Origin: Candidatus Tectimicrobiota bacterium | GTDB lineage: Bacteria; Tectomicrobia; Entotheonellia; Entotheonellales; Entotheonellaceae | Direction: 5' to 3' | Length of the DNA: 64,000 nucleotides | Assembly: GCA_026005175.1 (NCBI GenBank) | Contig: BPKO01000012.1 | Span: forward strand, 62,001 to 126,000 | In this document: positions 1 through 64,000 of the stretch, in pieces | How positions within the stretch are numbered: position 1 is the first letter of the stretch | How the letters are laid out: every line of letters begins with the position of its first letter | Program-made: the position numbers and the translations under genes | The notes under the pieces: model-generated | What the model saw: the letters and a program-made list of their open reading frames with translations, nothing else | Database searches by the model: none | What the model was told of the DNA's origin: nothing

Positions 1-159
1 GACGATCATGGGATGCTCGCCGCGGTTGAAGACGTAGACGTTGTCGTTGGCGTCCACGCCCACCGCCGCCACTTCCCGGTACGACCACCCCGGCGGCAGC
101 TTGCCCCAGTCGAGGTCGACGGCATACACAAAGGCGCCACTGCCTAGTTGCGTCGCCAT
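1..159 (-). CDS. beta-propeller (NHL-repeat-like) protein, N-terminal fragment
   Basis: First 53 codons of a minus-strand gene that leaves the window at its left edge. It starts at ATG 159 with an AGGAAAG ribosome site about five bases upstream. The visible protein has no signal peptide and contains VGVDANDNVYVFNRG, the usual look of an NHL or streptogramin-lyase-type propeller blade (G-V-D-x-x-x-N-V-Y-V). Peptidyl-alpha-hydroxyglycine-lyase-like proteins begin in a similar way, but the catalytic region is outside the window, so only the fold is proposed. A possible sigma-70 promoter lies just upstream at 216-244. Confidence 0.6.
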   Translation of the reverse strand, partial: MATQLGSGAFVYAVDLDWGKLPPGWSYREVAAVGVDANDNVYVFNRGEHPMIV

Positions 160-215
160 ATTCTCTTTCCTTTCCGCGAGGTGTCCTGCGGCTACCGCTT
201 TGGTGTGCTGCCGGC

Positions 216-244
216 ATTATGGCAGACTTCGGCGCCGGGAACAA
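216..244 (-). promoter_or_regulatory. candidate sigma-70 promoter for the edge gene
   Basis: On the minus strand TTGTTC (239-244) and CATAAT (216-221) are separated by 17 bases. The -10 box matches consensus at five of six positions and the -35 box at three or four. Transcription would start near 208 and reach the ATG at 159 after a short leader. It sits in the 105-base gap between the phosphodiesterase gene and the edge gene; I see nothing else in that gap. Pattern match only. Confidence 0.4.
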
Positions 245-264
245 GGGACACGACAGGGGGTATG

Positions 265-1890
265 CTAGAGGGGCAGGGCGCGGCGCACCAGGGCCAGCAC
301 CTCGCTGTTGCGCTGTGGCAGCGGCACGCCGCGTACCCCGGGGCCGCAAGCGGCAAGCAGGGCCTGCAAGAAGGGGCTCTCGTGCAGGGAAGTCTGGTGG
401 TGGCCGCCGACTTCGGGGGGCCCGGCGGCAGGGCCGAAGAAGTGGGGCCGCAATTCGGCCTCCGGCGGCCCCCACACGAACAGGTCTCCCGGCGGCGGGG
501 CGCTACCCGTCCAGAGCGCGCGGCTGTGGCGCAGGCCCAGGGGGCGGCCACTTCGCGGATCAACGGCGGCTTCCAGGCAGCGCTCGACCTCGCGCAGCGT
601 GCTTTCGTAAGCAGACGGCGGCACGATGCCGCCAGGGCGGTCAGCGGTGTTGATGAGGATCCAGCCGCTGCTGTGAAAGAGGGCCCGGGTGTGGGCCAGG
701 TCGACTTGCTCGCCTTTGAGGCGCAGCAGGCCGGCCTGGCGCAAGACCACGTTGGGGCGCAGGCAAGTGCGGATGGGCAGCTGGCCGTGGTCGGAGGAGA
801 TCAGAAGGGTGTCCTCGGCCCTCAGGTAAGGCAGCAAGCGGCCCAGCTGGCGGTCGACTTCGCGGTGCACGGCGATCACCGCTTGCGCGGCCGCGCCCTG
901 GGGCCACGCGGCGAGGGCGTCGGCCAGGAGCTGGTGGGCGATTTCGTCGAGCGCCGGCTGGTAGAGGATCACCAAGTCGGCGGGGTGGGCGGCCAGGGTA
1001 TGCACGGCCAGATCCCCGAAGAAGCGGGCCAGGCGCAAGGTGACGGCTTTGAGGGCCGTCAGGGAAAGGCGCGGGCCCTTGCCGATTTTGCCGCGGCTGT
1101 AGTGCCAGCCAAGCCCGGCGCCCAGAAAGGGCCCCAGTTCCCTGGGCCAGAGATGGGGCGGCGACACCGCCAGGCGGGTGATGGCCGAGCACCACAGCCA
1201 CTCGGCGGCCTCGCCGCTGCTGACCTCAGGGGGCGTTAGGCGGGCCACGTAGCCGCCGAGGCCGACGGCGGCATCCACCCACAGGGGCACCACCTCGGCC
1301 GGGCCACGCAGGGGCGGCAGGAACACCGCCTGGCCGTCCGGAGCGACGAGAAAGGCGGCGTTTCCCTCGCAGCGCACCGTATAGCGCCTTTCGGCCAGCG
1401 TCACCGCCGTTTCCCGCCCCTTAAGCGGCACCAGCTGCGCCTCGGCCACCTCGTGCCGGTAGCCGTCGACAAGGTAGCGGTACTCCGGCAAGGGGTAAGG
1501 CCAGGGGTAAGGGTGGCGCAGCAGCGGGTCGGGGGCAAAGGCGGTGGCGGCCAGCGCCACCGTGCGGCCTTGCGCCACGGCCTCCACCCAGATGGGAGGA
1601 TGGCGCAGCCAGGAGAGGTCAAAGCCACTGCAAGACTCGGCAATGGCGCGGTGCGCCGCGCGCGGCGGCGGGCCCTGAAAGCCAGGGGTGCCGTGGTCGG
1701 GCTCTTCGCGGCCAGTAAAGAGGGTCATCAGGCCGGGCGGGGTCTCGCTGTTGGGCCCCGGGGGGGCGGTCGCGACAAAAAACCCCTGCGCGACGACCCG
1801 CTGCAGGTGGGGAAGCAGGCCACGCGCCAGGAGGTCGGCCACCAGCGGGTATGCCGCGCCGTCCCATACCAGCCACACACACCGTGCCAC
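265..1890 (-). CDS. alkaline-phosphatase-superfamily phosphodiesterase / nucleotide pyrophosphatase-like
   Basis: A 541-residue soluble protein of the type I phosphodiesterase/nucleotide pyrophosphatase branch of the alkaline phosphatase superfamily, which hydrolyses phosphate mono- or diesters with two metal ions. Visible ligands and catalytic residues: WDG (D10), nucleophile Thr50 in ETPPGLMTLFTG, D315 and H319 in QPALDEIAHQ, D367-H368 in SSDHGQ, and a late GGHHQTS (H497/H498). An in-frame GTG at 1917 would add nine residues, but the GTG at 1890 has AAGGGAG seven bases upstream and is the better start. No signal peptide is seen. The substrate is unknown; related proteins act on nucleotides, phospholipids or phosphonates. 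It is followed by the edge gene and preceded by the GGDEF regulator on the same strand, with no obvious tie to the glycan genes. Confidence 0.85.
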   Translation of the reverse strand: MARCVWLVWDGAAYPLVADLLARGLLPHLQRVVAQGFFVATAPPGPNSETPPGLMTLFTGREEPDHGTPGFQGPPPRAAHRAIAESCSGFDLSWLRHPPIWVEAVAQGRTVALAATAFAPDPLLRHPYPWPYPLPEYRYLVDGYRHEVAEAQLVPLKGRETAVTLAERRYTVRCEGNAAFLVAPDGQAVFLPPLRGPAEVVPLWVDAAVGLGGYVARLTPPEVSSGEAAEWLWCSAITRLAVSPPHLWPRELGPFLGAGLGWHYSRGKIGKGPRLSLTALKAVTLRLARFFGDLAVHTLAAHPADLVILYQPALDEIAHQLLADALAAWPQGAAAQAVIAVHREVDRQLGRLLPYLRAEDTLLISSDHGQLPIRTCLRPNVVLRQAGLLRLKGEQVDLAHTRALFHSSGWILINTADRPGGIVPPSAYESTLREVERCLEAAVDPRSGRPLGLRHSRALWTGSAPPPGDLFVWGPPEAELRPHFFGPAAGPPEVGGHHQTSLHESPFLQALLAACGPGVRGVPLPQRNSEVLALVRRALPL

Positions 1891-1959
1891 CGGCGTTCTC
1901 CCTTGCTCGAGGTGCACGAGAGGTTATGTAGCGGATGTGGGGCGCCAAGTCAAAACGCC

Positions 1960-2916
1960 TCAGGAAAAGGAAGGCGAAAGGGTGACGTCGGGGACCGCGG
2001 TGGCAAAATCGGCAAGTGTCGCCACTTCTACCCGGTTGCGGCCGTGGCGTTTGGCCCGGTAAAGCGCCGCGTCGGCAGCGGCGATCAGCGCCGTGTCGTC
2101 GGCCTGGGGATGGCGCGACGCCACCCCCAGGCTCAGGGTCAGGGCGAGCTTGCCCTCGGTGAGCAGCAGGGGCTCGGCGGCAATCGCCTCGCGCAGCCGC
2201 TGCGCCAGGGCCAGCGCGGCGGCCGCGTCGCACCCGGGCAGCACCAGCAAGAACTCCTCGCCGCCGTATCGCCCGATGGCGTCGTAGGGGCGCACGGCAG
2301 CCCGCATGCGGCGGGCCGCTTCGCGCAGGGCCATGTCCCCGGCCAGGTGGCCGTAAGTGTCGTTGATTTTCTTGAAGTGGTCGAGGTCGGCGAGCACGAC
2401 GCTGAGCGGGGCTTGCGTGCGCCGCGCCCGCTCCAGTTCCTGGCGCAGCATGCTCAAGATGGCGGCGCGGTTCCACAGGCGGGTGAGGGAGTCGCGCATC
2501 GCCTGCTCGCGCAGCGCCTCGCGGGCAAAAATGAGCTCCGCTTGCAAGTCGAGGATGCGGCGGCCGGCGCGCAGGCGCATGCGCAGCTCGTTGGTATCAA
2601 AGGGCTTGGTGAGGTAGTCGTCGGCGCCGGCTTCCAGCCCGGTGATGATGTCGGACTTCTGGCTGCGGGCGGTGAGCAGCAGGATATAGACATAGGGTTC
2701 GGCCGCGCGGGTGCGCACGGCGCGGCAGACCTGGATGCCGTCCATCCCGGGCATCATCCAGTCCAGGATGACCAGCTGCGGGGCATCGGCCTGCTGCAGG
2801 ATCTGCCACGCCGTGGTGCCATCGGCACAGGCGATCACTTCGTAGCCCCAGCGGCGCAGCGTGGCCTCGAGCAGGCGGCGGGACACCGGATCGTCTTCGG
2901 CAATAAGCACTTTCAT
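1960..2916 (-). CDS. response regulator with GGDEF domain (diguanylate cyclase, PleD-like)
   Basis: 318 residues. Residues 1-120 form a CheY-like receiver with acidic pair D8/D9, phospho-acceptor D52 in LDWMMPGMDG, T82 and K104. Residues about 140-310 form a GGDEF cyclase domain with active-site GGEEF at 217-221, predicted to make c-di-GMP from two GTP when phosphorylated. RPYD at 208-211, exactly five residues before GGEEF, is a complete inhibitory I-site, so product feedback is expected. No cognate kinase is adjacent. The match of all key residues makes an active enzyme likely. Its product is the ligand of the riboswitch found at 13292-13382, so the two could form one circuit, although that link is inferred only from proximity. 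Confidence 0.93.
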   Translation of the reverse strand: MKVLIAEDDPVSRRLLEATLRRWGYEVIACADGTTAWQILQQADAPQLVILDWMMPGMDGIQVCRAVRTRAAEPYVYILLLTARSQKSDIITGLEAGADDYLTKPFDTNELRMRLRAGRRILDLQAELIFAREALREQAMRDSLTRLWNRAAILSMLRQELERARRTQAPLSVVLADLDHFKKINDTYGHLAGDMALREAARRMRAAVRPYDAIGRYGGEEFLLVLPGCDAAAALALAQRLREAIAAEPLLLTEGKLALTLSLGVASRHPQADDTALIAAADAALYRAKRHGRNRVEVATLADFATAVPDVTLSPSFS

Positions 2917-3023
2917 GCGCGGTGGTCCGTGTGGTGGTTATCCCCGTCCTGGGCCCAGGCGGGCACGTGCCTGGGGCTTTATCGGCAACGCGGGGGAGAT
3001 TCTTGACTCGTGGCGGCCGTCTC

Positions 3024-4496
3024 TTAGAACACCGGCAGGCCGGCCGTGAGGCTCAGGGTGACGCGGTTTTCGTCAAAATCCGCCCCGGCCACGTTGGAGT
3101 CGCGGCGCTGGTAAGCGTAAGAGAGGGAAAGGGAGACGGCGCGCAGCAGCGCGTAAGACACGTTGGCGCCGGCGCGCCAGACAGTATCCTCGCGGTCCGG
3201 CACCGCCTCGCTGGTGCCAAAGGCTTCCAGCAGCTCGGTGCGCGCCAAGCTGGCAAAGAGGGAGGCCAAGAGGCGGCGCGAGGCGGCGTGGTTGAGGGTC
3301 AGGGTCAGGGAGCGCTGCAGCACCAGGCCCACGTTGTCGACTTCTGCCACCGTATCCGTCAGGCTCTGGCGCCCCGTGAGCGTCAAGGTGGTCTGGCGGG
3401 CGCGCAGCAGCGGCAAGGCGCCGTCCAGGTCGACCTGCCAGTTGAGGAAAACCTCCGGATCTTCGCCTTCTTGCTCGAGCACCGTGGCCCCGGCAGACAC
3501 GAAGAGGGCCAGAAACGGCGTGAGCTGCTGGCGCAGGCCCAAGTCGGCGCCGTAGCGGCGAGCGTCCTGGCCGCCCCGGGAGCGCTCAGTGAGCGCGCCA
3601 AAGGCTCGCCCCGTAAGAATCGTCCGGCGCCCGGCCCGGTAGTGCAGGCTCAGCGAGACGTCGTGCCCCTGCGAGTCGGTCGCCCCTTCGCTGTCGGTGA
3701 GATCAAAGCCATAGCGGAAATCTCCCTCCAGGCGGCGGCTGAAGCGGTGCGTAAGGCCGGCGCTGACAGCATGCCCCACGGTGTTGTCGTCCTCGCGCGT
3801 GGCAAACAGCGGCGCCAGCGGCCCGCGGGTTTCGGTTTCGTTGATGACCAGGGTGTTGGTGTAGCCCAGCGTCACCTCGGTCAAGCGGCTGAGGGCCACG
3901 CGGAGCTGGGGGCTGAGGCGGTTGCGGATAAACGTGCGGCGCTCGCGCCGCAAGCCGGCGAGCGAGGCCACCTGCGGGTCGTCGTCGCGCACGAAGCTGT
4001 CGCTTAGCGCCAGCGACAGCCGCGGCAGCTGGTAGCCGGCGATGAGGGCGAAGTTGGCAAAGGCAACGCGACCCTCTTCGGCCCGCGCCTCGTAAAGGGC
4101 GCTGAGGGTGTTGGCCAGGCTCAAAAAGCCGCGCTCGCGCTGCAAGCGGTAGACGGTGTTGAGGCTGGCCAGGGTGCGAAACTCCTCCTGCGGGTTGTCC
4201 GGGCGCTGGAAAAAGTTGTCCGAATAGTCTTCGGCCAGCGACACCGCCAGGAAAAGGCGGCCGATGTCGCGGCGCAGCCGCAGCAGCGTCTCGAGCGGGG
4301 GATTGGGCGGCACCTCGCGCGCCATCCAGGTAAAGGGCTCCGGCACCGGTGCCAAGAGGCGCTCCTGAGGCGAAGGCAACGGCCCGGGCACCACCACGGG
4401 TGGCTCGCCCGCTTCCTGCGCCCGCACCCCCCGGCCTGCTACCACCCAGAGGAACCCCAGGCTGATCAGCCCCACCCAGAGTGCTTTTGGCCTCAC
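3024..4496 (-). CDS. PEP-CTERM-system-associated outer-membrane beta-barrel protein
   Basis: 490 residues if started at GTG 4496, which has AGGGAG and AGGAAG upstream and is followed by a clean signal peptide (ALWVGLISLGFLWVVAGRG then A-x-A). The mature protein is a run of alternating polar/hydrophobic strands and ends in LSLTAGLPVF, with the terminal Phe typical of outer-membrane barrels. Length, strand pattern and position next to prsT fit the uncharacterised barrel family regularly found with exosortase A loci (TIGR03016-like). Its job is not established; a role in export or anchoring of the polysaccharide or of sorted proteins is a guess. It is transcribed away from prsT. Confidence 0.72.
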   Translation of the reverse strand: MRPKALWVGLISLGFLWVVAGRGVRAQEAGEPPVVVPGPLPSPQERLLAPVPEPFTWMAREVPPNPPLETLLRLRRDIGRLFLAVSLAEDYSDNFFQRPDNPQEEFRTLASLNTVYRLQRERGFLSLANTLSALYEARAEEGRVAFANFALIAGYQLPRLSLALSDSFVRDDDPQVASLAGLRRERRTFIRNRLSPQLRVALSRLTEVTLGYTNTLVINETETRGPLAPLFATREDDNTVGHAVSAGLTHRFSRRLEGDFRYGFDLTDSEGATDSQGHDVSLSLHYRAGRRTILTGRAFGALTERSRGGQDARRYGADLGLRQQLTPFLALFVSAGATVLEQEGEDPEVFLNWQVDLDGALPLLRARQTTLTLTGRQSLTDTVAEVDNVGLVLQRSLTLTLNHAASRRLLASLFASLARTELLEAFGTSEAVPDREDTVWRAGANVSYALLRAVSLSLSYAYQRRDSNVAGADFDENRVTLSLTAGLPVF

Positions 4497-4725
4497 CTTC
4501 CTGCTCCCTTGCGCATGCCCCCGCCTGGCTACCGCCGCCGCGTCACAGTATACCTGCTTCCTTGTCAAGGCAAAAGACAATTTCGAGCCCGCCGGCAAGT
4601 CAAGTTTGGCGAGCGGCATGCCGATACGAAAGGCGGTATCTTTGTATCTCCGCAGCGGGATGCGAGACCGCAGGTCAGAGGGGCGAGGCCGTGATGGCCG
4701 CCGTTTTTGCCAAAGGGAGATACTC
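4497..4725. promoter_or_regulatory. divergent spacer between beta-barrel gene and prsT
   Basis: 229 bases between two divergent genes. On the minus strand a TATACT -10-like box lies at 4547-4552 with TTTGCC or TTGCCT 15-16 bases upstream, a weak candidate promoter for the beta-barrel gene. On the plus strand the prsT ribosome site AAAGGGAG is at 4711-4718. No convincing prsT promoter was found. Confidence 0.3.
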
Positions 4726-7025
4726 ATGCCTTTGCGTGGTTGGTTGCGACAGGCAAGCGTGGTGGGGCTGGTTGCCGGGATGGCCCTGGGGCTCATCGCC
4801 TGCGGCCAGGACGCCCAGGCGACCAAAGTGGCCCACGTGCAAAAAGGCGAGGCCTACTTCGAGGCAGGGAAATACGCCGAGGCGATCATCGAGTTCAAAA
4901 ACGCCGTGCAGCTGGACCCCAACGATGCGCAAGCGCACTACAAGCTGGCCCTGGCGTACTTGAAAAAAGGCGGTCTCGCTGGCCTCCAGGAGGCCTTCCG
5001 GGCGCTCAGCAAAGCCGTACAGCTGGACCCCGACAACCTCGACGCCCAGCTCAAGCTGGGCGAGCTCTACCTGCTGGCCAAGCAGTTTGACAAGGCGCTG
5101 GAAAAGGCCAACTTGGTGCTGCAGCGCGACGCCGACAACGCCGAAGCCCACATCCTGGCCGGCAACGCCCACGGCGGGCGGCAAGAATTCGACCAGGCCA
5201 TTGCGGCGCTGCGTACTGCCGTGCAGCTTGCTCCCAAGCAGGTGCAGACTTACTTGAACCTGGCCCTCCTTTACCGGGCCAAAGGCGACCTGGCCGCCGC
5301 CGAGCAGACGTACCAGCAGGCGCTTCAGGTCGACCCGCGCTCGGTGGCTACTTACCTGGCCCTGAGCAGCTTTTACGCCACGCAGCGGCAGTTTGACAAA
5401 GCAGAAGCGGCGCTCAAGCAAGCCCTCGCCCTGCAGCCGCAGGACGTGGCCCTCTACTTGCAGCTGGCCAGGCTCTACGCGGTGCAGCGCCAAGAAGACC
5501 AGGTGGTGGCCACCCTGCGCCAGGCGGCGTCTTTGGCGCCGCAGGACATGCGGCCGCACTTGGCGCTGGGAGATTTTTACGCCGCGCTGGGCAAGCTCGA
5601 CGCCGCCCAGGCCGCCTACCAGCAGGCGGCCACGGTGCAGCCCGAGGCGGTGGTCCCCTGGCAGAAGCTGGCCGAGCTGGCCCTGCGCCAGCGCCAGCTC
5701 GCGCAGGCCGAAGCGCACCTCGCAGAGATCTTCAAGCGCAACAAGGATGACCTCCTCGGCCACTACCTGCGCGGGCGCCTGCTGCTGGCCAAGGGGCAGC
5801 CTGCCGAGGCCGTCGTGACTTTGCAAAAAGTGGTCAAGGAGGCGCCCAACCTGGCGGCCGCCCACTACTTCCTCGGCCTGGCCCACCTGCGCAACCGCAA
5901 CGTGCAGCTCGCCAAGGCGGCCTTCACCGAAGCGGTGAAGCTCTGGCGCCGCGCTTTGCCGAGGCGCGGCTGGCCCTGGCCGAGCTGTTCCTGCGCGACC
6001 GCGCCTTTGACCTTGCCCTGCAAGAGGCCAACACGGTGCTGCAAGAGCAGCCCAAGCACCTGCGGGCTTTGCTTCTTAAGGGCCGCGCCCTGCTCGGGAA
6101 AGGCGAGGCCGCGCAGGCCGCCGCCGCCTTTGAGGCCGTCACCCGCGAAGCCCCCGAGGAAGCGCTGGGCCACTACTACCTGGGGCTGGCGTACCGCCTG
6201 CAACAGCAGCCGCAACCGGCCCTGGCAGCGTTTGAGCGGGCCCTGGCGCAGAACCCCGACTTCGTCAACGCCCTGGAGCAGATTGCCGCCCTCCACCTGG
6301 CGCAGGGCCAGCCCGCGCAAGCCCTGGCCCGGGTCAAGGCGCACCTCGAGAAGGTGCCCAAGAACGCCCTTGTCTACAACCTGCTGGGGCGCCTTTACGC
6401 CGCCCAGGGGAAGGACGCCGAGGCAGAAGCGGCCTTCAAGCAGGCCATTGCCCTGGACGAGACCCTGTTGGTGGCTTACCTCAACCTTGGGAATCTCTAC
6501 GCCAAGCAGCAGGCGTACGACCGGGCGATTGCCCAGTACGAGGCGGTCATCAAGGCCAATCCCGACCTCCTGCCGCCTTACATGCTGCTGGGGGTCATTT
6601 ACGACCGCCTTGGCCAGCCCGACAAGGCCAACGCGTACTACGAGAAGGCGCTGGCGATCAATCCCACTTTTGCCCCGGCGGCCAACAACCTGGCCTGGAA
6701 CTACGCCGAGTATGGCGGCAACATCGACGTTGCCCTCTCCCTGGCGCAGACGGCCAAGGAGCAGCTGCCCGAGGCGCCGGCGGTGTCCGACACCCTGGGC
6801 TGGATTTACTACAAGAAAAACGCCTACACCAAAGCCATTAGCTTGCTGGAAGAGAGCGCCGAGCAGATGGCGGACAACCCGCTCGTCCACTACCACCTGG
6901 GCATGGCGTACTACAAAAAAGGCGACCACGACCGGGCGCGGGAGGCACTGGAGCGGGCCCTGGCGCTGAGCGAGGACTTCCCCGGAGCCGAAGAGGCGCG
7001 CCGGGTGCTCGAAGAAGTGCGGTGA
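4726..7025 (+). CDS. prsT: PEP-CTERM system TPR-repeat lipoprotein PrsT (frameshifted)
   Basis: Begins at ATG 4726 behind AAAGGGAG. The signal peptide ends in the lipobox LIAC with Cys26, so the mature protein is a lipoprotein. The rest is about twenty tetratricopeptide repeats (A-x-x-x-Y-x-x-A-L patterns such as AVQLDPNDAQAHYKLALAYL). Length (about 766 residues) and lipobox-plus-TPR layout match PrsT, which accompanies exosortase A and is thought to scaffold polysaccharide or PEP-CTERM protein export at the membrane. The reading frame shifts near 5945: upstream TPRs read to EAVKL, and the continuation RFAEARLALAELFL lies one base back, so one base is missing in CTCTGGCGCCGC. Both halves are otherwise undamaged, which suggests a sequence error rather than a dead gene. 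Confidence 0.88.
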
Positions 7026-7053
7026 GGCGCGTGTGGGCAGAAAGCGCAGAGCC

Positions 7054-7084
7054 GGGCGGGGAAAGAAGGCGCCTTTCCCCGCCC
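7054..7084. terminator. bidirectional hairpin terminator candidate
   Basis: A perfect 12-base-pair stem (GGGCGGGGAAAG at 7054-7065 with CTTTCCCCGCCC at 7073-7084) closes a seven-base loop. It lies in the 72-base gap between the convergent ends of prsT and the PEP-CTERM gene. It lacks a T-run on either side, so it may act with Rho or as an RNA end-protecting hairpin rather than as a classic intrinsic terminator. Confidence 0.6.
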
Positions 7085-7097
7085 TTGGGCCAAAGCT

Positions 7098-7763
7098 CTA
7101 GGGTGTCATGCGGACCGCTTCTCCAGCGCGACGCAAGCGACATCGCTTTCTGCCCCACAGGCCCAAGCCGGCCAGGCCGCTGGCCAGGAGCAGCGCAGAG
7201 GCCGGCTCCGGATTGGGAAGGGTGGCGACCTGGCCAGCCAGGACGGTGTTGCCCCAGAGGACCAGGCTGAGCGTCCCGGTGTAAGGGTGCGTCATGGGCG
7301 GCGGCGTGATGCCGTAGTAATCGCTCAGCGTTTCTTCCATGGTGCCAAGAAACGACACCGTCAGCACCGGCCCCAGCAGCGTGCTGCCGGTGAGCGAGCC
7401 GCTGAGCAAGAGGCTTCCCGGCGGCAAGTCATCGGTAAAATCGCCATCGCCGTCGAGGTCCACGCCGCCGCTGAGGCTAAGGGTGCCCGCGCCAAAGTCA
7501 AGGACCAGGCTGCAGCCGGTGCACCCTTTGCTTTCCCAGCTGTGTAGCGGCGTGTCGCCGCCGACGATCTGGTCCACGGCGAGGGTGTAGCTGCCGCTCA
7601 AGTCGAGCGGGCCGCCAAGCCCCTGCGTGGGGAGCTCGAAGTTGATAAAGCTGCTGGCCAGCGCCGCCTTAGGCCCCAGTGCCACCAGCAGCGTCGCCAC
7701 CATCCCGATGCCGGCACGGGCCAGCCAGGGCATAAACCCTTTCTTTCCCACAGACCTCCTCAT
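7098..7763 (-). CDS. PEP-CTERM sorting-domain protein (small, secreted)
   Basis: 221 residues from ATG 7763, chosen because AAGGAG lies seven bases upstream (an upstream in-frame GTG at 7784 has no such site). An N-terminal signal segment (MVATLLVALGPKAALAS) is followed by a low-complexity Gly/Ser/Leu/Asp-rich body containing VDLDGDGDF, a possible calcium loop. The C-terminus is a textbook exosortase signal: NPEPASALLLASGLAGLGL, then WGRKRCR and basic residues. By family knowledge the exosortase cleaves near PEP and the protein goes to the surface or extracellular matrix. A near-perfect sigma-54 promoter sits at 7815-7830, and the regulator genes prsR and prsK lie upstream, so PrsR control is likely. 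The body resembles no family I recognise. Confidence 0.9.
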   Translation of the reverse strand: MRRSVGKKGFMPWLARAGIGMVATLLVALGPKAALASSFINFELPTQGLGGPLDLSGSYTLAVDQIVGGDTPLHSWESKGCTGCSLVLDFGAGTLSLSGGVDLDGDGDFTDDLPPGSLLLSGSLTGSTLLGPVLTVSFLGTMEETLSDYYGITPPPMTHPYTGTLSLVLWGNTVLAGQVATLPNPEPASALLLASGLAGLGLWGRKRCRLRRAGEAVRMTP

Positions 7764-7814
7764 AGGCCGTCTCCTTCTTACCACCTTGCCGGTGCGGTAC
7801 TGTCTGGCACAGGC

Positions 7815-7830
7815 AGCAAAAGGCGTGCCA
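7815..7830 (-). promoter_or_regulatory. sigma-54 promoter of the PEP-CTERM gene
   Basis: On the minus strand TGGCACGCCTTTTGCT matches the sigma-54 consensus TGGCACG-N4-TTGCW at every informative base, with exactly ten bases between the -24 GG and the -12 GC. Transcription would start near 7803, about 40 bases before the start codon at 7763. Sigma-54 promoters need an activator such as PrsR, encoded immediately upstream. Confidence 0.85.
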
Positions 7831-7898
7831 GGGCTGCCGACCGGCTTGCGGGGCCGCTTTTGCGGCAGTCCCCGGGGAGGGAAGGCGGCGGCCTGTGG

Positions 7899-7950
7899 AA
7901 AAAAAAGGTCTCAGGGCCAAGAAAGCAAGGGCGGCTTTCTCAGCGCTGAG
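7899..7950 (-). terminator. intrinsic terminator after prsR
   Basis: On the minus strand an inner hairpin AGAAAGC/GCTTTCT (7920-7926 with 7934-7940) is flanked by an outer CTCAG/CTGAG pair (7910-7914 with 7946-7950). Three bases later comes a run of eight T (7899-7906 read as A on the plus strand). This is a good Rho-independent terminator for the operon that ends with prsR, and it separates that operon from the sigma-54 promoter downstream. Confidence 0.72.
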
Positions 7951-7983
7951 ACGCCGGAGCGCCCTCCGGTGTGCGGGGTTGGT

Positions 7984-9307
<1,324 letters not shown>

Positions 9308-9333
<26 letters not shown>

Positions 9334-11451
9334 CGCGGGATTCCTCCTCCGGAGTAGCAAGCGGCAGCCACACGCGGAACGTGCTCCCTTTGCCTTCTTC
9401 GCTCTCGACCTCGATGCGGCCCCGGTGGGCTTCCACGATCATCTTGCTGTGGAAGAGGCCAATGCCCAGGCCGCCGCGCTTGGTCGTCTGAAAGGGCTGA
9501 AACAGCGAGGCTTTCAGGAACGCCGCCGGGATGCCGCAGCCGTTGTCGCTGACCGCCAGGACCACGTATCCCCCCTCTTGCCAGGTGCGCACCCGGATTT
9601 CTCCCTGGCCAGCCACGGCGTCGTTGGCGTTGAGCAGCAAGTTGACCAAGACCTTCTGCAGCTGCTCGGCGTCCAGCCACGCCGGCGGCAGCGGCTGCAG
9701 CTCCAGCACCACCGGGGCGCTGAGCGCGCCGCGCAGCTCGGCCACGGTGTCGCGCACCAGGGCATTGACGTCGGTGGCCGTGCGCCGCAGTTCCAGCCTG
9801 GCGGTAAGCAGCGAGAGGCGGCTGCACATGTGCTGCATTTTGGCGACGCTGGTGCGCATGAGGCGCAGCGCTTCGGCGCGAAAGGCCGCGTCGTGGTAGT
9901 GGGTTTCGAAGTTCTCCATGAGCAGCGACAGCCTGGCGGCGAAGTTTTTCAGGTCGTGAACGAAAAACGCCGCCATGGTGCGCAGGGTGTCGAGCTGCTT
10001 GCTGCGCGCCAAGCGCTCGGAGAGCTGGAGGTTGAGCAGGCTGGCGGCCGTCTGGTCGGCGATGGTTTTGAGCAGCTCCGTGTCTTCGGGCGTAAACGGC
10101 TCGCCGGTCAGGCGCGCGCTCAGGGTCATCAGGCCAAGGAAGTGCTGGTTGGCCATCAGGCCGACCGCGTAGCGCACCTGCAAGGACCTGCCAGGTCTGG
10201 GCGTAGGCCTGCGCCAGGGCCGCTGCCCGGCGCTCGCGCGGCGCGCCAAGATCGAGGGGAAGGGGCTGCCGGGCCAAGTAGCGGGCCAGTTCGGCCAGCC
10301 CCGCGGCGGTGGCCACCAGGAAAGGGGGCTCGCTGTCAGAAAACACTGTCGAGCCCCCCAAGACAGGGTGCCCGTCTTGCTCGGCATCAAAAAGCCAGAG
10401 GCTCACCGCCGGCGTGCCAAACACCTCTGCCACGCGGCGCGACACCACGGCACAGAGGGCGCGGGCATCGAGCACCGAAGCCGTCTGCTGCGTGAAACGT
10501 GGCCCACTCGTGGCGGTAGTCGTAGCGGGAGCGGTAAAAGTGCCGGCTGACAAAGCCCTTGAGCTGCTGGCGGAGCTGGTTGGAAAGCAGCACCACCATA
10601 AGGCCCAGCAGGGCTAAAAACATAAAGAGGGTGCTCAGGGGCAGAACCTCGCTGTGGCCGACGTCGCGGATGACCCTGGCCAGCAGGCCCACCGCGACGA
10701 GGTAGCCGCCGGCCACGAGCACGGTAAGGGAGCCGTAGAGGGCGGTGCGCGACAAGTACAGGTCGACGTGCAGCAGGCGGCTGCGCACCAGCCCCAGGGC
10801 CAGCAGCACGGTGGCAGCGGCCAAGGCGCAAGACTGCACGGTCTCCAGGCGGACGTAAAGCGAGGAAAAAAGCAGCGACTGGCTGTCGGTATAGACCTGC
10901 GCCGCGAAGATGCTACCCACACCCAGGAGGACGAACTTGACCTGCCAGCGCTTGATGCCGCCGGCCGCGCGCAGGGTGCTTTCGAGGTTGGCCAGAATCG
11001 CCAGGGACAGCAGCAGGTCCCAGAGCACCAGCAGCCTGCCGGCCCAGTTCAGGCGCAGCAGCACCCCTGGGGGGGCCAGCGCTTCCGGAGCCCAGCCCAG
11101 CAAGCCCCCGGTGCTCAGCAGCAAGGCAAAGGGAAAGGCGCCGGCAGCGCCCAGTGCCCACCGCCACCGGCGCAGGAGCTGGCGCCAGTTGGCGCGGCCA
11201 AAACACAGACTAAAGAGCAGCCAGACAAGCGGAATCAGGGCTTCGGCGAGCCACAGCGCCCGCTGCCAGAGCGCCCACGGCAGCACGCCATCCAGGTACA
11301 GAGCGGCCAGCGCCTCGCGTGCGGCCAGCAGTCCCATGCCGGCAACAAAGAGGCGCGTTACCGCCGACGGCGGCGCTTTCCACCACGTAACGCCCGCCAG
11401 CACCGCGCAAAGCAAGGCGCTGCCAAAAGCAAGGGCGGCACTGAGGCTCAT
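9308..11451 (-). CDS. prsK: PEP-CTERM system sensor histidine kinase PrsK (two frameshifts)
   Basis: Starts at ATG 11451 behind GGGAGG. About 713 residues once two single-base insertions are allowed for. Order: about eight membrane helices (roughly 1-290), a GAF-like sensor region around TASVLDARALCAVVSRRVAE, a histidine-phosphotransfer segment with FFVHDLKNFAARL, and a C-terminal ATPase domain with N-box NLLLNANDAV, DNGCGIP and GGLGIGLFHSKMIVEAHRG. The frame jumps near 10503-10505 (an extra G in TGGGCC, minus strand) and near 10184-10185 (an extra C in GTCCTTG). Removing them restores HEWPRFTQQTAS and TWQVLQVRYAVGL. The kinase pairs with PrsR downstream and follows epsI by 24 bases. The shifts look like sequence errors; a real disruption would uncouple PrsR. 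Confidence 0.88.
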
Positions 11452-11475
11452 GCACCCTCCCTGGAAAGAGGCGCG

Positions 11476-12120
11476 CTAGCCCGGCAGGTAGGCTTGCAAG
11501 AGGGGAAAAATGGCTTCGGCAAACGCTTTACCGTGACGAAACGCTTCTGCCTCGCCGTCGCCGGCAAAAGGTACGGTGACGCGCACAAAGGCGCCGTCGG
11601 TGCGGTTTCTGAAAATGGCGTCGAGGACCATGTACACCTTGGCCCAGTACTCGCTGGTGAGAATGCGGCCGCGGTCCTGGTACCAGTAAAGCACCAGCTG
11701 CCGGTCCAGCCCTTTCTGAATGACGAAGCGGTTGATTTCCACCGGGCGGCCGTGGGCGTCGCGAACCTCGAGGCGCACTTTGTCTTTTTTGAGAAACGAC
11801 CAGCCGCTGCCGGGAAGGCAGTTTTTGGGCGAGTGGTAAGTGGCCCCCTGGCGCTGGCTAGCGTAGTAGCCCACGTAGAGCCCAATGGGTGGCCCCTGCG
11901 GCCGCTGGTACTGGCGCATCATGTAATCGGTGACCCGCAGCTTGTCCAGCACTTCGGGATCCAGCCCCAGCTCCTTGCCTTGCCAATCCCCAATGTACAG
12001 GGGAAAGGTGGCAAAGGTCTGGCGCAGCGGCACCGCTTCGCCGTGCGACAGCGAGCGCATGCCCAAGCCCGCCGCTACCAAGAGGCCGCTGGCGAGAAAC
12101 GCGCGGCGTGTGATTCCCAT
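11476..12120 (-). CDS. epsI: exosortase-associated EpsI-family protein
   Basis: 214 residues from ATG 12120 with AAGAAGGGAAGGG upstream. It opens with a single signal/anchor segment (RRAFLASGLLVAAGLGMRSL) and continues with the EpsI-type periplasmic domain: FPLYIGDWQG near 40, YYASQRQGATYHSPKNCLPG near 105-125 with its conserved H-S-P-x-x-C-L-P-G, and LVLYWYQDRGR near 145. EpsI accompanies or is fused to exosortases and is thought to assist processing of sorted proteins; its chemistry is unknown. It lies 14 bases after the exosortase gene in the same operon. Confidence 0.92.
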   Translation of the reverse strand: MGITRRAFLASGLLVAAGLGMRSLSHGEAVPLRQTFATFPLYIGDWQGKELGLDPEVLDKLRVTDYMMRQYQRPQGPPIGLYVGYYASQRQGATYHSPKNCLPGSGWSFLKKDKVRLEVRDAHGRPVEINRFVIQKGLDRQLVLYWYQDRGRILTSEYWAKVYMVLDAIFRNRTDGAFVRVTVPFAGDGEAEAFRHGKAFAEAIFPLLQAYLPG

Positions 12121-12134
12121 AGCCCTTCCCTTCT

Positions 12135-13010
12135 TCAGCGTCGTCGCAGCCGGCTCAGCAGCAGGCCTTCCAAGACCAGGAGGGCAAAGGCGACGACAAA
12201 CACCAGCCAGCCGGCAAACGTATGGTAGAAGTCCTCTGCCACACGCGGGCCAAAGAAAAAGGCCAGCACGCCGCTGCCCCAGATGCGAAACGCGTTGGCC
12301 ACGATGGCAATGGGGATGGCCGACAGGGCGAGTAACCCGCGTTTCCAGTTCACCGCCTGGGTCAGGTAAGCAAACACCACGGCCAGGGCGCTCAGCGACA
12401 CCAGCGAGCGAATGCCGCTGCACGCCTCGACCACTTCCAGAGTAATGTGCGGCAGAAAGATGACGTTGCCCTCGCGGTAAACCGGCAGCCCGACGAGCTG
12501 CAGCGCCGTCGTTGACAGCTTGGCGGCCAGCAGCTGCAGGGGAAACGTGAGGGCGTTGAGGACAATCGCCGGCAAGGGAATCATGAACAGCAAGAAGCCC
12601 ACGGGAAACGCCAGCTGCCGCAAGTAGGGCCAGCCCAGAAGATAGAGCAGCAGGCCGGCCACCACCACCACCATGGAGACGCGCATGAGGAAGAGTTCGG
12701 CGCCGAGGTTGCCCAGCAGGGCCAGCCCCACCCCCAGCAGCAGCACCCCCAGCCCCCAGGCACTGGGCCGAGGGCGCAGCCGGGCAAGCAGCGGCCGCTG
12801 CCGCCAGGCAAAGTAGGCGCTGAGCAGCGGCACCAAAAAGCCGTGCGAGTAGTCGGGATCGTCCCACCACTGCGCCGCGAGCGGCACCAGCACTGGCAAA
12901 TAGAGGTAGACAAACGCCGCCACCAGCCCGGCGGCGAGCACCACGCCGCGCCCGCCGCGCCGGCCAGAAGGCGCGCCACGGGGTACGGTATCGGTAAGCG
13001 TTGCCGGCAT
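12135..13010 (-). CDS. xrtA: exosortase (XrtA/EpsH-like transpeptidase)
   Basis: 291 residues from ATG 13010 with AAGGAAGG upstream. About eight membrane helices. The invariant triad is present: Cys197 in VEACSGIRSL, Arg242 in NAFRIWGSG and His263 in FYHTFAGW. These are the residues that cleave PEP-CTERM signals in the inner membrane. The N-terminal W-D-D-P-D-Y-S-H-G-F motif (49-58) is also typical. Separate EpsI plus neighbouring prsT, prsK and prsR point to the XrtA type; other exosortase subtypes would show the same triad. First gene of the exosortase-epsI-prsK-prsR operon. Its clients in this window are the proteins at 7098-7763 and 16763-17468. Confidence 0.94.
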   Translation of the reverse strand: MPATLTDTVPRGAPSGRRGGRGVVLAAGLVAAFVYLYLPVLVPLAAQWWDDPDYSHGFLVPLLSAYFAWRQRPLLARLRPRPSAWGLGVLLLGVGLALLGNLGAELFLMRVSMVVVVAGLLLYLLGWPYLRQLAFPVGFLLFMIPLPAIVLNALTFPLQLLAAKLSTTALQLVGLPVYREGNVIFLPHITLEVVEACSGIRSLVSLSALAVVFAYLTQAVNWKRGLLALSAIPIAIVANAFRIWGSGVLAFFFGPRVAEDFYHTFAGWLVFVVAFALLVLEGLLLSRLRRR

Positions 13011-13291
13011 AGGCCTTCCTTTAGCTTGCAGGGTCTTTACGCAAGGATCGGCAAAAACTGCAGCAAACTTGAGCACGCGCTTCCCCTGGCGCGCGCTTGC
13101 CGCCTGGCACGTTGTCAAGTGCAATTCCACTTATCCTGCCACAGACAGCAGCCGATAAGGGGCACGACGGCCTCCCGCGCCCTGCCCCCCTCCAGCTAGC
13201 GGCGGACGCTCCGGCGGGAAGGCGGGAGCCGCAACTCGTAAGGAGGACAGCAACAGCGCTTTTGTCACCTGCGTCGTAAGCGCAGAAGCAC
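13011..13291. promoter_or_regulatory. divergent control region upstream of the riboswitch
   Basis: First part of the 447-base gap between the exosortase operon (minus) and the repeat-protein gene (plus). The exosortase ribosome site is at its left end. GCCGATAAGGG at 13151-13161 recurs at 17879-17889, in both cases upstream of a plus-strand secreted-protein gene, and equals a FliA-type -10 box, but no matching TAAA -35 is present at the usual distance. A TGGCAC at 13105-13110 lacks correct sigma-54 spacing. No coding potential seen. Confidence 0.35.
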
Positions 13292-13382
13292 TTCGTCCGA
13301 CCAAAGGCAAACCAGCAGCAATGCTGGGACGCAAAGCCTCCGGTCCCGGCGCCTGGCCGGGATAGCGGGGTTGCTCGACGAA
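13292..13382 (+). promoter_or_regulatory. c-di-GMP-I (GEMM) riboswitch
   Basis: The plus strand carries the conserved aptamer in order: AAAGGCAAACC (13303-13313), a first hairpin CAGCA-GCAA-TGCTG with a GNRA loop, GGGACGCAAAGCC (13326-13338), a second hairpin TCCCGG/CCGGGA, then ATAGCGGGGTTGC (13362-13374). Outer strands TTCGTC (13292-13297) and GACGAA (13378-13383) can pair as P1. These are the hallmark bases of GEMM-I RNAs that bind cyclic di-GMP. It lies 75 bases before the start codon of the repeat-protein gene at 13458. A hairpin that hides that gene's ribosome site follows at once. Confidence 0.94.
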
Positions 13383-13395
13383 ATGCTTCGCGGCG

Positions 13396-13450
13396 CCTCC
13401 CTGAAGGTCAGCGCGCGAGCATTTCGCGAGCGCAGTGACTTTCAGGGAGG
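13396..13450 (+). promoter_or_regulatory. ribosome-site-sequestering hairpin (riboswitch expression platform)
   Basis: CCTCCCTGAAGGTCA (13396-13410) pairs with TGACTTTCAGGGAGG (13436-13450) at 14 of 15 positions. The right arm contains AGGGAGG, the ribosome site for ATG 13458, so the hairpin should block translation. The inner part pairs CGCGA with TCGCG. A competing pairing exists: AAATGCTTCGCG (13381-13392), which abuts the aptamer's P1 strand, is nearly complementary to CGCGAGCATTTCG in the loop arm. Formation or loss of P1 on ligand binding could therefore select between the two folds. The direction of control is not decided by sequence alone. Confidence 0.75.
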
Positions 13451-13457
13451 AACAAGC

Positions 13458-16400
13458 ATGCCCAGACAGCGATATGCGGTTGTCCTTGCTGCGCTCATGG
13501 TGTTGCTCTTCACGCTGGCAGCCCAGGCAGGCCAAGTACAGCTTGCCTGGGATCCCCCGACCACCAATGCCGACGGCACGCCGCTGACCGACCTGGCCGG
13601 TTACAAGCTCTACTGGGGCCGCAGCAGCCGCGGCACGGCGCAGCACCCCAGCACTTTTGCCTACGAGTTTGTGGAGGTAATCGGCGACCCGACCGCCACC
13701 ACCGCCACCCTTACCGAGCTGCTCGAAGGCGAGACTTACTTCTTTGCCGTCACCGCTTTTGATACTTCTGGAAACGAGAGCGACTTCTCGAACGAGGTGA
13801 GCACCACCATCGCCACCACCACCGAGCCGCCGGTGGTGGCCTTCAGTGCCAGCCCGACGGGCGGCGTGGCCCCGCTCACCGTGGCCTTTAGCGACGCCTC
13901 GACGGGCACCATCACCGCCTGGCACTGGGACTTTGGCGATGGCACCACGAGCAGCACCCAGCATCCCAGCCACACCTACACCGCCCCGGGCATGTACACG
14001 GTGAGCCTCACCGTCAGCGGCCCTGGCGGTGAAGCCACGATGACCAAAGCCGACTTCATCACGGTCAGCGCCGCCGATCCTTCTACCCTGGTGCGGCTGT
14101 ACGTGGCTTACGACTCGCGCGCCAGCAAGTACCCCCGACTGGCTCACCGCCTCCTTTACCAACACCGGCCAGACGGTGGGCACCACCGACGTGCCCCTTA
14201 CCGTGTGGCAGCGCGAGGTGCCAGCGGGCACCATCACCCTGCCTGGCAACAAGTACGGCAACCCCACCGGAGTGGGATCCAATTACATCGTCTTTATCGA
14301 TCCCAACGGCAACGGGGAGGTCAGCAACCTCAGCCCTGCCGCGTACCAGCTGGCCACCCTGGGCGTAGGAGACCCGTACTACATCGACCGCAGCTACACC
14401 ATCACGTCTCTGCCCGCCGCGCTGGCAGGTCTGGTGGCCATCAAGACCGCCAACAACGACAAGAACAACGCCCAGGAAGCCTTCATCACTTTTACCGTCG
14501 CTGCCGCGGCGCCGCCGCCCTCGCAGTCGCCGCCCACCGCTGTCAATGACACGGCCACCACCGCCGAAGACACGGCAGTCACCGTGGCGGTGCTGGCCAA
14601 CGACAGCGACCCGGATGGCGACGCCCTCAGCGTCATGAGCTTCACCCAGCCGGCCAACGGGGTGGTGACGCACGACGGCTCGGGGGTTCTCACTTACACC
14701 CCGAAAGCCAACTTCCACGGCACCGACAGCTTCACCTACACGGTAACCGACGGCCACGGCGCCGACGTGGGCGTGGTGAGCATCGTCGTCACGCCGGTCA
14801 ACGACGCCCCGCTGGCCCTCGCTGACAGCATTACCACCGCCGAAGACACGGCAGTCACCGTGGCGGTGCTGGCCAACGACAGCGACCCAGACGGCGACAC
14901 TCTCAGCGTCATCTCAGTCACTCAGGGCGCTCACGGCACCACGGCGGTGCTAGCCGATGGTACGATTCGCTACACCCCGGCGGCCGATTACAGCGGCACC
15001 GACAGCTTCTCCTACACGGTGAGCGACCCCCACGGCGCCACCGCCACCGCCACCGTCAGCGTCACCGTTACGCCGGTCAACGACGCCCCGCTGGCCCAGG
15101 ACGATAGCGCCACCACTACTGCCGGTACCGCCGTGGTGGTCGCGGTGCTGGCCAACGACAGCGACCCAGACGGCGACACTCTCAGCGTCACCTCAGTCAC
15201 TCAGGGCGCTCACGGCACCACGGCGGTGCTAGCCGACGGCACGATTCGCTACACCCCGGCGGCCGATTACAGCGGCACCGACAGCTTCTCCTACACGGTG
15301 AGCGATCCCCATGGGGCCACCGCCACCGCCACCGTCAGCGTCACCATTGCTCCGGCGCAGTTTGTCATGCTGTGGCTCGAGGCCGAAGACGGTATGCTGC
15401 AAGCCCCCATGGCAGCCGCCTTCGACGAAGAAGCCGCCGGTGGGCAGTACGTCTGGGTGCCCGAAGCGCACGAGGACGTCCTCGACCCGCAGCAGCCGGG
15501 CGGGCTGGCCACTTACCACCTGGTGGTTCCCGAAGCCGGCACCTACGTCCTCTGGGGACGGGTGCGGCCCGGCGCCACCGGACAGGGTTCGTTCTACGTC
15601 TCCGTACTTCCAGGCGGAACAGCGAGTGCAGCGGCGGTAAGCGAAGTGGCGCCGGCGGCCTACGAGGTGGCACCGCTGCACACCGGCGACACCTACTACA
15701 TCGACCGCAGCTACGTGGTCACCGCCATGCCGCCCGAGCTTGAAGGCCTCACCGCCATCAAGACCGCCAACAACGACAAGTACAATGCCAGTGCCCAGTT
15801 TCTCACCTTCACCCTGAGTGGGCCGGCCACCCTCTATGTGGCCTACGACTCGCGCGCCACGCAGTATCCGGCCTGGCTGACGCAGGACTTTGTCAACACG
15901 GGGCTGGTGATCGAAACGGGCGACGTGCCGCTTGTCGTTTGGCAGCGCTCCCTTGCCGCGGGCACCCACAGCCTGCCGGGCAACTACTTTGGCAGCCCGC
16001 AGGGCGTGCACTCCAACTACCTGGTGCTGCTCGACCTGGGCGGCCAGGCCCCCGGCACCGGTTGTCGACCACCTGGTGTGGCGCTTCTCGGTGCCGCAGG
16101 AAGCCGCAGCGGCGGTAAGCGAAGTGGCGCCGGCGGCCTACGAGGTGGCACCGCTGCACACCGGCGACACCTACTACATCGACCGCAGCTACGTGGTCAC
16201 CGCCATGCCGCCCGAGCTTGAAGGCCTCACCGCCATCAAGACCGCCAACAACGACAAGTACAATGCCAGTGCCCAGTTTCTCACCTTCACCCTGAGTGGG
16301 CCGGCCACCCTCTATGTGGCCTACGACTCGCGCGCCACGCAGTATCCGGCCTGGCTGACGCAGGACTTTGTCAACACGGGGCTGGTGATCGAAACGGGCG

Positions 16401-16702
16401 ACGTGCCGCTTGTCGTTTGGCAGCGCTCCCTTGCCGCGGGCACCCACAGCCTGCCGGGCAACTACTTTGGCAGCCCGCAGGGCGTGCACTCCAACTACCT
16501 GGTGCTGCTCGACCTGGGCGGCCAGGCCCCGGTGCCCGGCTGGCTGTGGAGCCAGGCGGGGGCGGACAGCATGCCCGTGCTCTTCCTCGATGCCGGTGTG
16601 TACACGCTGGTCATCAAACAGCGCGAAAGCGGGACGCAGCTCGACCGGCTGTTGCTCACCAGCGACGTCGAGTACGTCCCGCAGGGTCTCGGGGAGATGT
16701 AG
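13458..16702 (+). CDS. secreted FN3 / PKD / cadherin-like repeat protein (matrix or adhesin type; two frameshifts)
   Basis: About 1,080 residues from ATG 13458 after allowing for two extra C bases. Order: signal peptide ([15 protein letters not shown]); fibronectin-III-like domain (about 25-115); PKD domain (about 120-205, [12 protein letters not shown]); a module with LYVAYDSRA and YYIDRSY; three cadherin/VCBS-type repeats of about 93 residues ([26 protein letters not shown]); a CBM-like domain (LEAEDG to [10 protein letters not shown]); and two identical [16 protein letters not shown] modules. No PEP-CTERM tail or other anchor is seen. The frame shifts at C5 runs 14132-14136 and 16049-16053; the duplicate copy of the second site has C4 and reads through. 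Expected outside the cell in the matrix or on the surface. Controlled by the c-di-GMP riboswitch upstream. Confidence 0.85.
14863..15348 (+). repeat. tandem cadherin-like DNA repeat, 279-base period
   Basis: Bases 14863-15069 and 15142-15348 are nearly identical (a handful of differences, mostly third positions), each encoding ND-S-D-P-D-G-D through the TVSDPHG strand. A more divergent third copy precedes them (about 14565-14800). The near-identity at DNA level implies recent amplification or gene conversion. Confidence 0.85.
15628..16530 (+). repeat. perfect 425-base direct repeat inside the repeat-protein gene
   Basis: Bases 15628-16052 recur at 16106-16530 with no difference that I could find by line-by-line comparison; the period is 478. 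Each copy encodes one complete YYIDRSY...LYVAYDSRA...[11 protein letters not shown] module. Identity extends through silent positions and ends within the C-run where copy one has five C and copy two has four. Confidence 0.92.
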
Positions 16703-16762
16703 CGGGTCGGCCTGCCCCGGCTGGCTACCCTGCCAGGGTCGCCAGCCGGGGTGAGGTGGCCA

Positions 16763-17468
16763 TCAGGCCGTTTCCTTTCGGCGCAGCCGCCAGGCGGCAA
16801 AGCCCACCAGGCCCGTTCCCAAGAGCAGCAGCGACGTCGGCTCCGGCAGTTCCGTGGCGGTGAGCTGCAGCTGGGCAAACGACACGATGGCGTCGTCGCT
16901 GTACTTAAATGGCAGCGTGTTGCCACTGCCCAGGAACAGGCTCATGATGGCGCTGGCGTCGTAGTAATCCAGCAGCTCCACGGTAAACGTAAAGCCGCCG
17001 GGGCCAGTGGGCACGGGCACCGTCAGCCCCAGCGTAGTATTCAGGAAAAGGGGATCAAACCCCGGCGCATCGATCAACACATCGTCCGACGCCACCAGCG
17101 AATCGGTGGTGTGGATCGTCAGCGTCAGCTGCGCCGAGATCAGCCCCATGCCCGGTGCCGTAAAGGTAGCCAGGGCCGGGATCGGCGTTGAAGTCAAACG
17201 TCCACAGGGTTCGCTCGTCAGAGCCGTTGCCGGCTTTGCTTCCCCCCTGCTCGATGATGGTGAAATCCCCGTTGGTGGTCGTGCTGCCAGGACCGCTGCC
17301 GCTGCTCAGCGGCGGCGTGGCGCTTCCCGTTGCCGTGTCGGTAATGGTCACGGTAATGGGCACTGCCGAGGCCACTGCCGGAAACAGCCAGGCGGCCATC
17401 AAGAACGCAGCCAGCACGCCAAGAGCGCGCATCCTGGCTTTCTGGAACCTAAACGTTGCTAGCTTCAT
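16763..17468 (-). CDS. PEP-CTERM sorting-domain protein (frameshifted)
   Basis: About 234 residues from ATG 17468 after removing one base. An N-terminal signal segment (LGVLAAFLMAAWLFPAVASA) is followed by a beta-strand-rich body of the kind often seen in PEP-CTERM proteins (WTFDFNADP, LTLTIHTTDSLVASDD). The C-terminus is a model exosortase signal: LPEPTSLLLLGTGLVGFAAW then RLRRKETA. The frame changes near 17173-17180, where an extra G or C in CCCGGCCC breaks DFNADP-ALATFTAPG; both sides read cleanly. A sigma-54-like promoter lies at 17533-17548 with two shared boxes upstream, so PrsR control is likely. Expected fate: exosortase processing and display or release with the polysaccharide. Confidence 0.9.
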
Positions 17469-17532
17469 GGGTACACCTCCATGGCAAGATTGATCGGTTG
17501 ACCCTCAGGCCATCCTCATGTCCCTTCCTGCA

Positions 17533-17548
17533 TGCCAGAAGCGTGCCA
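17533..17548 (-). promoter_or_regulatory. sigma-54 promoter candidate of the second PEP-CTERM gene
   Basis: Minus strand TGGCACGCTTCTGGCA: the -24 half is perfect and the -12 GC is ten bases beyond the GG, as required; TGGCA replaces TTGCA (one mismatch). The start codon at 17468 is about 52 bases downstream of the predicted transcription start. The first half equals that of the promoter at 7815-7830. Confidence 0.7.
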
Positions 17549-17646
17549 GCCGGCGCCATGCCGGCACCACCGGGGATAAGCCGTTGACTTTCGCGCCCTC
17601 CCCCGTATTCCCTAGCTGTCGGCTGCCGCGCCGCCGGCTGTCCAGG

Positions 17647-17754
17647 CTGTAAACTTTCCCGACACGTGGCGGCGCCAGGCGCCGGCGTTTTCTCTAAGCA
17701 GCAAAAAATCAGCCTGTTGCGGCCACCCCTGCGACTGCTAACTTTCCCGACTGC
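17647..17754. promoter_or_regulatory. two upstream activator boxes (candidate PrsR sites)
   Basis: The 12-mer AACTTTCCCGAC occurs at 17652-17663 and 17740-17751, in similar contexts (CTGTAAACTTTCCCGACACG and CTGCTAACTTTCCCGACTGC), 88 bases apart. The first has TGT-N11-ACA symmetry. They lie roughly 100 and 190 bases upstream of the sigma-54-like promoter at 17533-17548, the usual distance for enhancer-binding proteins. A weaker CTGTAAA lies at 17812. The rest of the 472-base divergent gap 17469-17940 holds the GCCGATAAGGG copy at 17879-17889 and no gene that I can see. PrsR binding is inferred. Confidence 0.55.
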
Positions 17755-17940
17755 CGGAGCTTTGCGTTTCTTACTCGACACCGCAAGCGTCTCGCGGGCT
17801 GGCCCTGATACCTGTAAAAGTACCAGAGCCAGAGGGGCTGCCTCGTGACGCTTTTGCCTCATTTTTCTGCGGCGAGCTGCCGATAAGGGAAAGCGGGCCG
17901 CAGGGCCCATACCGGCAAAGGCTTGAAGGAGGAAGGTGCA

Positions 17941-20211
17941 ATGGCATGGTGGCGGATCAGGTGGCTGGCAGGCATGGTTCTTCTTGGCATGGTGCTGAGC
18001 AGCGCCGGCGTGGCGCGCGGGGCAGATAGTCCCCCTCGCCCGCCGGCGCTGCGGCTCCTGACAGACGCCCCCGCCCTGCCGGACCTCTCGGTGCGGCCGA
18101 CCATTTACGCCCATACCGAGCACCTTACCACGCTTGCGGCCAGCTACACGGTGTGGGTCCCCGAAGGCGACTTCTCCAACGAAGACGTCACCATTGCCGG
18201 AGAAGTCACCGGCGGCCGCCTGTGGTCGTCAAACAACGGGGATCGCTCGAGCCTTGCCGGCATCATTGAACACCTCATTCAGCCGGGGATGAGCGAGCGC
18301 GAGCAGGCCCTGGCCATCTGGCGCTTCATCGAACGCGAAACGTACGGTCACGGCAAGCCTTCCGATTACTTCCTGGCCCCGGGCAACCTCGAATGCCAGG
18401 GCGTTGCCGACACCCTGCTTGATCTCTGGCGGAATCTGGGCGGCCACTACCGCCGCTACGTGACCGGCGAAAACTCGATGCCCACCGGCGGCAACCACTA
18501 CACCTCCGAGCTGTTTTGGAACGGCAAGTTTCACATCGTCGACGCCAACCAGAACGTCTTTTTTCCCACGCCCTGGGGAGAGCTGGCAGGCTTTGAAGAC
18601 CTGGTCGCCGACAGCACGCTGTACCAGTGGCAAGAAAAAGGCAAGTTTGGCTACTATGCCCCTGTCAACCCCGATCCGAACTACGACTATGCACCCCACA
18701 CCGACCAGGAATACGTCCTGCCCATCAATCGCGTGCCCACTTACACCCTTGAGCTGCGGCGGGGCGAGCGGATGATTCGCCGCTGGTGGACGGACGGCGA
18801 GCCGCGCTGGGGGCGGCGTGACTTCAACGCCCGCGAGACGTTGGCGACCGGCATGGAACCCGAGCACGGGCTGACCACCGGGGAGCTGCGCCTGACCCCC
18901 GATTTTGCTCAGCCGCCGGACAACGTGCGCCTGAGCAACGTCCGGGTCACCGGCGCCGGCGCCGACGCCGTCCTCACCCCGGCGGATCCGTCTCAGCCGG
19001 CGGTCATCGAAGTGACCATTGCCAACCCCTTCCTGGCACGGCAAGTGCGAAGCTTTCTGCTCACCGGCAACCGGGAAGTGGCAGCCTGGGTGTCGGGCGT
19101 CTTCGAAGCCACCGGCCCGGGCGGCGAGGTGCGCATCTATGCCCGGGACTATGCCGAAACCCCACTTGAGACGTATACCGACTTGGGGCCGGTACCCCTG
19201 AGTGCCGCTTTCCAGGAAAAGGCCAAGGTCCAGCCTCTGGTGCGGCTCAAAGAGGGCGGCTCTGCCGAGTGGGGCCCCTGGTACCTCAACACCGAACCGC
19301 AGTTTCGCATCGTCATGCAGGGTAGCGTGCGCGTGCGGCAGCTGGAGGTGGTAGGCCAGTTCCAGTTCAACAGCCGCGCCCTGCCCGAGCTGCGCCCCGG
19401 GAAGCACAACGAGGTCTTCTTTGCCGCCGAGGCCATTGGGCCGCAGGGGGTAACCGTGACGCACCGTTTTCGCGAAAACACCCTGCGCTTTTCGGCCAAC
19501 CCCGTGCTCTACAACCCCAAAACGCAAAGTGGGCCGCCGCTTACCCTCACGGCGCGCGTTACTAACCGCGGCGGCGCCGAGGCCACCAACGTGGTGGTGG
19601 ACTTTCGCGTCGGCCCCGTTTACAAGACCGGGGTCAACATGTGGGACCTGGAGTCGATAGGGCGAGTGGTCATCCCCTCACTGCCGCCCGGCGCGTCGCA
19701 GGAGGTTTCCCTCGACTGGGACCTGCAGCGCATTCCGCCGTATAAGCCCATTGTGGGCTTCGGGCCGCACTTTGTCACCGTGGTCGTGGACCCTGACGAC
19801 GCCATTGCCGAAGCAGACGAGAGCAACAACGAGACGGGCCGCCTCCTCAACATCCTGCGGCCGGCCAACGTGATGACCCTGGCCAAATACCTCGCTTACG
19901 GTGACGGCTGGCTCTGGACGTGGGTGACGTATCCGGCCGCCACCCTCGACTCTCACGACGTCGAGCTGCGGGATGTCGAAGTGGAATTTCGCGACGGAGG
20001 ACCAGAGGGGAGGCTGCTGGGCCGGCGCACGATCCCGGTGATGCTGCACTCCGAAGCGACCGTGGTGGCCATTCCCGTAGCCACTCGCCCTGCGGGGCAG
20101 GTGACGGTGATCGTCGATCCCGACAATCGCATCCCCGAGCTCGACGAAAGCGACAACGTCGCCACCGGGCCAGTGCGCGACCAGGCCCCACCGGCGTGGG
20201 CGCGCCAGTAA
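17941..20211 (+). CDS. secreted transglutaminase-like protein with CARDB-type domains
   Basis: 756 residues from ATG 17941, with GAGGAAGG upstream. Signal peptide (LAGMVLLGMVLSSAGVARGA, cleavage near 28). A transglutaminase/protease-core domain around residues 115-215 keeps a plausible triad: Cys152 in LECQGVADTLLDLW, His186 in GGNHYTSELFW and Asp201 in FHIVDAN. The C-terminal half holds beta-sandwich segments; LTARVTNRGGAEATNVVVDF followed by VVVDPDDAIAEADESNN, and a second VIVDPDNRIPELDESDN near the end, are CARDB-type. No exosortase tail. Predicted to act outside the cell, possibly as a peptidase or cross-linker of matrix proteins. Divergent from a PEP-CTERM gene and sharing its control region, so co-regulation is plausible. 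Confidence 0.8.
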   Translation: MAWWRIRWLAGMVLLGMVLSSAGVARGADSPPRPPALRLLTDAPALPDLSVRPTIYAHTEHLTTLAASYTVWVPEGDFSNEDVTIAGEVTGGRLWSSNNGDRSSLAGIIEHLIQPGMSEREQALAIWRFIERETYGHGKPSDYFLAPGNLECQGVADTLLDLWRNLGGHYRRYVTGENSMPTGGNHYTSELFWNGKFHIVDANQNVFFPTPWGELAGFEDLVADSTLYQWQEKGKFGYYAPVNPDPNYDYAPHTDQEYVLPINRVPTYTLELRRGERMIRRWWTDGEPRWGRRDFNARETLATGMEPEHGLTTGELRLTPDFAQPPDNVRLSNVRVTGAGADAVLTPADPSQPAVIEVTIANPFLARQVRSFLLTGNREVAAWVSGVFEATGPGGEVRIYARDYAETPLETYTDLGPVPLSAAFQEKAKVQPLVRLKEGGSAEWGPWYLNTEPQFRIVMQGSVRVRQLEVVGQFQFNSRALPELRPGKHNEVFFAAEAIGPQGVTVTHRFRENTLRFSANPVLYNPKTQSGPPLTLTARVTNRGGAEATNVVVDFRVGPVYKTGVNMWDLESIGRVVIPSLPPGASQEVSLDWDLQRIPPYKPIVGFGPHFVTVVVDPDDAIAEADESNNETGRLLNILRPANVMTLAKYLAYGDGWLWTWVTYPAATLDSHDVELRDVEVEFRDGGPEGRLLGRRTIPVMLHSEATVVAIPVATRPAGQVTVIVDPDNRIPELDESDNVATGPVRDQAPPAWARQ

Positions 20212-20347
20212 AGGCGCCTCCTAGGGGAGGGCGAAGCGGTGACGCTCCCACCCAGCGGGCCTGGAAGGCCAAACCGCAAGAAGCACGTCCCCAGAGGGCA
20301 GGAACGTCGGGCAACCCGGAGCCTCTGCCCGCAGCAAGGCTCCGTGG

Positions 20348-22313
20348 TCAAGAACCTGCGTGCCGCTGGGCAGGAAAGGCAGGCCTGCGGACTTCAGACT
20401 CGGCAAAAAACACCGTTCCCAATACGACTTCGCGCGCGGGTTCTTGCCCCAGCAAGCCAAAGGTGCCATAGCGCAGCAGGCGATGTACGTGGCGTGCCGC
20501 CGCTGCGACCCTCTCAGGCCCGACGAAGCGCAGGGCCACCGCGTCAGCCGCAGCAGGCAGCGCGACGCACCGGCGCGCCGGTGCGTCGCGCCCGTGCAAG
20601 GGGTATGCTTCAGGCAAGGCCTGGCCTCCAGGGCGGACGAGGCGCACCAGCACGGGGTCTGGAGACGCCGCCACCGCCTCCGCCTGCCAGCAGAGCACCT
20701 GTGCGGGGACCCCGTGCCCTTGCCAGGCCTCGACCCTCACCGTGCGGCCATCCTGAAGCCACACCCGGTGCTGGCGCCTGGCCACCCTTCCCTCCCCCTC
20801 GCGCCGCCCCAACGCGAAGCGCAGACTGTGGGGTAGCACGGTGGAGGGGTAGTGCGCCAAGAGCGCCTCGAGTGCCCCACGGTCTTCAAACGCCAGGCCA
20901 AAAGGAACAAAATAGTACGGCGTGCCCCTCCCCCTCTGGCTGGCCAGACGGTGAGCCGTCTCGATGTCTTTCACTTCGCCATACCCCACCCGGTCGGCAT
21001 AAAATTTCAGCTGCCAAGAGTAATCGATCGGCATCAAAATGGAGTCGGTTTCTTCAGTGTTCTGGCGAATATCCATGCCAAAATTCTTTAAATTCCGAGA
21101 GAGAGGTTTTCCGTAATCATATTCCCTTATCGACACATAGAATGCCGGAGAGATAATAGTATAAAAAATAAAAATCGCCGAAATTTCATAAACAAATTTT
21201 TTCACCCTTACCAACTCTAACCATCTAGAAATCCCTATTCCAGCCAGAATAGAGACCACAGGAATCAGCATATAAACAAGATGAACATTTCCTTTGAAAT
21301 GTCCAGAAAAAGGAATAAGCCACAGAAAAGGCCATATTCCGAGAATATACAATATTCTCCTTGCCAATATTTTTCTATCGCTCCTTGTTTTTCGCCATAT
21401 CGAAAAAATCCCAAAAACAGAGAGCACAAAAACCATCGGTGTAGAGAAAAACAAAACTCTCCGAATAATCATGTAAAATGCTTCATAAGCAGTGCTTGTT
21501 TTCATGTATATTCTTATGACGTCGATTATTGACTGTGAGTCAACCATGCTTTTTTCTAGATTTTTTCTAGGGATATAAAGAAAAGCATAACATAGAATTG
21601 CCAGCGCAGTTATCAATAATAGGGAAACCAAGAAAAGTTTCCTATCCCTATCCTTTTCATGAATCATATAATCGCCGACGATGACCAGAAACAACAAAAA
21701 AATAGGCCAGTTCGAGGCGATACCAATAAGGTATGACAGTATGAGAAGAACAAAAAATTTATTCTTTCCTGACTGGAGCCAGCGCGCGTAGGTGAAGACA
21801 AGTGACAAGCAGAAGAACATGTGTATCGACTGCTCTACATCCAACACATGCCCTACAAACAAAACCGAGGCAGGCATCACGGCAAATACGAAAAACGCCC
21901 ATCCTGCCGTCGTGCCGTCAAATACCGCTCTCACCAGAGAAAAAAAGACGATCAAGCAAAAAATCGAAAAAAGCAGCGGGGACAAGCTGAACGCTCCATT
22001 CCGTCATGCCGAAAATGCGGATGCTAATCGACGTCAGTAACGCTGAAAGTGGCGGATGGGTAATGTAATAGACAAATTCCTCTGGCGCTACACGCCCCGT
22101 ATTAAGAATCTGTCCCAAACCAAAATCAATGTATCCATATCTCACAAAGTTTCGTGCTGCAATAGAGTAAACTGCGTTATTGAAGCCGCTGCTTGGAGAA
22201 ACCTTTCCCGATCCAAGCGTCACCAGAGGCTCAAAAATGTTATACATCCGCAAGACAATTGCGTATATAAAAATCAGAAATATAAAAATACCAAACTTGT
22301 TTTTACACATCAT
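20348..22313 (-). CDS. GT-C-type membrane glycosyltransferase (frameshifted, mosaic composition)
   Basis: About 654 residues from ATG 22313, which overlaps the stop of the preceding GtrB-like gene (ATGA). Many membrane helices in the first 430 residues, with an early acidic/His-rich loop and a long C-terminal soluble part, fit dolichyl-phosphate-sugar-dependent (GT39/GT-C) enzymes. With the GtrA and GtrB genes just upstream it completes a GtrA-GtrB-Gtr(type) set, in which this protein transfers a sugar from undecaprenyl phosphate to the glycan in the periplasm. The frame changes in a G4 run at 21978-21981; dropping one base restores EWSVQLVPLLFSIFCL. Bases 21000-22330 are strikingly AT-rich whereas the 3-prime third is as GC-rich as the neighbours, so the gene is a mosaic. 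Confidence 0.72.
20560..20591. repeat. 32-base perfect palindrome within a coding region
   Basis: GCGCGACGCACCGGCG (20560-20575) is followed directly by its exact reverse complement (20576-20591). It lies in the GC-rich 3-prime part of the GT-C gene, coding for part of GRDAPARRCVAL. With no loop it would fold as a long hairpin or form a cruciform. Confidence 0.9.
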
Positions 22314-23308
22314 GGCTCGCCTATCTGTGATTCGACATAGTCTTTCACGAAATACAACGGCCGTTGTTTGCTCTCGTTGAAGATACGGCCCAGGTATTCC
22401 CCGATGATTCCCAAGGTCAGCAGCTGCACTGCGCCGAGAGAGAGAATGGCCACCATCAGCGAAGGATACCCGGCCACCGGCTCGCCCCACACAAGGGTCT
22501 TGTATACGACAAACAGGGCGTAGGCGGCGGCCAGGCAGGCGGTCAGCAGGCCCAGATAGCTGGCCACTTTTAGCGGCGCGATGGTAAAGGAGGTGATCCC
22601 CTCGATGGCGAGGTTCCACAGGCGCCAGTAGCTCCACTTGGTGGTGCCGGCGTAGCGGGGGTCGCGGCGGTAGGGGACGGCTTTTTGCGGGTAGCCGATC
22701 CAGGCAAAGAGCCCTTTCATGAAGCGGTGTTGCTCGCGCAGCTGCCGCAGGGCGTTGACGGCACGGCGGCTGAGCAGCCGGAAGTCGCCGGTGTCTTCGG
22801 GCAGGGGCACGCGTGCCAGCTTCTGCAACACGCGGTAAAACGCGTAAGCCGTGGCTTTTTTGAGCCAGGTTTCTCCTTGGCGGGCCACGCGCTTGCCGTA
22901 GACGACGTCGTAGCCGGCGCGCCAGTGCTTGACCAGCTCGGGAATGAGTTCGGGCGGATCTTGCAAGTCGGCATCGAGGACCACCACGGCGTCGCCTTTG
23001 GCAAAGTCAAGACCGGCGCTCAGGGCGATTTCCTTGCCAAAGTTGCGGCTTAAGTCGACAATGGCAATGCGCGGGTCGGCCTCGTGCAGCTGCCGCATAA
23101 TGGCCAGGCTGTCGTCGCGACTGCCGTCGTTGACCAGGACGATTTCGCTGGCCATGGGCAGGGTATCGAGCACGGCCGTCAGCCGCCGCACGCAGGCGGG
23201 CAAGGTTTCGGCTTCGTTGTAGACCGGAATGACCACCGACAGCAGGCCGCCTTCAGCCTGAGATGCCGGAGGGATGTGCGGTTCTGCGAGCGTCGCTTGG
23301 TTTTCCAT
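22310..23308 (-). CDS. GtrB-like polyprenyl-phosphate glycosyltransferase (GT2)
   Basis: 332 residues from ATG 23308. An N-terminal GT2 domain of the dolichol-phosphate-mannose-synthase type carries LSVVIPVYNEAETL, VNDGSRDDS and the metal-binding DADLQDPPE, followed by YGKRVARQGE and two C-terminal membrane helices (about 230-300). Such enzymes load a sugar onto undecaprenyl phosphate at the cytoplasmic face. It overlaps the GtrA gene upstream by 56 bases and the GT-C gene downstream by four, the usual GtrA-GtrB-Gtr order. The donor sugar cannot be read from sequence. Confidence 0.9.
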   Translation of the reverse strand: MENQATLAEPHIPPASQAEGGLLSVVIPVYNEAETLPACVRRLTAVLDTLPMASEIVLVNDGSRDDSLAIMRQLHEADPRIAIVDLSRNFGKEIALSAGLDFAKGDAVVVLDADLQDPPELIPELVKHWRAGYDVVYGKRVARQGETWLKKATAYAFYRVLQKLARVPLPEDTGDFRLLSRRAVNALRQLREQHRFMKGLFAWIGYPQKAVPYRRDPRYAGTTKWSYWRLWNLAIEGITSFTIAPLKVASYLGLLTACLAAAYALFVVYKTLVWGEPVAGYPSLMVAILSLGAVQLLTLGIIGEYLGRIFNESKQRPLYFVKDYVESQIGEP

Positions 23309-23696
23309 GGCGTGCCTCGTGAAAGGTCCAGCAGCGGTTACCGATAAAGCCGACAAGGGACACCGTGGCCGTGGCCGCGACCTGGGCCGCCACGTAATGG
23401 AGGTGCAGGTGCCAGATGAGCAGGCCCAGAAGCAGGGTGTTGAGCCCGAGGCCAAAGAAGGCGACGGCGTAGAACTTCGCTACGGCTTCAAGGTGGGACT
23501 TGGTGCTGCGAAAGGTGAGGCGGTAGTTGAGGCCGTAGTTGACCAAGGCGCCCAGGACAAATCCGATCCCCGAGGCCAGCACCGGGGACAGGCGGGCCAG
23601 CGCCACCAGCAGCATTAGCGTGCCGTAATGGACGGCGGTGCCAACCGCTCCGACGCCGAGAAAACACGCAAACTGCCGCAGCGGCAGCGCCGGCAC
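23253..23696 (-). CDS. GtrA-family membrane protein (putative lipid-linked sugar flippase)
   Basis: 147 residues with four membrane helices, from GTG 23696 with GGGAG six bases upstream. The GtrA fold is recognised by FLGVGAVGTAVHYG at the start, ALVNYGLNYRLTF in the middle and GFIGNRCWTFHE near the end. Family members are thought to move bactoprenol-linked sugars across the inner membrane. It precedes and overlaps the GtrB-like gene, so the pair should work together. It starts 16 bases after the beta-helix gene ends. Confidence 0.9.
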   Translation of the reverse strand: MPALPLRQFACFLGVGAVGTAVHYGTLMLLVALARLSPVLASGIGFVLGALVNYGLNYRLTFRSTKSHLEAVAKFYAVAFFGLGLNTLLLGLLIWHLHLHYVAAQVAATATVSLVGFIGNRCWTFHEARHGKPSDARRTAHPSGISG

Positions 23697-23711
23697 CCGT
23701 CGCTCCCGCGG

Positions 23712-25430
23712 CTAGGGCCTCACCACCACCTGCGTGGGGGCAGCAGGAGGCATGGTATCGGCACCCGCGGTCGCGCTACGCGGGCCGTAGTGGGGCAAGG
23801 GCTTCCCCACCTCATAGGCGCCCAGATCAGGTGCCGCACCGGTGAAGTCGTCGTTGAGGTTGGCCAGCACGGCGCCGGCATCCACGGCCGCGCAGTCGGC
23901 CCTCAGGCTCAGGTGCTGCGGCGGCACCGGCGTGGGCGGCGGCCCCGGAACGTTAAAGGTCTCGAAGCAGGTCTCCTTGCGGATGCGGATGCCGTGGCGC
24001 TCAAGGCCGGTGGCGGCGGCAAAGCTGGCCAGGTCTGGGTAGCGCACGTTGAGCCACTTGAAGACGTCGCGCGTCCGGTCATGCCAGTCAAAGCCGTCGT
24101 AGTCCAGGTCGGTGCGCCAGTCGGGGGCCTCGCCGCTGTTGCCGTCTTCCCAGAGAAAGGAGGCGCCGGTGATGGAAACCCACAGGTTGTTTCGCGACAT
24201 CACTTTTCGCAGCTGGCCGGCAAACGGCACCAAGGGCCGCCCCAGGCCCTCGGCGGTGGCGCCCCAGCCCACAAAGGTGTTGTGCGCCAGCAGCACCCGA
24301 TCGAGCTTGGCCAGCTTGAGCGGACTCTGGCGGCTGTTGATGACCTGGTTGCGCAGGATGTACCACGGAGCGCTGTTCATGGGCTGGAAGCTGATGCCGT
24401 TGTGCATGGCGTTGTGAATGCGGTTGCCCCAGATGCGAATGTTGGCGTAGCCGTAGTCCGGCTCGATGCCGTCATCAGAGGTATCAAAAATATCGTTGCC
24501 GTAAATGTCGACGTTCACATGCGGGTACGAAATGCCGTCGGCCACGTTAGAGATGCGGTTGTAAGCGACGCTGTGGTCGGAGGTGTGGTTGAGCTCGATC
24601 CCCTCACCGCTCAGGCTGTCGCTGTCGACCGGCTCGTCGCCGACGATGACGTTGTCGGCAATGTACCAGGCCCGGCCGCCCCCGTTGAGGTAGATGCAGT
24701 AATGGCAATTGAGAAACGTGTTGCGGCTGACGACCACGTCCTCTGGCGCCCCGTCGGTGGTAAGGCCGTTGCCCACGTCGCGAATGGTAAGGCCTTCGAA
24801 CCACAGGTGGCTGGCCGCCACCGCAATCCCGGTAAACACCGCTTCCCCATCGCCGGCGCCCTTCCAGACGATGTAGCGGCCAGGGACGCCGGGCACGGTA
24901 AAGCTGACGCGGCCGCCGTAGTGGCCGGCATGGAGCAGAAAGACGTCGCCGGGCTGGGCGGCGGCCTGGGCGGCGGCGATGCCGCGGAAGGGATCGGCCG
25001 CCGTGCCGCTGCCGCCGCCGCTGCCCGGCACCACGTGCCAGGTTCTCCCGCCAACGGGCAGCTGCGGTAAGGGGCGCGTGGCCACGGTTAGCGTGCGGCT
25101 GGCCGCGCCGCCGTCGGGATCGGCCAGCTCCAGCCGCACCTCGTAGGAGGTCCCTGGCTGAAGAAAGAGAATGCTACCGGCAAGCATGTTAAAGCCGTTG
25201 AAGTCGACGCGAAACAGCGGCATGGCCTGCCGCCAGTTCGTCTCCCCCAGCGGCCGATACCACACCTGCGCCACGGCGTCGTGGTCGGTGTCGCCGACAA
25301 TATCCCACTCGATGCCAATGCTGTGCAGGGTGGCGTAACTGCGCAGCTCCCCCGGCGTCAGCCCCGAGGCGAAAACGGAGGGCGCCAGGACCAGCAAAGC
25401 GGCAAGCGCCGCGCACGCATAAAACCGCAT
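23712..25430 (-). CDS. secreted right-handed parallel beta-helix protein
   Basis: 572 residues from ATG 25430 with a signal peptide (AALAALLVLAPSVFASG). An N-terminal beta-sandwich (SIGIEWDIVGDTDHDAVAQV) precedes a stack of beta-helix coils marked by I-x-x-N and D-x-I-x-x-N patterns (VVVSRNTF, WYIADNVIV, DIYGNDIFD, IRIWGNRIH, YILRNQVIN) over about residues 130-400. A third part carries DAGAVLANLNDDF-x8-DLGAYE, a common end motif of such secreted proteins. The fold is that of polysaccharide lyases and epimerases, so action on the exported polysaccharide is plausible, but I could not place catalytic residues. The gene is intact. It lies between the polysaccharide deacetylase and the GtrA gene. 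Confidence 0.82.
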   Translation of the reverse strand: MRFYACAALAALLVLAPSVFASGLTPGELRSYATLHSIGIEWDIVGDTDHDAVAQVWYRPLGETNWRQAMPLFRVDFNGFNMLAGSILFLQPGTSYEVRLELADPDGGAASRTLTVATRPLPQLPVGGRTWHVVPGSGGGSGTAADPFRGIAAAQAAAQPGDVFLLHAGHYGGRVSFTVPGVPGRYIVWKGAGDGEAVFTGIAVAASHLWFEGLTIRDVGNGLTTDGAPEDVVVSRNTFLNCHYCIYLNGGGRAWYIADNVIVGDEPVDSDSLSGEGIELNHTSDHSVAYNRISNVADGISYPHVNVDIYGNDIFDTSDDGIEPDYGYANIRIWGNRIHNAMHNGISFQPMNSAPWYILRNQVINSRQSPLKLAKLDRVLLAHNTFVGWGATAEGLGRPLVPFAGQLRKVMSRNNLWVSITGASFLWEDGNSGEAPDWRTDLDYDGFDWHDRTRDVFKWLNVRYPDLASFAAATGLERHGIRIRKETCFETFNVPGPPPTPVPPQHLSLRADCAAVDAGAVLANLNDDFTGAAPDLGAYEVGKPLPHYGPRSATAGADTMPPAAPTQVVVRP

Positions 25431-25451
25431 GGTGTTCTCCTTCTCCGGTGT

Positions 25452-26234
25452 TTACCCGCGTCTTTCCAGGCAGCGGCGCCGGAAAGCCAGCCACACCCGC
25501 CTTCCCAGAAGGCGCTTGCCGGCCTGTTTGCCGCTTTCGACCAGCGCAATGCGCCACAGCGTCGGGCGGCGCCGCGCGACGATGCCGACGAAGTGCCCCA
25601 GAGAATCGGTGCGGCGCACGGCAAAGCGCCCGTACACCCGAGGAGAGGCTTGCGGGTTGGCGAGGCGGGTCTGCGAGGTGCAGACGGTCTCGAATCCCTC
25701 GGCCAGCGCCGCGGCAATGACCTGCCGGTTGACAAAGCCAAAGGGCACGCTGAACGAGGCCACCGCTTCCCCCAGGCGGTCTTCCAGAGTGCGCTTGGAG
25801 CGGCGTAGCTCTTCGGCCATGGCACGCGGGGAAAGGTCGAGAAAACAGGGGTGGGTGGCGCTGTGCGAGCCGATCTCCATGCCGTAGCGGCGCAGCTCGC
25901 GGAGGTGGTGCCACTGCACGTAACCCCGGCGCCCCACGTAGCTCGTGACCACGTAGAACGTGGCTTTCAGCCCGCGCTTGACCAGCTCTGGAAAGGCCAC
26001 GGTGTAATCCGACTCGCAGCCATCATCAAAGGTGAGGCCTACGCCACCGGCGACGTCCTCTCGGGGGAGGTCTCGCACGGCCAGCCCCCGGTACCCGTGG
26101 TGCTGCAAGTAGTCCAGCTGGGCGGTAAAAGCGCGCACGGGCAGGCAGTACGGCCGCTCCTCGGGGGCGGCGGCGCGCAGGTCTGTGTCCTCGGCCACCA
26201 AGCGGTGGTAAAGCAGAATCGGCATGCGGGGCAT
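25452..26234 (-). CDS. NodB-type polysaccharide deacetylase
   Basis: 260 residues from ATG 26234, with AAGGAG five bases upstream; an alternative ATG nine bases further in lacks that spacing. NodB motifs are present: LLYHRL at the start, TFDDG with D70/D71, and GSHSATHP with metal ligands H124 and H128. Family members remove N-acetyl or O-acetyl groups from sugar polymers. No signal peptide, so a cytoplasmic lipid-linked glycan is a possible substrate. The upstream glycosyltransferase gene reads over it in another frame, probably because of an indel. Confidence 0.88.
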   Translation of the reverse strand: MPRMPILLYHRLVAEDTDLRAAAPEERPYCLPVRAFTAQLDYLQHHGYRGLAVRDLPREDVAGGVGLTFDDGCESDYTVAFPELVKRGLKATFYVVTSYVGRRGYVQWHHLRELRRYGMEIGSHSATHPCFLDLSPRAMAEELRRSKRTLEDRLGEAVASFSVPFGFVNRQVIAAALAEGFETVCTSQTRLANPQASPRVYGRFAVRRTDSLGHFVGIVARRRPTLWRIALVESGKQAGKRLLGRRVWLAFRRRCLERRG

Positions 26235-27276
26235 GGCGGCTCCTTACGGGAGTGCCGCGGCGAGGCGGGCCCTGCTTGGCCGCGGCGATTTCGTCGAGGA
26301 AGCGCTGCAGCGCTGCCGGCGACTTGGCAATGGGGGGCGGCGGGCGCAGCGCTTTGTAAAGCCGATTCCCGGCCACCAGCAGCGGGTAGGGCAGGAAACT
26401 CCCCACATAGGCACGCCAAACCCGCAGGCTGCAACACTGCCGCAAGCTCTCGGCCAGCACCGCTCTGGCGGCACGGCGCTGGCCGTGGCGCAGGTAGTGC
26501 CAGCCCAGGTCGTAGAGGCGCTCGGCCAGCAGCGCGGTGAGAAACGCCACTAGCTCGGCATCCTTCGCCTGCTGGGCGGCGCGCCGGTGCTTCTCGATCA
26601 CCCCCACCTCGCGGCGCAGTGTCACTTCTTCGCGCTTGCTGCGACCGCCAGCATGCTCGCGGTAGAGGCAGAGGACTTCGTCGACAAGGGCAACGCGAAA
26701 AACCCGGGCAAGGCGCGCCCACATGTCCTGGTCCTCGATGATGTCCAGGGACTCGTCGAAGCCCCCCACGCGCGCAAAGCAAGCGCGGCGCACCAGCACC
26801 GAGGGACTCGGCACCGGGTTGCAGCGCAGGATGTCCCGGTACACCCACCCGCTTGGCGCCGGCCGCTGGTAGGCTCGCGGCAGCAGCCAAACGCCTTCGG
26901 CGTCAAACTTGACGGCCCGCGTATAGACCAGACCCACTTCGGCCGGCTGCGCCCGCAGGCAGGCCACCTGCTTGGCCAGCTTCTGCGGCAGCCAGAGGTC
27001 GTCGGCATCCAGGAAGGCAACGAACTCCCCCCGCGCCTGGGCAATCCCCAGGTTGCGGGCGCTGGCCGGGCCGCCGTTGCGCTTTCTCACCAGGCGGACT
27101 TTGTCCGGATAGCGCTGCTGGTAGCGGCAGGCAATGGCCGGCGAGGCATCGGTCGAGCCATCGTCAACCAGCACGACCTCAAAGTCGCCGTAGCTCTGGC
27201 AGAGCACCGAGTCGAGGGTCTCGGCCAGAAAGCGCTCGGCGTTGTAGACAGGGATTACCACGCTGACCGCGACCAC
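26026..27276 (-). CDS. GT2 glycosyltransferase (C-terminus probably frameshifted)
   Basis: Starts at GTG 27276 with AAGGAGG six bases upstream. Residues 1-110 are a GT-A domain: VSVVIPVYNAERFLAETL, VLVDDGSTDAS, GPASARNLG, DADDLW; then DQDMWARLARVF and the L-x-x-Y-R-E-H-x-G acceptor end. Cytoplasmic transfer of a sugar to the lipid-linked unit is expected. The last 70 or so residues are an Arg/Pro-rich run read over the deacetylase gene and are unlikely to be real. If one base of the G run at 26267-26269 is dropped, the protein ends RLAAALP at 26244, with the stop overlapping the next gene's AAGGAG site. I favour that ending. Confidence 0.85.
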   Translation of the reverse strand: MVAVSVVIPVYNAERFLAETLDSVLCQSYGDFEVVLVDDGSTDASPAIACRYQQRYPDKVRLVRKRNGGPASARNLGIAQARGEFVAFLDADDLWLPQKLAKQVACLRAQPAEVGLVYTRAVKFDAEGVWLLPRAYQRPAPSGWVYRDILRCNPVPSPSVLVRRACFARVGGFDESLDIIEDQDMWARLARVFRVALVDEVLCLYREHAGGRSKREEVTLRREVGVIEKHRRAAQQAKDAELVAFLTALLAERLYDLGWHYLRHGQRRAARAVLAESLRQCCSLRVWRAYVGSFLPYPLLVAGNRLYKALRPPPPIAKSPAALQRFLDEIAAAKQGPPRRGTPVRSRHAPHADSALPPLGGRGHRPARRRPRGAAVLPARARFYRPAGLLAAPRVPGAGRARPPPRGRRRWRRPHL

Positions 27277-28229
27277 TGCGCCCTCCTTGGCCGGCCTGCG
27301 CCTGACCACTGCCGCCAGAGGTGACGGGCCCGCGCGCGGCAGTAGCCGGCCAGCGTGCCGCACAGGCAGACGACGGTGAACCCGTTGCAGGCCACGTCAA
27401 ACCACGTGCCGCGGCCCAGGGCTGCCCGCCCGCTGCGCACCCCCATGCCGGCCAGGTGCTTGCCGATGTCGAAGAGCTTGCGCAGCAGGAAGTACCGGTA
27501 ATGCTGGCGCGTCTCTTGCATCTCGGGCTCGCAGGCCCGCAGGAAGCCGTCGTGGGCGTACTTGGCCGAGACGGCAAACAGCTCGCGCAGCGAGCCGCGT
27601 GCCCGGTGATAGATGATGGCCCGGGGTTCGTACTTGGTGCAGTAGCCGAACTGTTTTTCCAGCCGGTAGTGAAACTCGGCGTCTGCCCCCGAGGTAAAGC
27701 GCGCCGCGTCGTAGCCCCCGGCACGCAGGAAGACGTCGCGCCGCATCACGTTGTTGCCGCCGCCCCAGGGGACAAAGGGGGTGGTGCCGATTTTGCCCTC
27801 GATGCAGAAGGGGTCCGAGCGGGCATAGAAGCGCTGCGCCCAGGTGGTGCCGGGTTCCACCAGGGTGCGCCCCACCACGCAGCCCACCCGCTCGCCGGTG
27901 AAGGCCCGCAGCAGGGTATCGAGCCACTGCGGGTCGGCGGCGCAGTCGGCGTCGATGTTGGCCACGTAGGGGCAGCGGGCGGCGGCAATCCCGGCGTTGC
28001 GCGCGGCCGGCCAGCCGCGCTGCGGTTCGTAGAGGTAGCGGATGCCACCGACGCCCTCGTAGCGCCGCACGATGGCGGCGGTGGCGTCGCGCGAGTTGTT
28101 GTCGACGACGAGGATCTCCCGCGCCGGGTGCGCTAAGGCCAGCAAAGAGCGCAGGCAGCGCTCGAGGGTGGCTTCGGCGTTGTAAGCGGCGATGACAATC
28201 GAGACTTGCTCGGGGGTGGGCAGGCTCAT
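27255..28229 (-). CDS. GT2 glycosyltransferase
   Basis: 324 residues from ATG 28229, which overlaps the asnB stop (ATGA). GT-A motifs: VSIVIAAYNAEATLERCL, VDNNSRDAT, GWPAARNAG, VANIDADCA for the DxD-like site, then WGGGNNVMRRDVFLRAGGYD and GADAEFHYRL. This order is typical of GT2 enzymes that elongate surface polysaccharides. The C-terminal 90 residues include two weakly hydrophobic stretches and a basic tail. It overlaps the next GT2 gene by 22 bases, so the two are probably translated together and may add consecutive sugars. Donor unknown. Confidence 0.9.
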   Translation of the reverse strand: MSLPTPEQVSIVIAAYNAEATLERCLRSLLALAHPAREILVVDNNSRDATAAIVRRYEGVGGIRYLYEPQRGWPAARNAGIAAARCPYVANIDADCAADPQWLDTLLRAFTGERVGCVVGRTLVEPGTTWAQRFYARSDPFCIEGKIGTTPFVPWGGGNNVMRRDVFLRAGGYDAARFTSGADAEFHYRLEKQFGYCTKYEPRAIIYHRARGSLRELFAVSAKYAHDGFLRACEPEMQETRQHYRYFLLRKLFDIGKHLAGMGVRSGRAALGRGTWFDVACNGFTVVCLCGTLAGYCRARARHLWRQWSGAGRPRRAQWSRSAW

Positions 28230-30100
28230 GGCACTCGATCGACAAACTGGCGGTGCCACAGCTCCAGGCACAAGAGGGCCCAGAGCTGGTCGCTGAAGTC
28301 GCGGCTCCCGCGGCGGTGCGCCTGCAGCAGGGCTTCGACGGCCGATGGCCGGAAGTAGCCGCGTCCCCGCGCCCGCGCCGACAGGAGAATATCGGCACAG
28401 AAGTCGTAGAGCTCCTGGCGTAGCCAGCGGGCTTTGGGGATGCTGAAGCCTTTTTTGCGCCGCGTCACGATGGAGGCCGGCAGCAGCTGGCGGGCCAGGG
28501 CCTTGAGCAGGTACTTGCCCTGCCCGCCGCGGACCTTGTAGCGGTCCGGCAGGCTGGCGGCAAACTCGACCAGACGGTAGTCGAGCAGCGGCGCCCGCGC
28601 TTCTAGCGACACCGCCATGCTGGCGCGGTCGACTTTGGTGAGGATGACGTCGGTGAGGTATGTCTTGAGGTCCACGTACTGCCGCCGCGCCGTGGGGGTC
28701 GCCGCGGGCAAGGCGTCAAAGTACGTCTCCAGCCAGCGCTGTGGTGCCTGCACGTCGAGCTCGGCCTGCAGCTCGGGCGTGTACAGCCATTGCTTGCGTT
28801 CCGGGTCGAAGGTCATGAGCTTGGTGGCATAGTATGCGGCGGCGCGGTCCGAGGTGTGCAGCAGCCACCGCCGGCCCCTCATCCCTGCCGGCAGCCGCCG
28901 CGCCAAGGCGTGCAGCCCTTGCACCCGCAGCGCTGCCGGCAGGGCCTGAAGCAAGCGCGCCGGCAGCGGGTCAAAGTAGCGCGTGTAGCCGGCAAAGAGC
29001 TCGTCGCCGCCGTCGCCCGACAGCACCACCGTCACGTATCTGCGCGCCAGCTGCGAAACATAGTACGTAGGAACTGCCGAGGAGTCGGCAAAGGGCTCGT
29101 CGAAGTACCACACCAGCTCGGGCAGCAGCTTGGCCATGTCCGGCTTGACGGTGAGCTCGTAGTGCTGGGTACCCAGAAACGTGGCCACTTCCCGCGCATA
29201 GGGCAGCTCGCTGTAGCCCGCCTCGTCAAAGCCAATGCTGAAGGTCTTCACCTCGCCCATGCCGAGGTGGGCCATGACGGCCACCACGGTGCTTGAGTCG
29301 ATGCCGCCGCTCAGAAACGCCCCCAGGGGCACATCGCTGATCAGCCGCAGGCGCACGGCATCAAAGAGCAGCGTGCGCAGAGTTTCCAGGTAGGCTGCTT
29401 CTCCAGCATCCACCGGTGGCACGGCAAAAGACACCTCCCAGTAAGGGAAGCGGCGCGCGCCCTGCGCTGTTACCAGCAGCACGTGGCCTGCCGGGAGCTT
29501 GTGTACGCCCTGGAAAATGCACAAGTCGCCGGGCACGCAGCCCAGGGTAAGGAAGTAGTCAAGGGCGTGCAGGTTCACCGCGGGGGCAAAGCCGGGCACG
29601 CGCAGCAAGGCCTTGAGCTCGGAGGCAAAGAGCCAGCGGCGGCCGTCGTGGGCGTAGTAGAGGGGCTTTTTCCCTACCCGGTCGCGCGCCAGGACGAGCT
29701 GGCGCCGGCGGCTGTCCCACAGGGCAATGGCAAACATGCCGTTGAGCCGCGTGAAGCACTCGCTGCCGAGCTCTTCGTAGAGGTGGACGATCACCTCGGT
29801 ATCGCTCTGGGTGTAGAAGCGGTGGCCGCGGGCTTGCAAGTCGGCCCGCAGCTCGCGGTAGTTGTAGATCTCGCCGTTGAACACCACCCACAGGGAGCGG
29901 TCCTCGTTATGGATGGGCTGGCGGCCGGTACTCAGGTCGATGATGCTCAGGCGGCGCATGCCCAGCCCCACCGCCCCGTCCACGTAGAGGCCTTCGTCGT
30001 CGGGGCCGCGATGAAGAATGGCCTGGCACATCTGGTGGATCACGTCTTCGCACACGGGCTGCGCCGGTGCGTCGTACTTGATGCCCACGATGCCACACAT
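28226..30100 (-). CDS. asnB: AsnB-type amidotransferase, exosortase-associated
   Basis: 624 residues from ATG 30100. Cys2 directly follows Met, as needed for the class II glutaminase (MCGIVGIKYD), with HRGPDDEG near 31 and FNGEIYNYREL near 74. The C-terminal synthetase domain has the ATP-binding FLSGGIDSS and LSGDGGDELFAGYTRY. Length and position match the amidotransferase family regularly found in exosortase A loci. By analogy with WbpS/WbtH-like enzymes it may amidate a uronic acid on the glycan rather than make asparagine; this fits the uronic-acid genes further along but is inferred. It follows the GT4 gene by two bases and overlaps the GT2 gene after it. Confidence 0.92.
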   Translation of the reverse strand: MCGIVGIKYDAPAQPVCEDVIHQMCQAILHRGPDDEGLYVDGAVGLGMRRLSIIDLSTGRQPIHNEDRSLWVVFNGEIYNYRELRADLQARGHRFYTQSDTEVIVHLYEELGSECFTRLNGMFAIALWDSRRRQLVLARDRVGKKPLYYAHDGRRWLFASELKALLRVPGFAPAVNLHALDYFLTLGCVPGDLCIFQGVHKLPAGHVLLVTAQGARRFPYWEVSFAVPPVDAGEAAYLETLRTLLFDAVRLRLISDVPLGAFLSGGIDSSTVVAVMAHLGMGEVKTFSIGFDEAGYSELPYAREVATFLGTQHYELTVKPDMAKLLPELVWYFDEPFADSSAVPTYYVSQLARRYVTVVLSGDGGDELFAGYTRYFDPLPARLLQALPAALRVQGLHALARRLPAGMRGRRWLLHTSDRAAAYYATKLMTFDPERKQWLYTPELQAELDVQAPQRWLETYFDALPAATPTARRQYVDLKTYLTDVILTKVDRASMAVSLEARAPLLDYRLVEFAASLPDRYKVRGGQGKYLLKALARQLLPASIVTRRKKGFSIPKARWLRQELYDFCADILLSARARGRGYFRPSAVEALLQAHRRGSRDFSDQLWALLCLELWHRQFVDRVP

Positions 30101-30102
30101 GA

Positions 30103-31311
30103 TTAGAAGTCCTCTGCGGTCGTGGCATACACAGGACGCTTCTCCCCTTCCTTTTTGGCTTTGCCAGCCGCACCGCCGGCTACCTCGCGGTAGAGGGCAG
30201 CGTAGCGCGCCAGCATGCGCGGCAGGGTGAGGTGGGCAAGCACGTGCGCGTAGGCAGCCTGCACTTTTGCCTTGCGCCGGGAAGGCTCGCGCGCCACCTC
30301 AAGGAGGCGCGCCACCAAAGCACAGGGGTCGTCGGGAGGAAACAGAAAGCCGCGGCTGCCCGCGCCGAGCGCTTCGGCGTTGCCGGGAATGGCCGAAGCC
30401 ACCACCGGCACCTGGGCGGCCATGGCTTCGAGCACGGCGTTGGGCATGCCTTCGCCGTAAGCCGAGGGCAGCACCAGCACGTCGAAGCAGTTTAGGGCCT
30501 CGTTGACCTGCGAGGTGCGGCCGTGGAAGCGCACCCGTGCCGCCACCCCGAGGGCTGCTGCCAGGCGCCGCAGCTCCTCTTCCAGCTCTCCTTCGCCCAC
30601 CAGCGCCAGCTGCGCCTGGGGCAGCTGCGCCAGCAGCGCCGGCAGGGCACGGATGACCAGAGCAATATTCTTCACCGGCCGCAGGGAGGCCACGATGCCG
30701 ATGACAAAGGCGTCTTGCCCATAGCCCCACTGCTGGCGCAGCGCCTGCCGCTGCGCGGCGGGCAGGCGGTAGAACTTCTGCGTGTCAACGCCGTTGGGAA
30801 TGACCGCGATGGCCGCCGGGTCAAGCCGCAAGCAGCGAGCCAGAAGATGGCGAAAGTTCTCGGAGTTGGTCAGCAGCCGGTGCGTCAGCGGCCGCAGCAG
30901 GCGGCGGGCCAGCAGCTTGGCATGATCGTGGTGGTAGACATCGGCGGCAATATTGCCGTGGTCGCTGTAGATGACGCGCACGCCGCGCCACAGCCGTGCC
31001 ACGGCGCAGCCCCACAGGTAGGTGGTGAAATTGCGGAAGTGTACGACGTCGGGGCGCACAGCAGCCAGGATGCGGGCAAACTTGGCCAGGTTCTCTAGGC
31101 GCAGCCCCGGCCGGCGTGCCATGCAATACACGGGCACGTCGTCGCGCACCTCGTGGCGCCGGGCGCCGTAGGCATCCAGGCACAGCACCGCCGAGGCAAA
31201 CCGCTGGCGCGGCAGCCCGTTGACCACGTCGAGGACGATTTTTTCCGTGCCGCCGTGGTTCAAGGCCAGCACCACGTGCAGGAGGCGAAGGCGGCGAGCC
31301 TGGCGGGACAC
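30103..31311 (-). CDS. GT4 glycosyltransferase, PEP-CTERM/exosortase-associated type
   Basis: 402 residues from GTG 31311, with AGGAG six bases upstream that overlaps the stop of the ligase gene. GT-B fold: N-terminal HVVLALNHGGTEKIVLDVVN, DVVHFRNFTTYLWG, then the C-terminal donor domain with IPNGVDTQKFY, GIVASLRPVKN, LVGEGELEEEL and PSAYEGMPNAVLEAMA-like EGMPNAVLEAMA (E-x7-E). The opening and the end (RYAALYREVAGG) resemble the sugar transferases tied to EpsH1/exosortase loci (TIGR03088-like). The fragment at 63929-64000 ends in a very similar way, hinting at a second member. Confidence 0.9.
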   Translation of the reverse strand: MSRQARRLRLLHVVLALNHGGTEKIVLDVVNGLPRQRFASAVLCLDAYGARRHEVRDDVPVYCMARRPGLRLENLAKFARILAAVRPDVVHFRNFTTYLWGCAVARLWRGVRVIYSDHGNIAADVYHHDHAKLLARRLLRPLTHRLLTNSENFRHLLARCLRLDPAAIAVIPNGVDTQKFYRLPAAQRQALRQQWGYGQDAFVIGIVASLRPVKNIALVIRALPALLAQLPQAQLALVGEGELEEELRRLAAALGVAARVRFHGRTSQVNEALNCFDVLVLPSAYGEGMPNAVLEAMAAQVPVVASAIPGNAEALGAGSRGFLFPPDDPCALVARLLEVAREPSRRKAKVQAAYAHVLAHLTLPRMLARYAALYREVAGGAAGKAKKEGEKRPVYATTAEDF

Positions 31312-31320
31312 GGCCGTCTC

Positions 31321-32682
31321 CTAGAGCCGCAGGCCGATGTAGGTACAAACGGCAAACAGCAGGGTGCGCAGGCCCACTTGCAGCCACTGGGGGTAGCCAA
31401 TGTAGCAGGCCGAGCCGCAGGTGGCCTCTGGCGCTGCCATGGCGGCAGCCCGCTCCTGCTCGGCGATGCGCCGGATCACCGCGCTCAAGGCGACAAAGGT
31501 GTACAGCTCGTAGTAGTACCCATAGTTACCAAAGAGGCCGGCAACGAGGTAGCCGATAAACCCAATGGTGATGGCCAGAAACAACTCGCGCAGCTCCGGA
31601 TCCCCTCGCGCCAGGCGCAGCGCCCGGCGCAGGTCCTGAAAGCTCATGGCCATGAGCATGAGCCAGACGCTCAACCCCAGAAGTCCCGTTTCGGCGGCGA
31701 TTTGCACAATGGTGTTGTGGGCATTGATGCGCTGGCGGAACCAGTCGCCGCCGGCGCGCCGCTTCTGTTCGGCGGTGGCGTACTTGCCAAAGCTGTTGGG
31801 AAACTCCCCTACCCCGACGCCCAGCAGCGGATTGGCCGTCAGCATGTTCCACCCCGCCCCCCAGGCGGCCAGGCGCTGGCCGCCTGTGCCCCCCTGCTCC
31901 AGGTCGAGGCGCACGGTGCTAAACCGCTGCCAGTGCACGTCAGAGACCCGCGACAGCACCGCCACCACCACCAGCGCTCCCAGCAAGAGGGTGCGCAGGC
32001 GCTCCTGGCGAAACGTCAGCAGCGCCGACAGCGCCAGCACCACCGCCAGGGCCAGGTAGCCGCCGCGCGAATTGGTGCCGGCCACGCCAAACAGGAGAAT
32101 GGCAAAGTACCCCAGGCCTTCGAGCTGAAGCAGCTTCTTGGCCCCGGTAAAGGCCAGGAAGCAGGCAAAAGGCACCACCGACACCAGGAGGCCGGCAAAG
32201 TCATTGCGGTTCACCCACAAATAGGGAGCCTGGGTGTCGTGGTAACGCGCCACATAGGCCAGCGTCGCCCCGGCAATCACCAGTACCCAGGCAAAACACT
32301 TGAGCTTCTGGCGCGTGTCGATCAAGCTGACGATCAGCAGCTGCAGAAATGTCGCCTTCCAGAAGAAATCCATATAGTAATGATCGAAAACCTCGAGGTT
32401 ATTCGACAATCTCGAAAGACACATAATAAAGAAAAATATCAACATTAGCCATGTTTGTCTTGGTATATGTATTCTTTCTTTGTAATTCAAGATCATTGAA
32501 ACGAGCACAAGGACTGAGGTAACAAACGGAATTCTTAGGGGTCTAAATTCCGAGAAAATGTTCGTGTAGTACAGCTCGGAGTAAAGGTAGAAATACACCA
32601 GGCCGATGTAAGGCCGGCCGAAGATCGTAACCAGCCAGACGACGGCGGTGGCGCTGAGAATGAGAATTTCTTGTTTGCCCAT
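31321..32682 (-). CDS. O-antigen ligase-like membrane protein, exosortase-associated
   Basis: 453 residues from ATG 32682. Ten to twelve membrane helices and a large periplasmic loop near residues 240-330 containing RLAAWGAGWNMLTANPLLGVG and RINAHNTIVQIAAETG, with the His typical of the Wzy/WaaL family. The long first helices and association with the AsnB and GT4 genes fit the putative O-glycosylation ligase of exosortase A loci (TIGR03097-like). Likely role: periplasmic polymerisation of the repeat unit or transfer of glycan to an acceptor. Bases about 32345-32610 (residues roughly 25-112) are AT-rich and use codons unlike the rest of the gene, a mosaic sign. Confidence 0.85.
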   Translation of the reverse strand: MGKQEILILSATAVVWLVTIFGRPYIGLVYFYLYSELYYTNIFSEFRPLRIPFVTSVLVLVSMILNYKERIHIPRQTWLMLIFFFIMCLSRLSNNLEVFDHYYMDFFWKATFLQLLIVSLIDTRQKLKCFAWVLVIAGATLAYVARYHDTQAPYLWVNRNDFAGLLVSVVPFACFLAFTGAKKLLQLEGLGYFAILLFGVAGTNSRGGYLALAVVLALSALLTFRQERLRTLLLGALVVVAVLSRVSDVHWQRFSTVRLDLEQGGTGGQRLAAWGAGWNMLTANPLLGVGVGEFPNSFGKYATAEQKRRAGGDWFRQRINAHNTIVQIAAETGLLGLSVWLMLMAMSFQDLRRALRLARGDPELRELFLAITIGFIGYLVAGLFGNYGYYYELYTFVALSAVIRRIAEQERAAAMAAPEATCGSACYIGYPQWLQVGLRTLLFAVCTYIGLRL

Positions 32683-32695
32683 GGTGGTGTCCCGT

Positions 32696-33739
32696 TTAAG
32701 CTGGCTTGCGGGCCGCAACGAGCATGGCGTCGCTCCGGTCGCAGAGGCGGGCCAGTGGGTAGAGGCTGCCCACCAGCGCCCAGCAGGCAACGCGCAGCCC
32801 CAGGCGCGGCAGCTTGCGCAGGGGATGGGCCGGCGCGCCGGCTGCTGCGTCTTTCCTGTGGGACGTGGCGGCCAGCGGGGGATGCGGCTTCGGGGAGCGC
32901 CGGTGCTTGATGGCCTCGATCACGGCGTTTTCGAGCTGCAAGGCGGTGTAGGGGGGATAAATGCCAAAGGTGCGCATCGCCACCGGCGGCAAGCCAGCCC
33001 GGTCAAGCAGCGCCCTCAGGGTATGCGGCGCGAACTGGTACAGGTGCGCCGGTGGCGTGGGGTGTTCCCAGGCGCCGAGGGTGCGGCCTAGGAAGCGATA
33101 GGTGCAGCGGGGAAAGAGGCCCTCCACGTTTGGCGTGGTGATCACGCACAGGCCGCCGGGGCGCAGCACGCGGCGGACTTCGTGCAGGGTGGCCAGAGGT
33201 GCGGGCAAGTGTTCGATGGTGTCAAAGAGGGTGACGACGTCGAAGGCCGCGTCGGGAAAGGCCAGGCGCGTGCCTTGCTGCAGCTGCACGCGCGGCCCGT
33301 ACTGCCGCTGCAAAGCGGCGACAAAATGGGGGTTGACGTCGCTGCCGTAGGGCACCCAGCCCTGGCTGGCCGCCAAGGCCAGAAAGGCGCCGCGGGCGCA
33401 GCCCAAGTCAAAGACGTGGCGGGCCTGGGGCTGGTAGGCGCGGATGAAGGCCACGGCACGCTGGAATTTGCGCATTTTGTAGCGCTCGTGGCCAGGATGG
33501 ACCGCCTCGCCGGCCACCGCCCCGTGTCCTTCTGGAGCGGCGTTGTAAAGCACGGCCAAGGCCTCAGCCTGGGGCCGCGGGTTGACGTAGACAAGGCGGC
33601 AGCGGCGGCAGCGCACCACGCGAAAGCCTTTTTTTGTCACCAGCAGCTCTTCGTCGCTCGCGTCGCAGAGCGCACAGAGAACGTGCTCGAGCGGCATCGC
33701 TTGCGCTGTGCGGCGGGCCATCAGGATTTCGTTTCCCAC
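32696..33739 (-). CDS. class I SAM-dependent methyltransferase
   Basis: 347 residues from GTG 33739 with AAAGGAG seven bases upstream. An N-terminal four-Cys motif (C-A-L-C ... C-R-R-C) probably binds zinc. A Rossmann methyltransferase domain follows: VFDLGCARGAFLALAASQG (motif I), VVTLFDTIEHL, EVRRVLRPGGLCVITTPN. Such proteins methylate sugars or glycan ends in polysaccharide loci. The last 60 residues are basic. It is preceded by a GT4 gene and followed by the ligase gene with 13 bases between. Substrate unknown. Confidence 0.88.
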   Translation of the reverse strand: MGNEILMARRTAQAMPLEHVLCALCDASDEELLVTKKGFRVVRCRRCRLVYVNPRPQAEALAVLYNAAPEGHGAVAGEAVHPGHERYKMRKFQRAVAFIRAYQPQARHVFDLGCARGAFLALAASQGWVPYGSDVNPHFVAALQRQYGPRVQLQQGTRLAFPDAAFDVVTLFDTIEHLPAPLATLHEVRRVLRPGGLCVITTPNVEGLFPRCTYRFLGRTLGAWEHPTPPAHLYQFAPHTLRALLDRAGLPPVAMRTFGIYPPYTALQLENAVIEAIKHRRSPKPHPPLAATSHRKDAAAGAPAHPLRKLPRLGLRVACWALVGSLYPLARLCDRSDAMLVAARKPA

Positions 33740-33754
33740 GCTTTTCTCCTTTCC

Positions 33755-34954
33755 TCAGCGGCTGGCGGTGGCCACGCACCGCCGGTAGACTTCGACCACC
33801 TGCCGGGCGTACCCGGCCGTGCTGTGGGGAAGGGCGTACTGGCGGATGGTGGCCGCGTCCCACTGCCGCGCCAGAGCCCTCTGCAGCGCCGCGGCCAGGG
33901 CTGCCACGTCGCCTGGCGGCACCATTTCGCCCAGGGCTGGCGCGCAGAGCATCTCCGGAATCCCCCCGACGCGGCTGGCCACCACCGGGCGGCCGCAGGC
34001 CATGGCCTCGTAAATCACGTTGGGGCGCCCCTCGCTATAGCTGGGCAGGCAAAGCACGTCGCTGGCACCCAGCCACAGGGGCACCTCGGCATGCGGCACG
34101 TGAGGGCACCACTGCGCGCGCCCATCCAGGGACAGCGCCCGCAATCGCCGGCAGACCTCGCGCTGCTGCGCGCCGCGGCCGATCAGCACGAGCCGCACTT
34201 CGCGCTGCGGCGCCGCGTCGCACACGGCGCGAAACGCGCGCAGGAGGTCAAGCACACCCTTGCCTGCTTCCAGGGCGCCCACGTATAGCACCACCTGCGC
34301 ACTGGCCGGCAGGCCCAGGCGCTGGCGGGCGAGGGCCTGAGGCAGCGGGCGAAAGCGGGCCAGGTCGACGCCGTTGGGAATGACGCTGACGTTGGCGGGT
34401 GCAGCGCCCAGGGCAACGGCTTTGCGCCTAAGGTCCTCACTGACGGCGATCACGTGGGCCACGGCCCGCAGGGTGTAGCGGATCGCTTGCCGCAATATGG
34501 GGTCCTTGGGAAAGCGGTTGAGGTCCGAGCCGCGCACCGTCAGCACCACCGGGCGGCGCCACTGCCGGCCCAGCAGCGCCACGGCCAGTCCTGCCGGATA
34601 GGCAAAGTGCACGTGGAGCACGTCGCAGCGCGCCGCCCACTGCTGCCGGCGCGCTGCGCGCCGCAGGGCGGCCAGGTACGACAGCCAGTTGAGGTAGACG
34701 CTCAGCTTGGGCACCGCAGCGTACGTGCAGTGGTATACCGGCGTGCCGTGCCAGCGCGCCACGGCAGTACGGGCGCGCTTTAGCAGCGGGCGCGGCTTGG
34801 GAGAGACCACGGCAACGAGGCGGCAGTAGCGCCGCAGCTGCCGCAGCTGCTCGCGGACGAAAATGCCGCTGGTCGGCTCTGCCGCCGTAGGAAACAGCGA
34901 CGACACCACCAGCACCCGCGGCGTGGCGGCGCGGGCCACCGCAGGCGGCGTCAC
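33755..34954 (-). CDS. GT4 glycosyltransferase
   Basis: 399 residues from GTG 34954; its GTGA overlaps the stop of the deacetylase gene, which decides the start over longer in-frame extensions. GT-B motifs: VLVVSSLFPTAAEPTSGIFV at the N-terminus, DVLHVHFAYPAG, VIPNGVDLARFRPLP, VLYVGALEAGKG, LVLIGRGAQQREV, PSYSEGRPNVIYEAMACG (E-x7-E donor site) and VASRVGGIPE. Expected to add one sugar to the lipid-linked repeat unit in the cytoplasm. Intact, with no membrane segment. Confidence 0.92.
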   Translation of the reverse strand: MTPPAVARAATPRVLVVSSLFPTAAEPTSGIFVREQLRQLRRYCRLVAVVSPKPRPLLKRARTAVARWHGTPVYHCTYAAVPKLSVYLNWLSYLAALRRAARRQQWAARCDVLHVHFAYPAGLAVALLGRQWRRPVVLTVRGSDLNRFPKDPILRQAIRYTLRAVAHVIAVSEDLRRKAVALGAAPANVSVIPNGVDLARFRPLPQALARQRLGLPASAQVVLYVGALEAGKGVLDLLRAFRAVCDAAPQREVRLVLIGRGAQQREVCRRLRALSLDGRAQWCPHVPHAEVPLWLGASDVLCLPSYSEGRPNVIYEAMACGRPVVASRVGGIPEMLCAPALGEMVPPGDVAALAAALQRALARQWDAATIRQYALPHSTAGYARQVVEVYRRCVATASR

Positions 34955-35979
34955 AGCAGTCGCCACAACAGCCACCCGAGCAGGCCAAGGCCCGCCGTGC
35001 CGGCAGCGCTGCTGCCGGCCAGCAGCAGGTTCCCCTTGCCGCGGTTGTAGTAGCGGCAAGCACGCACCAGCGAGCGGGCCAGGGTTGACACCGGCAGCAC
35101 CTCGGTCGGCGTTGCAAACGCCTGCGGCGCCTGCTGGTAAAGGCGGTACCAGGCCGCCACCGTCAGCACCTCGACGTCGGGCTGCTCGGCAAGAAAGCGC
35201 AGGAAACGAGCAAACTTGCGCACCTCCGCGGGGATGGGGGTAAACACGCTGCGGTCCTTGCTGCGCTTGAGAAAGCTGAAGCTGTGCATGAGCAGCGTCA
35301 CCACGGGCAGGCCGGTGGCGCGGGCGGCGCGTACCACGAAGCGCAGCTCGCTCAGGGTGTTGGCGTTGATGTCAAAGGGTTTGGTGGGCATGAAGCGTCC
35401 CAGCTTAAACTGCGCGAACTGCGTCACCGGCAGCTCCACGATGCCCTCGGGGGTGAGCTGCACGCCGTTGCGCCATACCTTGTGGGGATCGAGGCGGCAG
35501 TAAGGCGAGCCGATATGCGAGCTGTCCACGGGAATGCCGACGCTTTTGAGCGCCCGCAGGGTGTGATGATCGGCGCCAAAGCCGCCAGCGCGGTGGGCCA
35601 GCGGCGGCCGCCCCACCCAGGCCTGCAGCAGGCGTTTGCCGTAGTCGAGCAGTTCGACTTGCTGCTCAAGGGGATGCTGCCACATGAAGCGGGCGTTGGT
35701 CACCCACTTGGGGTGGGTGTGTAGCTGCACATCGTGGCCGCGGCGGGCAATCAGCTCGCAAGCTTGCCGCATGCCCGCCTCCCCGAGCACGCGGGCTTCA
35801 AAGGGGCTGACGAAGAAGGTGGCGCGATAGCCGTACTGCTCGCAGAGGTCCATGATGAGCGGGATGCCGTAGCAGCGGCCGCCGACTTCGCCGTAGACCA
35901 TCTTGGAGAGGGGAATGACGCGGCCGTTACGGAAGTCAGCTTCCGTGTCGATGGTAAGAAGAACGTAGAGCTTGCTCAC
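34951..35979 (-). CDS. NodB-superfamily polysaccharide deacetylase
   Basis: 342 residues from GTG 35979, which has AAGGAG six bases upstream; an ATG 15 bases earlier would bury that site. Motifs LLTIDTEADF (the D-x-E variant of NodB motif 1), HDVQLHTHPKW (metal His pair), HRAGGFGAD and a late LLMHSFSF. The deviation from TFDDG suggests a subfamily distinct from the deacetylase at 25452-26234. The C-terminus has a single hydrophobic segment (GLGLLGWLLWRLL) that may anchor it. Likely removes acetyl groups from an amino sugar of the polysaccharide. GTGA overlap with the next GT4 gene. Confidence 0.82.
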   Translation of the reverse strand: MSKLYVLLTIDTEADFRNGRVIPLSKMVYGEVGGRCYGIPLIMDLCEQYGYRATFFVSPFEARVLGEAGMRQACELIARRGHDVQLHTHPKWVTNARFMWQHPLEQQVELLDYGKRLLQAWVGRPPLAHRAGGFGADHHTLRALKSVGIPVDSSHIGSPYCRLDPHKVWRNGVQLTPEGIVELPVTQFAQFKLGRFMPTKPFDINANTLSELRFVVRAARATGLPVVTLLMHSFSFLKRSKDRSVFTPIPAEVRKFARFLRFLAEQPDVEVLTVAAWYRLYQQAPQAFATPTEVLPVSTLARSLVRACRYYNRGKGNLLLAGSSAAGTAGLGLLGWLLWRLL

Positions 35980-36009
35980 GAGACGCTCCTTCATGTCCCG
36001 CCACGGGCG

Positions 36010-37065
36010 CTAGGCGTGGGGCTTGTGCACGAGCACCTGGTAATCGGTGATGACGTAAAACGCCACGCGGTTGGCAAGCGGCAGGAGCCAGGGACAGGCT
36101 TTAATCAAGCGCGCCTTGCGCGAGGTGGCGGGCAGGCGCGGGTCGAAAAGCGGGCCGCTGATGGCGTAGTGCGTGCCGCAGACCCGGCGCAGCAGGCGGC
36201 TGAGCTCCCAGTACGACAGCAAGCGGACACTGGTGTAGCGCACCCCGCGCCGGCGCCGCACGTAAGCGTCCATGTAGCGGCGCGGCAGAAAGCCGACGAA
36301 CCACACCTGCACGTGCGGCTCCGGACCAAAGAGGTTATAGCGGTTAGGGGAGTTGAAGTAGCCAAAGCCGCCGGGGCGCAGCACCCGGTACAGCTGGCGC
36401 ACGAACGCTTCCTGCCCGTCCACGACGTGCTCGATGACGTCGGTGGCATTAACCAGCTCGAACGTCGCCTGGGCAAAGGGCAGGCAAGTGGCATCGGCAC
36501 ACACCAGGCCCAGGTGGGCAATGCCGCGCTCTTCGAAGAACTTTTTGCCCACCAGCAGGTCCAGCAGCGAGATGTCCACTCCTACCCCGCGGGCGCAGCC
36601 GGCCATCAGCCACGGCAGGCTGGTGCCGGTGCCGCAGCCGATGTCAAGCCAGCGGGCCCCGGGGGGGACCTGCCGCCCCTGGTGGGCCAGCACGCGTTCG
36701 ATGCGCAGGCGCCGGCCGTGGCCCTTCTCGACGTATTGCAGCTCGTGCCGCAGGTGCAGCTGCCAGAGGGGTTCGGGGAGCTGTCCCTTAGAGAACGAAA
36801 AGCGCAGGCGCAGCAGCTCCTCGAAGCTGGCATGCGGGAAGGCGTCCAGGAGTACCGCCAGGCGTTCGCGCTCCGTGGCACTGACGCGAAAGCCGCGCCG
36901 GGCGGCGCGAAAATCCGGGATGCCCTGGTAAACGGGGTAGTCGCTCCCGCAACCCCGGCAGCGGATGTGGGTGGCCGACTGCCAGCGCAGGGACTGCTGG
37001 CACGCTGGGCACCGCAGGCCCCAGTCCACAACGGCGCGGTTCGCTTCCAGGCTGAACTCGATCAT
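36010..37065 (-). CDS. SAM-dependent methyltransferase with Trm112-like N-terminus
   Basis: 351 residues from ATG 37065, with GGAGGG seven bases upstream and an ATGA overlap with the preceding gene's stop. Residues about 18-50 form a zinc-ribbon-like Trm112 segment (CPAC ... CRGCGSDYP). A class I methyltransferase follows: WLDIGCGTGTSLPWL, VGVDISLLDLL, ELVNATDVIEHV, LYRVLRPGGFGYFNSPNRYN. Presumed to methylate a sugar of the polymer. Its N-terminus differs clearly from the other methyltransferase at 32696-33739, so the two probably have different targets. Confidence 0.88.
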   Translation of the reverse strand: MIEFSLEANRAVVDWGLRCPACQQSLRWQSATHIRCRGCGSDYPVYQGIPDFRAARRGFRVSATERERLAVLLDAFPHASFEELLRLRFSFSKGQLPEPLWQLHLRHELQYVEKGHGRRLRIERVLAHQGRQVPPGARWLDIGCGTGTSLPWLMAGCARGVGVDISLLDLLVGKKFFEERGIAHLGLVCADATCLPFAQATFELVNATDVIEHVVDGQEAFVRQLYRVLRPGGFGYFNSPNRYNLFGPEPHVQVWFVGFLPRRYMDAYVRRRRGVRYTSVRLLSYWELSRLLRRVCGTHYAISGPLFDPRLPATSRKARLIKACPWLLPLANRVAFYVITDYQVLVHKPHA

Positions 37066-38228
37066 ACCAACGCCCTCCAGGCGGCCGGGGACGGGTCAGG
37101 AATCAGGGCCAGAAACTTCTCCACCGCTTGCTGCCAGGAAAAGCGTGCCACCGAGGGGCGGGCCCGGCGCTTGAGCCGCTCGTAGAGCGCCTCGTCTTGC
37201 AGGAGGCGAAGCAGCGCTTCCGCCAGCGCCTCGGGGTCGCCTGGGGGCACCAGCAGCCCGTTGTCGCCGTCGCGCACGGTTTCGACAAGGCCCGAGATGC
37301 GCGTCGCCACCACCGGTGTGCCGCTGGCCAGCGCTTCCAGGGGCACGATGGCATGGCCCTCGCTCAGCGAGGGCAGCACCACCACGTCGGCCTGCGCATA
37401 ATGGGCACGCAGCTGCGCGTGGGGCAGCCGCCCCAGCAGCCGCAGGTGGTCGGCAACGCCCAGCTCGCGCGCCAGCCGCAGCACCGCCTCTCCTTCCGGA
37501 CTTTGGGCCTCGGCGCCGATCATGACGCACACCGCCTGCGGCAGGGCGCGCACCACCTGCGGCAAAGCGCGCAGGAGGGACTCGATGCCCTTTTCGCGGG
37601 CAAAGCGGCCGACAAAGAGGATCTGCCTCTCTTCCCTGGCGGGCGCTTTCGCCTCGGCCTCAGGCCATGCCTCCAGGTCCAAGGCGTTGGGAAAGAGCAG
37701 CAGCCGGTGCGCTTCGGCGCCAAGGCGTGCGAGTCCCTCGCGGATTTCCTGGCTGATACAGCCGACGCGCCAGGCGTGCCTGGCAATGAAACGGGCGCTC
37801 ATTTTGTAGATCAAGGTCTGGGACTTGCGGTAGGCGATCGCACGCCACGGGTTGTATATCCACCCGTGCAGGAAGGGCACCACCGGGACGCGGCAGCGTC
37901 TTTCGAACGCATAGGCCCCAAAGTAGGCCTGGGAATCGTGCACCTGGACGATGTCGATGCGGTGCCGGCGGTGCCATGCCGACAGCTGCCGCCACAGCCG
38001 CGCTGCAAACACAAAGCCACCCAGGTCGAAGCGGCGCCACCGCGGCGCGGGCACGCGCACAAAAGCCACCGGCGCCGCAGCGGTAGGCTCAACGTCGCTG
38101 GCAAAGACGGTCACCCGCGCGCCGTACTTGGCCAGGGCCTCCACCCAGTTGCGCACGGCGACGGGGATCCCGCCGTCGTGCCAGAAGTAGCGATTGACCA
38201 CCGCCACGTGCGGGCAAGAAGTCGCCAT
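37062..38228 (-). CDS. GT4 glycosyltransferase
   Basis: 388 residues from ATG 38228. GT-B motifs: VVNRYFWHDGGIPVAVRNWV, IVQVHDSQAYFGAYA, GCISQEIREGL, FPNALDLEAWPE, ILFVGRFAREKG, PSLSEGHAIVPLEALASGTP (E-x7-E) and DGDNGLLVPPGD. Retaining transfer from a nucleotide sugar to the growing lipid-linked unit is expected. Four bases overlap with the methyltransferase after it and three bases separate it from the GT4 before it, so it is translated as part of the run. Acceptor and donor cannot be read from sequence. Confidence 0.92.
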   Translation of the reverse strand: MATSCPHVAVVNRYFWHDGGIPVAVRNWVEALAKYGARVTVFASDVEPTAAAPVAFVRVPAPRWRRFDLGGFVFAARLWRQLSAWHRRHRIDIVQVHDSQAYFGAYAFERRCRVPVVPFLHGWIYNPWRAIAYRKSQTLIYKMSARFIARHAWRVGCISQEIREGLARLGAEAHRLLLFPNALDLEAWPEAEAKAPAREERQILFVGRFAREKGIESLLRALPQVVRALPQAVCVMIGAEAQSPEGEAVLRLARELGVADHLRLLGRLPHAQLRAHYAQADVVVLPSLSEGHAIVPLEALASGTPVVATRISGLVETVRDGDNGLLVPPGDPEALAEALLRLLQDEALYERLKRRARPSVARFSWQQAVEKFLALIPDPSPAAWRALV

Positions 38229-38231
38229 CCC

Positions 38232-39413
38232 TCATGCCCCATAGCGAAGGCGGTCGGCCAGCAGGCCGGCCCAGCGCACCACATATCGAGCATACCCCGG
38301 AAGCGATGCCGTGCCGGCCGCCCGGGCGACGAGGTCCCCCAAAGGCTGCAAGGTGCGCTCCCAGGTGAAGCGCTGCCGGACGTGCGCGCAGGCCGCAGCT
38401 CCCATGCGCTGGAGCCGCAGCGGCTCGGCCAGCAAGTCACAGAGGCACTTGGCCAGCGCCTCCGGATCGTCCGGCGGACACACGCGTCCCGTCACCCCAT
38501 CGATGACCGTTTCAGGCAGCCCGCCGTTGTGGGTGACAACCACCGGACAGCCGCAGGCCTGCGCCTCGAGCGACACCATGCCAAAGCCCTCAAAACACCG
38601 CCGTGCCGAAGACGGCACCACGGCAAGCGCCGCCTGCGAAAACTCCCGTGCCAGTTCCGCCTGTGACAGGCTGCCCCGAAACTGCACCGAGCCATCACCG
38701 GGCAGCAACGCAGGATCGGGCCGGTATGCGGTGCGGCCGTACAGCTCGGCGGCGCCGCATATGACAAGCTCTGCATCGGCAAAGTGGGCTTTGACTTGCC
38801 CGAACGCCTGCAGCAGGGTATCGATGCCTTTGAGCGGCACGAGCGCCCCAGCAAACACCAAGCGGCGCTTCTGCCGTGGCACCGGGTGGGGATAAAACAC
38901 CCGGGTGTCAACGCCGTTGTGCACCACATGCAGCTTTTCGGCGCGGACCCCCTGGCTGCGGAGCAGTGCAGCCAGGGCGTTTGACACGCACAGCACGGCG
39001 TCGGCAAAGGCGTTCATGCGCCAGATTCGCTGCCGCGCCACGGCTTCTTCAGGGGTTGCCATGGGCCCGATGTGGACGCTGAGCAATCGCAGGCGCAGCC
39101 GCGGCAACCAATACGTCAGCATGAGCACTTTGGGACTGGCCACCACCAGGGCGACGTCCCAGCAGGGGTGCTGACGAAAAAACGCCCGCAGTGCCGCGGG
39201 ACTGTCGCAATGCACGTACTGTACCCCTTGGTACGGGCCAGGCGGACAGGCAAGGCGAGCGACAACGGTCACGCTGTGGCCATGCTGCTGCAAGTACGTG
39301 GCATGGGCCACGGTGACCCGCCCGGTACCGGCCATGATGCCGCCAGGATGAAGGGGCGCGGTGCTGGCCACATCGAGAATCAGGACGCGTTGCCCAAGGG
39401 ACTCAGAAGACAC
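38232..39413 (-). CDS. GT4 glycosyltransferase
   Basis: 393 residues from GTG 39413, preceded by GAGGCGGAA and overlapping the deacetylase-like gene before it by 11 bases; a longer in-frame extension reads across that gene in a poor frame and was dropped. GT-B motifs: VLILDVASTAPLHPGGIMAG, VHNGVDTRVFYPHP, LVFAGALVPLKGIDTLLQAF, ELVICGAAELYG, CFEGFGMVSLEAQACGCPVV (E-x7-E) and LPETVIDGVTGR. Cytoplasmic sugar transfer to the repeat unit is expected. Confidence 0.9.
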   Translation of the reverse strand: MSSESLGQRVLILDVASTAPLHPGGIMAGTGRVTVAHATYLQQHGHSVTVVARLACPPGPYQGVQYVHCDSPAALRAFFRQHPCWDVALVVASPKVLMLTYWLPRLRLRLLSVHIGPMATPEEAVARQRIWRMNAFADAVLCVSNALAALLRSQGVRAEKLHVVHNGVDTRVFYPHPVPRQKRRLVFAGALVPLKGIDTLLQAFGQVKAHFADAELVICGAAELYGRTAYRPDPALLPGDGSVQFRGSLSQAELAREFSQAALAVVPSSARRCFEGFGMVSLEAQACGCPVVVTHNGGLPETVIDGVTGRVCPPDDPEALAKCLCDLLAEPLRLQRMGAAACAHVRQRFTWERTLQPLGDLVARAAGTASLPGYARYVVRWAGLLADRLRYGA

Positions 39414-40212
39414 GGCACGTTCCGCCTCGGATAAATTCAAAGAGCACAATGGCTCCCCAGCGCCGCAGGCGGGAAACCCGCCCGCCGCAGGGACGGAAGA
39501 GCGCCTCGTCTTGCAAAGCCAGCGCGCCGACGCGGCTGCGGCGCAGCGCCAGTAATGACGCTTGCTCGGGATAAACGAGGGTGAAAATGTGCCACTTCTG
39601 CTCGCGCACCCGGCGCACGTCCACATACTCGGCCCGGTACCCGTGCAGGCGGCGCCAGAGCTGGCGCGCATGGGCGAGCTTGTAGCGAAAGCCCACGTCG
39701 AAGCGGCGAAAGTCTCGGATTCTGCTAGGGAAAAAATAAGGAAACTCCCGATAGTAGGCGAAGCGTTTGCCCCCTATGGGAAGTAGCTGTGCCACAATGG
39801 CGTGCTGCGGATGCTCCAGCCCCATGGGCAGCCAGACTTCCTCGCAGTCGGCAACGTAAGGCCACAGCCGCTCTGCCAAGGCCGCCAGGCTGGATAATCG
39901 ATTCTGAGCGCAGAAAAGACGCACTGCCTCCTCAAGGCTACCCCGAAAAGACCACGGGATGCCGCGTAGCCGCAGGGCCACCGTCTCCACATGGGGGACG
40001 TACTGCGGCAGGGTCTGCGTGCGGTTGTGGCGGTTTTTGGCATCTTCGGCGACGGACACGATGCGAAAGCGCTGCTGCGGTCGCAGCAGCATCGTCCCAC
40101 CAAGATTCACCCAGGCATCGTCGTAGTGAGGCTCAAGAATGGCAATCGGCCCACGCCCCGCCGGGGCTTCGGAGAGGTGCGCTCTGTGCGGGGCGCCGTT
40201 ACTGTCCAGCAC
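39403..40212 (-). CDS. PIG-L/LmbE-type de-N-acetylase
   Basis: 269 residues from GTG 40212. The PIG-L zinc/catalytic motif appears as PHYDDAWVNLGG at 28-39 (family usual A-H-P-D-D-E): H29, D31 and D32 are kept while Pro and Glu are replaced. A second motif GLEHPQHAIV around 130 supplies the later His. Family members remove the acetyl group from GlcNAc-type sugars. The altered first motif may mean changed chemistry or only drift. Some polysaccharide loci carry such proteins as tailoring enzymes. It overlaps the flippase gene by 14 bases and the next GT4 gene by 11. Confidence 0.78.
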   Translation of the reverse strand: MLDSNGAPHRAHLSEAPAGRGPIAILEPHYDDAWVNLGGTMLLRPQQRFRIVSVAEDAKNRHNRTQTLPQYVPHVETVALRLRGIPWSFRGSLEEAVRLFCAQNRLSSLAALAERLWPYVADCEEVWLPMGLEHPQHAIVAQLLPIGGKRFAYYREFPYFFPSRIRDFRRFDVGFRYKLAHARQLWRRLHGYRAEYVDVRRVREQKWHIFTLVYPEQASLLALRRSRVGALALQDEALFRPCGGRVSRLRRWGAIVLFEFIRGGTCRVF

Positions 40213-41698
40213 GGACCTCTTCCGCTTCCCGGTGCCGCCACACCCGCAACGTCGCCCAGCGGCACATCAGCTCCCAGGCCGGCGCGGGCAGCACGCCCAG
40301 CAGCTTGAGCACCGCCACGTAGAGCACGAAGTAAAGCAGACCGGTGCTGCCCAGAAACAGCAGTCGCGACAGCGGCAGCGACGCCAGCGGCACCAGCAGG
40401 AGCCCCAGGCCACAGGCCACCCACCACGGGGCGGCCAGCTGGCGCAGCGGCACCAGGTCGGACCACTTCACGCCCAGGACACGCTTGCTTTGCCACAGCA
40501 TGAAGCCGGCGCCAGCAAGCTCGCCCAGCACCATGGCCAAGGCCGGGCCGCCGAAGCCCAGCAGCCAGTGAAAGGCAACGCTTAGCACCACCGTGGCCCC
40601 CAGCGCCACCCAGGTGGCCAGCATGATCGGCCGCGTGTGGCCCACCCCCTGGAGGATGGCGCGGTACTGCACGATGCGAAACGGCAGCAGGCAGAGGTAA
40701 ATGCGGAAAATGAGCGTGCTTTCGGCGTAAGCGGCGGTAAACAGGGCGGTGACGATCTGCTCGGCAAAGAGAAAGCTAAAGACAAAGAGGGGAAAGAACA
40801 CCAGGGCCACCACGCGCGCTTTTTCTTGCCACAGGTAGATGATCCTGGCCGTGTCTCCGGCTTTGTGGGCAGCGGCGATTTTGGGAATGAGGAGTCCCCC
40901 CAGGGTGTAAGGCAGCACCCGCACCAGCGGCAGCTCGAAGGCGCCCCGGGCGTAGACGGCGAAGGTTTCCGGCACGTACAGCAGCGAGATGAGAAACTTG
41001 TCGGCGTACGAGCGCAGCACGCCGGTCAGCACCGACAGCCCCAAAGGCGCGCTGTAGGCCACCTGCTGCCGCAGCACCGGCCAGTCAACGAGCCGCGGCC
41101 AGCCGCCTTCCAGACTCAGCAAGATGACGAACTCGGCAAGCAGCCGCAGGCCGTAGAGCCCGAGCATGGCCAGCAGCACGGCGTAAAGGCTCTGCGTGGC
41201 CACCAGGGCCGCCACCACCACGGCAAACTCGCTCACCACCGTGGCCAAATTAAGCAAAGCCGCTCCCGTAATGCGCCCTAGGGCGATGAGGGTCTCTTCG
41301 GCACACTTGCTGGGCATGAGAAACAGAAAGTACAGGCACCAGATGCCGGCCACGGCGGGCAAGGCGTCGTTGTGAAACGCCGTACCCAGCGGCTGCCGCA
41401 AGAGGTACAGCCCGCCGGCGCCCAGCGCCCCCAGCAGGCACAGCACGGTGAAGACCTGCAAGGCCAGCTGCTTGCGCGCCTGCGGCGAGGCGGCGCGCGG
41501 GATGAAGTACGGCAGGCTCTGCGGAATGCCAATGGCCACCGTGTTGGAAACCAGCACGCTCAGCAGCATGATCTGGCGGAAGGTGCCGTAGTCGTGCTTG
41601 CTCAGGTAGCGCACCATGACCATGCCCATGGCGATTTGGAGCACCGAGCCAAGCACCTGGGTGGCGGTGTAGAGCAGGGCTTTATCGGCAAAGCGCAC
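40199..41698 (-). CDS. Wzx-like polysaccharide flippase (MOP superfamily)
   Basis: 499 residues from GTG 41698 with about fourteen membrane helices in two repeats of the MATE/Wzx type. The start FADKALLYTATQVLGSVLQI and YLSKHDYGTFRQIMLLSVLV are typical of polysaccharide exporters, as are PYFIPRA and a positively charged cytoplasmic loop. It should flip the undecaprenyl-diphosphate-linked repeat unit, supplying the O-antigen-ligase-like protein at 31321-32682. It overlaps the GT4 gene before it by 17 bases. No frameshift. Confidence 0.9.
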   Translation of the reverse strand: MRFADKALLYTATQVLGSVLQIAMGMVMVRYLSKHDYGTFRQIMLLSVLVSNTVAIGIPQSLPYFIPRAASPQARKQLALQVFTVLCLLGALGAGGLYLLRQPLGTAFHNDALPAVAGIWCLYFLFLMPSKCAEETLIALGRITGAALLNLATVVSEFAVVVAALVATQSLYAVLLAMLGLYGLRLLAEFVILLSLEGGWPRLVDWPVLRQQVAYSAPLGLSVLTGVLRSYADKFLISLLYVPETFAVYARGAFELPLVRVLPYTLGGLLIPKIAAAHKAGDTARIIYLWQEKARVVALVFFPLFVFSFLFAEQIVTALFTAAYAESTLIFRIYLCLLPFRIVQYRAILQGVGHTRPIMLATWVALGATVVLSVAFHWLLGFGGPALAMVLGELAGAGFMLWQSKRVLGVKWSDLVPLRQLAAPWWVACGLGLLLVPLASLPLSRLLFLGSTGLLYFVLYVAVLKLLGVLPAPAWELMCRWATLRVWRHREAEEVRAGQ

Positions 41699-42863
41699 GG
41701 GAGACGCTCGCAGGGGAAGCGGCCAGCAGGCGGTCGTAAGCCTTCAGCAGGACCTCTTCGGCCTGCTGCCAGTTGTAAGTGCGACGTGCGGCAAGGTACG
41801 CCCGGTGCTGGTAGGCTGCCAGGCGCGTGCGGTCTTGCAGCCCGCGCAGCGCCTGGCGGACGCTGGCCGCGGTGACTTCCGGCAAGCACACGCCACACTG
41901 CTCTTCTGCCACGATGCGGGCGATTTCGCCTACGCGGCCGGTGAGCACGGCGCGGCCAGCGGCCAGCGCCTCGAAGAGCTTGTTGGGGGCGCTGTACTTG
42001 TTGTTGCCATAGTCGCCGCTGAGGCAGTAGTAAACGACGTCGGCCGCTGCCGTGTAGCGCGGAATGAGGTGCGGCGCCACGTAGCCGAGAAAAGAAATAT
42101 TGCGGCAGCCCTCTGCGGCTTGCCGCACGCGCTCTTCTAAGGTGCCCTTTCCGCCCAAGAGCAGGTGCACGGCCGGCTCGCTCTTAACCGCCGCGATGAG
42201 CTCGAAGAGGCCGCGGTCGGGCTCGAAAAAGCCAAGGTAAGCCACCACCAGGCGCTGCGGGTCGATGCCCAGGGCCTGGCGCGTCCGGGCTACCTCGGCC
42301 GGCGGCACCTGGAAGTCTTCGAGTGCCTTCCAGTTGCCCACCACGCAGGTGTGGCGGGCGCCGCGCCGCCGGTACTCCGCCTCCAGGAGGCGGCCCACGG
42401 TGATGAGCAAATCGACGCGCTTGACCAGCCAGCGTTCGCTCACCGCAATGATCTTCTTGATCAGGGGCGAGACGTTGGCGGCCAGCATCTCGTGATAGCT
42501 CTCGTGGGCATCGAAAATGACCGGCTTGCGGCGCCACTTGGCCAGCAGCCACCCCGGCGGCAGGGTATCGAAGTCGTGACAGTGCACCACGTCCCACGCC
42601 CGCTGCCGGGCGGTGCGCACCAGCTGGCGCCAGAAGCGCAGCAGGCAGGGCAGCTGGGAGGTGCCGCGGCCGTACGACGAGGCAATGGCCAGGCGCTCGA
42701 CACGGATGCCGTCCACCGTCTCCACCCGCCGCGCCCGGCCGTGGCGGTCCCAGGCCAGAAGCGTGACTTCATAGCCGGCCTCGACCAGGGAGCGGGCCTC
42801 GCGGTGCACCCGCGGGTCGGGGTCAAAGCCGTTGGCCAGCAGCATCAAGACCCGCTTGGCCAT
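41682..42863 (-). CDS. GT4 glycosyltransferase
   Basis: 393 residues from ATG 42863. Begins KRVLMLLANGFDPDPRVHRE, a motif common in GT4 enzymes of surface-polysaccharide loci (D-P-R-V-x-R-E), followed by DVVHCHDFDTLPPGWLLA, FDAHESYHEML, VVAYLGFFEPDRGL, LLLGGKGTLEERV and APNKLFEALAAG. The donor-site glutamate is in NKLFEALAAGRAV. Cytoplasmic transfer to the lipid-linked glycan is expected. Eight bases separate it from the MBL-fold gene before it. Confidence 0.9.
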   Translation of the reverse strand: MAKRVLMLLANGFDPDPRVHREARSLVEAGYEVTLLAWDRHGRARRVETVDGIRVERLAIASSYGRGTSQLPCLLRFWRQLVRTARQRAWDVVHCHDFDTLPPGWLLAKWRRKPVIFDAHESYHEMLAANVSPLIKKIIAVSERWLVKRVDLLITVGRLLEAEYRRRGARHTCVVGNWKALEDFQVPPAEVARTRQALGIDPQRLVVAYLGFFEPDRGLFELIAAVKSEPAVHLLLGGKGTLEERVRQAAEGCRNISFLGYVAPHLIPRYTAAADVVYYCLSGDYGNNKYSAPNKLFEALAAGRAVLTGRVGEIARIVAEEQCGVCLPEVTAASVRQALRGLQDRTRLAAYQHRAYLAARRTYNWQQAEEVLLKAYDRLLAASPASVSRALCR

Positions 42864-42871
42864 AGCGTGCC

Positions 42872-44239
42872 TTATCCCTTATGCACCGCTTTGTAAGCCG
42901 TCTTGCACAGACGATAGGCCAGCGATTCGGGCGGGAAGCAGGTCCGCACGACATCGGCAGCGCGCCGCTGCAAGGTGGCATGGAGGAAGTGCACGGGGTT
43001 GCGGCGCCGGTATTCCCGAAAGTAAGCCTGCAATTCTTCGTGGGTCTTGGCCAGCCCGTTGTCGGCATACTTGGCTACGTAAGGGGTGAAATCCTGGCGG
43101 AACTGTGGCACCTGCAGCTTGCCGTGCAGGGTGGTCTTCATGAAGTTGCCAATGAGCAAGTCGTCGAAGATCTCGTACTCGATGGCAGTCATGAAGGACT
43201 GCCGCGGGGCCTCGAAGGTAATGCCGCGCTGGTAGCGCCCGTCGGCCAGCTCCACCACCACCTCTTTGCCGCCGATGCGCACCCGGATGAAGTCGAGAAA
43301 CGTCTGGAGGTGCTCGATTTGGCGAAAGTAGCGCTGGATTTTGGGGATATCTTCTTTTTCGAGCGGCTCGGCCCAGGAGTCCCCAAAGGCTTCCGGAGGA
43401 TAGACCTGGTCTGGGCACGGCGGGGGGTTGAGCTCGGTGTACTGCTGCCGCAGGCAGTCGTAGCGGATAAACGCCGGCAACAGCTCTCCGGCAGCGGGAT
43501 CAAAGCCAACGGGGTAATCGGCCAGGGTGGTCACGTACTGGTTGGCCCAGACGCTGTCCTGGCGCTGGTAGTGGTGCAGTGAGCTAAACGGGATGGCAAA
43601 GCGCGTGCCGAAAAACCGCATCTTCTCGGCCAGGCTCTTGCCCACCGGAGCGCGCTTGGCGGCGCTGGGCAGAATGTAGTTGCCGTCTTCGTCGTAAAAG
43701 TTGATCATGTCGGCATCGCCAAAGCCGGTAAGCGACAGCAAGAACGCCACGGGATATTTCTTGACCAGGCGGCGCACCGTCTGCCCCCAGCCGCGCGCCG
43801 CGTTGGCATCGTTAAGGTTGACGAGCAGCTGGCCGCCGATGTCGACGAGCAAGACGGCATCCTGGTTGTAATCGGCAATGCTCATGACGCGAATGCGCGG
43901 GGACACCTGGAACCAGGTTTTGTCTTTGAGCACCGTAACGCGGTAGCCTTCTCCCTGTAGGTAACGAAAGACGCGGCCGCCCACATGGTCGGGCAGCAGG
44001 ATCTGGGTGTGGCGAAACAGCGGCAGCGACTCGGGATTGAGATGGTCGGGATGGGCGTGCGAAAACCAGACGTAAGGGCAGGCGCTGACCGCCTCGTACT
44101 GCTCGGGCGGGATCTCGTACGCCAGGCGCCAGCTGCCGAAGTAGGCGCTGCCCGCGATCCAGGGGTCGGTGGCCAGCACCGGCCCACGGTCATAACAGAT
44201 GAGGGTGGCGTTGCCCACCGTGTCAAACCCCAACTCCAT
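42872..44239 (-). CDS. MBL-fold metallo-hydrolase of unknown role
   Basis: 455 residues from ATG 44239. The N-terminal half is a metallo-beta-lactamase fold: FSHAHPDHLNPES (H-x-H-x-D-H) near 78-84, a basic strand pattern and VNLNDANAARGWG further on, resembling UlaG-like and CMP-Neu5Ac-hydroxylase-type MBL domains. The C-terminal half (about 220-455) holds IEYEIFDDLLIGNFMKTTLHG and a basic tail and matches nothing I recognise. Most metal ligands are in place, so an enzyme is likely. Its place between the 2-epimerase gene and a GT4 gene implies sugar or glycan tailoring, but the reaction is unknown. GGAGAGCC precedes the start and the stop of the epimerase gene overlaps it. Confidence 0.75.
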   Translation of the reverse strand: MELGFDTVGNATLICYDRGPVLATDPWIAGSAYFGSWRLAYEIPPEQYEAVSACPYVWFSHAHPDHLNPESLPLFRHTQILLPDHVGGRVFRYLQGEGYRVTVLKDKTWFQVSPRIRVMSIADYNQDAVLLVDIGGQLLVNLNDANAARGWGQTVRRLVKKYPVAFLLSLTGFGDADMINFYDEDGNYILPSAAKRAPVGKSLAEKMRFFGTRFAIPFSSLHHYQRQDSVWANQYVTTLADYPVGFDPAAGELLPAFIRYDCLRQQYTELNPPPCPDQVYPPEAFGDSWAEPLEKEDIPKIQRYFRQIEHLQTFLDFIRVRIGGKEVVVELADGRYQRGITFEAPRQSFMTAIEYEIFDDLLIGNFMKTTLHGKLQVPQFRQDFTPYVAKYADNGLAKTHEELQAYFREYRRRNPVHFLHATLQRRAADVVRTCFPPESLAYRLCKTAYKAVHKG

Positions 44240-45339
44240 CACGGCTCTCCTTCTGCAACCGCTCTCTCCCCCTCCCCTCCCCTGGCCAGCAAGGCGGCAA
44301 TGGCGCGGCTGGCGGCGCCGCGCGGCCACGGCCACGGCACCGCTGCCCCGGGGCGAGCAGCACGCACCGCCTCTACGATGCGCGCCACGTCCGTCCCTAC
44401 CAGCACGTTCCAGCCTGTGTGCACCGTCTCCACCCACTCGGTCTCTTCGCGCAGGGTGACGCAGGGCACTTGCAGCCAGTAGGCTTCCTTTTGCACGCCA
44501 CCCGAGTCGGTGAGAATCACCGCCGCGGCAGCTTCCAGGCGCAGCATGTCCAGGTACGGCAGGGGCGAAAGCAGGTGCAGGCGCGGCCCCGGGCGCCAGT
44601 CTAAAGCAGCCAGCTGCTGGCGGGTGCGCGGGTGGACGGGAAAGACCACCGGGTATCCCTCCTGTGCCAGGCGCTCCAGCGCTACCAGCAGTGCCTTAAG
44701 CCGCGCCGGCTGGTCGGTGTTTTCGGCCCGGTGCACGGTGGCCACCAAGTAAGCGCGTGGCTCTAAGCCCAGCTGCTCGAGGATGGTAGAGCGGCGCTCG
44801 GCCACTTCCAGGTGGTCCCACAGGGCGTCGTACATGACGTCGCCCACCAGGTGCACGCCGGCGGTGAGGCCTTCACGGGCCAGGTTGGCCACTGCCGTCT
44901 CGGTGGGACACAGCAGCAGGCAAGCCAGGTGATCGGTCAGCACGCGGTTGATTTCTTCGGGCATGGCGCGGTTGAAGCTGCGCAGGCCGGCTTCCACGTG
45001 GGCCACCGGCAGGTGCAGCTTGGCCGCGGCCAGCGCCCCGGCCAAGGTGGAGTTGGTGTCGCCGTAGACCAGCACCCAGTCGGGCCGCTCTGCCAGCAGC
45101 ACCGCTTCGATGCGCTTGAGCATCTCGCCTGTCTGGTAGGCGTGCGACCCCGACCCCACCCCCAGGTGGTAGGCCGGAGGCGGCAGCTCTAGGTCGCGGA
45201 AGAAGACCTCACTCATGGCCGCGTCGTAGTGCTGGCCCGTGTGCACCAGCACCTCGCTGGCCACCGCCCGCAGGGCCCGCGACACCGGAGCGCACTTGAT
45301 GAACTGGGGCCGTGCCCCGACGATGGAGACCACTTTCAC
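44239..45339 (-). CDS. wecB: UDP-GlcNAc/UDP-GlcNAc3NAcA 2-epimerase (WecB/WbpI family)
   Basis: 366 residues from GTG 45339 (GTGA overlap with the aminotransferase stop). Motifs of non-hydrolysing UDP-GlcNAc 2-epimerases: VGARPQFIKCAPVSRAL, HTGQHYDAAM, VYGDTNSTLAG, HVEAGLRSFNR, MPEEINRVLTDH, TVHRAENTD, LTDSGGVQKEA. Plain WecB makes UDP-ManNAc; next to the aminotransferase and the dehydrogenase-acetyltransferase fusion it more probably acts like WbpI/WlbD, turning UDP-GlcNAc3NAcA into UDP-ManNAc3NAcA. That substrate choice is inferred from neighbours only. Confidence 0.92.
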   Translation of the reverse strand: MKVVSIVGARPQFIKCAPVSRALRAVASEVLVHTGQHYDAAMSEVFFRDLELPPPAYHLGVGSGSHAYQTGEMLKRIEAVLLAERPDWVLVYGDTNSTLAGALAAAKLHLPVAHVEAGLRSFNRAMPEEINRVLTDHLACLLLCPTETAVANLAREGLTAGVHLVGDVMYDALWDHLEVAERRSTILEQLGLEPRAYLVATVHRAENTDQPARLKALLVALERLAQEGYPVVFPVHPRTRQQLAALDWRPGPRLHLLSPLPYLDMLRLEAAAAVILTDSGGVQKEAYWLQVPCVTLREETEWVETVHTGWNVLVGTDVARIVEAVRAARPGAAVPWPWPRGAASRAIAALLARGGEGERAVAEGEP

Positions 45340-46475
45340 CGGCGGTAAAACTCCCGGATGGTGTCCACCACGTAGGCTTGCTGTTCGGCGCTCAGCGTGG
45401 GCCCCATGGGCAGGGCCAGCACTTCCTGGCTGGCGCGTTCGGCCACGGGGAAAGCGCCGGGCCCGTAGCCCAGGTCGCGGTAGCAAGGTTGCAGGTGCAG
45501 CGGCAGCGGGTAGTAAACTGCCGTCTCGATGCCGCGCTGGTGCAAAAAGGCGCGCAGCGCCTCGCGCTGCGGCACGGCAATGACGAACTGATGGTAGACG
45601 TGGTCGTACACCACGCCGCAGGCACGGTAGCGGGCGGTGGGCAGGCGCAGCCCCACCTGCTCCACCAGGCCACTGGCGGCAAACAACTTCTCGTAGGTCT
45701 GGGCGCAGGCGCGGCGCGCTGCGGTCCAGCGGTCCAGGTGGTGTAGCTTTACCAGCAAGGTGGCCGCCTGCAAGGTATCGAGGCGAAAGTTGCCGCCAAT
45801 GGTCTGGTGGTAATACTTGGGCTGGCTGCCGTGGACGCGCAGCAGGCGCACCCGCTCGGCCAGAGCGGCGTCCTGCGTCACCACCATGCCGCCGTCACCC
45901 AGGCCGCCCAGGTTCTTGCTGGGGAAAAACGACAGGCACCCCAGCGTTCCCATGCTGCCGGCGCGGCGGCCGTCGCTGTAAGCAGCGCCAATGGCCTGCG
46001 CCGCATCCTCGATCACCGCCAGGCCGTGGCGGGCGGCCACCGCCAGGATGGGCGCCATGTCGGCGCACTGCCCGTAGAGGTGCACGGGGATGATGGCCCG
46101 CGTGCGGGGGGTGATGGCCGCCTCCAGGTGTGCCGCATCCAGGGTATAAGTCTGCGGCTCGATGTCGACAAACACCGGCCGCGCCCCCAGGCGGCTGATG
46201 CTGCCGGCGGTGGCAAAGAAAGTAAACGGCGTGGTGATCACCTCATCGCCAGGGCCGATGTCCAGAGCCATGAGCGCCACCAGCAAGGCGTCGGTGCCCG
46301 AGGACACCCCGATGCCGTAGGCGGCCTGGCAGTAAGCCGCTACCTGCGCTTCCAGCTCGGCCACTTCCTCGCCCAGGATAAAGGCGCTGCGCTCGAGCAC
46401 CCGCGCCATGGCGACCAGCAGCTCCTGCCGCAGCGGCGCGTGCTGCGCCGCCAAGTCGAGCAAGGGAACCCGCAT
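45336..46475 (-). CDS. PLP-dependent sugar aminotransferase (DegT/DnrJ family, WbpE-like)
   Basis: 379 residues from ATG 46475. DegT/DnrJ/EryC1/StrS fold: VSSGTDALLVALMALDIGPG, TPFTFFATAGSISRLGARP, EDAAQAIGAAY (PLP-binding D157) and SFFPSKNLGGLGDGG with the PLP lysine K187. Length is normal for the family. With the genes on either side it fits WbpE/WlbC, which adds the 3-amino group to UDP-3-keto-GlcNAcA using glutamate. One base separates it from the dehydrogenase-acetyltransferase gene and it overlaps the epimerase gene by four. Confidence 0.93.
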   Translation of the reverse strand: MRVPLLDLAAQHAPLRQELLVAMARVLERSAFILGEEVAELEAQVAAYCQAAYGIGVSSGTDALLVALMALDIGPGDEVITTPFTFFATAGSISRLGARPVFVDIEPQTYTLDAAHLEAAITPRTRAIIPVHLYGQCADMAPILAVAARHGLAVIEDAAQAIGAAYSDGRRAGSMGTLGCLSFFPSKNLGGLGDGGMVVTQDAALAERVRLLRVHGSQPKYYHQTIGGNFRLDTLQAATLLVKLHHLDRWTAARRACAQTYEKLFAASGLVEQVGLRLPTARYRACGVVYDHVYHQFVIAVPQREALRAFLHQRGIETAVYYPLPLHLQPCYRDLGYGPGAFPVAERASQEVLALPMGPTLSAEQQAYVVDTIREFYRR

Positions 46476-46476
46476 C

Positions 46477-48059
46477 TCATTCCTCCCTCAGGGGATGAAC
46501 CCCACTGGCCGTTTTGACGTAGCGCCGGCCGCAGCCACAGGTAGCCTGCTCGCCGCTCCAGTGGAGCTTCTCGCCACAAGCGCACACCCAGCCCCGCACG
46601 CGCGCCGGCGCCCCCACCACCAGGGCATAGGGGGGGACATCGCGCGTCACCACCGCCCCGGCAGCCACAAAGGCATACTCGCCGATGGTGACGCCGCACA
46701 CCACGGTGCAGTTGGCCCCCAGCGAGGCACCGCGCTTGACGAGAGTAGGACGCAGCTGGTGCCGGCGCGGCACGGCGCTGCGCGGGTTAAGAACGTTGGT
46801 AAAGACCATCGAGGGACCGCAGAAGACCTCGTCTTCCAGAGTCACCCCTTCGTAAACCGAAACGTTGTTCTGAATCTTGACGCGATTGCCGATGGTCACG
46901 TTGGGGCCGATCACCACGTTCTGGCCGATATTGCACTCCCGGCCCAGGCGCGAGCCGCGCAGGATATGCGACACGTGCCAGATCTTGGTGCCTTCGCCGA
47001 TGACCACGTCCTCGTCGATAAAGGCCGAGGGATGGACAAAGTATGCCGCCGCTGGCGAGGGCAGGGCCGGCGGGCGCTGCTCCAAGGTCGCCTGGCACTG
47101 CTGCAGCACGGTGAGCACGCGCAGGCCCTCTTCGCCGTCGGTGCGCGGCTGCTGGCGGGTGCGCACGCAGGTAAGAAAGTGCTCGCATTCCAGGCGCAGC
47201 GGCTCGGCGTCGTCGACCGCCACCGGCTGCGCTTCAGCCCGCTGCGCCACCGGCACCTGCTGCTTCCAAGCAATGGTGTGAGGGTAAAGCACCAGCTTGG
47301 GGGTGGCGGTGTCGTTGAACACCGCCATCTGGCGGTCGCCGACCACCACCAGCTTTTGCTCTTTAAAGGGGTGGAGCCAGGAGACAAAGATGTGCGCCTT
47401 GACGCCGCTAGGAAAGGCGAGCAGCGATACGGTGACATCGGCAATCTGCGGGTGCAGGTAGTTGCCGCCCTGGGCCCACACCGCCTCGGGCATCTCCCCC
47501 AGCAGGCCCAGAATCACCGAGACGTCGTGGGGGGCAAACGACCAGAGGCTGTTTTCTTCGCGCCGGATGCGCCCCAGGTTGAGGCGGTGGGCATAAATGT
47601 ACTGGAGGCGGCCCAGGGCTCCGTCGTCGATGAGCGCTTTTAGCTTGAGGACGGCGGGGGTGGTACCACAGCAGATGGCCCACCATGAGCAGGCGCTGCT
47701 GCTGGCGGGCCAGGGCGACGAGTTCGCGGCCCTCGGCCAGCGACAGGCACAGCGGCTTTTCCACCAGCACGTCTTTGCCTGCCAGCAGCGCCTGGCGCAC
47801 CAGCGCCGCGTGCGTCTCCGCCGGGGGTGGCAATGGCCACTGCGGCCACCGTCTCATCCTGCAGGACGGCCTCGTACGCAGGGGTGGTCAGGCAGCCGGG
47901 GTAAGCCTTGCTCACGGCGCGCAGGCGCGCTTCATCGCAGTCGCACACCAGGCGCAAGGCTCCCAGGGCGTGGAAATTGCGCACCAGATTCTGGCCCCAG
48001 AAGCCGGCACCGACCACTGCCACGCCGGGGGGCGCCTGGGGGGGCATCGGGCTGGGCAT
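46477..48059 (-). CDS. Gfo/Idh/MocA dehydrogenase fused to hexapeptide acetyltransferase (WbpB-WbpD-like; two frameshifts)
   Basis: About 526 residues from ATG 48059 (GGAGG nine bases upstream). Residues 1-310 are a Gfo/Idh/MocA oxidoreductase: [17 protein letters not shown] (NAD motif), [12 protein letters not shown] (E-K-P) and later [17 protein letters not shown]. Residues about 340-520 are a left-handed beta-helix acyltransferase ([50 protein letters not shown]) with a four-Cys tail. In the P. aeruginosa/Bordetella pathway the steps are separate: WbpB oxidises UDP-GlcNAcA at C3, WbpD acetylates the 3-amino group. The frame shifts at G5 runs 47823-47827 and 47656-47660 (C5 on the coding strand); dropping one base at each restores [12 protein letters not shown] and [16 protein letters not shown]. 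Confidence 0.86.
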
Positions 48060-48108
48060 AACGGACGGCCTCCTCTGCAAGCGGTTCATACGCGGGACGG
48101 CACCGGAC

Positions 48109-49284
48109 TCAGCGGCGAATGGGGGTCCAGACGCCATCGGGGCGCCCCCCCAGCACTTTGCCCAGCGCCGCCAGGGCGGCCAGGTTGGAAACGCAGAAGT
48201 AAAGGGGAACGGACAGCCAGCGGCCGGTGCGCAGCCGCTGCTGCTCGCTCAGGTAGCCGGCCACCGCACACAAGTAAAACCCCAGCTGCGCGGCCAGCAG
48301 TCCCCGGTAAAGCGGCTGGGCGGCAAGCGCCGCGCTGCTAAACAAGGCGCCCAGCAGCCAGAGAGGTCCCAGCCAGCGCAGGACCTTGTGCGACACCAGC
48401 TGCCAGGCGTAGAGAGGAAAGCGCAACGGATTTAAGACGGCGCGCATGTAAAGCAAGCCGGTGATGGCGCGGGCGATGACCCGGCGGCGCATGCGGAACT
48501 CCTCGCGGCAGCCGCCGGCCACCTTCTCGTAGCAAAGCGCCTCGGACTCCATCACCGCCCGGTACCCGCCTTCGAGGCGCAGGCGCAGCGGAGTGAGAAA
48601 GTCGTCGTCCAGGCTCTGGCTCAAGCTGCGCTTTCCCGGCGGCGTCTCGATCCCCAGAGGACGAAAAAGCGCGCGCCGCAGCGCGTACATGCACCCGGCC
48701 ATGCCCACCACCGACCCCAGGTCGCTTTCGAGCTGGCGCAGCCAGCGCTCGTAGCGCCAGTAGAGCGAACCGCCGTTGCCAACCAGCGTCTGCACGTCGT
48801 TGGTGTAGATGATATCGCCGCTCACGCAGCCCACGCCAGGGTCGGCAAAGCTGCGCACCAGCTTGCGCAAGGCGTCGGCACGGTAGAAGGTAGCGGCATC
48901 GGAAAACACCAGGATCTCCCCGCGCGCATGGGGCACGGCGGCGTTGAGGGCCGCCGTCTTGCCGCCGCGCTGCGGCAGCCGCACCAGCTGCACGCCACGG
49001 GCCGCGTACTCTTGGACGATGGCGTCGGTTTTGTCGGTGGAGCAGTCTGAGGCCACGATGATTTGCAGCTTTTCCTGAGGATAGTCAAGGCTCAAGGCGT
49101 TGTCCAGCTTGGCGCGCATGTCCTTTTCTTCGTTATAAGCCGCAATCAGCAGCGACACCGCAGGCGTGATGTCCGCCTTGCGCACGGGCTGCCGGCGCCA
49201 GAGGCGCAGGCCGAGCAGCGCCAGGGGGTAGCCAAAGTAGGCGTAAGCCATGAGCCCGACGCAGAGCCAGAAGAGGACTTCCAT
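48109..49284 (-). CDS. membrane-associated GT2 glycosyltransferase
   Basis: 391 residues from ATG 49284. One N-terminal helix (VLFWLCVGLMAYAYFGYPLA), then a GT2 domain with SLLIAAYNEEKDMRAKL, VASDCSTDKTDAIV, RGGKTAALNAAV, VFSDAATFY (D-x-D-like site), and the acceptor region with SLDDDFLTPLRLRLEGG followed by R-R-R. Three or more C-terminal helices follow. The layout is that of processive or membrane-bound GT2 enzymes (hyaluronan/cellulose-synthase-like branch without a QxxRW signature). It lies between the GT-C gene and the WbpB-WbpD-like gene. Confidence 0.88.
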   Translation of the reverse strand: MEVLFWLCVGLMAYAYFGYPLALLGLRLWRRQPVRKADITPAVSLLIAAYNEEKDMRAKLDNALSLDYPQEKLQIIVASDCSTDKTDAIVQEYAARGVQLVRLPQRGGKTAALNAAVPHARGEILVFSDAATFYRADALRKLVRSFADPGVGCVSGDIIYTNDVQTLVGNGGSLYWRYERWLRQLESDLGSVVGMAGCMYALRRALFRPLGIETPPGKRSLSQSLDDDFLTPLRLRLEGGYRAVMESEALCYEKVAGGCREEFRMRRRVIARAITGLLYMRAVLNPLRFPLYAWQLVSHKVLRWLGPLWLLGALFSSAALAAQPLYRGLLAAQLGFYLCAVAGYLSEQQRLRTGRWLSVPLYFCVSNLAALAALGKVLGGRPDGVWTPIRR

Positions 49285-49293
49285 GGGGCCACC

Positions 49294-51148
49294 TCAGGGC
49301 TGCGGGAGGTGCGACACGCTGGCGGTCTTGGGAGCGTCGCCGATGCGGTAGATGCGGATGGCGTGGCGCCGCGGGTGGGGCGCCAGCGGGCGGAACTCCT
49401 TCACCAGCTTCCCCCGCGCCTCAAGCTCGCGGTAAAAGGCGGCAAACGCGGGGTAGCGGGCGGCAAAGGAAGGCAGGGTGAGCTTGTGCATCATTTTGGT
49501 GCTGGTAATGACGTACTCGTAGCCCTGCTCGATGTAGGCATCCAGCGGCAACACGCCAATGGGCTCCACCGGATTGCCGAAGTTGATGTCCCATTTTGTT
49601 TTGGCCAAGCTCATGCCCTCCTCGTAGTAGGCCTCTCGCCACCAGGGGAAGCGGATCTGGGCGATGTCATAAGACACGCCGCGGTGGGCTGCCAGCAAGT
49701 AGCGGTAGTACAGCGGCAGGCGGGCCGTGAACTGGCCGTTGGGGTCTTCGCGGCGGGCCCGTTCGTAGAGCTCCAAGAGGTTCTTGCGGCTCATGCGCAA
49801 ATGGGGGGGTGTACTCGTCGAGGACGAGTTTGGTGCCGTCAGGGATGTGCGTCTCGATCCACGCCTTGGCCAGCGTCCGCGGGTCGGGCTGCAAGATAAT
49901 GGCCACATCGGTAGCGATGTGCCACGCCGGTACCGCCACCACCAGCGCCGCCGCGATGGCATACGGGACGACTGCGCTCTGCGGCCAAAGCGGCCACAGG
50001 GTCCTGAGCCTCTCCAGGCCGTCCCGCAACAAAACGGCACCGCAGAGGGCCAGCAGGGGATAGACCACCAGCTGGTGGCGAGGCTCGCTGTAGTAAGGAT
50101 TCACGTAGTTGGCCAGCAGGATAAAAAACCACGGGAAAGCCACCACCACCCAGTACTTTTTGTCACGTACGCCCAATAAGCTGCAATAAAGCAAGCCGGC
50201 GAGGGAGAGGAGGCCGATGCTGAGGCCCATGCCCCGCGGGCTCACCACGGTGCGGCCGTAGTGCCAGAGCGAGCCGAGGAAGACGCGCCAGTTCATTTCT
50301 GGCAGTGCCCGGGTGACAATCTCCGGATCGAGATGCTTGAGCCCGAGCAGCGTGTGCAAGCGCGGCAGGATGTAATACTGTGCCCAGGTGGGATCGAGGA
50401 AATTAAACGGTGAGCCTAAGAAAAACCCGCCCAGAAAGGCGAAATAGGCCAGCACCAACTTGCCGTCGAGCAACCGCCGCAGCGAGAAACGCCTGGACGC
50501 ATGCCCTCGCAGGTAGTGGGCAACGGCAAAGGGAAACAACAGGGCAAGGGAGTAATATTTGGTTGCCATGCCTAGCCCCCCCAGTACCCCAGCCAGCAGG
50601 TAGTCCGTTACCCGCCCCTGACGGTAAAGGCGATAAACAAACAGCAGCGAAGCCAGAGTAAAGAAAGTAGCCGGCATATCGGCCTTGACTTGGATGGCAC
50701 TCTCGTAATGACCAAACGTAAAAGCAACTATAACAGCAGAAATTATTCCAATATATTCATCATAAAATTCCTTTCCAATACGATAAACAAGGTATATAAC
50801 TCCAATACCAAATGAAACTGTTGTTAACCTTCCTATGAAGTAGAATACTCCTTTGTGGTTTATATAAAAAATCGCATAATCATTTATGTTGTTCCACGAG
50901 CCTACCAGTTTTCCAAAAAAGAACAAAAAGATGTATTCAAAAAATAGGAGATACATATATAGAGCCGGTTTATTAAACCAGTGTGGGTTGAAATCGCCGT
51001 TGCCAAACGCCAGCGATCTTTTCACGAAGTGTTCTTCATCGGGATAGTACGAAAACGGCAGATCGTGGAAAATGCCGAGAAATCGGATGAGGAAGGCGAG
51101 CAGCAGTACAAGTAGCAACACGGTGCGATCTCGGAAAACCCTAGTCAT
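49294..51148 (-). CDS. GT-C-type membrane glycosyltransferase (GT39-like; frameshifted, mosaic composition)
   Basis: About 617 residues from ATG 51148. Ten or more membrane helices; the first periplasmic loop has YYPDEEHF (D-E acidic pair) like GT39/ArnT enzymes that use polyprenyl-phosphate sugars. The soluble C-terminus (ARREDPNGQFTARL through ISSTKMM-like VITSTKMMH) lies in another frame because a G7 run at 49803-49809 should be G6; removal restores DEYTPPHLRMSRKN. Bases about 50690-51000 are AT-rich, unlike the rest. Two GT2 genes of the polyprenyl-phosphate type lie just upstream, so this looks like a second GtrB-GtrC-type module. Confidence 0.8.
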
Positions 51149-51194
51149 GAAGACGTTCCTTCCGCAGGATCGGGCTTTGGCGGGCGCGGCCGGA

Positions 51195-52184
51195 CTATTC
51201 GAGGATGCGGTCGATGTGGTAGTCACTGACTTTGTCGCTGTGGGTAAAGACGATGATTTCGCCCAGAAAGCCGATGGAGCCCGTCTGCACCCCCAGGACC
51301 ATGAGCAGGACGCCGAGGATGAGCAGGGGGCGCTCGGCCAGGGGCATGGCAAAGAAGAGGCGCTGGAGGGCCAGCACCAGGGAGAGGAAAAAGCCGGTGG
51401 CAAAGAGTCCCATGCCCAGCAGGCCGAAGAAGCGCAGCGGCTTTCTGGTGAAGCGGCAAAGAAAGACCAGGGTGAGCAAGTCCAGCAGGCGCCGCAGGTA
51501 AACCCCGGGGCTATAGATACGCGGGCGGCCGTTGGCTGGGTGCTGGGGCACGTCGACTTCCTGCACGCGGAAGCCGCGCTGGTAGGCCAGCACGGGCAAA
51601 AAGCGGTGCAGGTCGCCGTAAAGGACGAGCTCCTGGGCCACCCGCCGCCGCAGCCCCTTGAGGCCGCAGCCCATGTCGCGCAGCTGCACGCCGGTAAGCC
51701 ACCGCACCAGGCGGTGAAAGAGCCGCGTCTGCAGGCGGTTCACCCAGGCGTCGCAGCGCGGGAAGCGCCGTGCCACCACCACGTCGGCGCCGGCCTCGAG
51801 GCCTTCAAGGACGGCGGCGAGGCCTTCTGGGACGACTTGCGCGTAAGGGGGCAAGACGAGGAGCCGGTCGCTGCGGGCGTGTGCAAACCCCACCATGAGC
51901 GCCGTGGCCTCCCCCACCCAGCGGGGCAAGAAGATCAGGCGCAGCGGTTCGCCCGCCGCGATGAGGGGCTCAAGGGGACGGGCGGCGGCGGCAAAGCCGC
52001 CGTCGAGCACTACGAGCCACTCGGCGCGCTGGCCGAGGCGGCGCAGCACGGCACTGTGCGCGTGGTAGAGGGCGACGAGGTCGTCGTAGCGCTCGCACAC
52101 CGGCACCACCACCGAGACGGTGGTCGCCGCCGGGGAGGCGGCTTCGGCCACGGGGGTCGGCCGGGACTGAAGATCGACGGGCAC
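51195..52184 (-). CDS. GT2 glycosyltransferase, polyprenyl-phosphate type with C-terminal helices
   Basis: 329 residues from GTG 52184 with AAGGAG seven bases upstream. GT2 fold of the DPM1/GtrB kind: VSVVVPVCERYDDLVALY, LVVLDGGFAAA, VGEATALMVGFAHARSDR, and VQLRDMGCGLKGLRR, then DLHRFLPVLAYQRGF, followed by two C-terminal helices and the end VSDYHIDRILE. The nucleotide-site DxD is replaced by LPPYAQ where GtrB-type enzymes have DADLQ, so this may be an altered or inactive member. Pairs with the similar gene at 52201-53148. Confidence 0.85.
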   Translation of the reverse strand: MPVDLQSRPTPVAEAASPAATTVSVVVPVCERYDDLVALYHAHSAVLRRLGQRAEWLVVLDGGFAAAARPLEPLIAAGEPLRLIFLPRWVGEATALMVGFAHARSDRLLVLPPYAQVVPEGLAAVLEGLEAGADVVVARRFPRCDAWVNRLQTRLFHRLVRWLTGVQLRDMGCGLKGLRRRVAQELVLYGDLHRFLPVLAYQRGFRVQEVDVPQHPANGRPRIYSPGVYLRRLLDLLTLVFLCRFTRKPLRFFGLLGMGLFATGFFLSLVLALQRLFFAMPLAERPLLILGVLLMVLGVQTGSIGFLGEIIVFTHSDKVSDYHIDRILE

Positions 52185-52200
52185 GGTGCTTCTCCTTCTC

Positions 52201-53148
52201 TCACGGCTGCGGCGGGGTGTGGCCGCGTACCACCAGCACCGCCTCGGGGCGAAAGTCCCCGGTGGCCAGCACCAGCTCGGCAAGCAGCCCCATCACCAGC
52301 AAGTGCCCCACCAGCGCTAGGGCCAGAAATGCCACGGCAGGAAAAACGATGCTGGCAAAGCGCGACAGGCCCCACCCCACCAAGCTGCCCAGGCTGCCCA
52401 GCAGGGGCACCACGGCCAGGGTGGCAAACCACAGCCGCGGCCGTGCGGCCCAGGCGGTGAGCATCTTGACCACGAAGAGGTCCAAAAAGACCCGCCAGGT
52501 GCGCGAGATGCCGTACTTGCTGCGGCCAAAGCGCCGCGGGTGGTGGCGCACCACCAGCTCGGCAATGCGGGCTCCGGTCAGGGTGGACATGGCCGGAATG
52601 AAGCGGTGTAGTTCGGCATAGAGCTGCACCCGCTTGATCACCTCGGCCCGGTAGGCCTTAAGCGAGCAGCCGTTGTCGTGAATGGGCACGCCGGTGACCT
52701 TGCCAATGAGCCAGTTGGCGATCAGCGACGGCACGCGGCGCGACAGCAGCTTGTCCTGGCGCGCCTTGCGCCAGCCGCAGACGACGTCGTAGCCTTCTTC
52801 GAGCTTGGCCAGCAGCCGCGGAATGTCGGCCGGGTCGTTTTGCAAGTCGCCGTCCATGCTGACGATGACCTGCCCGCGGGCGTGGCGAAAGCCGGCGGCC
52901 ATGGCCGCCGTTTGCCCGTAGTTCTTGCGAAAGCGCAGCACCCGCAGGCGCCCGTCTTGCCGGTGCAGGGCTTCCAGAGTGGCAAAGGTGCTGTCCTGGC
53001 TGCCGTCGTCGACAAAGAGCACCTCGTAGGGTAGCCCCAGAGGCTCGCAGGCCGCGCGCAGGCGCTGCACCAGAGGCTGGAGGCTCTCTTCCTCGTTGTA
53101 GACGGGAATCACCACCGACAGCACCGGGGCGGGGGTCTCAGTGGCCAC
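52201..53148 (-). CDS. GtrB/DPM1-like polyprenyl-phosphate glycosyltransferase (GT2)
   Basis: 315 residues from GTG 53148 with GGAGG seven bases upstream; it overlaps the end of carB by 11 bases. GT2 motifs: LSVVIPVYNEEESLQPL, FVDDGSQDST, NYGQTAAMAAGFRHA, SMDGDLQNDPADIP (metal DxD), GWRKARQD, then IHDNGCSLKAYR and GRSKYGISRTWRVFLDL, with two C-terminal helices. Expected to load a sugar on undecaprenyl phosphate for the GT-C enzyme at 49294-51148. Unlike its neighbour at 51195-52184 it keeps all the catalytic motifs. Confidence 0.9.
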   Translation of the reverse strand: MATETPAPVLSVVIPVYNEEESLQPLVQRLRAACEPLGLPYEVLFVDDGSQDSTFATLEALHRQDGRLRVLRFRKNYGQTAAMAAGFRHARGQVIVSMDGDLQNDPADIPRLLAKLEEGYDVVCGWRKARQDKLLSRRVPSLIANWLIGKVTGVPIHDNGCSLKAYRAEVIKRVQLYAELHRFIPAMSTLTGARIAELVVRHHPRRFGRSKYGISRTWRVFLDLFVVKMLTAWAARPRLWFATLAVVPLLGSLGSLVGWGLSRFASIVFPAVAFLALALVGHLLVMGLLAELVLATGDFRPEAVLVVRGHTPPQP

Positions 53149-56100
53149 CGTATGCCCTCCAGGGCTTGACGTGCAGGTCTGCAAAGCGCTTGCGGCTCAG
53201 AGCAGCCACCAGGCGCTGGGCCAGCTGCAAATTGGTGATCAGCGGAATGCCCAAATCGGCAGCGCGCCGGCGGATGAAGTAGTCGTTGGTGAGCTCGTCT
53301 TCCTGGTTGTTCTTGGGGATGTTGACCACCAGGTCGAGCACCTCTGGTCGCAGCACGTCGCGCACGTTGGGCTGGCCGGCCTCAAGGGGCCAGGCCAGGG
53401 CCTGCACCGCGATGCCGTGGTCTCGCAAGAAGCGCGCCGTGCCCGGAGTGGCGTAAAGGGTCACCCCCAAGGCGACGAGCTGCGCGGCACTGGGCAAAAA
53501 GGCCGCCTTGCTCGGCAGGGGACCCGTCGACAGCAGCACCCGCCGCAGGGGCAGGCGGTAGCCCACCGCCAGCAGCGCCTTGAGAAACGCCTCGTCAAAG
53601 TCCTCGCCCAGGCAGGCCACCTCGCCGGTAGAAGCCATCTCCACGCCGGGCGTGGGGTCGACGCCTTCGAGGCGGGTAAAGGAGAACTGCGGCGCCTTGA
53701 CCCCCACGTAAGGCAAGGCGTGCAGCCGCCGGCGGGGCGGGCGCACCGCCTGCTCCATGAGCACGCGCGTGGCGAGCTCAATGAAGTTGACCTTGGACAC
53801 TTTGGAAACGAAAGGAAAGCTGCGCGAGGCGCGCAGGTTGCACTCGATGACCTGCACCTGGCCGTCTTTGACCAGGAACTGCACGTTGAAAGGGCCGTGG
53901 ATGCGCAGCGCCCGCGCAATGGCCGCCCCTGCCCGCCGGATCTGCCGCTGCACCGCCGGCGCCGTATGCCGCGGAGGGAAGACCAGGGTGGCGTCGCCAG
54001 AGTGCACGCCGGCGTGTTCCACGTGCTCGGAGATGGCCCACACCACGAGCTCGCCGTGGCGTGCCACGGCGTCGAACTCAAGCTCCTGGGCGGCTTCAAT
54101 AAACTTGCTCACCACCACCGGATGCTGGGGGGAGACGTGTGCCGCCACCTGCACGACGCGCGCCAGCTCGGCGTCGTTACAGGCCACACTCATCGCCGCG
54201 CCGCTCAGCACGTACGAAGGCCGCACCAGCACCGGGTAGCCCACTTGCTGGGCAAAGGCCTGGGCGGCAGCCAGCGACTGCAGCTGGCGCCAGGGGGGCT
54301 GGGCGATGCCGAGGGTTTCGAGCAGCTGGGCAAACTTGTGGCGGTCCTCGGCGCGGTCGATGTCCTCTGGCGCCGTGCCCAGCACCGGCAGCCCCGCGGC
54401 GTGGCAGGCCAGGGCCAGGGTGTTGGGAATCTGCCCGCCCATGCACAGCACCAAGCCCAGGGGCCGCTCCTTGGCGGCAATTTCAAGGAGCGCCTCCAGG
54501 CTGAGCTCTTCGAAGTAGAGCCGGTCGCTCTCGTTGTAGTCGGTGCTGACGGTTTCGGGATTGCAGTTGACCACCACCGTGGGGTAGCCCAGCTGCCGCA
54601 GGGTGTGCACGGTGGTCACCCCGCACCAGTCAAACTCGACGGAGCTGCCAATGCAGTAAGGCCCGGAGCCCAGCACCAGCACCGGCGGCTGCGCGCTGCC
54701 CGCCACGTCGTCTTCCTCGCCGTTGTAGGTGAGGTACAGGTAGTTGGTCTGGGCCGGATACTCGGCAGCCAGGGTGTCGATTTGCTTCACGCACGGCCGC
54801 AGGCCGTAAGCCTGCCGCTGCCGGCGCACCGCTGCCTCGGTGGTGCCGGTGAGGGCGGCAATCTGGGCATCGGCAAAGCCAAGCTGCTTGGCCCGCTTTA
54901 GCAAGTCGTGCGGCAAGGCGTGCGGGGGGGCCTGACGCAGCTGTTGTTCCATTTCCACAAGGGTACGGATACGGTAGAGAAACCAGGGATCGATATGCGA
55001 CAGCTCGTGGATCTTGGCCACCGCGTAGCCCCGTCGCAGCGCCTCGGCAATGGCAAAGAGGCGCTCGGGGGTAGGCTGGCCCAGGGCGGCGTCGAGGTCG
55101 GCAAAGCGCAGGTGGGCGTTGCCCACCAGGCCCTGCACGCGGATGTTGAGCATGCGCAGCGCTTTTTGCAGGGCCTCTTCGAAGCAGCGGCCGATGGCCA
55201 TCACCTCACCCACCGACTTCATTCCCGAACCCAGGCGCTTGTTGGCGTGGCGGAACTTCTTGAGGTCCCAGCGCGGCAGCTTCACCACCACGTAGTCCAG
55301 CGCCGGCTCAAAGCAAGCGGTGGTGGCGCCGGTCACGGCGTTGGGCAGCGCCGGCAGGCTATAGCCCAGGGCGAGCTTGGCCGCCACGTAAGCCAGCGGA
55401 TAGCCGGTGGCTTTGGAGGCCAGGGCCGAGCTACGCGAAAGCCGGGCGTTGACTTCGATGGCCCGGAAGGCGCCGCTGTGCGGATCGAGGGCAAACTGGA
55501 TATTGCACTCGCCAATGATGCCCAGGTAGCGCACCACGCGGAGGGCCGCCTCGCGCAACTGGTGGTACTCGGCATTGCTCAGCGTCTGGCTGGGGGCAAC
55601 GACGGCGCTTTCGCCGGTGTGGATGCCCATGGGATCGATGTTTTCCATGTTGCACACGGTGATGCAGTTGTCGAAGCGGTCGCGCACCACCTCGTATTCG
55701 ATTTCCTTCCAGCCGGCGAGGTATTCCTCCACCAGCAGCTGCGGGCTGTGCGCCAGCGCCCTGGCGGCGCGCTCGCGCACCTCGGCTTCGTGCGTGCACA
55801 CGCCGGCCCCCAGCCCCCCCAGGGCGTACGCGGCGCGCAGCATCACCGGGTAGCCCAGCTCGGCAGCGGCCTCTACCGCCGCTGCCACCGACGACACTGC
55901 GTGGCTGCGCGGCGTCGGCACACCGATTTCGGCCAGGCGCGCCGCAAAGCGGGCGCGGTCCTCGGTGTCGCGGATGGCGGCCACCGGGGTACCCAGCACC
56001 TGCACCCCGTAGCGCGCCAGCACACCGCGCTCGTCGAGCGCCACGCCGCAGTTGAGCGCCGTCTGTCCGCCAAAGCTGAGCAGCAGGCCGTCGGGGCGCT

Positions 56101-56335
56101 CCCTGGCAATCACCTGTGCCACGAAGTCCGGCGTCACCGGCAAGAAGTACACCTCGTCGGCCAGGCGCTCGGAGGTCTGAATGGTGGCGATATTGGGGTT
56201 GACCAGCACGCAGGCCACCCCTTCGTCTTTTAAGGCCTTGATGGCCTGCGTGCCCGAGTAGTCGAACTCGCCCGCCTCGCCGATTTTCAAGGCGGCGCTG
56301 CCGAGCACCAGAACTTTACGGGGAAGCGCAGTCAT
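53138..56335 (-). CDS. carB: carbamoyl-phosphate synthase large subunit (CAD-like type)
   Basis: 1,065 residues from ATG 56335 (ATGA overlap with carA). Two ATP-grasp synthetase halves in full length. The first opens VLVLGSAALKIGEAGEFDYS and SGTQAIKALKDEGV; the second opens LGSGPYCIGSSVEFDWCGV and VVNCNPETVSTDYNESDRLY. SSVEFDWC and GEAGEFDYSG with IATIQTSE are characteristic of eukaryotic CAD and some bacterial CarB, whereas E. coli has GQGIEFDYCC. An allosteric methylglyoxal-synthase-like domain ends the protein. It forms carbamoyl phosphate from ammonia delivered by CarA. The intact 3.2-kb frame stands out among frameshifted neighbours. Placed inside a glycan operon, it may feed the carbamoyltransferase at 62160-63932. 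Confidence 0.96.
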   Translation of the reverse strand: MTALPRKVLVLGSAALKIGEAGEFDYSGTQAIKALKDEGVACVLVNPNIATIQTSERLADEVYFLPVTPDFVAQVIARERPDGLLLSFGGQTALNCGVALDERGVLARYGVQVLGTPVAAIRDTEDRARFAARLAEIGVPTPRSHAVSSVAAAVEAAAELGYPVMLRAAYALGGLGAGVCTHEAEVRERAARALAHSPQLLVEEYLAGWKEIEYEVVRDRFDNCITVCNMENIDPMGIHTGESAVVAPSQTLSNAEYHQLREAALRVVRYLGIIGECNIQFALDPHSGAFRAIEVNARLSRSSALASKATGYPLAYVAAKLALGYSLPALPNAVTGATTACFEPALDYVVVKLPRWDLKKFRHANKRLGSGMKSVGEVMAIGRCFEEALQKALRMLNIRVQGLVGNAHLRFADLDAALGQPTPERLFAIAEALRRGYAVAKIHELSHIDPWFLYRIRTLVEMEQQLRQAPPHALPHDLLKRAKQLGFADAQIAALTGTTEAAVRRQRQAYGLRPCVKQIDTLAAEYPAQTNYLYLTYNGEEDDVAGSAQPPVLVLGSGPYCIGSSVEFDWCGVTTVHTLRQLGYPTVVVNCNPETVSTDYNESDRLYFEELSLEALLEIAAKERPLGLVLCMGGQIPNTLALACHAAGLPVLGTAPEDIDRAEDRHKFAQLLETLGIAQPPWRQLQSLAAAQAFAQQVGYPVLVRPSYVLSGAAMSVACNDAELARVVQVAAHVSPQHPVVVSKFIEAAQELEFDAVARHGELVVWAISEHVEHAGVHSGDATLVFPPRHTAPAVQRQIRRAGAAIARALRIHGPFNVQFLVKDGQVQVIECNLRASRSFPFVSKVSKVNFIELATRVLMEQAVRPPRRRLHALPYVGVKAPQFSFTRLEGVDPTPGVEMASTGEVACLGEDFDEAFLKALLAVGYRLPLRRVLLSTGPLPSKAAFLPSAAQLVALGVTLYATPGTARFLRDHGIAVQALAWPLEAGQPNVRDVLRPEVLDLVVNIPKNNQEDELTNDYFIRRRAADLGIPLITNLQLAQRLVAALSRKRFADLHVKPWRAYGGH

Positions 56336-57420
56336 CGGCGGCACAGGCGCAAAAACGTCTCAAACAAGAAGGCCGTATCCAGGGGGCCGGGGGCGGCCTC
56401 GGGGTGAAACTGCACGCTCAGAAAGGGGCGGCTGCGGTGGCGCAGCCCCTCGTTGGTGCCGTCGTTGGCGTTGACGAACCACGGCACCCACTCGGGCGGC
56501 AGGGTCTCGGCGGCCACGGCATAGCCGTGGTTTTGGGCGGTGATGTAGCAGCGCTGGCCACCCGCTTCCAGGCAGGGCTGGTTTTGGCTGCGGTGGCCGA
56601 ACTTGAGCTTGTACGTCCTGGCGCCGGCGGCGAGGGCCAGGATCTGGTGCCCCAGGCAGATCCCCAGCAGGGGCACGTCCTGGGCCATGGCGCGGCGCAC
56701 GTGGGCAATCGTGGCCTGGCACTGCGTGGGATCGCCCGGGCCGTTGGAGATCACCACGCCGTCGAAGTCCTCCGCAAGGAAGTCGTAGTCCCAGGGCACC
56801 CGCAATACTGAAGCCCCGGCTTGCAAGAGGCAGCGCAGGATGCTGTGCTTGCAGCCGCAGTCCACCACCACCAGGCGCGGCCGGCCGCGGCCGTAGGCCA
56901 CCGGCTGCTTCACGCTCACCTGCGCCACCAGGTTTTCGCGGTTGGGATCCCACCAGGGGGGCTCATGGCCGTCCAGGATGAGCTTGCCCAGCATGGTGCC
57001 GTGCTTGCGCAAGTGCTTGGTGAGCCGCCGCGTGTCCACGCCGCTGAGGGCGGGGATCCCCTCGGCGCGCAGCCAGGCATCCAGGCTGCGCGCGGCCTGC
57101 CAGTGGCTGTAGTGGGGGGAAGCGTCGGCCACCACCAGCCCCTGCACCTGGATGCGATTGGACTCAAAGCCCGCGGCCAGCTGCTCCGGCGCCGGTGCGG
57201 GCGGCACGCCGTAGTTGCCAATTAGCGGGTAGGTCAGCACCAGGATCTGTCCCCGGTAGGAGGGATCGGTCAGCGCCTCGGGGTAGCCCACCATGCCGGT
57301 GTTGAAGACCACCTCACCGGCGGCGGAAGTAGGGGCGCCAAAAGGGACGCCGGCAAAGGTGGTGCCGTCCTCAAGAACCAGCAGGCCCTGAGCAATATCT
57401 GAGTCGAACACGCCGATCAT
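56332..57420 (-). CDS. carA: carbamoyl-phosphate synthase small (glutaminase) subunit
   Basis: 362 residues from ATG 57420; the ribosome site is weak and the gene starts 21 bases after the AT-rich gene ends, so the start is less certain. N-terminal CPSase small domain (LVLEDGTTFAGVPFG, VVFNTGMVGYPEALTDPSY) and C-terminal class I glutaminase with Cys255 in LGICLGHQI, His339 and Glu341 in QFHPEAAPGP. VDCGCKHSILRCLLQ also resembles CAD-type sequences. Supplies ammonia to CarB, its partner, in a four-base overlap. Confidence 0.94.
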   Translation of the reverse strand: MIGVFDSDIAQGLLVLEDGTTFAGVPFGAPTSAAGEVVFNTGMVGYPEALTDPSYRGQILVLTYPLIGNYGVPPAPAPEQLAAGFESNRIQVQGLVVADASPHYSHWQAARSLDAWLRAEGIPALSGVDTRRLTKHLRKHGTMLGKLILDGHEPPWWDPNRENLVAQVSVKQPVAYGRGRPRLVVVDCGCKHSILRCLLQAGASVLRVPWDYDFLAEDFDGVVISNGPGDPTQCQATIAHVRRAMAQDVPLLGICLGHQILALAAGARTYKLKFGHRSQNQPCLEAGGQRCYITAQNHGYAVAAETLPPEWVPWFVNANDGTNEGLRHRSRPFLSVQFHPEAAPGPLDTAFLFETFLRLCRR

Positions 57421-57440
57421 CGCTGCTAGAAGGCAAAAGA

Positions 57441-58573
57441 TTACCTGAGGACCAAGGCCTTTGGCGATGCAGGCGGCAGGATATCCGCAGTGGGAGACAC
57501 CATGAAAGTTCCCCTTACGGTGTTCCACGAATCGTTGCTTCCTACCCCGGTAAAGACGAGAACAAACTCTTTCCCATCTACACTGAGCCATTTATTGGAG
57601 AAATTCCAAAAAAATGTACTCGACTCAATATGAGGAGAACCAAAATTGTTCATATACGCTACCGTTGTCCATGGCCCCCCATGGTTCGGGAGCGTCAAAG
57701 ACCCCCATTTTCCCCCTCATACTGGTCTCATGTTCAGTGATCAAAAAATATCTATTTAGACCTTTATTATAACTTACACTAACGTTCCATCCAACGCCGT
57801 TTGGATCCATAAATACTGGAACTCTATTTTTAATATCGTTTGTCCACAATGGATTTCCGCCCCCATCGAATCCGGAAAAAAATTGGTATGCCGATCTATC
57901 CATAATCGAATTCTTATGAACACGAATTAATGCTATTTCTCCTGGTTTCTGAACCTTCAAAGAGCTGCTATCTTTCAAATGGTTTGCATATATGTAAACA
58001 AACTCGTCGCGTGCTCCCTGATATCCCTTACCAAACTGCAAAAACGTGGGTAAGATGAGGCCATCGTTTTTGGAAAAGGCCCAACTGGCTCCGCTCCACG
58101 AAGCGCCGCCGTCCGTGGAACGATAAAGTCTTGCTTCTTCATAGTTTTGCGTGTTGGAACCAGGGCTTACCCACATATACAGGGTATTGCCAAGAGCCAG
58201 GATGCCGTATGATTTGCCTCCAAACGTCGCCGGGTAGAGGCTGTTTTTGCCTCCCCAGACGTTGATCCCGACATAGGACGTCGCGTCTCCTTCGACGCGG
58301 GCAACGCCAAGTGAGACCCTCCCGTCGGTGTTCGTTCCGCCAAACCCCCCGCCATCGCCCCAAGAGGTGTACTGATGGTTATCATTTGCCCAAGTAACGG
58401 GGCCAGTTGTCACTCCCTAGAGCATGCCGCTCATGGGTAGAGAAATCAAAGCTAATTCCTGTAACTACAGGACTTTCTGGGTACGGTAAGATCTGTGCTT
58501 CTGCGGTGCAGATTCCGCTTAAAAACCATAATGCTATAGAAACTGCAGAAAATTTTTTCTTTCGATTCATCAT
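57441..58573 (-). CDS. secreted beta-propeller-like protein (DUF4185-like, AT-rich, frameshifted)
   Basis: About 376 residues from ATG 58573, which has AGAAGGAG upstream. Signal peptide (SAVSIALWFLSGICTAEAQ). Body: WGDGGGFGGTNTDGRVSLG, LYRSTDGGASW (Asp-box-like), DEFVYIYANHL, RYFLITEHET and GPWTTVAYMNNFG, the pattern of DUF4185/BNR-like five-bladed proteins that resemble sialidases and glycosidases. Frame jumps at G4 58399-58402 and C6 57675-57680; dropping one base in each restores DNWPVTWANDN and EPWGPWTTVAYM. Base composition is markedly AT-rich compared with carA and the flippase-like gene on either side, which suggests recent acquisition. The function in the glycan locus is unknown. Confidence 0.7.
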
Positions 58574-58586
58574 TTAAAAACTCCTT

Positions 58587-59486
58587 CTATCTCACAGAAT
58601 AAATATCCCTTCCCATAAACCATATCCCCGGAAGCGCCACCAGGAGCTGCATCACGTGGGAGAGGAAAGCCAGCGAAAAGGCCTGTTCAGGGAGGATCCC
58701 GATAAGCCCGTACAGTCCGATTGCCGAGGCTTCCCCTACCCCCCAGCCGTCAGGCGCAATTGGCAAGCGGTAGAGGAGCGTATGGACCGTGGCCACAGAG
58801 AGAAACAGCAGCGGATCTGCGACAATGCCGAGCCCATACGCCATTGCCAAGACGATACAAAGCTGTAGGCCGTGCTCAACCACCGTCAGCATGCCGTTCC
58901 ACGCCAGGGCTCTGCGGTGTTTGCCGTACTGGACATAGGCCTCAAGGAAACGGCCCGTGCCTTGCGCCAGGCGGGACCGCGATGCCGACAGCCAGCGATG
59001 CACGGCAGCGCGGCAGCGCGGGTGCAGCGACAGCCAGAAGGCCCCGTGCCCGCCTGCCGCCACTGCCAGCAGCCCCCAGGCCCATACGGCGGGAAAAGCA
59101 GGGGAGCGGTGAAGAAAGTACGCCATGCCCGCCAAAGCCCAGCTCACCGCAGAGAGCAGCCCCATTGCCTTCTCGATGGCCAGCGAGGCCACCACCGGGT
59201 AGGTGGCGCCTGTTGCACGCACGACCAGATACGCCCGCAGGGCATCTCCCCCCAGACTGGTGGGCAAAAACGTGCCGGCAAACGTCCCCTGATAGAAGAA
59301 GCGGACAAGGGCACTGAACGGCACCTTGAGGCCAACGGCCCACAGGAGCACGGCCCACTTCCAGGCCATCAGCAGCCGGTCGAGGGTCATCACAGCGAGG
59401 ATCAAGGCCAGCCACAGGAGGGAGACGCGCTGTAGGGTGCGGCCGACGGCGCCAAGGTCGAGCCACAAGGCACAGGCGGCAAACAT
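58587..59486 (-). CDS. YbhN/UPF0104-family membrane protein (flippase-like)
   Basis: At least 299 residues with seven or eight membrane helices. Family signs: LDRLLMAWKWAVLL, FFYQGTFAGTFLPTSLGGD, LRAYLVVRATGATYPVV (the G-G-D-x-x-R-x-Y motif of lysylphosphatidylglycerol-synthase TM domains), and P-I-A-P-D-G-W-G-V-G-E near the end. The start is uncertain: only ATG 59486 lies in frame, but it leaves out a hydrophobic stretch (WRWLLAGG) just upstream, and GGAGG is only one base away. A frameshift or an alternative start upstream is likely. Such proteins help move lipid-linked molecules; a role in export is a guess. Confidence 0.75.
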   Translation of the reverse strand: MFAACALWLDLGAVGRTLQRVSLLWLALILAVMTLDRLLMAWKWAVLLWAVGLKVPFSALVRFFYQGTFAGTFLPTSLGGDALRAYLVVRATGATYPVVASLAIEKAMGLLSAVSWALAGMAYFLHRSPAFPAVWAWGLLAVAAGGHGAFWLSLHPRCRAAVHRWLSASRSRLAQGTGRFLEAYVQYGKHRRALAWNGMLTVVEHGLQLCIVLAMAYGLGIVADPLLFLSVATVHTLLYRLPIAPDGWGVGEASAIGLYGLIGILPEQAFSLAFLSHVMQLLVALPGIWFMGRDIYSVR

Positions 59487-59576
59487 GCCTCCGGCCAGCA
59501 GCCACCGCCACCCGTGGCGCCGCCACCCTGGCCGCGCCGATGGCTTTGCCCCGCGCCTCCTGCGCTGCCGCGCCTT

Positions 59577-60209
59577 TTATCCCCGAAGAGGCGATCGACA
59601 TCCGTCATGCCGGGCGGCGGCCGGGCGCCAAGGGTGCGGCCGCCGGGGGTAGCGGCCCATCCAGCGCTGCTTCAGCCAGAGCAGGCCGGCAAGCAGCGAC
59701 CCCAGGACGGCGATTTCGAGGCCGATGGCGCCGAGATTGACCGGATGCGCCAGGGCCGCAAGCCATGCCCCGGTGGAGGCGGTGGTGGTGGCGGCGTGGT
59801 TCACTCCCAAGAAAACGGGCCACGGCGCCAGCACATGGGCGGACATCAAGGGCCATAGCAGGGGAATGCCGTACGGAGGACGGCCGTCGGGACAAAACAC
59901 ATCGATGAGCAAGTGCGACCCGTATGCCAGCAGAAAGCGTCCCCAGGCCCCTATCCAGGCAGCGTGCCCCCGGTGCAGCAGGAGGGCCACGGCCAGACTC
60001 ACGCCGCCCGCTACGCCCAGGCTGTGCGAGATGCCCTGGTGATAGCGCGCCGGCTGTCCTATCAGAAGGCCCGGGAGAAAATCGAAGTCAGGGGCCACGG
60101 CCAGCAGCATGCACAGCCACAGCCAGGCACGCCCTCCCTGCTCGGCCGGCTTGGTGGTCAGCCGGTACACCGCGTAGCCCGCCAGGGCATGCCCGATGGG
60201 CGTGGCCAT
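59577..60209 (-). CDS. DUF457/YdjM-type membrane-bound metal-dependent hydrolase
   Basis: 210 residues from ATG 60209, which begins one base after the stop of the second asnB gene. The family's hallmarks are at the start, MATPIGHALAGYAVYR, with later APDFDFLPGL, HQGISHSLG and GSHLLIDVFCPDG, so a set of His and Asp that could bind metal is kept in four or five helices. Family members are uncharacterised membrane proteins. It lies downstream of the second amidotransferase in the same run, and no link to glycan synthesis can be drawn from sequence beyond that. Confidence 0.85.
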   Translation of the reverse strand: MATPIGHALAGYAVYRLTTKPAEQGGRAWLWLCMLLAVAPDFDFLPGLLIGQPARYHQGISHSLGVAGGVSLAVALLLHRGHAAWIGAWGRFLLAYGSHLLIDVFCPDGRPPYGIPLLWPLMSAHVLAPWPVFLGVNHAATTTASTGAWLAALAHPVNLGAIGLEIAVLGSLLAGLLWLKQRWMGRYPRRPHPWRPAAARHDGCRSPLRG

Positions 60210-60210
60210 G

Positions 60211-62154
60211 TCACGCCGCCTCCTGCGTGTCCACCCCGGCCAGCTCCTCGCTGAGCTGCGCCACCGGCGTTCTCTCGATGAACATCCGGTACCAGACCTC
60301 GGCGTTGAGCAGCAGCCACAGGCGGTTGCCGTGGTCGGCCCGCCGGGAGAGGTGCTCGGTCAAAAGGCGATCCACGACCGCCTGCTGCAGCAGGCCGTCT
60401 CGCCCCAGGTGGGCGCTGGCGAGAAAGCGGCGAAAGAGCACCCGGTACTCCTCGCGCAGCAGGTAGGGCAAGGCGGAGGAAAAGCCCTGCTTGGGCCGCC
60501 GCAGCAGGGGGGCGGGCAGGTACTTCTGCGCCAGGCGCTTTTGCAGGTAGCGCAGCTTCCGCCCGCGCACTTTGAGGTGCACCGGCAGGCGCGCGGCAAA
60601 TTCCGCCACCTCGTGGTCCATCAAGGGGCTGCGCGCTTCAAGCCCGTGCGCCATGGTCATGCGGTCCAGAATCATCACCGAGTGATCCGGCAGCCGCACC
60701 TGGCTGTCGGCATAGAGCATGCGGTCAAGGGGGGCTTCGGCCTGCGCCTGCACAAAGGGCTCTCGCAAGGCGGCTTCGGGGTCAAAGTGCGCCAGCACCT
60801 CGCGCATCGCCGGCCCGTAGAGCGCTTGGCGCCAGGCGGGAGGAAAGTAAAAGTAGCTCAGGCTGCGCGCGTAGCGCGCCCCGCCTTGCAGCTCGGCGAT
60901 GTGGTGCAGCCACTTGAGCCGGTGGGCCAGACTCTTGTACCAGCGCCCCTCGGGAAGGTGCGCCAGCAGCGGCCCCAGGACCCCGCGGCGCAGCCCCGCA
61001 GGCAAGCGCGCGTAGTAATCGGCATACAAGTTTCCATAGTAGCGATCGTAGCCGCCAAAGAGCTCATCTCCGCCGTCGCCGCCCAGGACGACTTTGACGT
61101 GCTCCCGGGCCATCTGGGCGATGAGGTACGTGCAGAGGGCCAGCGGGTCGGAGGGTTCGTCGAGGTGCCACACCAGGCGCGGCAGAAGGCGCACGAGCGA
61201 GGGCGTCACCCGCTTTTCGTGGTGGCGGGTGCCGTACTGCCGCGCCACCAGCCGCGCATAGGGCGCCTCGTCGTAGGCCTTGTAAGGCAAGCCCATGGAA
61301 AACGTCTGCAGGGGCTCCCCTATCCCGTGCTTCATTAGCATGGCCACCACCAGGGTGGAATCCAGGCCGCCGCTGAGAAACGCGCCCACCGGCACGTCAC
61401 TGACCAAGTGCAGCCGCAGGCAGTCGAGCAGGCAGGCTTCGAGCGCCTCGAGCAGCTCGTCTTCCGTCCCCACCAGCTTGGGCTCGTAGTGCAGGTCCCA
61501 GTAGCGCTCGACTTTCACCCCGGCGTCGGGCGTAAACGTCAGCAGGTGCGCCGGGGGCAGCTTGCGCACGGCGCGAAACATGGTGCGCGGCGGCGCAATG
61601 AGCCGCAGGCTCAGGTACTGGTCGAGCGCCTCGCGGTCGAGCTCGGCCAGGGTGGGGTCGAAGGCGAGCAGAGCCTTGATTTCGGAAGCAAAGAGCAGCT
61701 CGCCGCCGCGCTCGACATAAAAGAACGGCTTTTGCCCCAGGCGGTCGCGCGCCGCCACCAGGCGCCGCTGGCGGCTGTCCCAGAGGGCAAAGGCGAACAT
61801 GCCGCGCAGGCGCGTGACGCCGTGCGCGCCAAGGTCTTCGTAGAGGTGCACGAGGACCTCGGTGTCGCTGCGGGTGGCAAAGCGGTGGCCTTTGGCTTCC
61901 AGCTCGCGCCGCAGGGCCTGGTAGTTGTAAATCTCGCCGTTGAAGACCACCCACACTGTGCCGTCTTCGTTGGCCAGGGGCTGGTGGCCGCCCGCGAGGT
62001 CGATGATGGCCAGGCGCCGCTGCCCCAGCGCCGCCTCGGGCGTGCAGTAAAGCCCTTCGTCGTCCGGGCCGCGATGGCGCAGCACCTGCAGCATGCGCCG
62101 CACGCGGGCCGCCTCCACGCCCGCCGGGCAAATCTGACCGGCAATGCCGCACAC
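60211..62154 (-). CDS. asnB: AsnB-type amidotransferase, second copy
   Basis: 647 residues from GTG 62154; the start is fixed by Cys2 following directly (M-C-G-I-A-G-Q) and by GAGGTAAG upstream, which includes the stop of the carbamoyltransferase gene. Glutaminase motifs RHRGPDDEGLY near 27 and FNGEIYNYQAL near 69; ATP site FLSGGLDST and GGDGGDELFGGYDRYYG. The N-terminal glutaminase and synthetase domains are complete. It is clearly diverged from the amidotransferase at 28226-30100, so the two may amidate different carboxyl groups; the sugar-amidation idea is inferred. Confidence 0.92.
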   Translation of the reverse strand: MCGIAGQICPAGVEAARVRRMLQVLRHRGPDDEGLYCTPEAALGQRRLAIIDLAGGHQPLANEDGTVWVVFNGEIYNYQALRRELEAKGHRFATRSDTEVLVHLYEDLGAHGVTRLRGMFAFALWDSRQRRLVAARDRLGQKPFFYVERGGELLFASEIKALLAFDPTLAELDREALDQYLSLRLIAPPRTMFRAVRKLPPAHLLTFTPDAGVKVERYWDLHYEPKLVGTEDELLEALEACLLDCLRLHLVSDVPVGAFLSGGLDSTLVVAMLMKHGIGEPLQTFSMGLPYKAYDEAPYARLVARQYGTRHHEKRVTPSLVRLLPRLVWHLDEPSDPLALCTYLIAQMAREHVKVVLGGDGGDELFGGYDRYYGNLYADYYARLPAGLRRGVLGPLLAHLPEGRWYKSLAHRLKWLHHIAELQGGARYARSLSYFYFPPAWRQALYGPAMREVLAHFDPEAALREPFVQAQAEAPLDRMLYADSQVRLPDHSVMILDRMTMAHGLEARSPLMDHEVAEFAARLPVHLKVRGRKLRYLQKRLAQKYLPAPLLRRPKQGFSSALPYLLREEYRVLFRRFLASAHLGRDGLLQQAVVDRLLTEHLSRRADHGNRLWLLLNAEVWYRMFIERTPVAQLSEELAGVDTQEAA

Positions 62155-62159
62155 GGGGC

Positions 62160-63932
62160 TTACCTCGACACCTTGGGCGAGGGGCGCAGGGGCCGCCGCA
62201 GGGGGGCGGGGTTGCGCGCCAAGTAGTGGCCGATGGCCAGGTAGTCGAGGTGGCCCAGCTGAAAGGCGCGGATGGCGTCGGCCGGGGTGCAGACGATGGG
62301 CTCTTCGTGCATGTTGAAGCTGGTGTTGATCACCGAGGGCAGGCCGGTCAGCCGGTAGTACTCGCGCAGAATGGCGTAAAAGCTGGGGTTGTCTTGCGGG
62401 CGCACCAGCTGCGGGCGCGCCGTGCCATCGACGTGGATCACCCCCGGGCAGTGCGCTCGCATCCAAGGGGTGCAGGCAAAGGTGATGGTCATGAAGCGGG
62501 CGGTGTTTTCCGCCCCCTCAAGGTGCAGGTAGCAACGGCCGGCCTCTTCGGCCAGCGTCGAGGGGGCAAAGGGCATGAACTCGGTGCGCTGCAGGGCGTG
62601 GTTGAGCCAGTCGTTGACGCTGGGATCGGTGGGCTGGTAGAGGATGGAGCGGTTGCCCAGGGCGCGCGGGCCATACTCCATGCGGCCGTTGAAGCGCGCC
62701 ACCACGTAGCCCTCGGCCAGCTTGGCCGCGATAACGCGCTCAATGTCCGGGTGGTACTCGGCGGCAATACCGGCGCGCGCGAGCTCCTGCCGGATCTCTT
62801 CGTCGCTGAATTCCGGCCCCAGGTAGACGTGCTCCATGCACAGGCGCGGCTTCTCGGGCCGTGTCTCCCCGTGGTCGTAGTAAGCGGCCAGCGCCGCCCC
62901 CACCGGCATGCCCTCGTCGGACATGCCCGGATGGATGAAGACCTCTTCCACCCCCGGAATCTCGTGCACGCGGCGGTTGACCGCCACGTTGGCAAACAGC
63001 CCGCCGGCCAGCGCCACTTTGCTGCGGCCGGAGCGCTTGAGCCAGTGCTGCACGTACTGCACCACCAGCGCTTCGGTGTGGTGCTGCACGCTGGCCGCCA
63101 GGTCGGCGCGGTCGAAATCGGCCGGCAGGCGCCGCCGCAGCTCGCGCAGCGCGGAGTGGAAAAAGACGTTGCCGATGTTCTTAAATGTGCCGTTTTCGTA
63201 GGCGATGAACTGCCGCAAAATGTCGAGGTAGCGCGGCGTGCCGTGGGCGGCCAGCCCGGTGATCTTGCCTTCGTGGCGGCCGGCCTTGAAGCCGCAGATC
63301 TGGGTGATGTAGGAGTAAAACACCCCCAGCGAGTGGTAGCTGGGCACCGTGTGCAGGAGGCGAAAGCGGCCGTCCTGGACGTCGTAAACGCGCGAGGATA
63401 CCCCGTCGCCGCCGCCGTCGATGGTGACCACCAAGGCGGCGTCAAAGCCGCTGGAGTAGTAGGCCGAGGTGGCGTGGCAGTAGTGGTGGTCGATGAAGAC
63501 CACCGGTGCCTGGATGCCAAACTCGTGGCGCAGGATGTGGCGCAGCATGCGCCGGCGGTGGGCGTAGAAGGGCTGACGCACCAAGTAGTAGAGTCGGGGT
63601 AGGAAGGGGGCATAGGGCACGGCACGGCTGAGCACCGAGGCCACGTCGAAGATGGTCTGCTTGACCCGCCCGCGGTCGAGGCCAAACCAGCCGCCGCGGA
63701 AGTCGACGTAGCGGTTGATGAGGTGCTGGTTGATCGTGGCGATGGCCACGCGGTCAATGTCCTGCGGCCCCAGGCCGCTTAGCTCCATCACCTTGGCGAT
63801 CGACAGGCGCGGCACGCCAAAGACCATCTTCTCGCGCACCAGCCGCTCGTCGGTCACCACGGCGGTAAAGACGCCATCGCGCAGGATGGCCGAGCCACAG
63901 CTGACGTGGTCGCCAAGGCCCAGAATGTTCAC
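62160..63932 (-). CDS. NodU-type O-carbamoyltransferase
   Basis: 590 residues from GTG 63932 (AAGGAGGAG upstream; GTGA overlap with the gene before). The N-terminal ASKHA/Kae1-like domain has the metal motif HHYCH at 149-153 and TIDGGGDG (D172), plus LAGGLFANVAVNRRV near 308-322. The C-terminal domain carries GRMEYGPRALGNRS at 416-429, the carbamoyl-phosphate-binding signature of NodU/TobZ, and FNMHEEPIV. Such enzymes transfer carbamoyl from carbamoyl phosphate, through carbamoyl-AMP, to a sugar hydroxyl. Intact. CarA/CarB genes 5 kb downstream in the same run could supply the substrate. Confidence 0.93.
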   Translation of the reverse strand: MNILGLGDHVSCGSAILRDGVFTAVVTDERLVREKMVFGVPRLSIAKVMELSGLGPQDIDRVAIATINQHLINRYVDFRGGWFGLDRGRVKQTIFDVASVLSRAVPYAPFLPRLYYLVRQPFYAHRRRMLRHILRHEFGIQAPVVFIDHHYCHATSAYYSSGFDAALVVTIDGGGDGVSSRVYDVQDGRFRLLHTVPSYHSLGVFYSYITQICGFKAGRHEGKITGLAAHGTPRYLDILRQFIAYENGTFKNIGNVFFHSALRELRRRLPADFDRADLAASVQHHTEALVVQYVQHWLKRSGRSKVALAGGLFANVAVNRRVHEIPGVEEVFIHPGMSDEGMPVGAALAAYYDHGETRPEKPRLCMEHVYLGPEFSDEEIRQELARAGIAAEYHPDIERVIAAKLAEGYVVARFNGRMEYGPRALGNRSILYQPTDPSVNDWLNHALQRTEFMPFAPSTLAEEAGRCYLHLEGAENTARFMTITFACTPWMRAHCPGVIHVDGTARPQLVRPQDNPSFYAILREYYRLTGLPSVINTSFNMHEEPIVCTPADAIRAFQLGHLDYLAIGHYLARNPAPLRRPLRPSPKVSR

Positions 63933-64000
63933 GGCTCTCCTCCTTCCTTGCCTGGCCCGCGCGACGCGGCCAGCGCCCGGTACAGGGCACTGTACTTCTG
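63929..64000 (-). CDS. glycosyltransferase, C-terminal fragment
   Basis: The last 23 codons plus stop of a gene that enters from the right edge; its TGA overlaps the carbamoyltransferase GTG. The end QKYSALYRALAASRG resembles RYAALYREVAGG at the end of the GT4 protein encoded at 30103-31311, so a second exosortase-associated GT4 enzyme is the best guess. Too short to settle. Confidence 0.4.
   Translation of the reverse strand, partial: QKYSALYRALAASRGPGKEGGEP

Follow-up and report, generated by a model that had tools for sequence, protein, structure and literature searches.

The leader described here lies within a 64,000-nucleotide stretch of a Candidatus Tectimicrobiota genome (the window), among genes of an exosortase/PEP-CTERM system. 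Leftward of it, on the minus strand, are a divergent exosortase of the EpsH family (12135-13130; PF09721, 268.9 bits), an EpsI/exosortase C-terminal open reading frame (ORF) in another frame, probably separated from the exosortase by a frame break (11476-12870; DUF3485, TIGR02914), a PrsK-like histidine kinase represented by two overlapping ORFs (9308-11451: the C-terminal half at 9308-10390 and the N-terminal half at 10387-11451, both matching TIGR02916), and PrsR, the PEP-CTERM-box sigma-54 response regulator (7984-9360; TIGR02915, 627 bits against a cut-off of 502.6). The same side encodes an outer-membrane barrel protein that partially resembles PEP-CTERM-associated ones, with a score below the cut-off, and, next to prsR, a VPLPA-CTERM-like gene (7098-7784, minus strand) with a weak tail just below the cut-off. 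Rightward, a frame-broken PEP-CTERM protein gene (16763-17468, minus strand), convergent with the regulated gene, is followed by polysaccharide genes on the same strand. One PF07589 PEP-CTERM signal downstream of the leader is found here (16778-16846, minus strand); the first-pass annotation had placed the switch between the exosortase and PEP-CTERM genes. Downstream of the PEP-CTERM gene, a 762-aa ORF (17923-20211, plus strand) contains a CARDB domain, and its N-terminal part reads like a transglutaminase-type domain.

A perfect sigma-54 site, TGGCACGCCTTTTGC (7816-7830, minus strand), lies 32 nt before the VPLPA-CTERM-like gene, and a site with one mismatch (17534-17548, minus strand) precedes the PEP-CTERM gene. 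Since sigma-54-like matches are, in total, no more numerous than expected by chance, these two sites rest on their position. No sigma-54 promoter within two mismatches was found before the riboswitch (12253 to 17533), and no promoter of the riboswitch transcript was recognized.

The gene downstream of the leader (13458-16702, plus strand) is present as three frames in the assembly and encodes a secreted protein with a signal peptide, an FN3 domain, a PKD domain, three Big_9/cadherin repeats and repeated sequence units, in agreement with the FN3/PKD/cadherin-like product proposed previously. The reading frame first shifts at a run of five C near 14130 and shifts a second time somewhere between about 16020 and 16110; the latter change falls between the copies of a 425-nt exact direct duplication (15628-16052 and 16106-16530), which is possibly an assembly artefact or a recent repeat expansion. 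Frame breaks are also present in 9308-11451, 11476-13130 and 16763-17468, i.e. in the PrsK, exosortase/EpsI and PEP-CTERM genes, and breaks of the same type in several neighboring genes make assembly error likelier than decay. As the first-pass annotation had stated, the protein lacks a recognized PEP-CTERM tail: none is seen at the apparent C-terminus, the frame breaks limiting the certainty of this observation, and the PF07589 match of the window is on the opposite strand. When the five genomes of the class were searched, the C-terminal repeat units had no homologues other than the window itself.

The leader contains a genuine class-I c-di-GMP riboswitch aptamer (GEMM-I; 13297-13379, plus strand). 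The match to RF01051 (c-di-GMP-I) at about these positions scores 65.7 bits, well above the cut-off of 35, and settles the covariance check that the first-pass annotation had proposed as its own test. The core motifs which that annotation had quoted are present where it placed them; in the first hairpin, GCAA closes the loop as expected for the class, but the exact form is CCAGC-AGCAAT-GCTGG. The ligand junction is closed by a P1 stem of about 15 bp (duplex energy -22.0 kcal/mol), the 5' strand of which (13285-13297) was delineated by RNA folding: 13285-13290 pairs with 13384-13389 and 13292-13297 with 13377-13382. In the rest of the genome, RF01051 has one further match (contig 6, 165990-166077, minus strand; 80.8 bits). 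This second aptamer precedes fimT/pilW-like minor pilin genes and a PilY1-like gene, and such a minor-pilin/PilY1 operon is a typical GEMM setting.

In the cmscan analysis of the whole 64-kb window, the one family listed above its gathering score was RF03167 (c-di-GMP-I-GGC), this output leaving out the overlapping lower-ranked members of a clan. RF03167 matches the same positions, 13297-13379, with 60.8 bits against a gathering score of 59 (E-value 7e-12). The identity of the ligand was approached through the contact bases. Published simulations of the cGAMP riboswitch place G8, A9, A11, A12, A14, C15, A41 and C75 around the ligand. By alignment, A14 appears to be equivalent to Vc2 G20 and to position 13306 of the window, A41 to Vc2 A47 and 13333, and C75 to Vc2 C92 and 13374. 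The window has G, A and C at these positions, the set of ordinary c-di-GMP-I aptamers; the C is invariant in 18 aptamers, and the G is replaced by A in the cGAMP-type aptamers of Geomonas silvestris (AAUAC). Despite the slightly better E-value of RF03167, these bases assign the aptamer to the ordinary c-di-GMP-I class (RF01051; Vc2, Cd1), with which it shares fold, conserved core and contact bases, and c-di-GMP is the probable ligand.

It is quite improbable that the RNA is a sensor of 3',3'-cGAMP or, functionally, a member of the c-di-GMP-I-GGC variant, although the E-value and the cGAMP type of the related Geomonas system point that way. The G at 13306 distinguishes the aptamer from 3',3'-cGAMP (GEMM-Ib) riboswitches. 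The name GGC presumably refers to a G at the second contact position, where the window has A. RF03167 as the true class was rejected on this base, at the GCGAA/GCAAA position where its consensus has G, and on its bit score, which is below that of RF01051; the 3' halves differ as well (AGCGGGGTT in the window, AGCCGGGCT in RF03167). The cyclase encoded in the window also argues against cGAMP. As the first-pass annotation had noted, a diguanylate cyclase is encoded at 1960-2916 (minus strand); it is a REC-GGDEF protein with the canonical motifs GGEEF, an RPYD inhibitory I-site and GHLAGD. The latter motif retains the Asp, a signature which we take to mean that the enzyme is not a cGAMP-making Hypr enzyme. 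In total, five GGDEF domains were found in the genome.

The first-pass annotation did not include an expression platform, but the leader was found to contain one, composed of four segments on the plus strand. Segment A (13373-13398) comprises the 3' strand of P1 with its flank. Its alternative partner, segment B (13410-13431), forms with it an anti-sequester stem of 19 bp, bulged in the A strand (-29.1 kcal/mol), which also takes up C13374. Segment C (13396-13410) is the anti-Shine-Dalgarno strand of a sequester hairpin and pairs without interruption over 15 bp (-28.8 kcal/mol) with segment D (13436-13450). The latter includes the Shine-Dalgarno sequence AGGGAGG (13444-13450), 7 nt ahead of the ATG at 13458, so that the hairpin buries the Shine-Dalgarno sequence of this start codon. 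P1 and A:B are mutually exclusive, as are A:B and C:D. The fold of region 13379-13460 has an energy of -46 kcal/mol (z-score -6.3), and none of 200 shuffles was equally stable; of 20,000 dinucleotide shuffles, one matched the strength of C:D, 33 that of A:B, and none both. The hairpin was also considered as a dispersed repeat, which was rejected, as an 81-nt probe from the leader matches the genome only once. The locus is kept in no close relative.

When the folding of transcripts of increasing length was scanned, the best structure contained P1 up to 13420, A:B from 13426 to 13440, and P1 together with C:D from 13442 onward. Over about 15 nt of transcription, A:B is thus the more stable fold, its advantage over P1 reaching at most 4.6 kcal/mol. 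For illustrative Kd values of 0.01-1 nM and 1 uM ligand, the effective binding energy is -4 to -7 kcal/mol, and ligand binding of this energy could suffice to keep P1 in place during the A:B interval. Irrespective of the ligand, the full-length RNA prefers the OFF fold by about 14 kcal/mol; a purely thermodynamic model therefore gives no switching, and the switch must be kinetic. In the A:B fold, part of C remains unpaired in the loop, where it could serve D as a toehold.

Based on these observations, the leader (13285-13457) probably functions as a class-I c-di-GMP riboswitch that kinetically controls translation of the secreted FN3/PKD/cadherin-repeat protein and acts as an OFF switch. With c-di-GMP bound, P1 would be held closed and segment A kept in it, C would pair with D, and the buried Shine-Dalgarno sequence would turn translation off. 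With no ligand, A would leave P1 and pair with B once the latter is transcribed; this pairing would take the ligand-pairing base C13374 and keep C from D, leaving translation on. The proposed mechanism builds on the aptamer match, the contact bases and the three exclusive pairings with their energies, from which we infer the OFF direction and a folding decision made during transcription. Both marks of a translational OFF switch, a sequestered Shine-Dalgarno sequence and an alternative pairing that competes with P1, are found in the leader. A co-transcriptional study of the Cd1 and pilM riboswitches reported that sequestering of the ligand-pairing C residue leads to loss of binding, the same event as predicted here.

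The predicted sign is the opposite of the usual expectation that matrix is up at high c-di-GMP. Adhesins are commonly raised by c-di-GMP, and the same aptamer might act as an ON switch, the ligand raising the adhesin-like protein via another pairing, transcription termination or mRNA stability. Loss of the cGAMP synthase GacA in Geobacter sulfurreducens lowers the transcripts that carry cGAMP-type GEMM switches, which is ON behavior, and the sign is therefore not conserved across the whole GEMM family. We nevertheless consider ON control unlikely for the window, because in the folds found P1 excludes A:B and A:B excludes C:D, which gives OFF, and because no intrinsic terminator was found on the plus strand. 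Still less probable, and the least likely of the alternatives weighed here, is a degenerate switch, that is, an aptamer-like sequence of no regulatory effect before a decaying gene. The two breaks in the target reading frame and the 425-nt duplication inside it would fit such decay, but the neighboring PrsK, exosortase/EpsI and PEP-CTERM genes are frame-broken too, which points to assembly error, and the aptamer and platform are intact.

The riboswitch and the cyclase in the window had together led to the proposal that the matrix protein and polysaccharide display are tied to one signal. As stated, this is not supported, and overall the proposal has support only in part: the action of the riboswitch is confined to the rightward transcript, and nothing ties the exosortase or polysaccharide genes to it. 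The VPLPA/PEP-CTERM-type genes with sigma-54-like sites, together with the PrsK/PrsR pair encoded in the window, suggest a separate input. The simplest reading is one of two inputs, PrsK/PrsR with sigma-54 for the sorted proteins and c-di-GMP for the FN3 protein.

The recurrence of this arrangement was assessed in 80 exosortase loci taken from named genomes with a four-sequence exosortase alignment (a nine-sequence one was too diverse), which were searched with a covariance model built from 18 GEMM aptamers. Four clear aptamers in three loci and one weak match were found; the three loci belong to a Nitrospira japonica metagenome-assembled genome (L132), Nitrospirales OFTM51 (L100) and Geomonas silvestris (L136; two aptamers of the cGAMP type). 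All four precede secreted proteins with an N-terminal FN3-type domain, the second one in Geomonas being a weaker, partial match, and the FN3 domain of L132 is 57% identical to that of the window over the domain. In Geomonas, both aptamers (3153-3229 and 6401-6477 of the locus) lie directly upstream of the exosortase gene, each ahead of a separate gene for a secreted protein. The FN3 family is present in six of the 80 loci, including all three with GEMM aptamers (hypergeometric probability about 2e-4, for an FN3 model that was built from the GEMM-linked proteins themselves).

The same caveat applies to an FN3 alignment search of 95 genomes of one other phylum (that of genome G089), in which 16 of the 30 best-matching loci (from 14 genomes) have a GEMM aptamer directly upstream on the same strand; 17 GEMM hits were found in these 87 kb. 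In this phylum, the exosortase is mostly on other contigs, and lies about 18 kb away in one genome. A hairpin close to the start codon (GGTGGTCTYCC...AAGGAGACCAC) is common to many of its leaders, as is a 5' segment, GGGAAGACC, whose sequence is complementary to the anti-Shine-Dalgarno side of this hairpin. Several related leaders have strong Shine-Dalgarno-proximal hairpins, and in 13 related leaders the Shine-Dalgarno side aligns poorly. The fold energy of individual leaders is mixed: strong for the window, L132, L163, L161, L175 and L151, and weak for others.

The GEMM link to the FN3 family is thus stronger than its link to the exosortase, and in several phyla the secreted N-terminal-FN3 family recurs as a target of cyclic-dinucleotide riboswitches, in some cases next to exosortase genes. 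As a tentative generalization, possible though short of probable, the family might be an ancient client of class-I cyclic-dinucleotide riboswitches in at least three phyla, often under Shine-Dalgarno-burying OFF control, with the ligand (c-di-GMP or cGAMP) swapped between lineages. In the subset beside exosortase genes, a signal-dependent loss of the adhesin-like protein would then be set against the PrsK/PrsR-driven display of PEP-CTERM proteins.

The cross-phylum pairing of riboswitch and FN3 protein and the ligand swap beside exosortase genes point to a widespread, little-discussed riboswitch target family, and the leader offers a concrete, testable regulatory link from c-di-GMP to a surface protein in uncultured bacteria. 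Should OFF control prove correct, the low-c-di-GMP state would include some adhesin-like proteins, contrary to the common rule that matrix is favored by c-di-GMP. In a partial literature search, no paper was found that makes such a connection between riboswitch, exosortase and c-di-GMP. In Geobacter, FN3 proteins have already been reported as targets of GEMM riboswitches: a GEMM riboswitch precedes the FN3 protein gene KN400_1971 (PMC13194489), which is probably the same gene as GSU1945 of G. sulfurreducens. The FN3 protein GSU1945 is among the riboswitch-regulated genes and is numbered beside the PEP-CTERM genes GSU1943/1944 (PMC10599522), and its upstream switch has GEMM-Ib status (PMC8835794).

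Among the known systems, the XrtA/EpsH PEP-CTERM system with PrsK/PrsR is matched in the window by PrsR above its cut-off, the PrsK-like kinase, the exosortase, EpsI, an XrtA-type amidotransferase and polysaccharide genes, whereas the riboswitch target is not itself a recognized PEP-CTERM protein. The OFF logic predicted here has been reported for Cd1, but Cd1 controls transcription, while control of translation via Shine-Dalgarno sequestration is predicted for the window. The 3',3'-cGAMP switch of GSU1945 shares its setting with the window, in that a GEMM-I type aptamer lies ahead of a secreted FN3 protein in the vicinity of exosortase substrates; it responds to cGAMP and acts as ON, whereas the window aptamer has c-di-GMP contact bases and a predicted OFF response.
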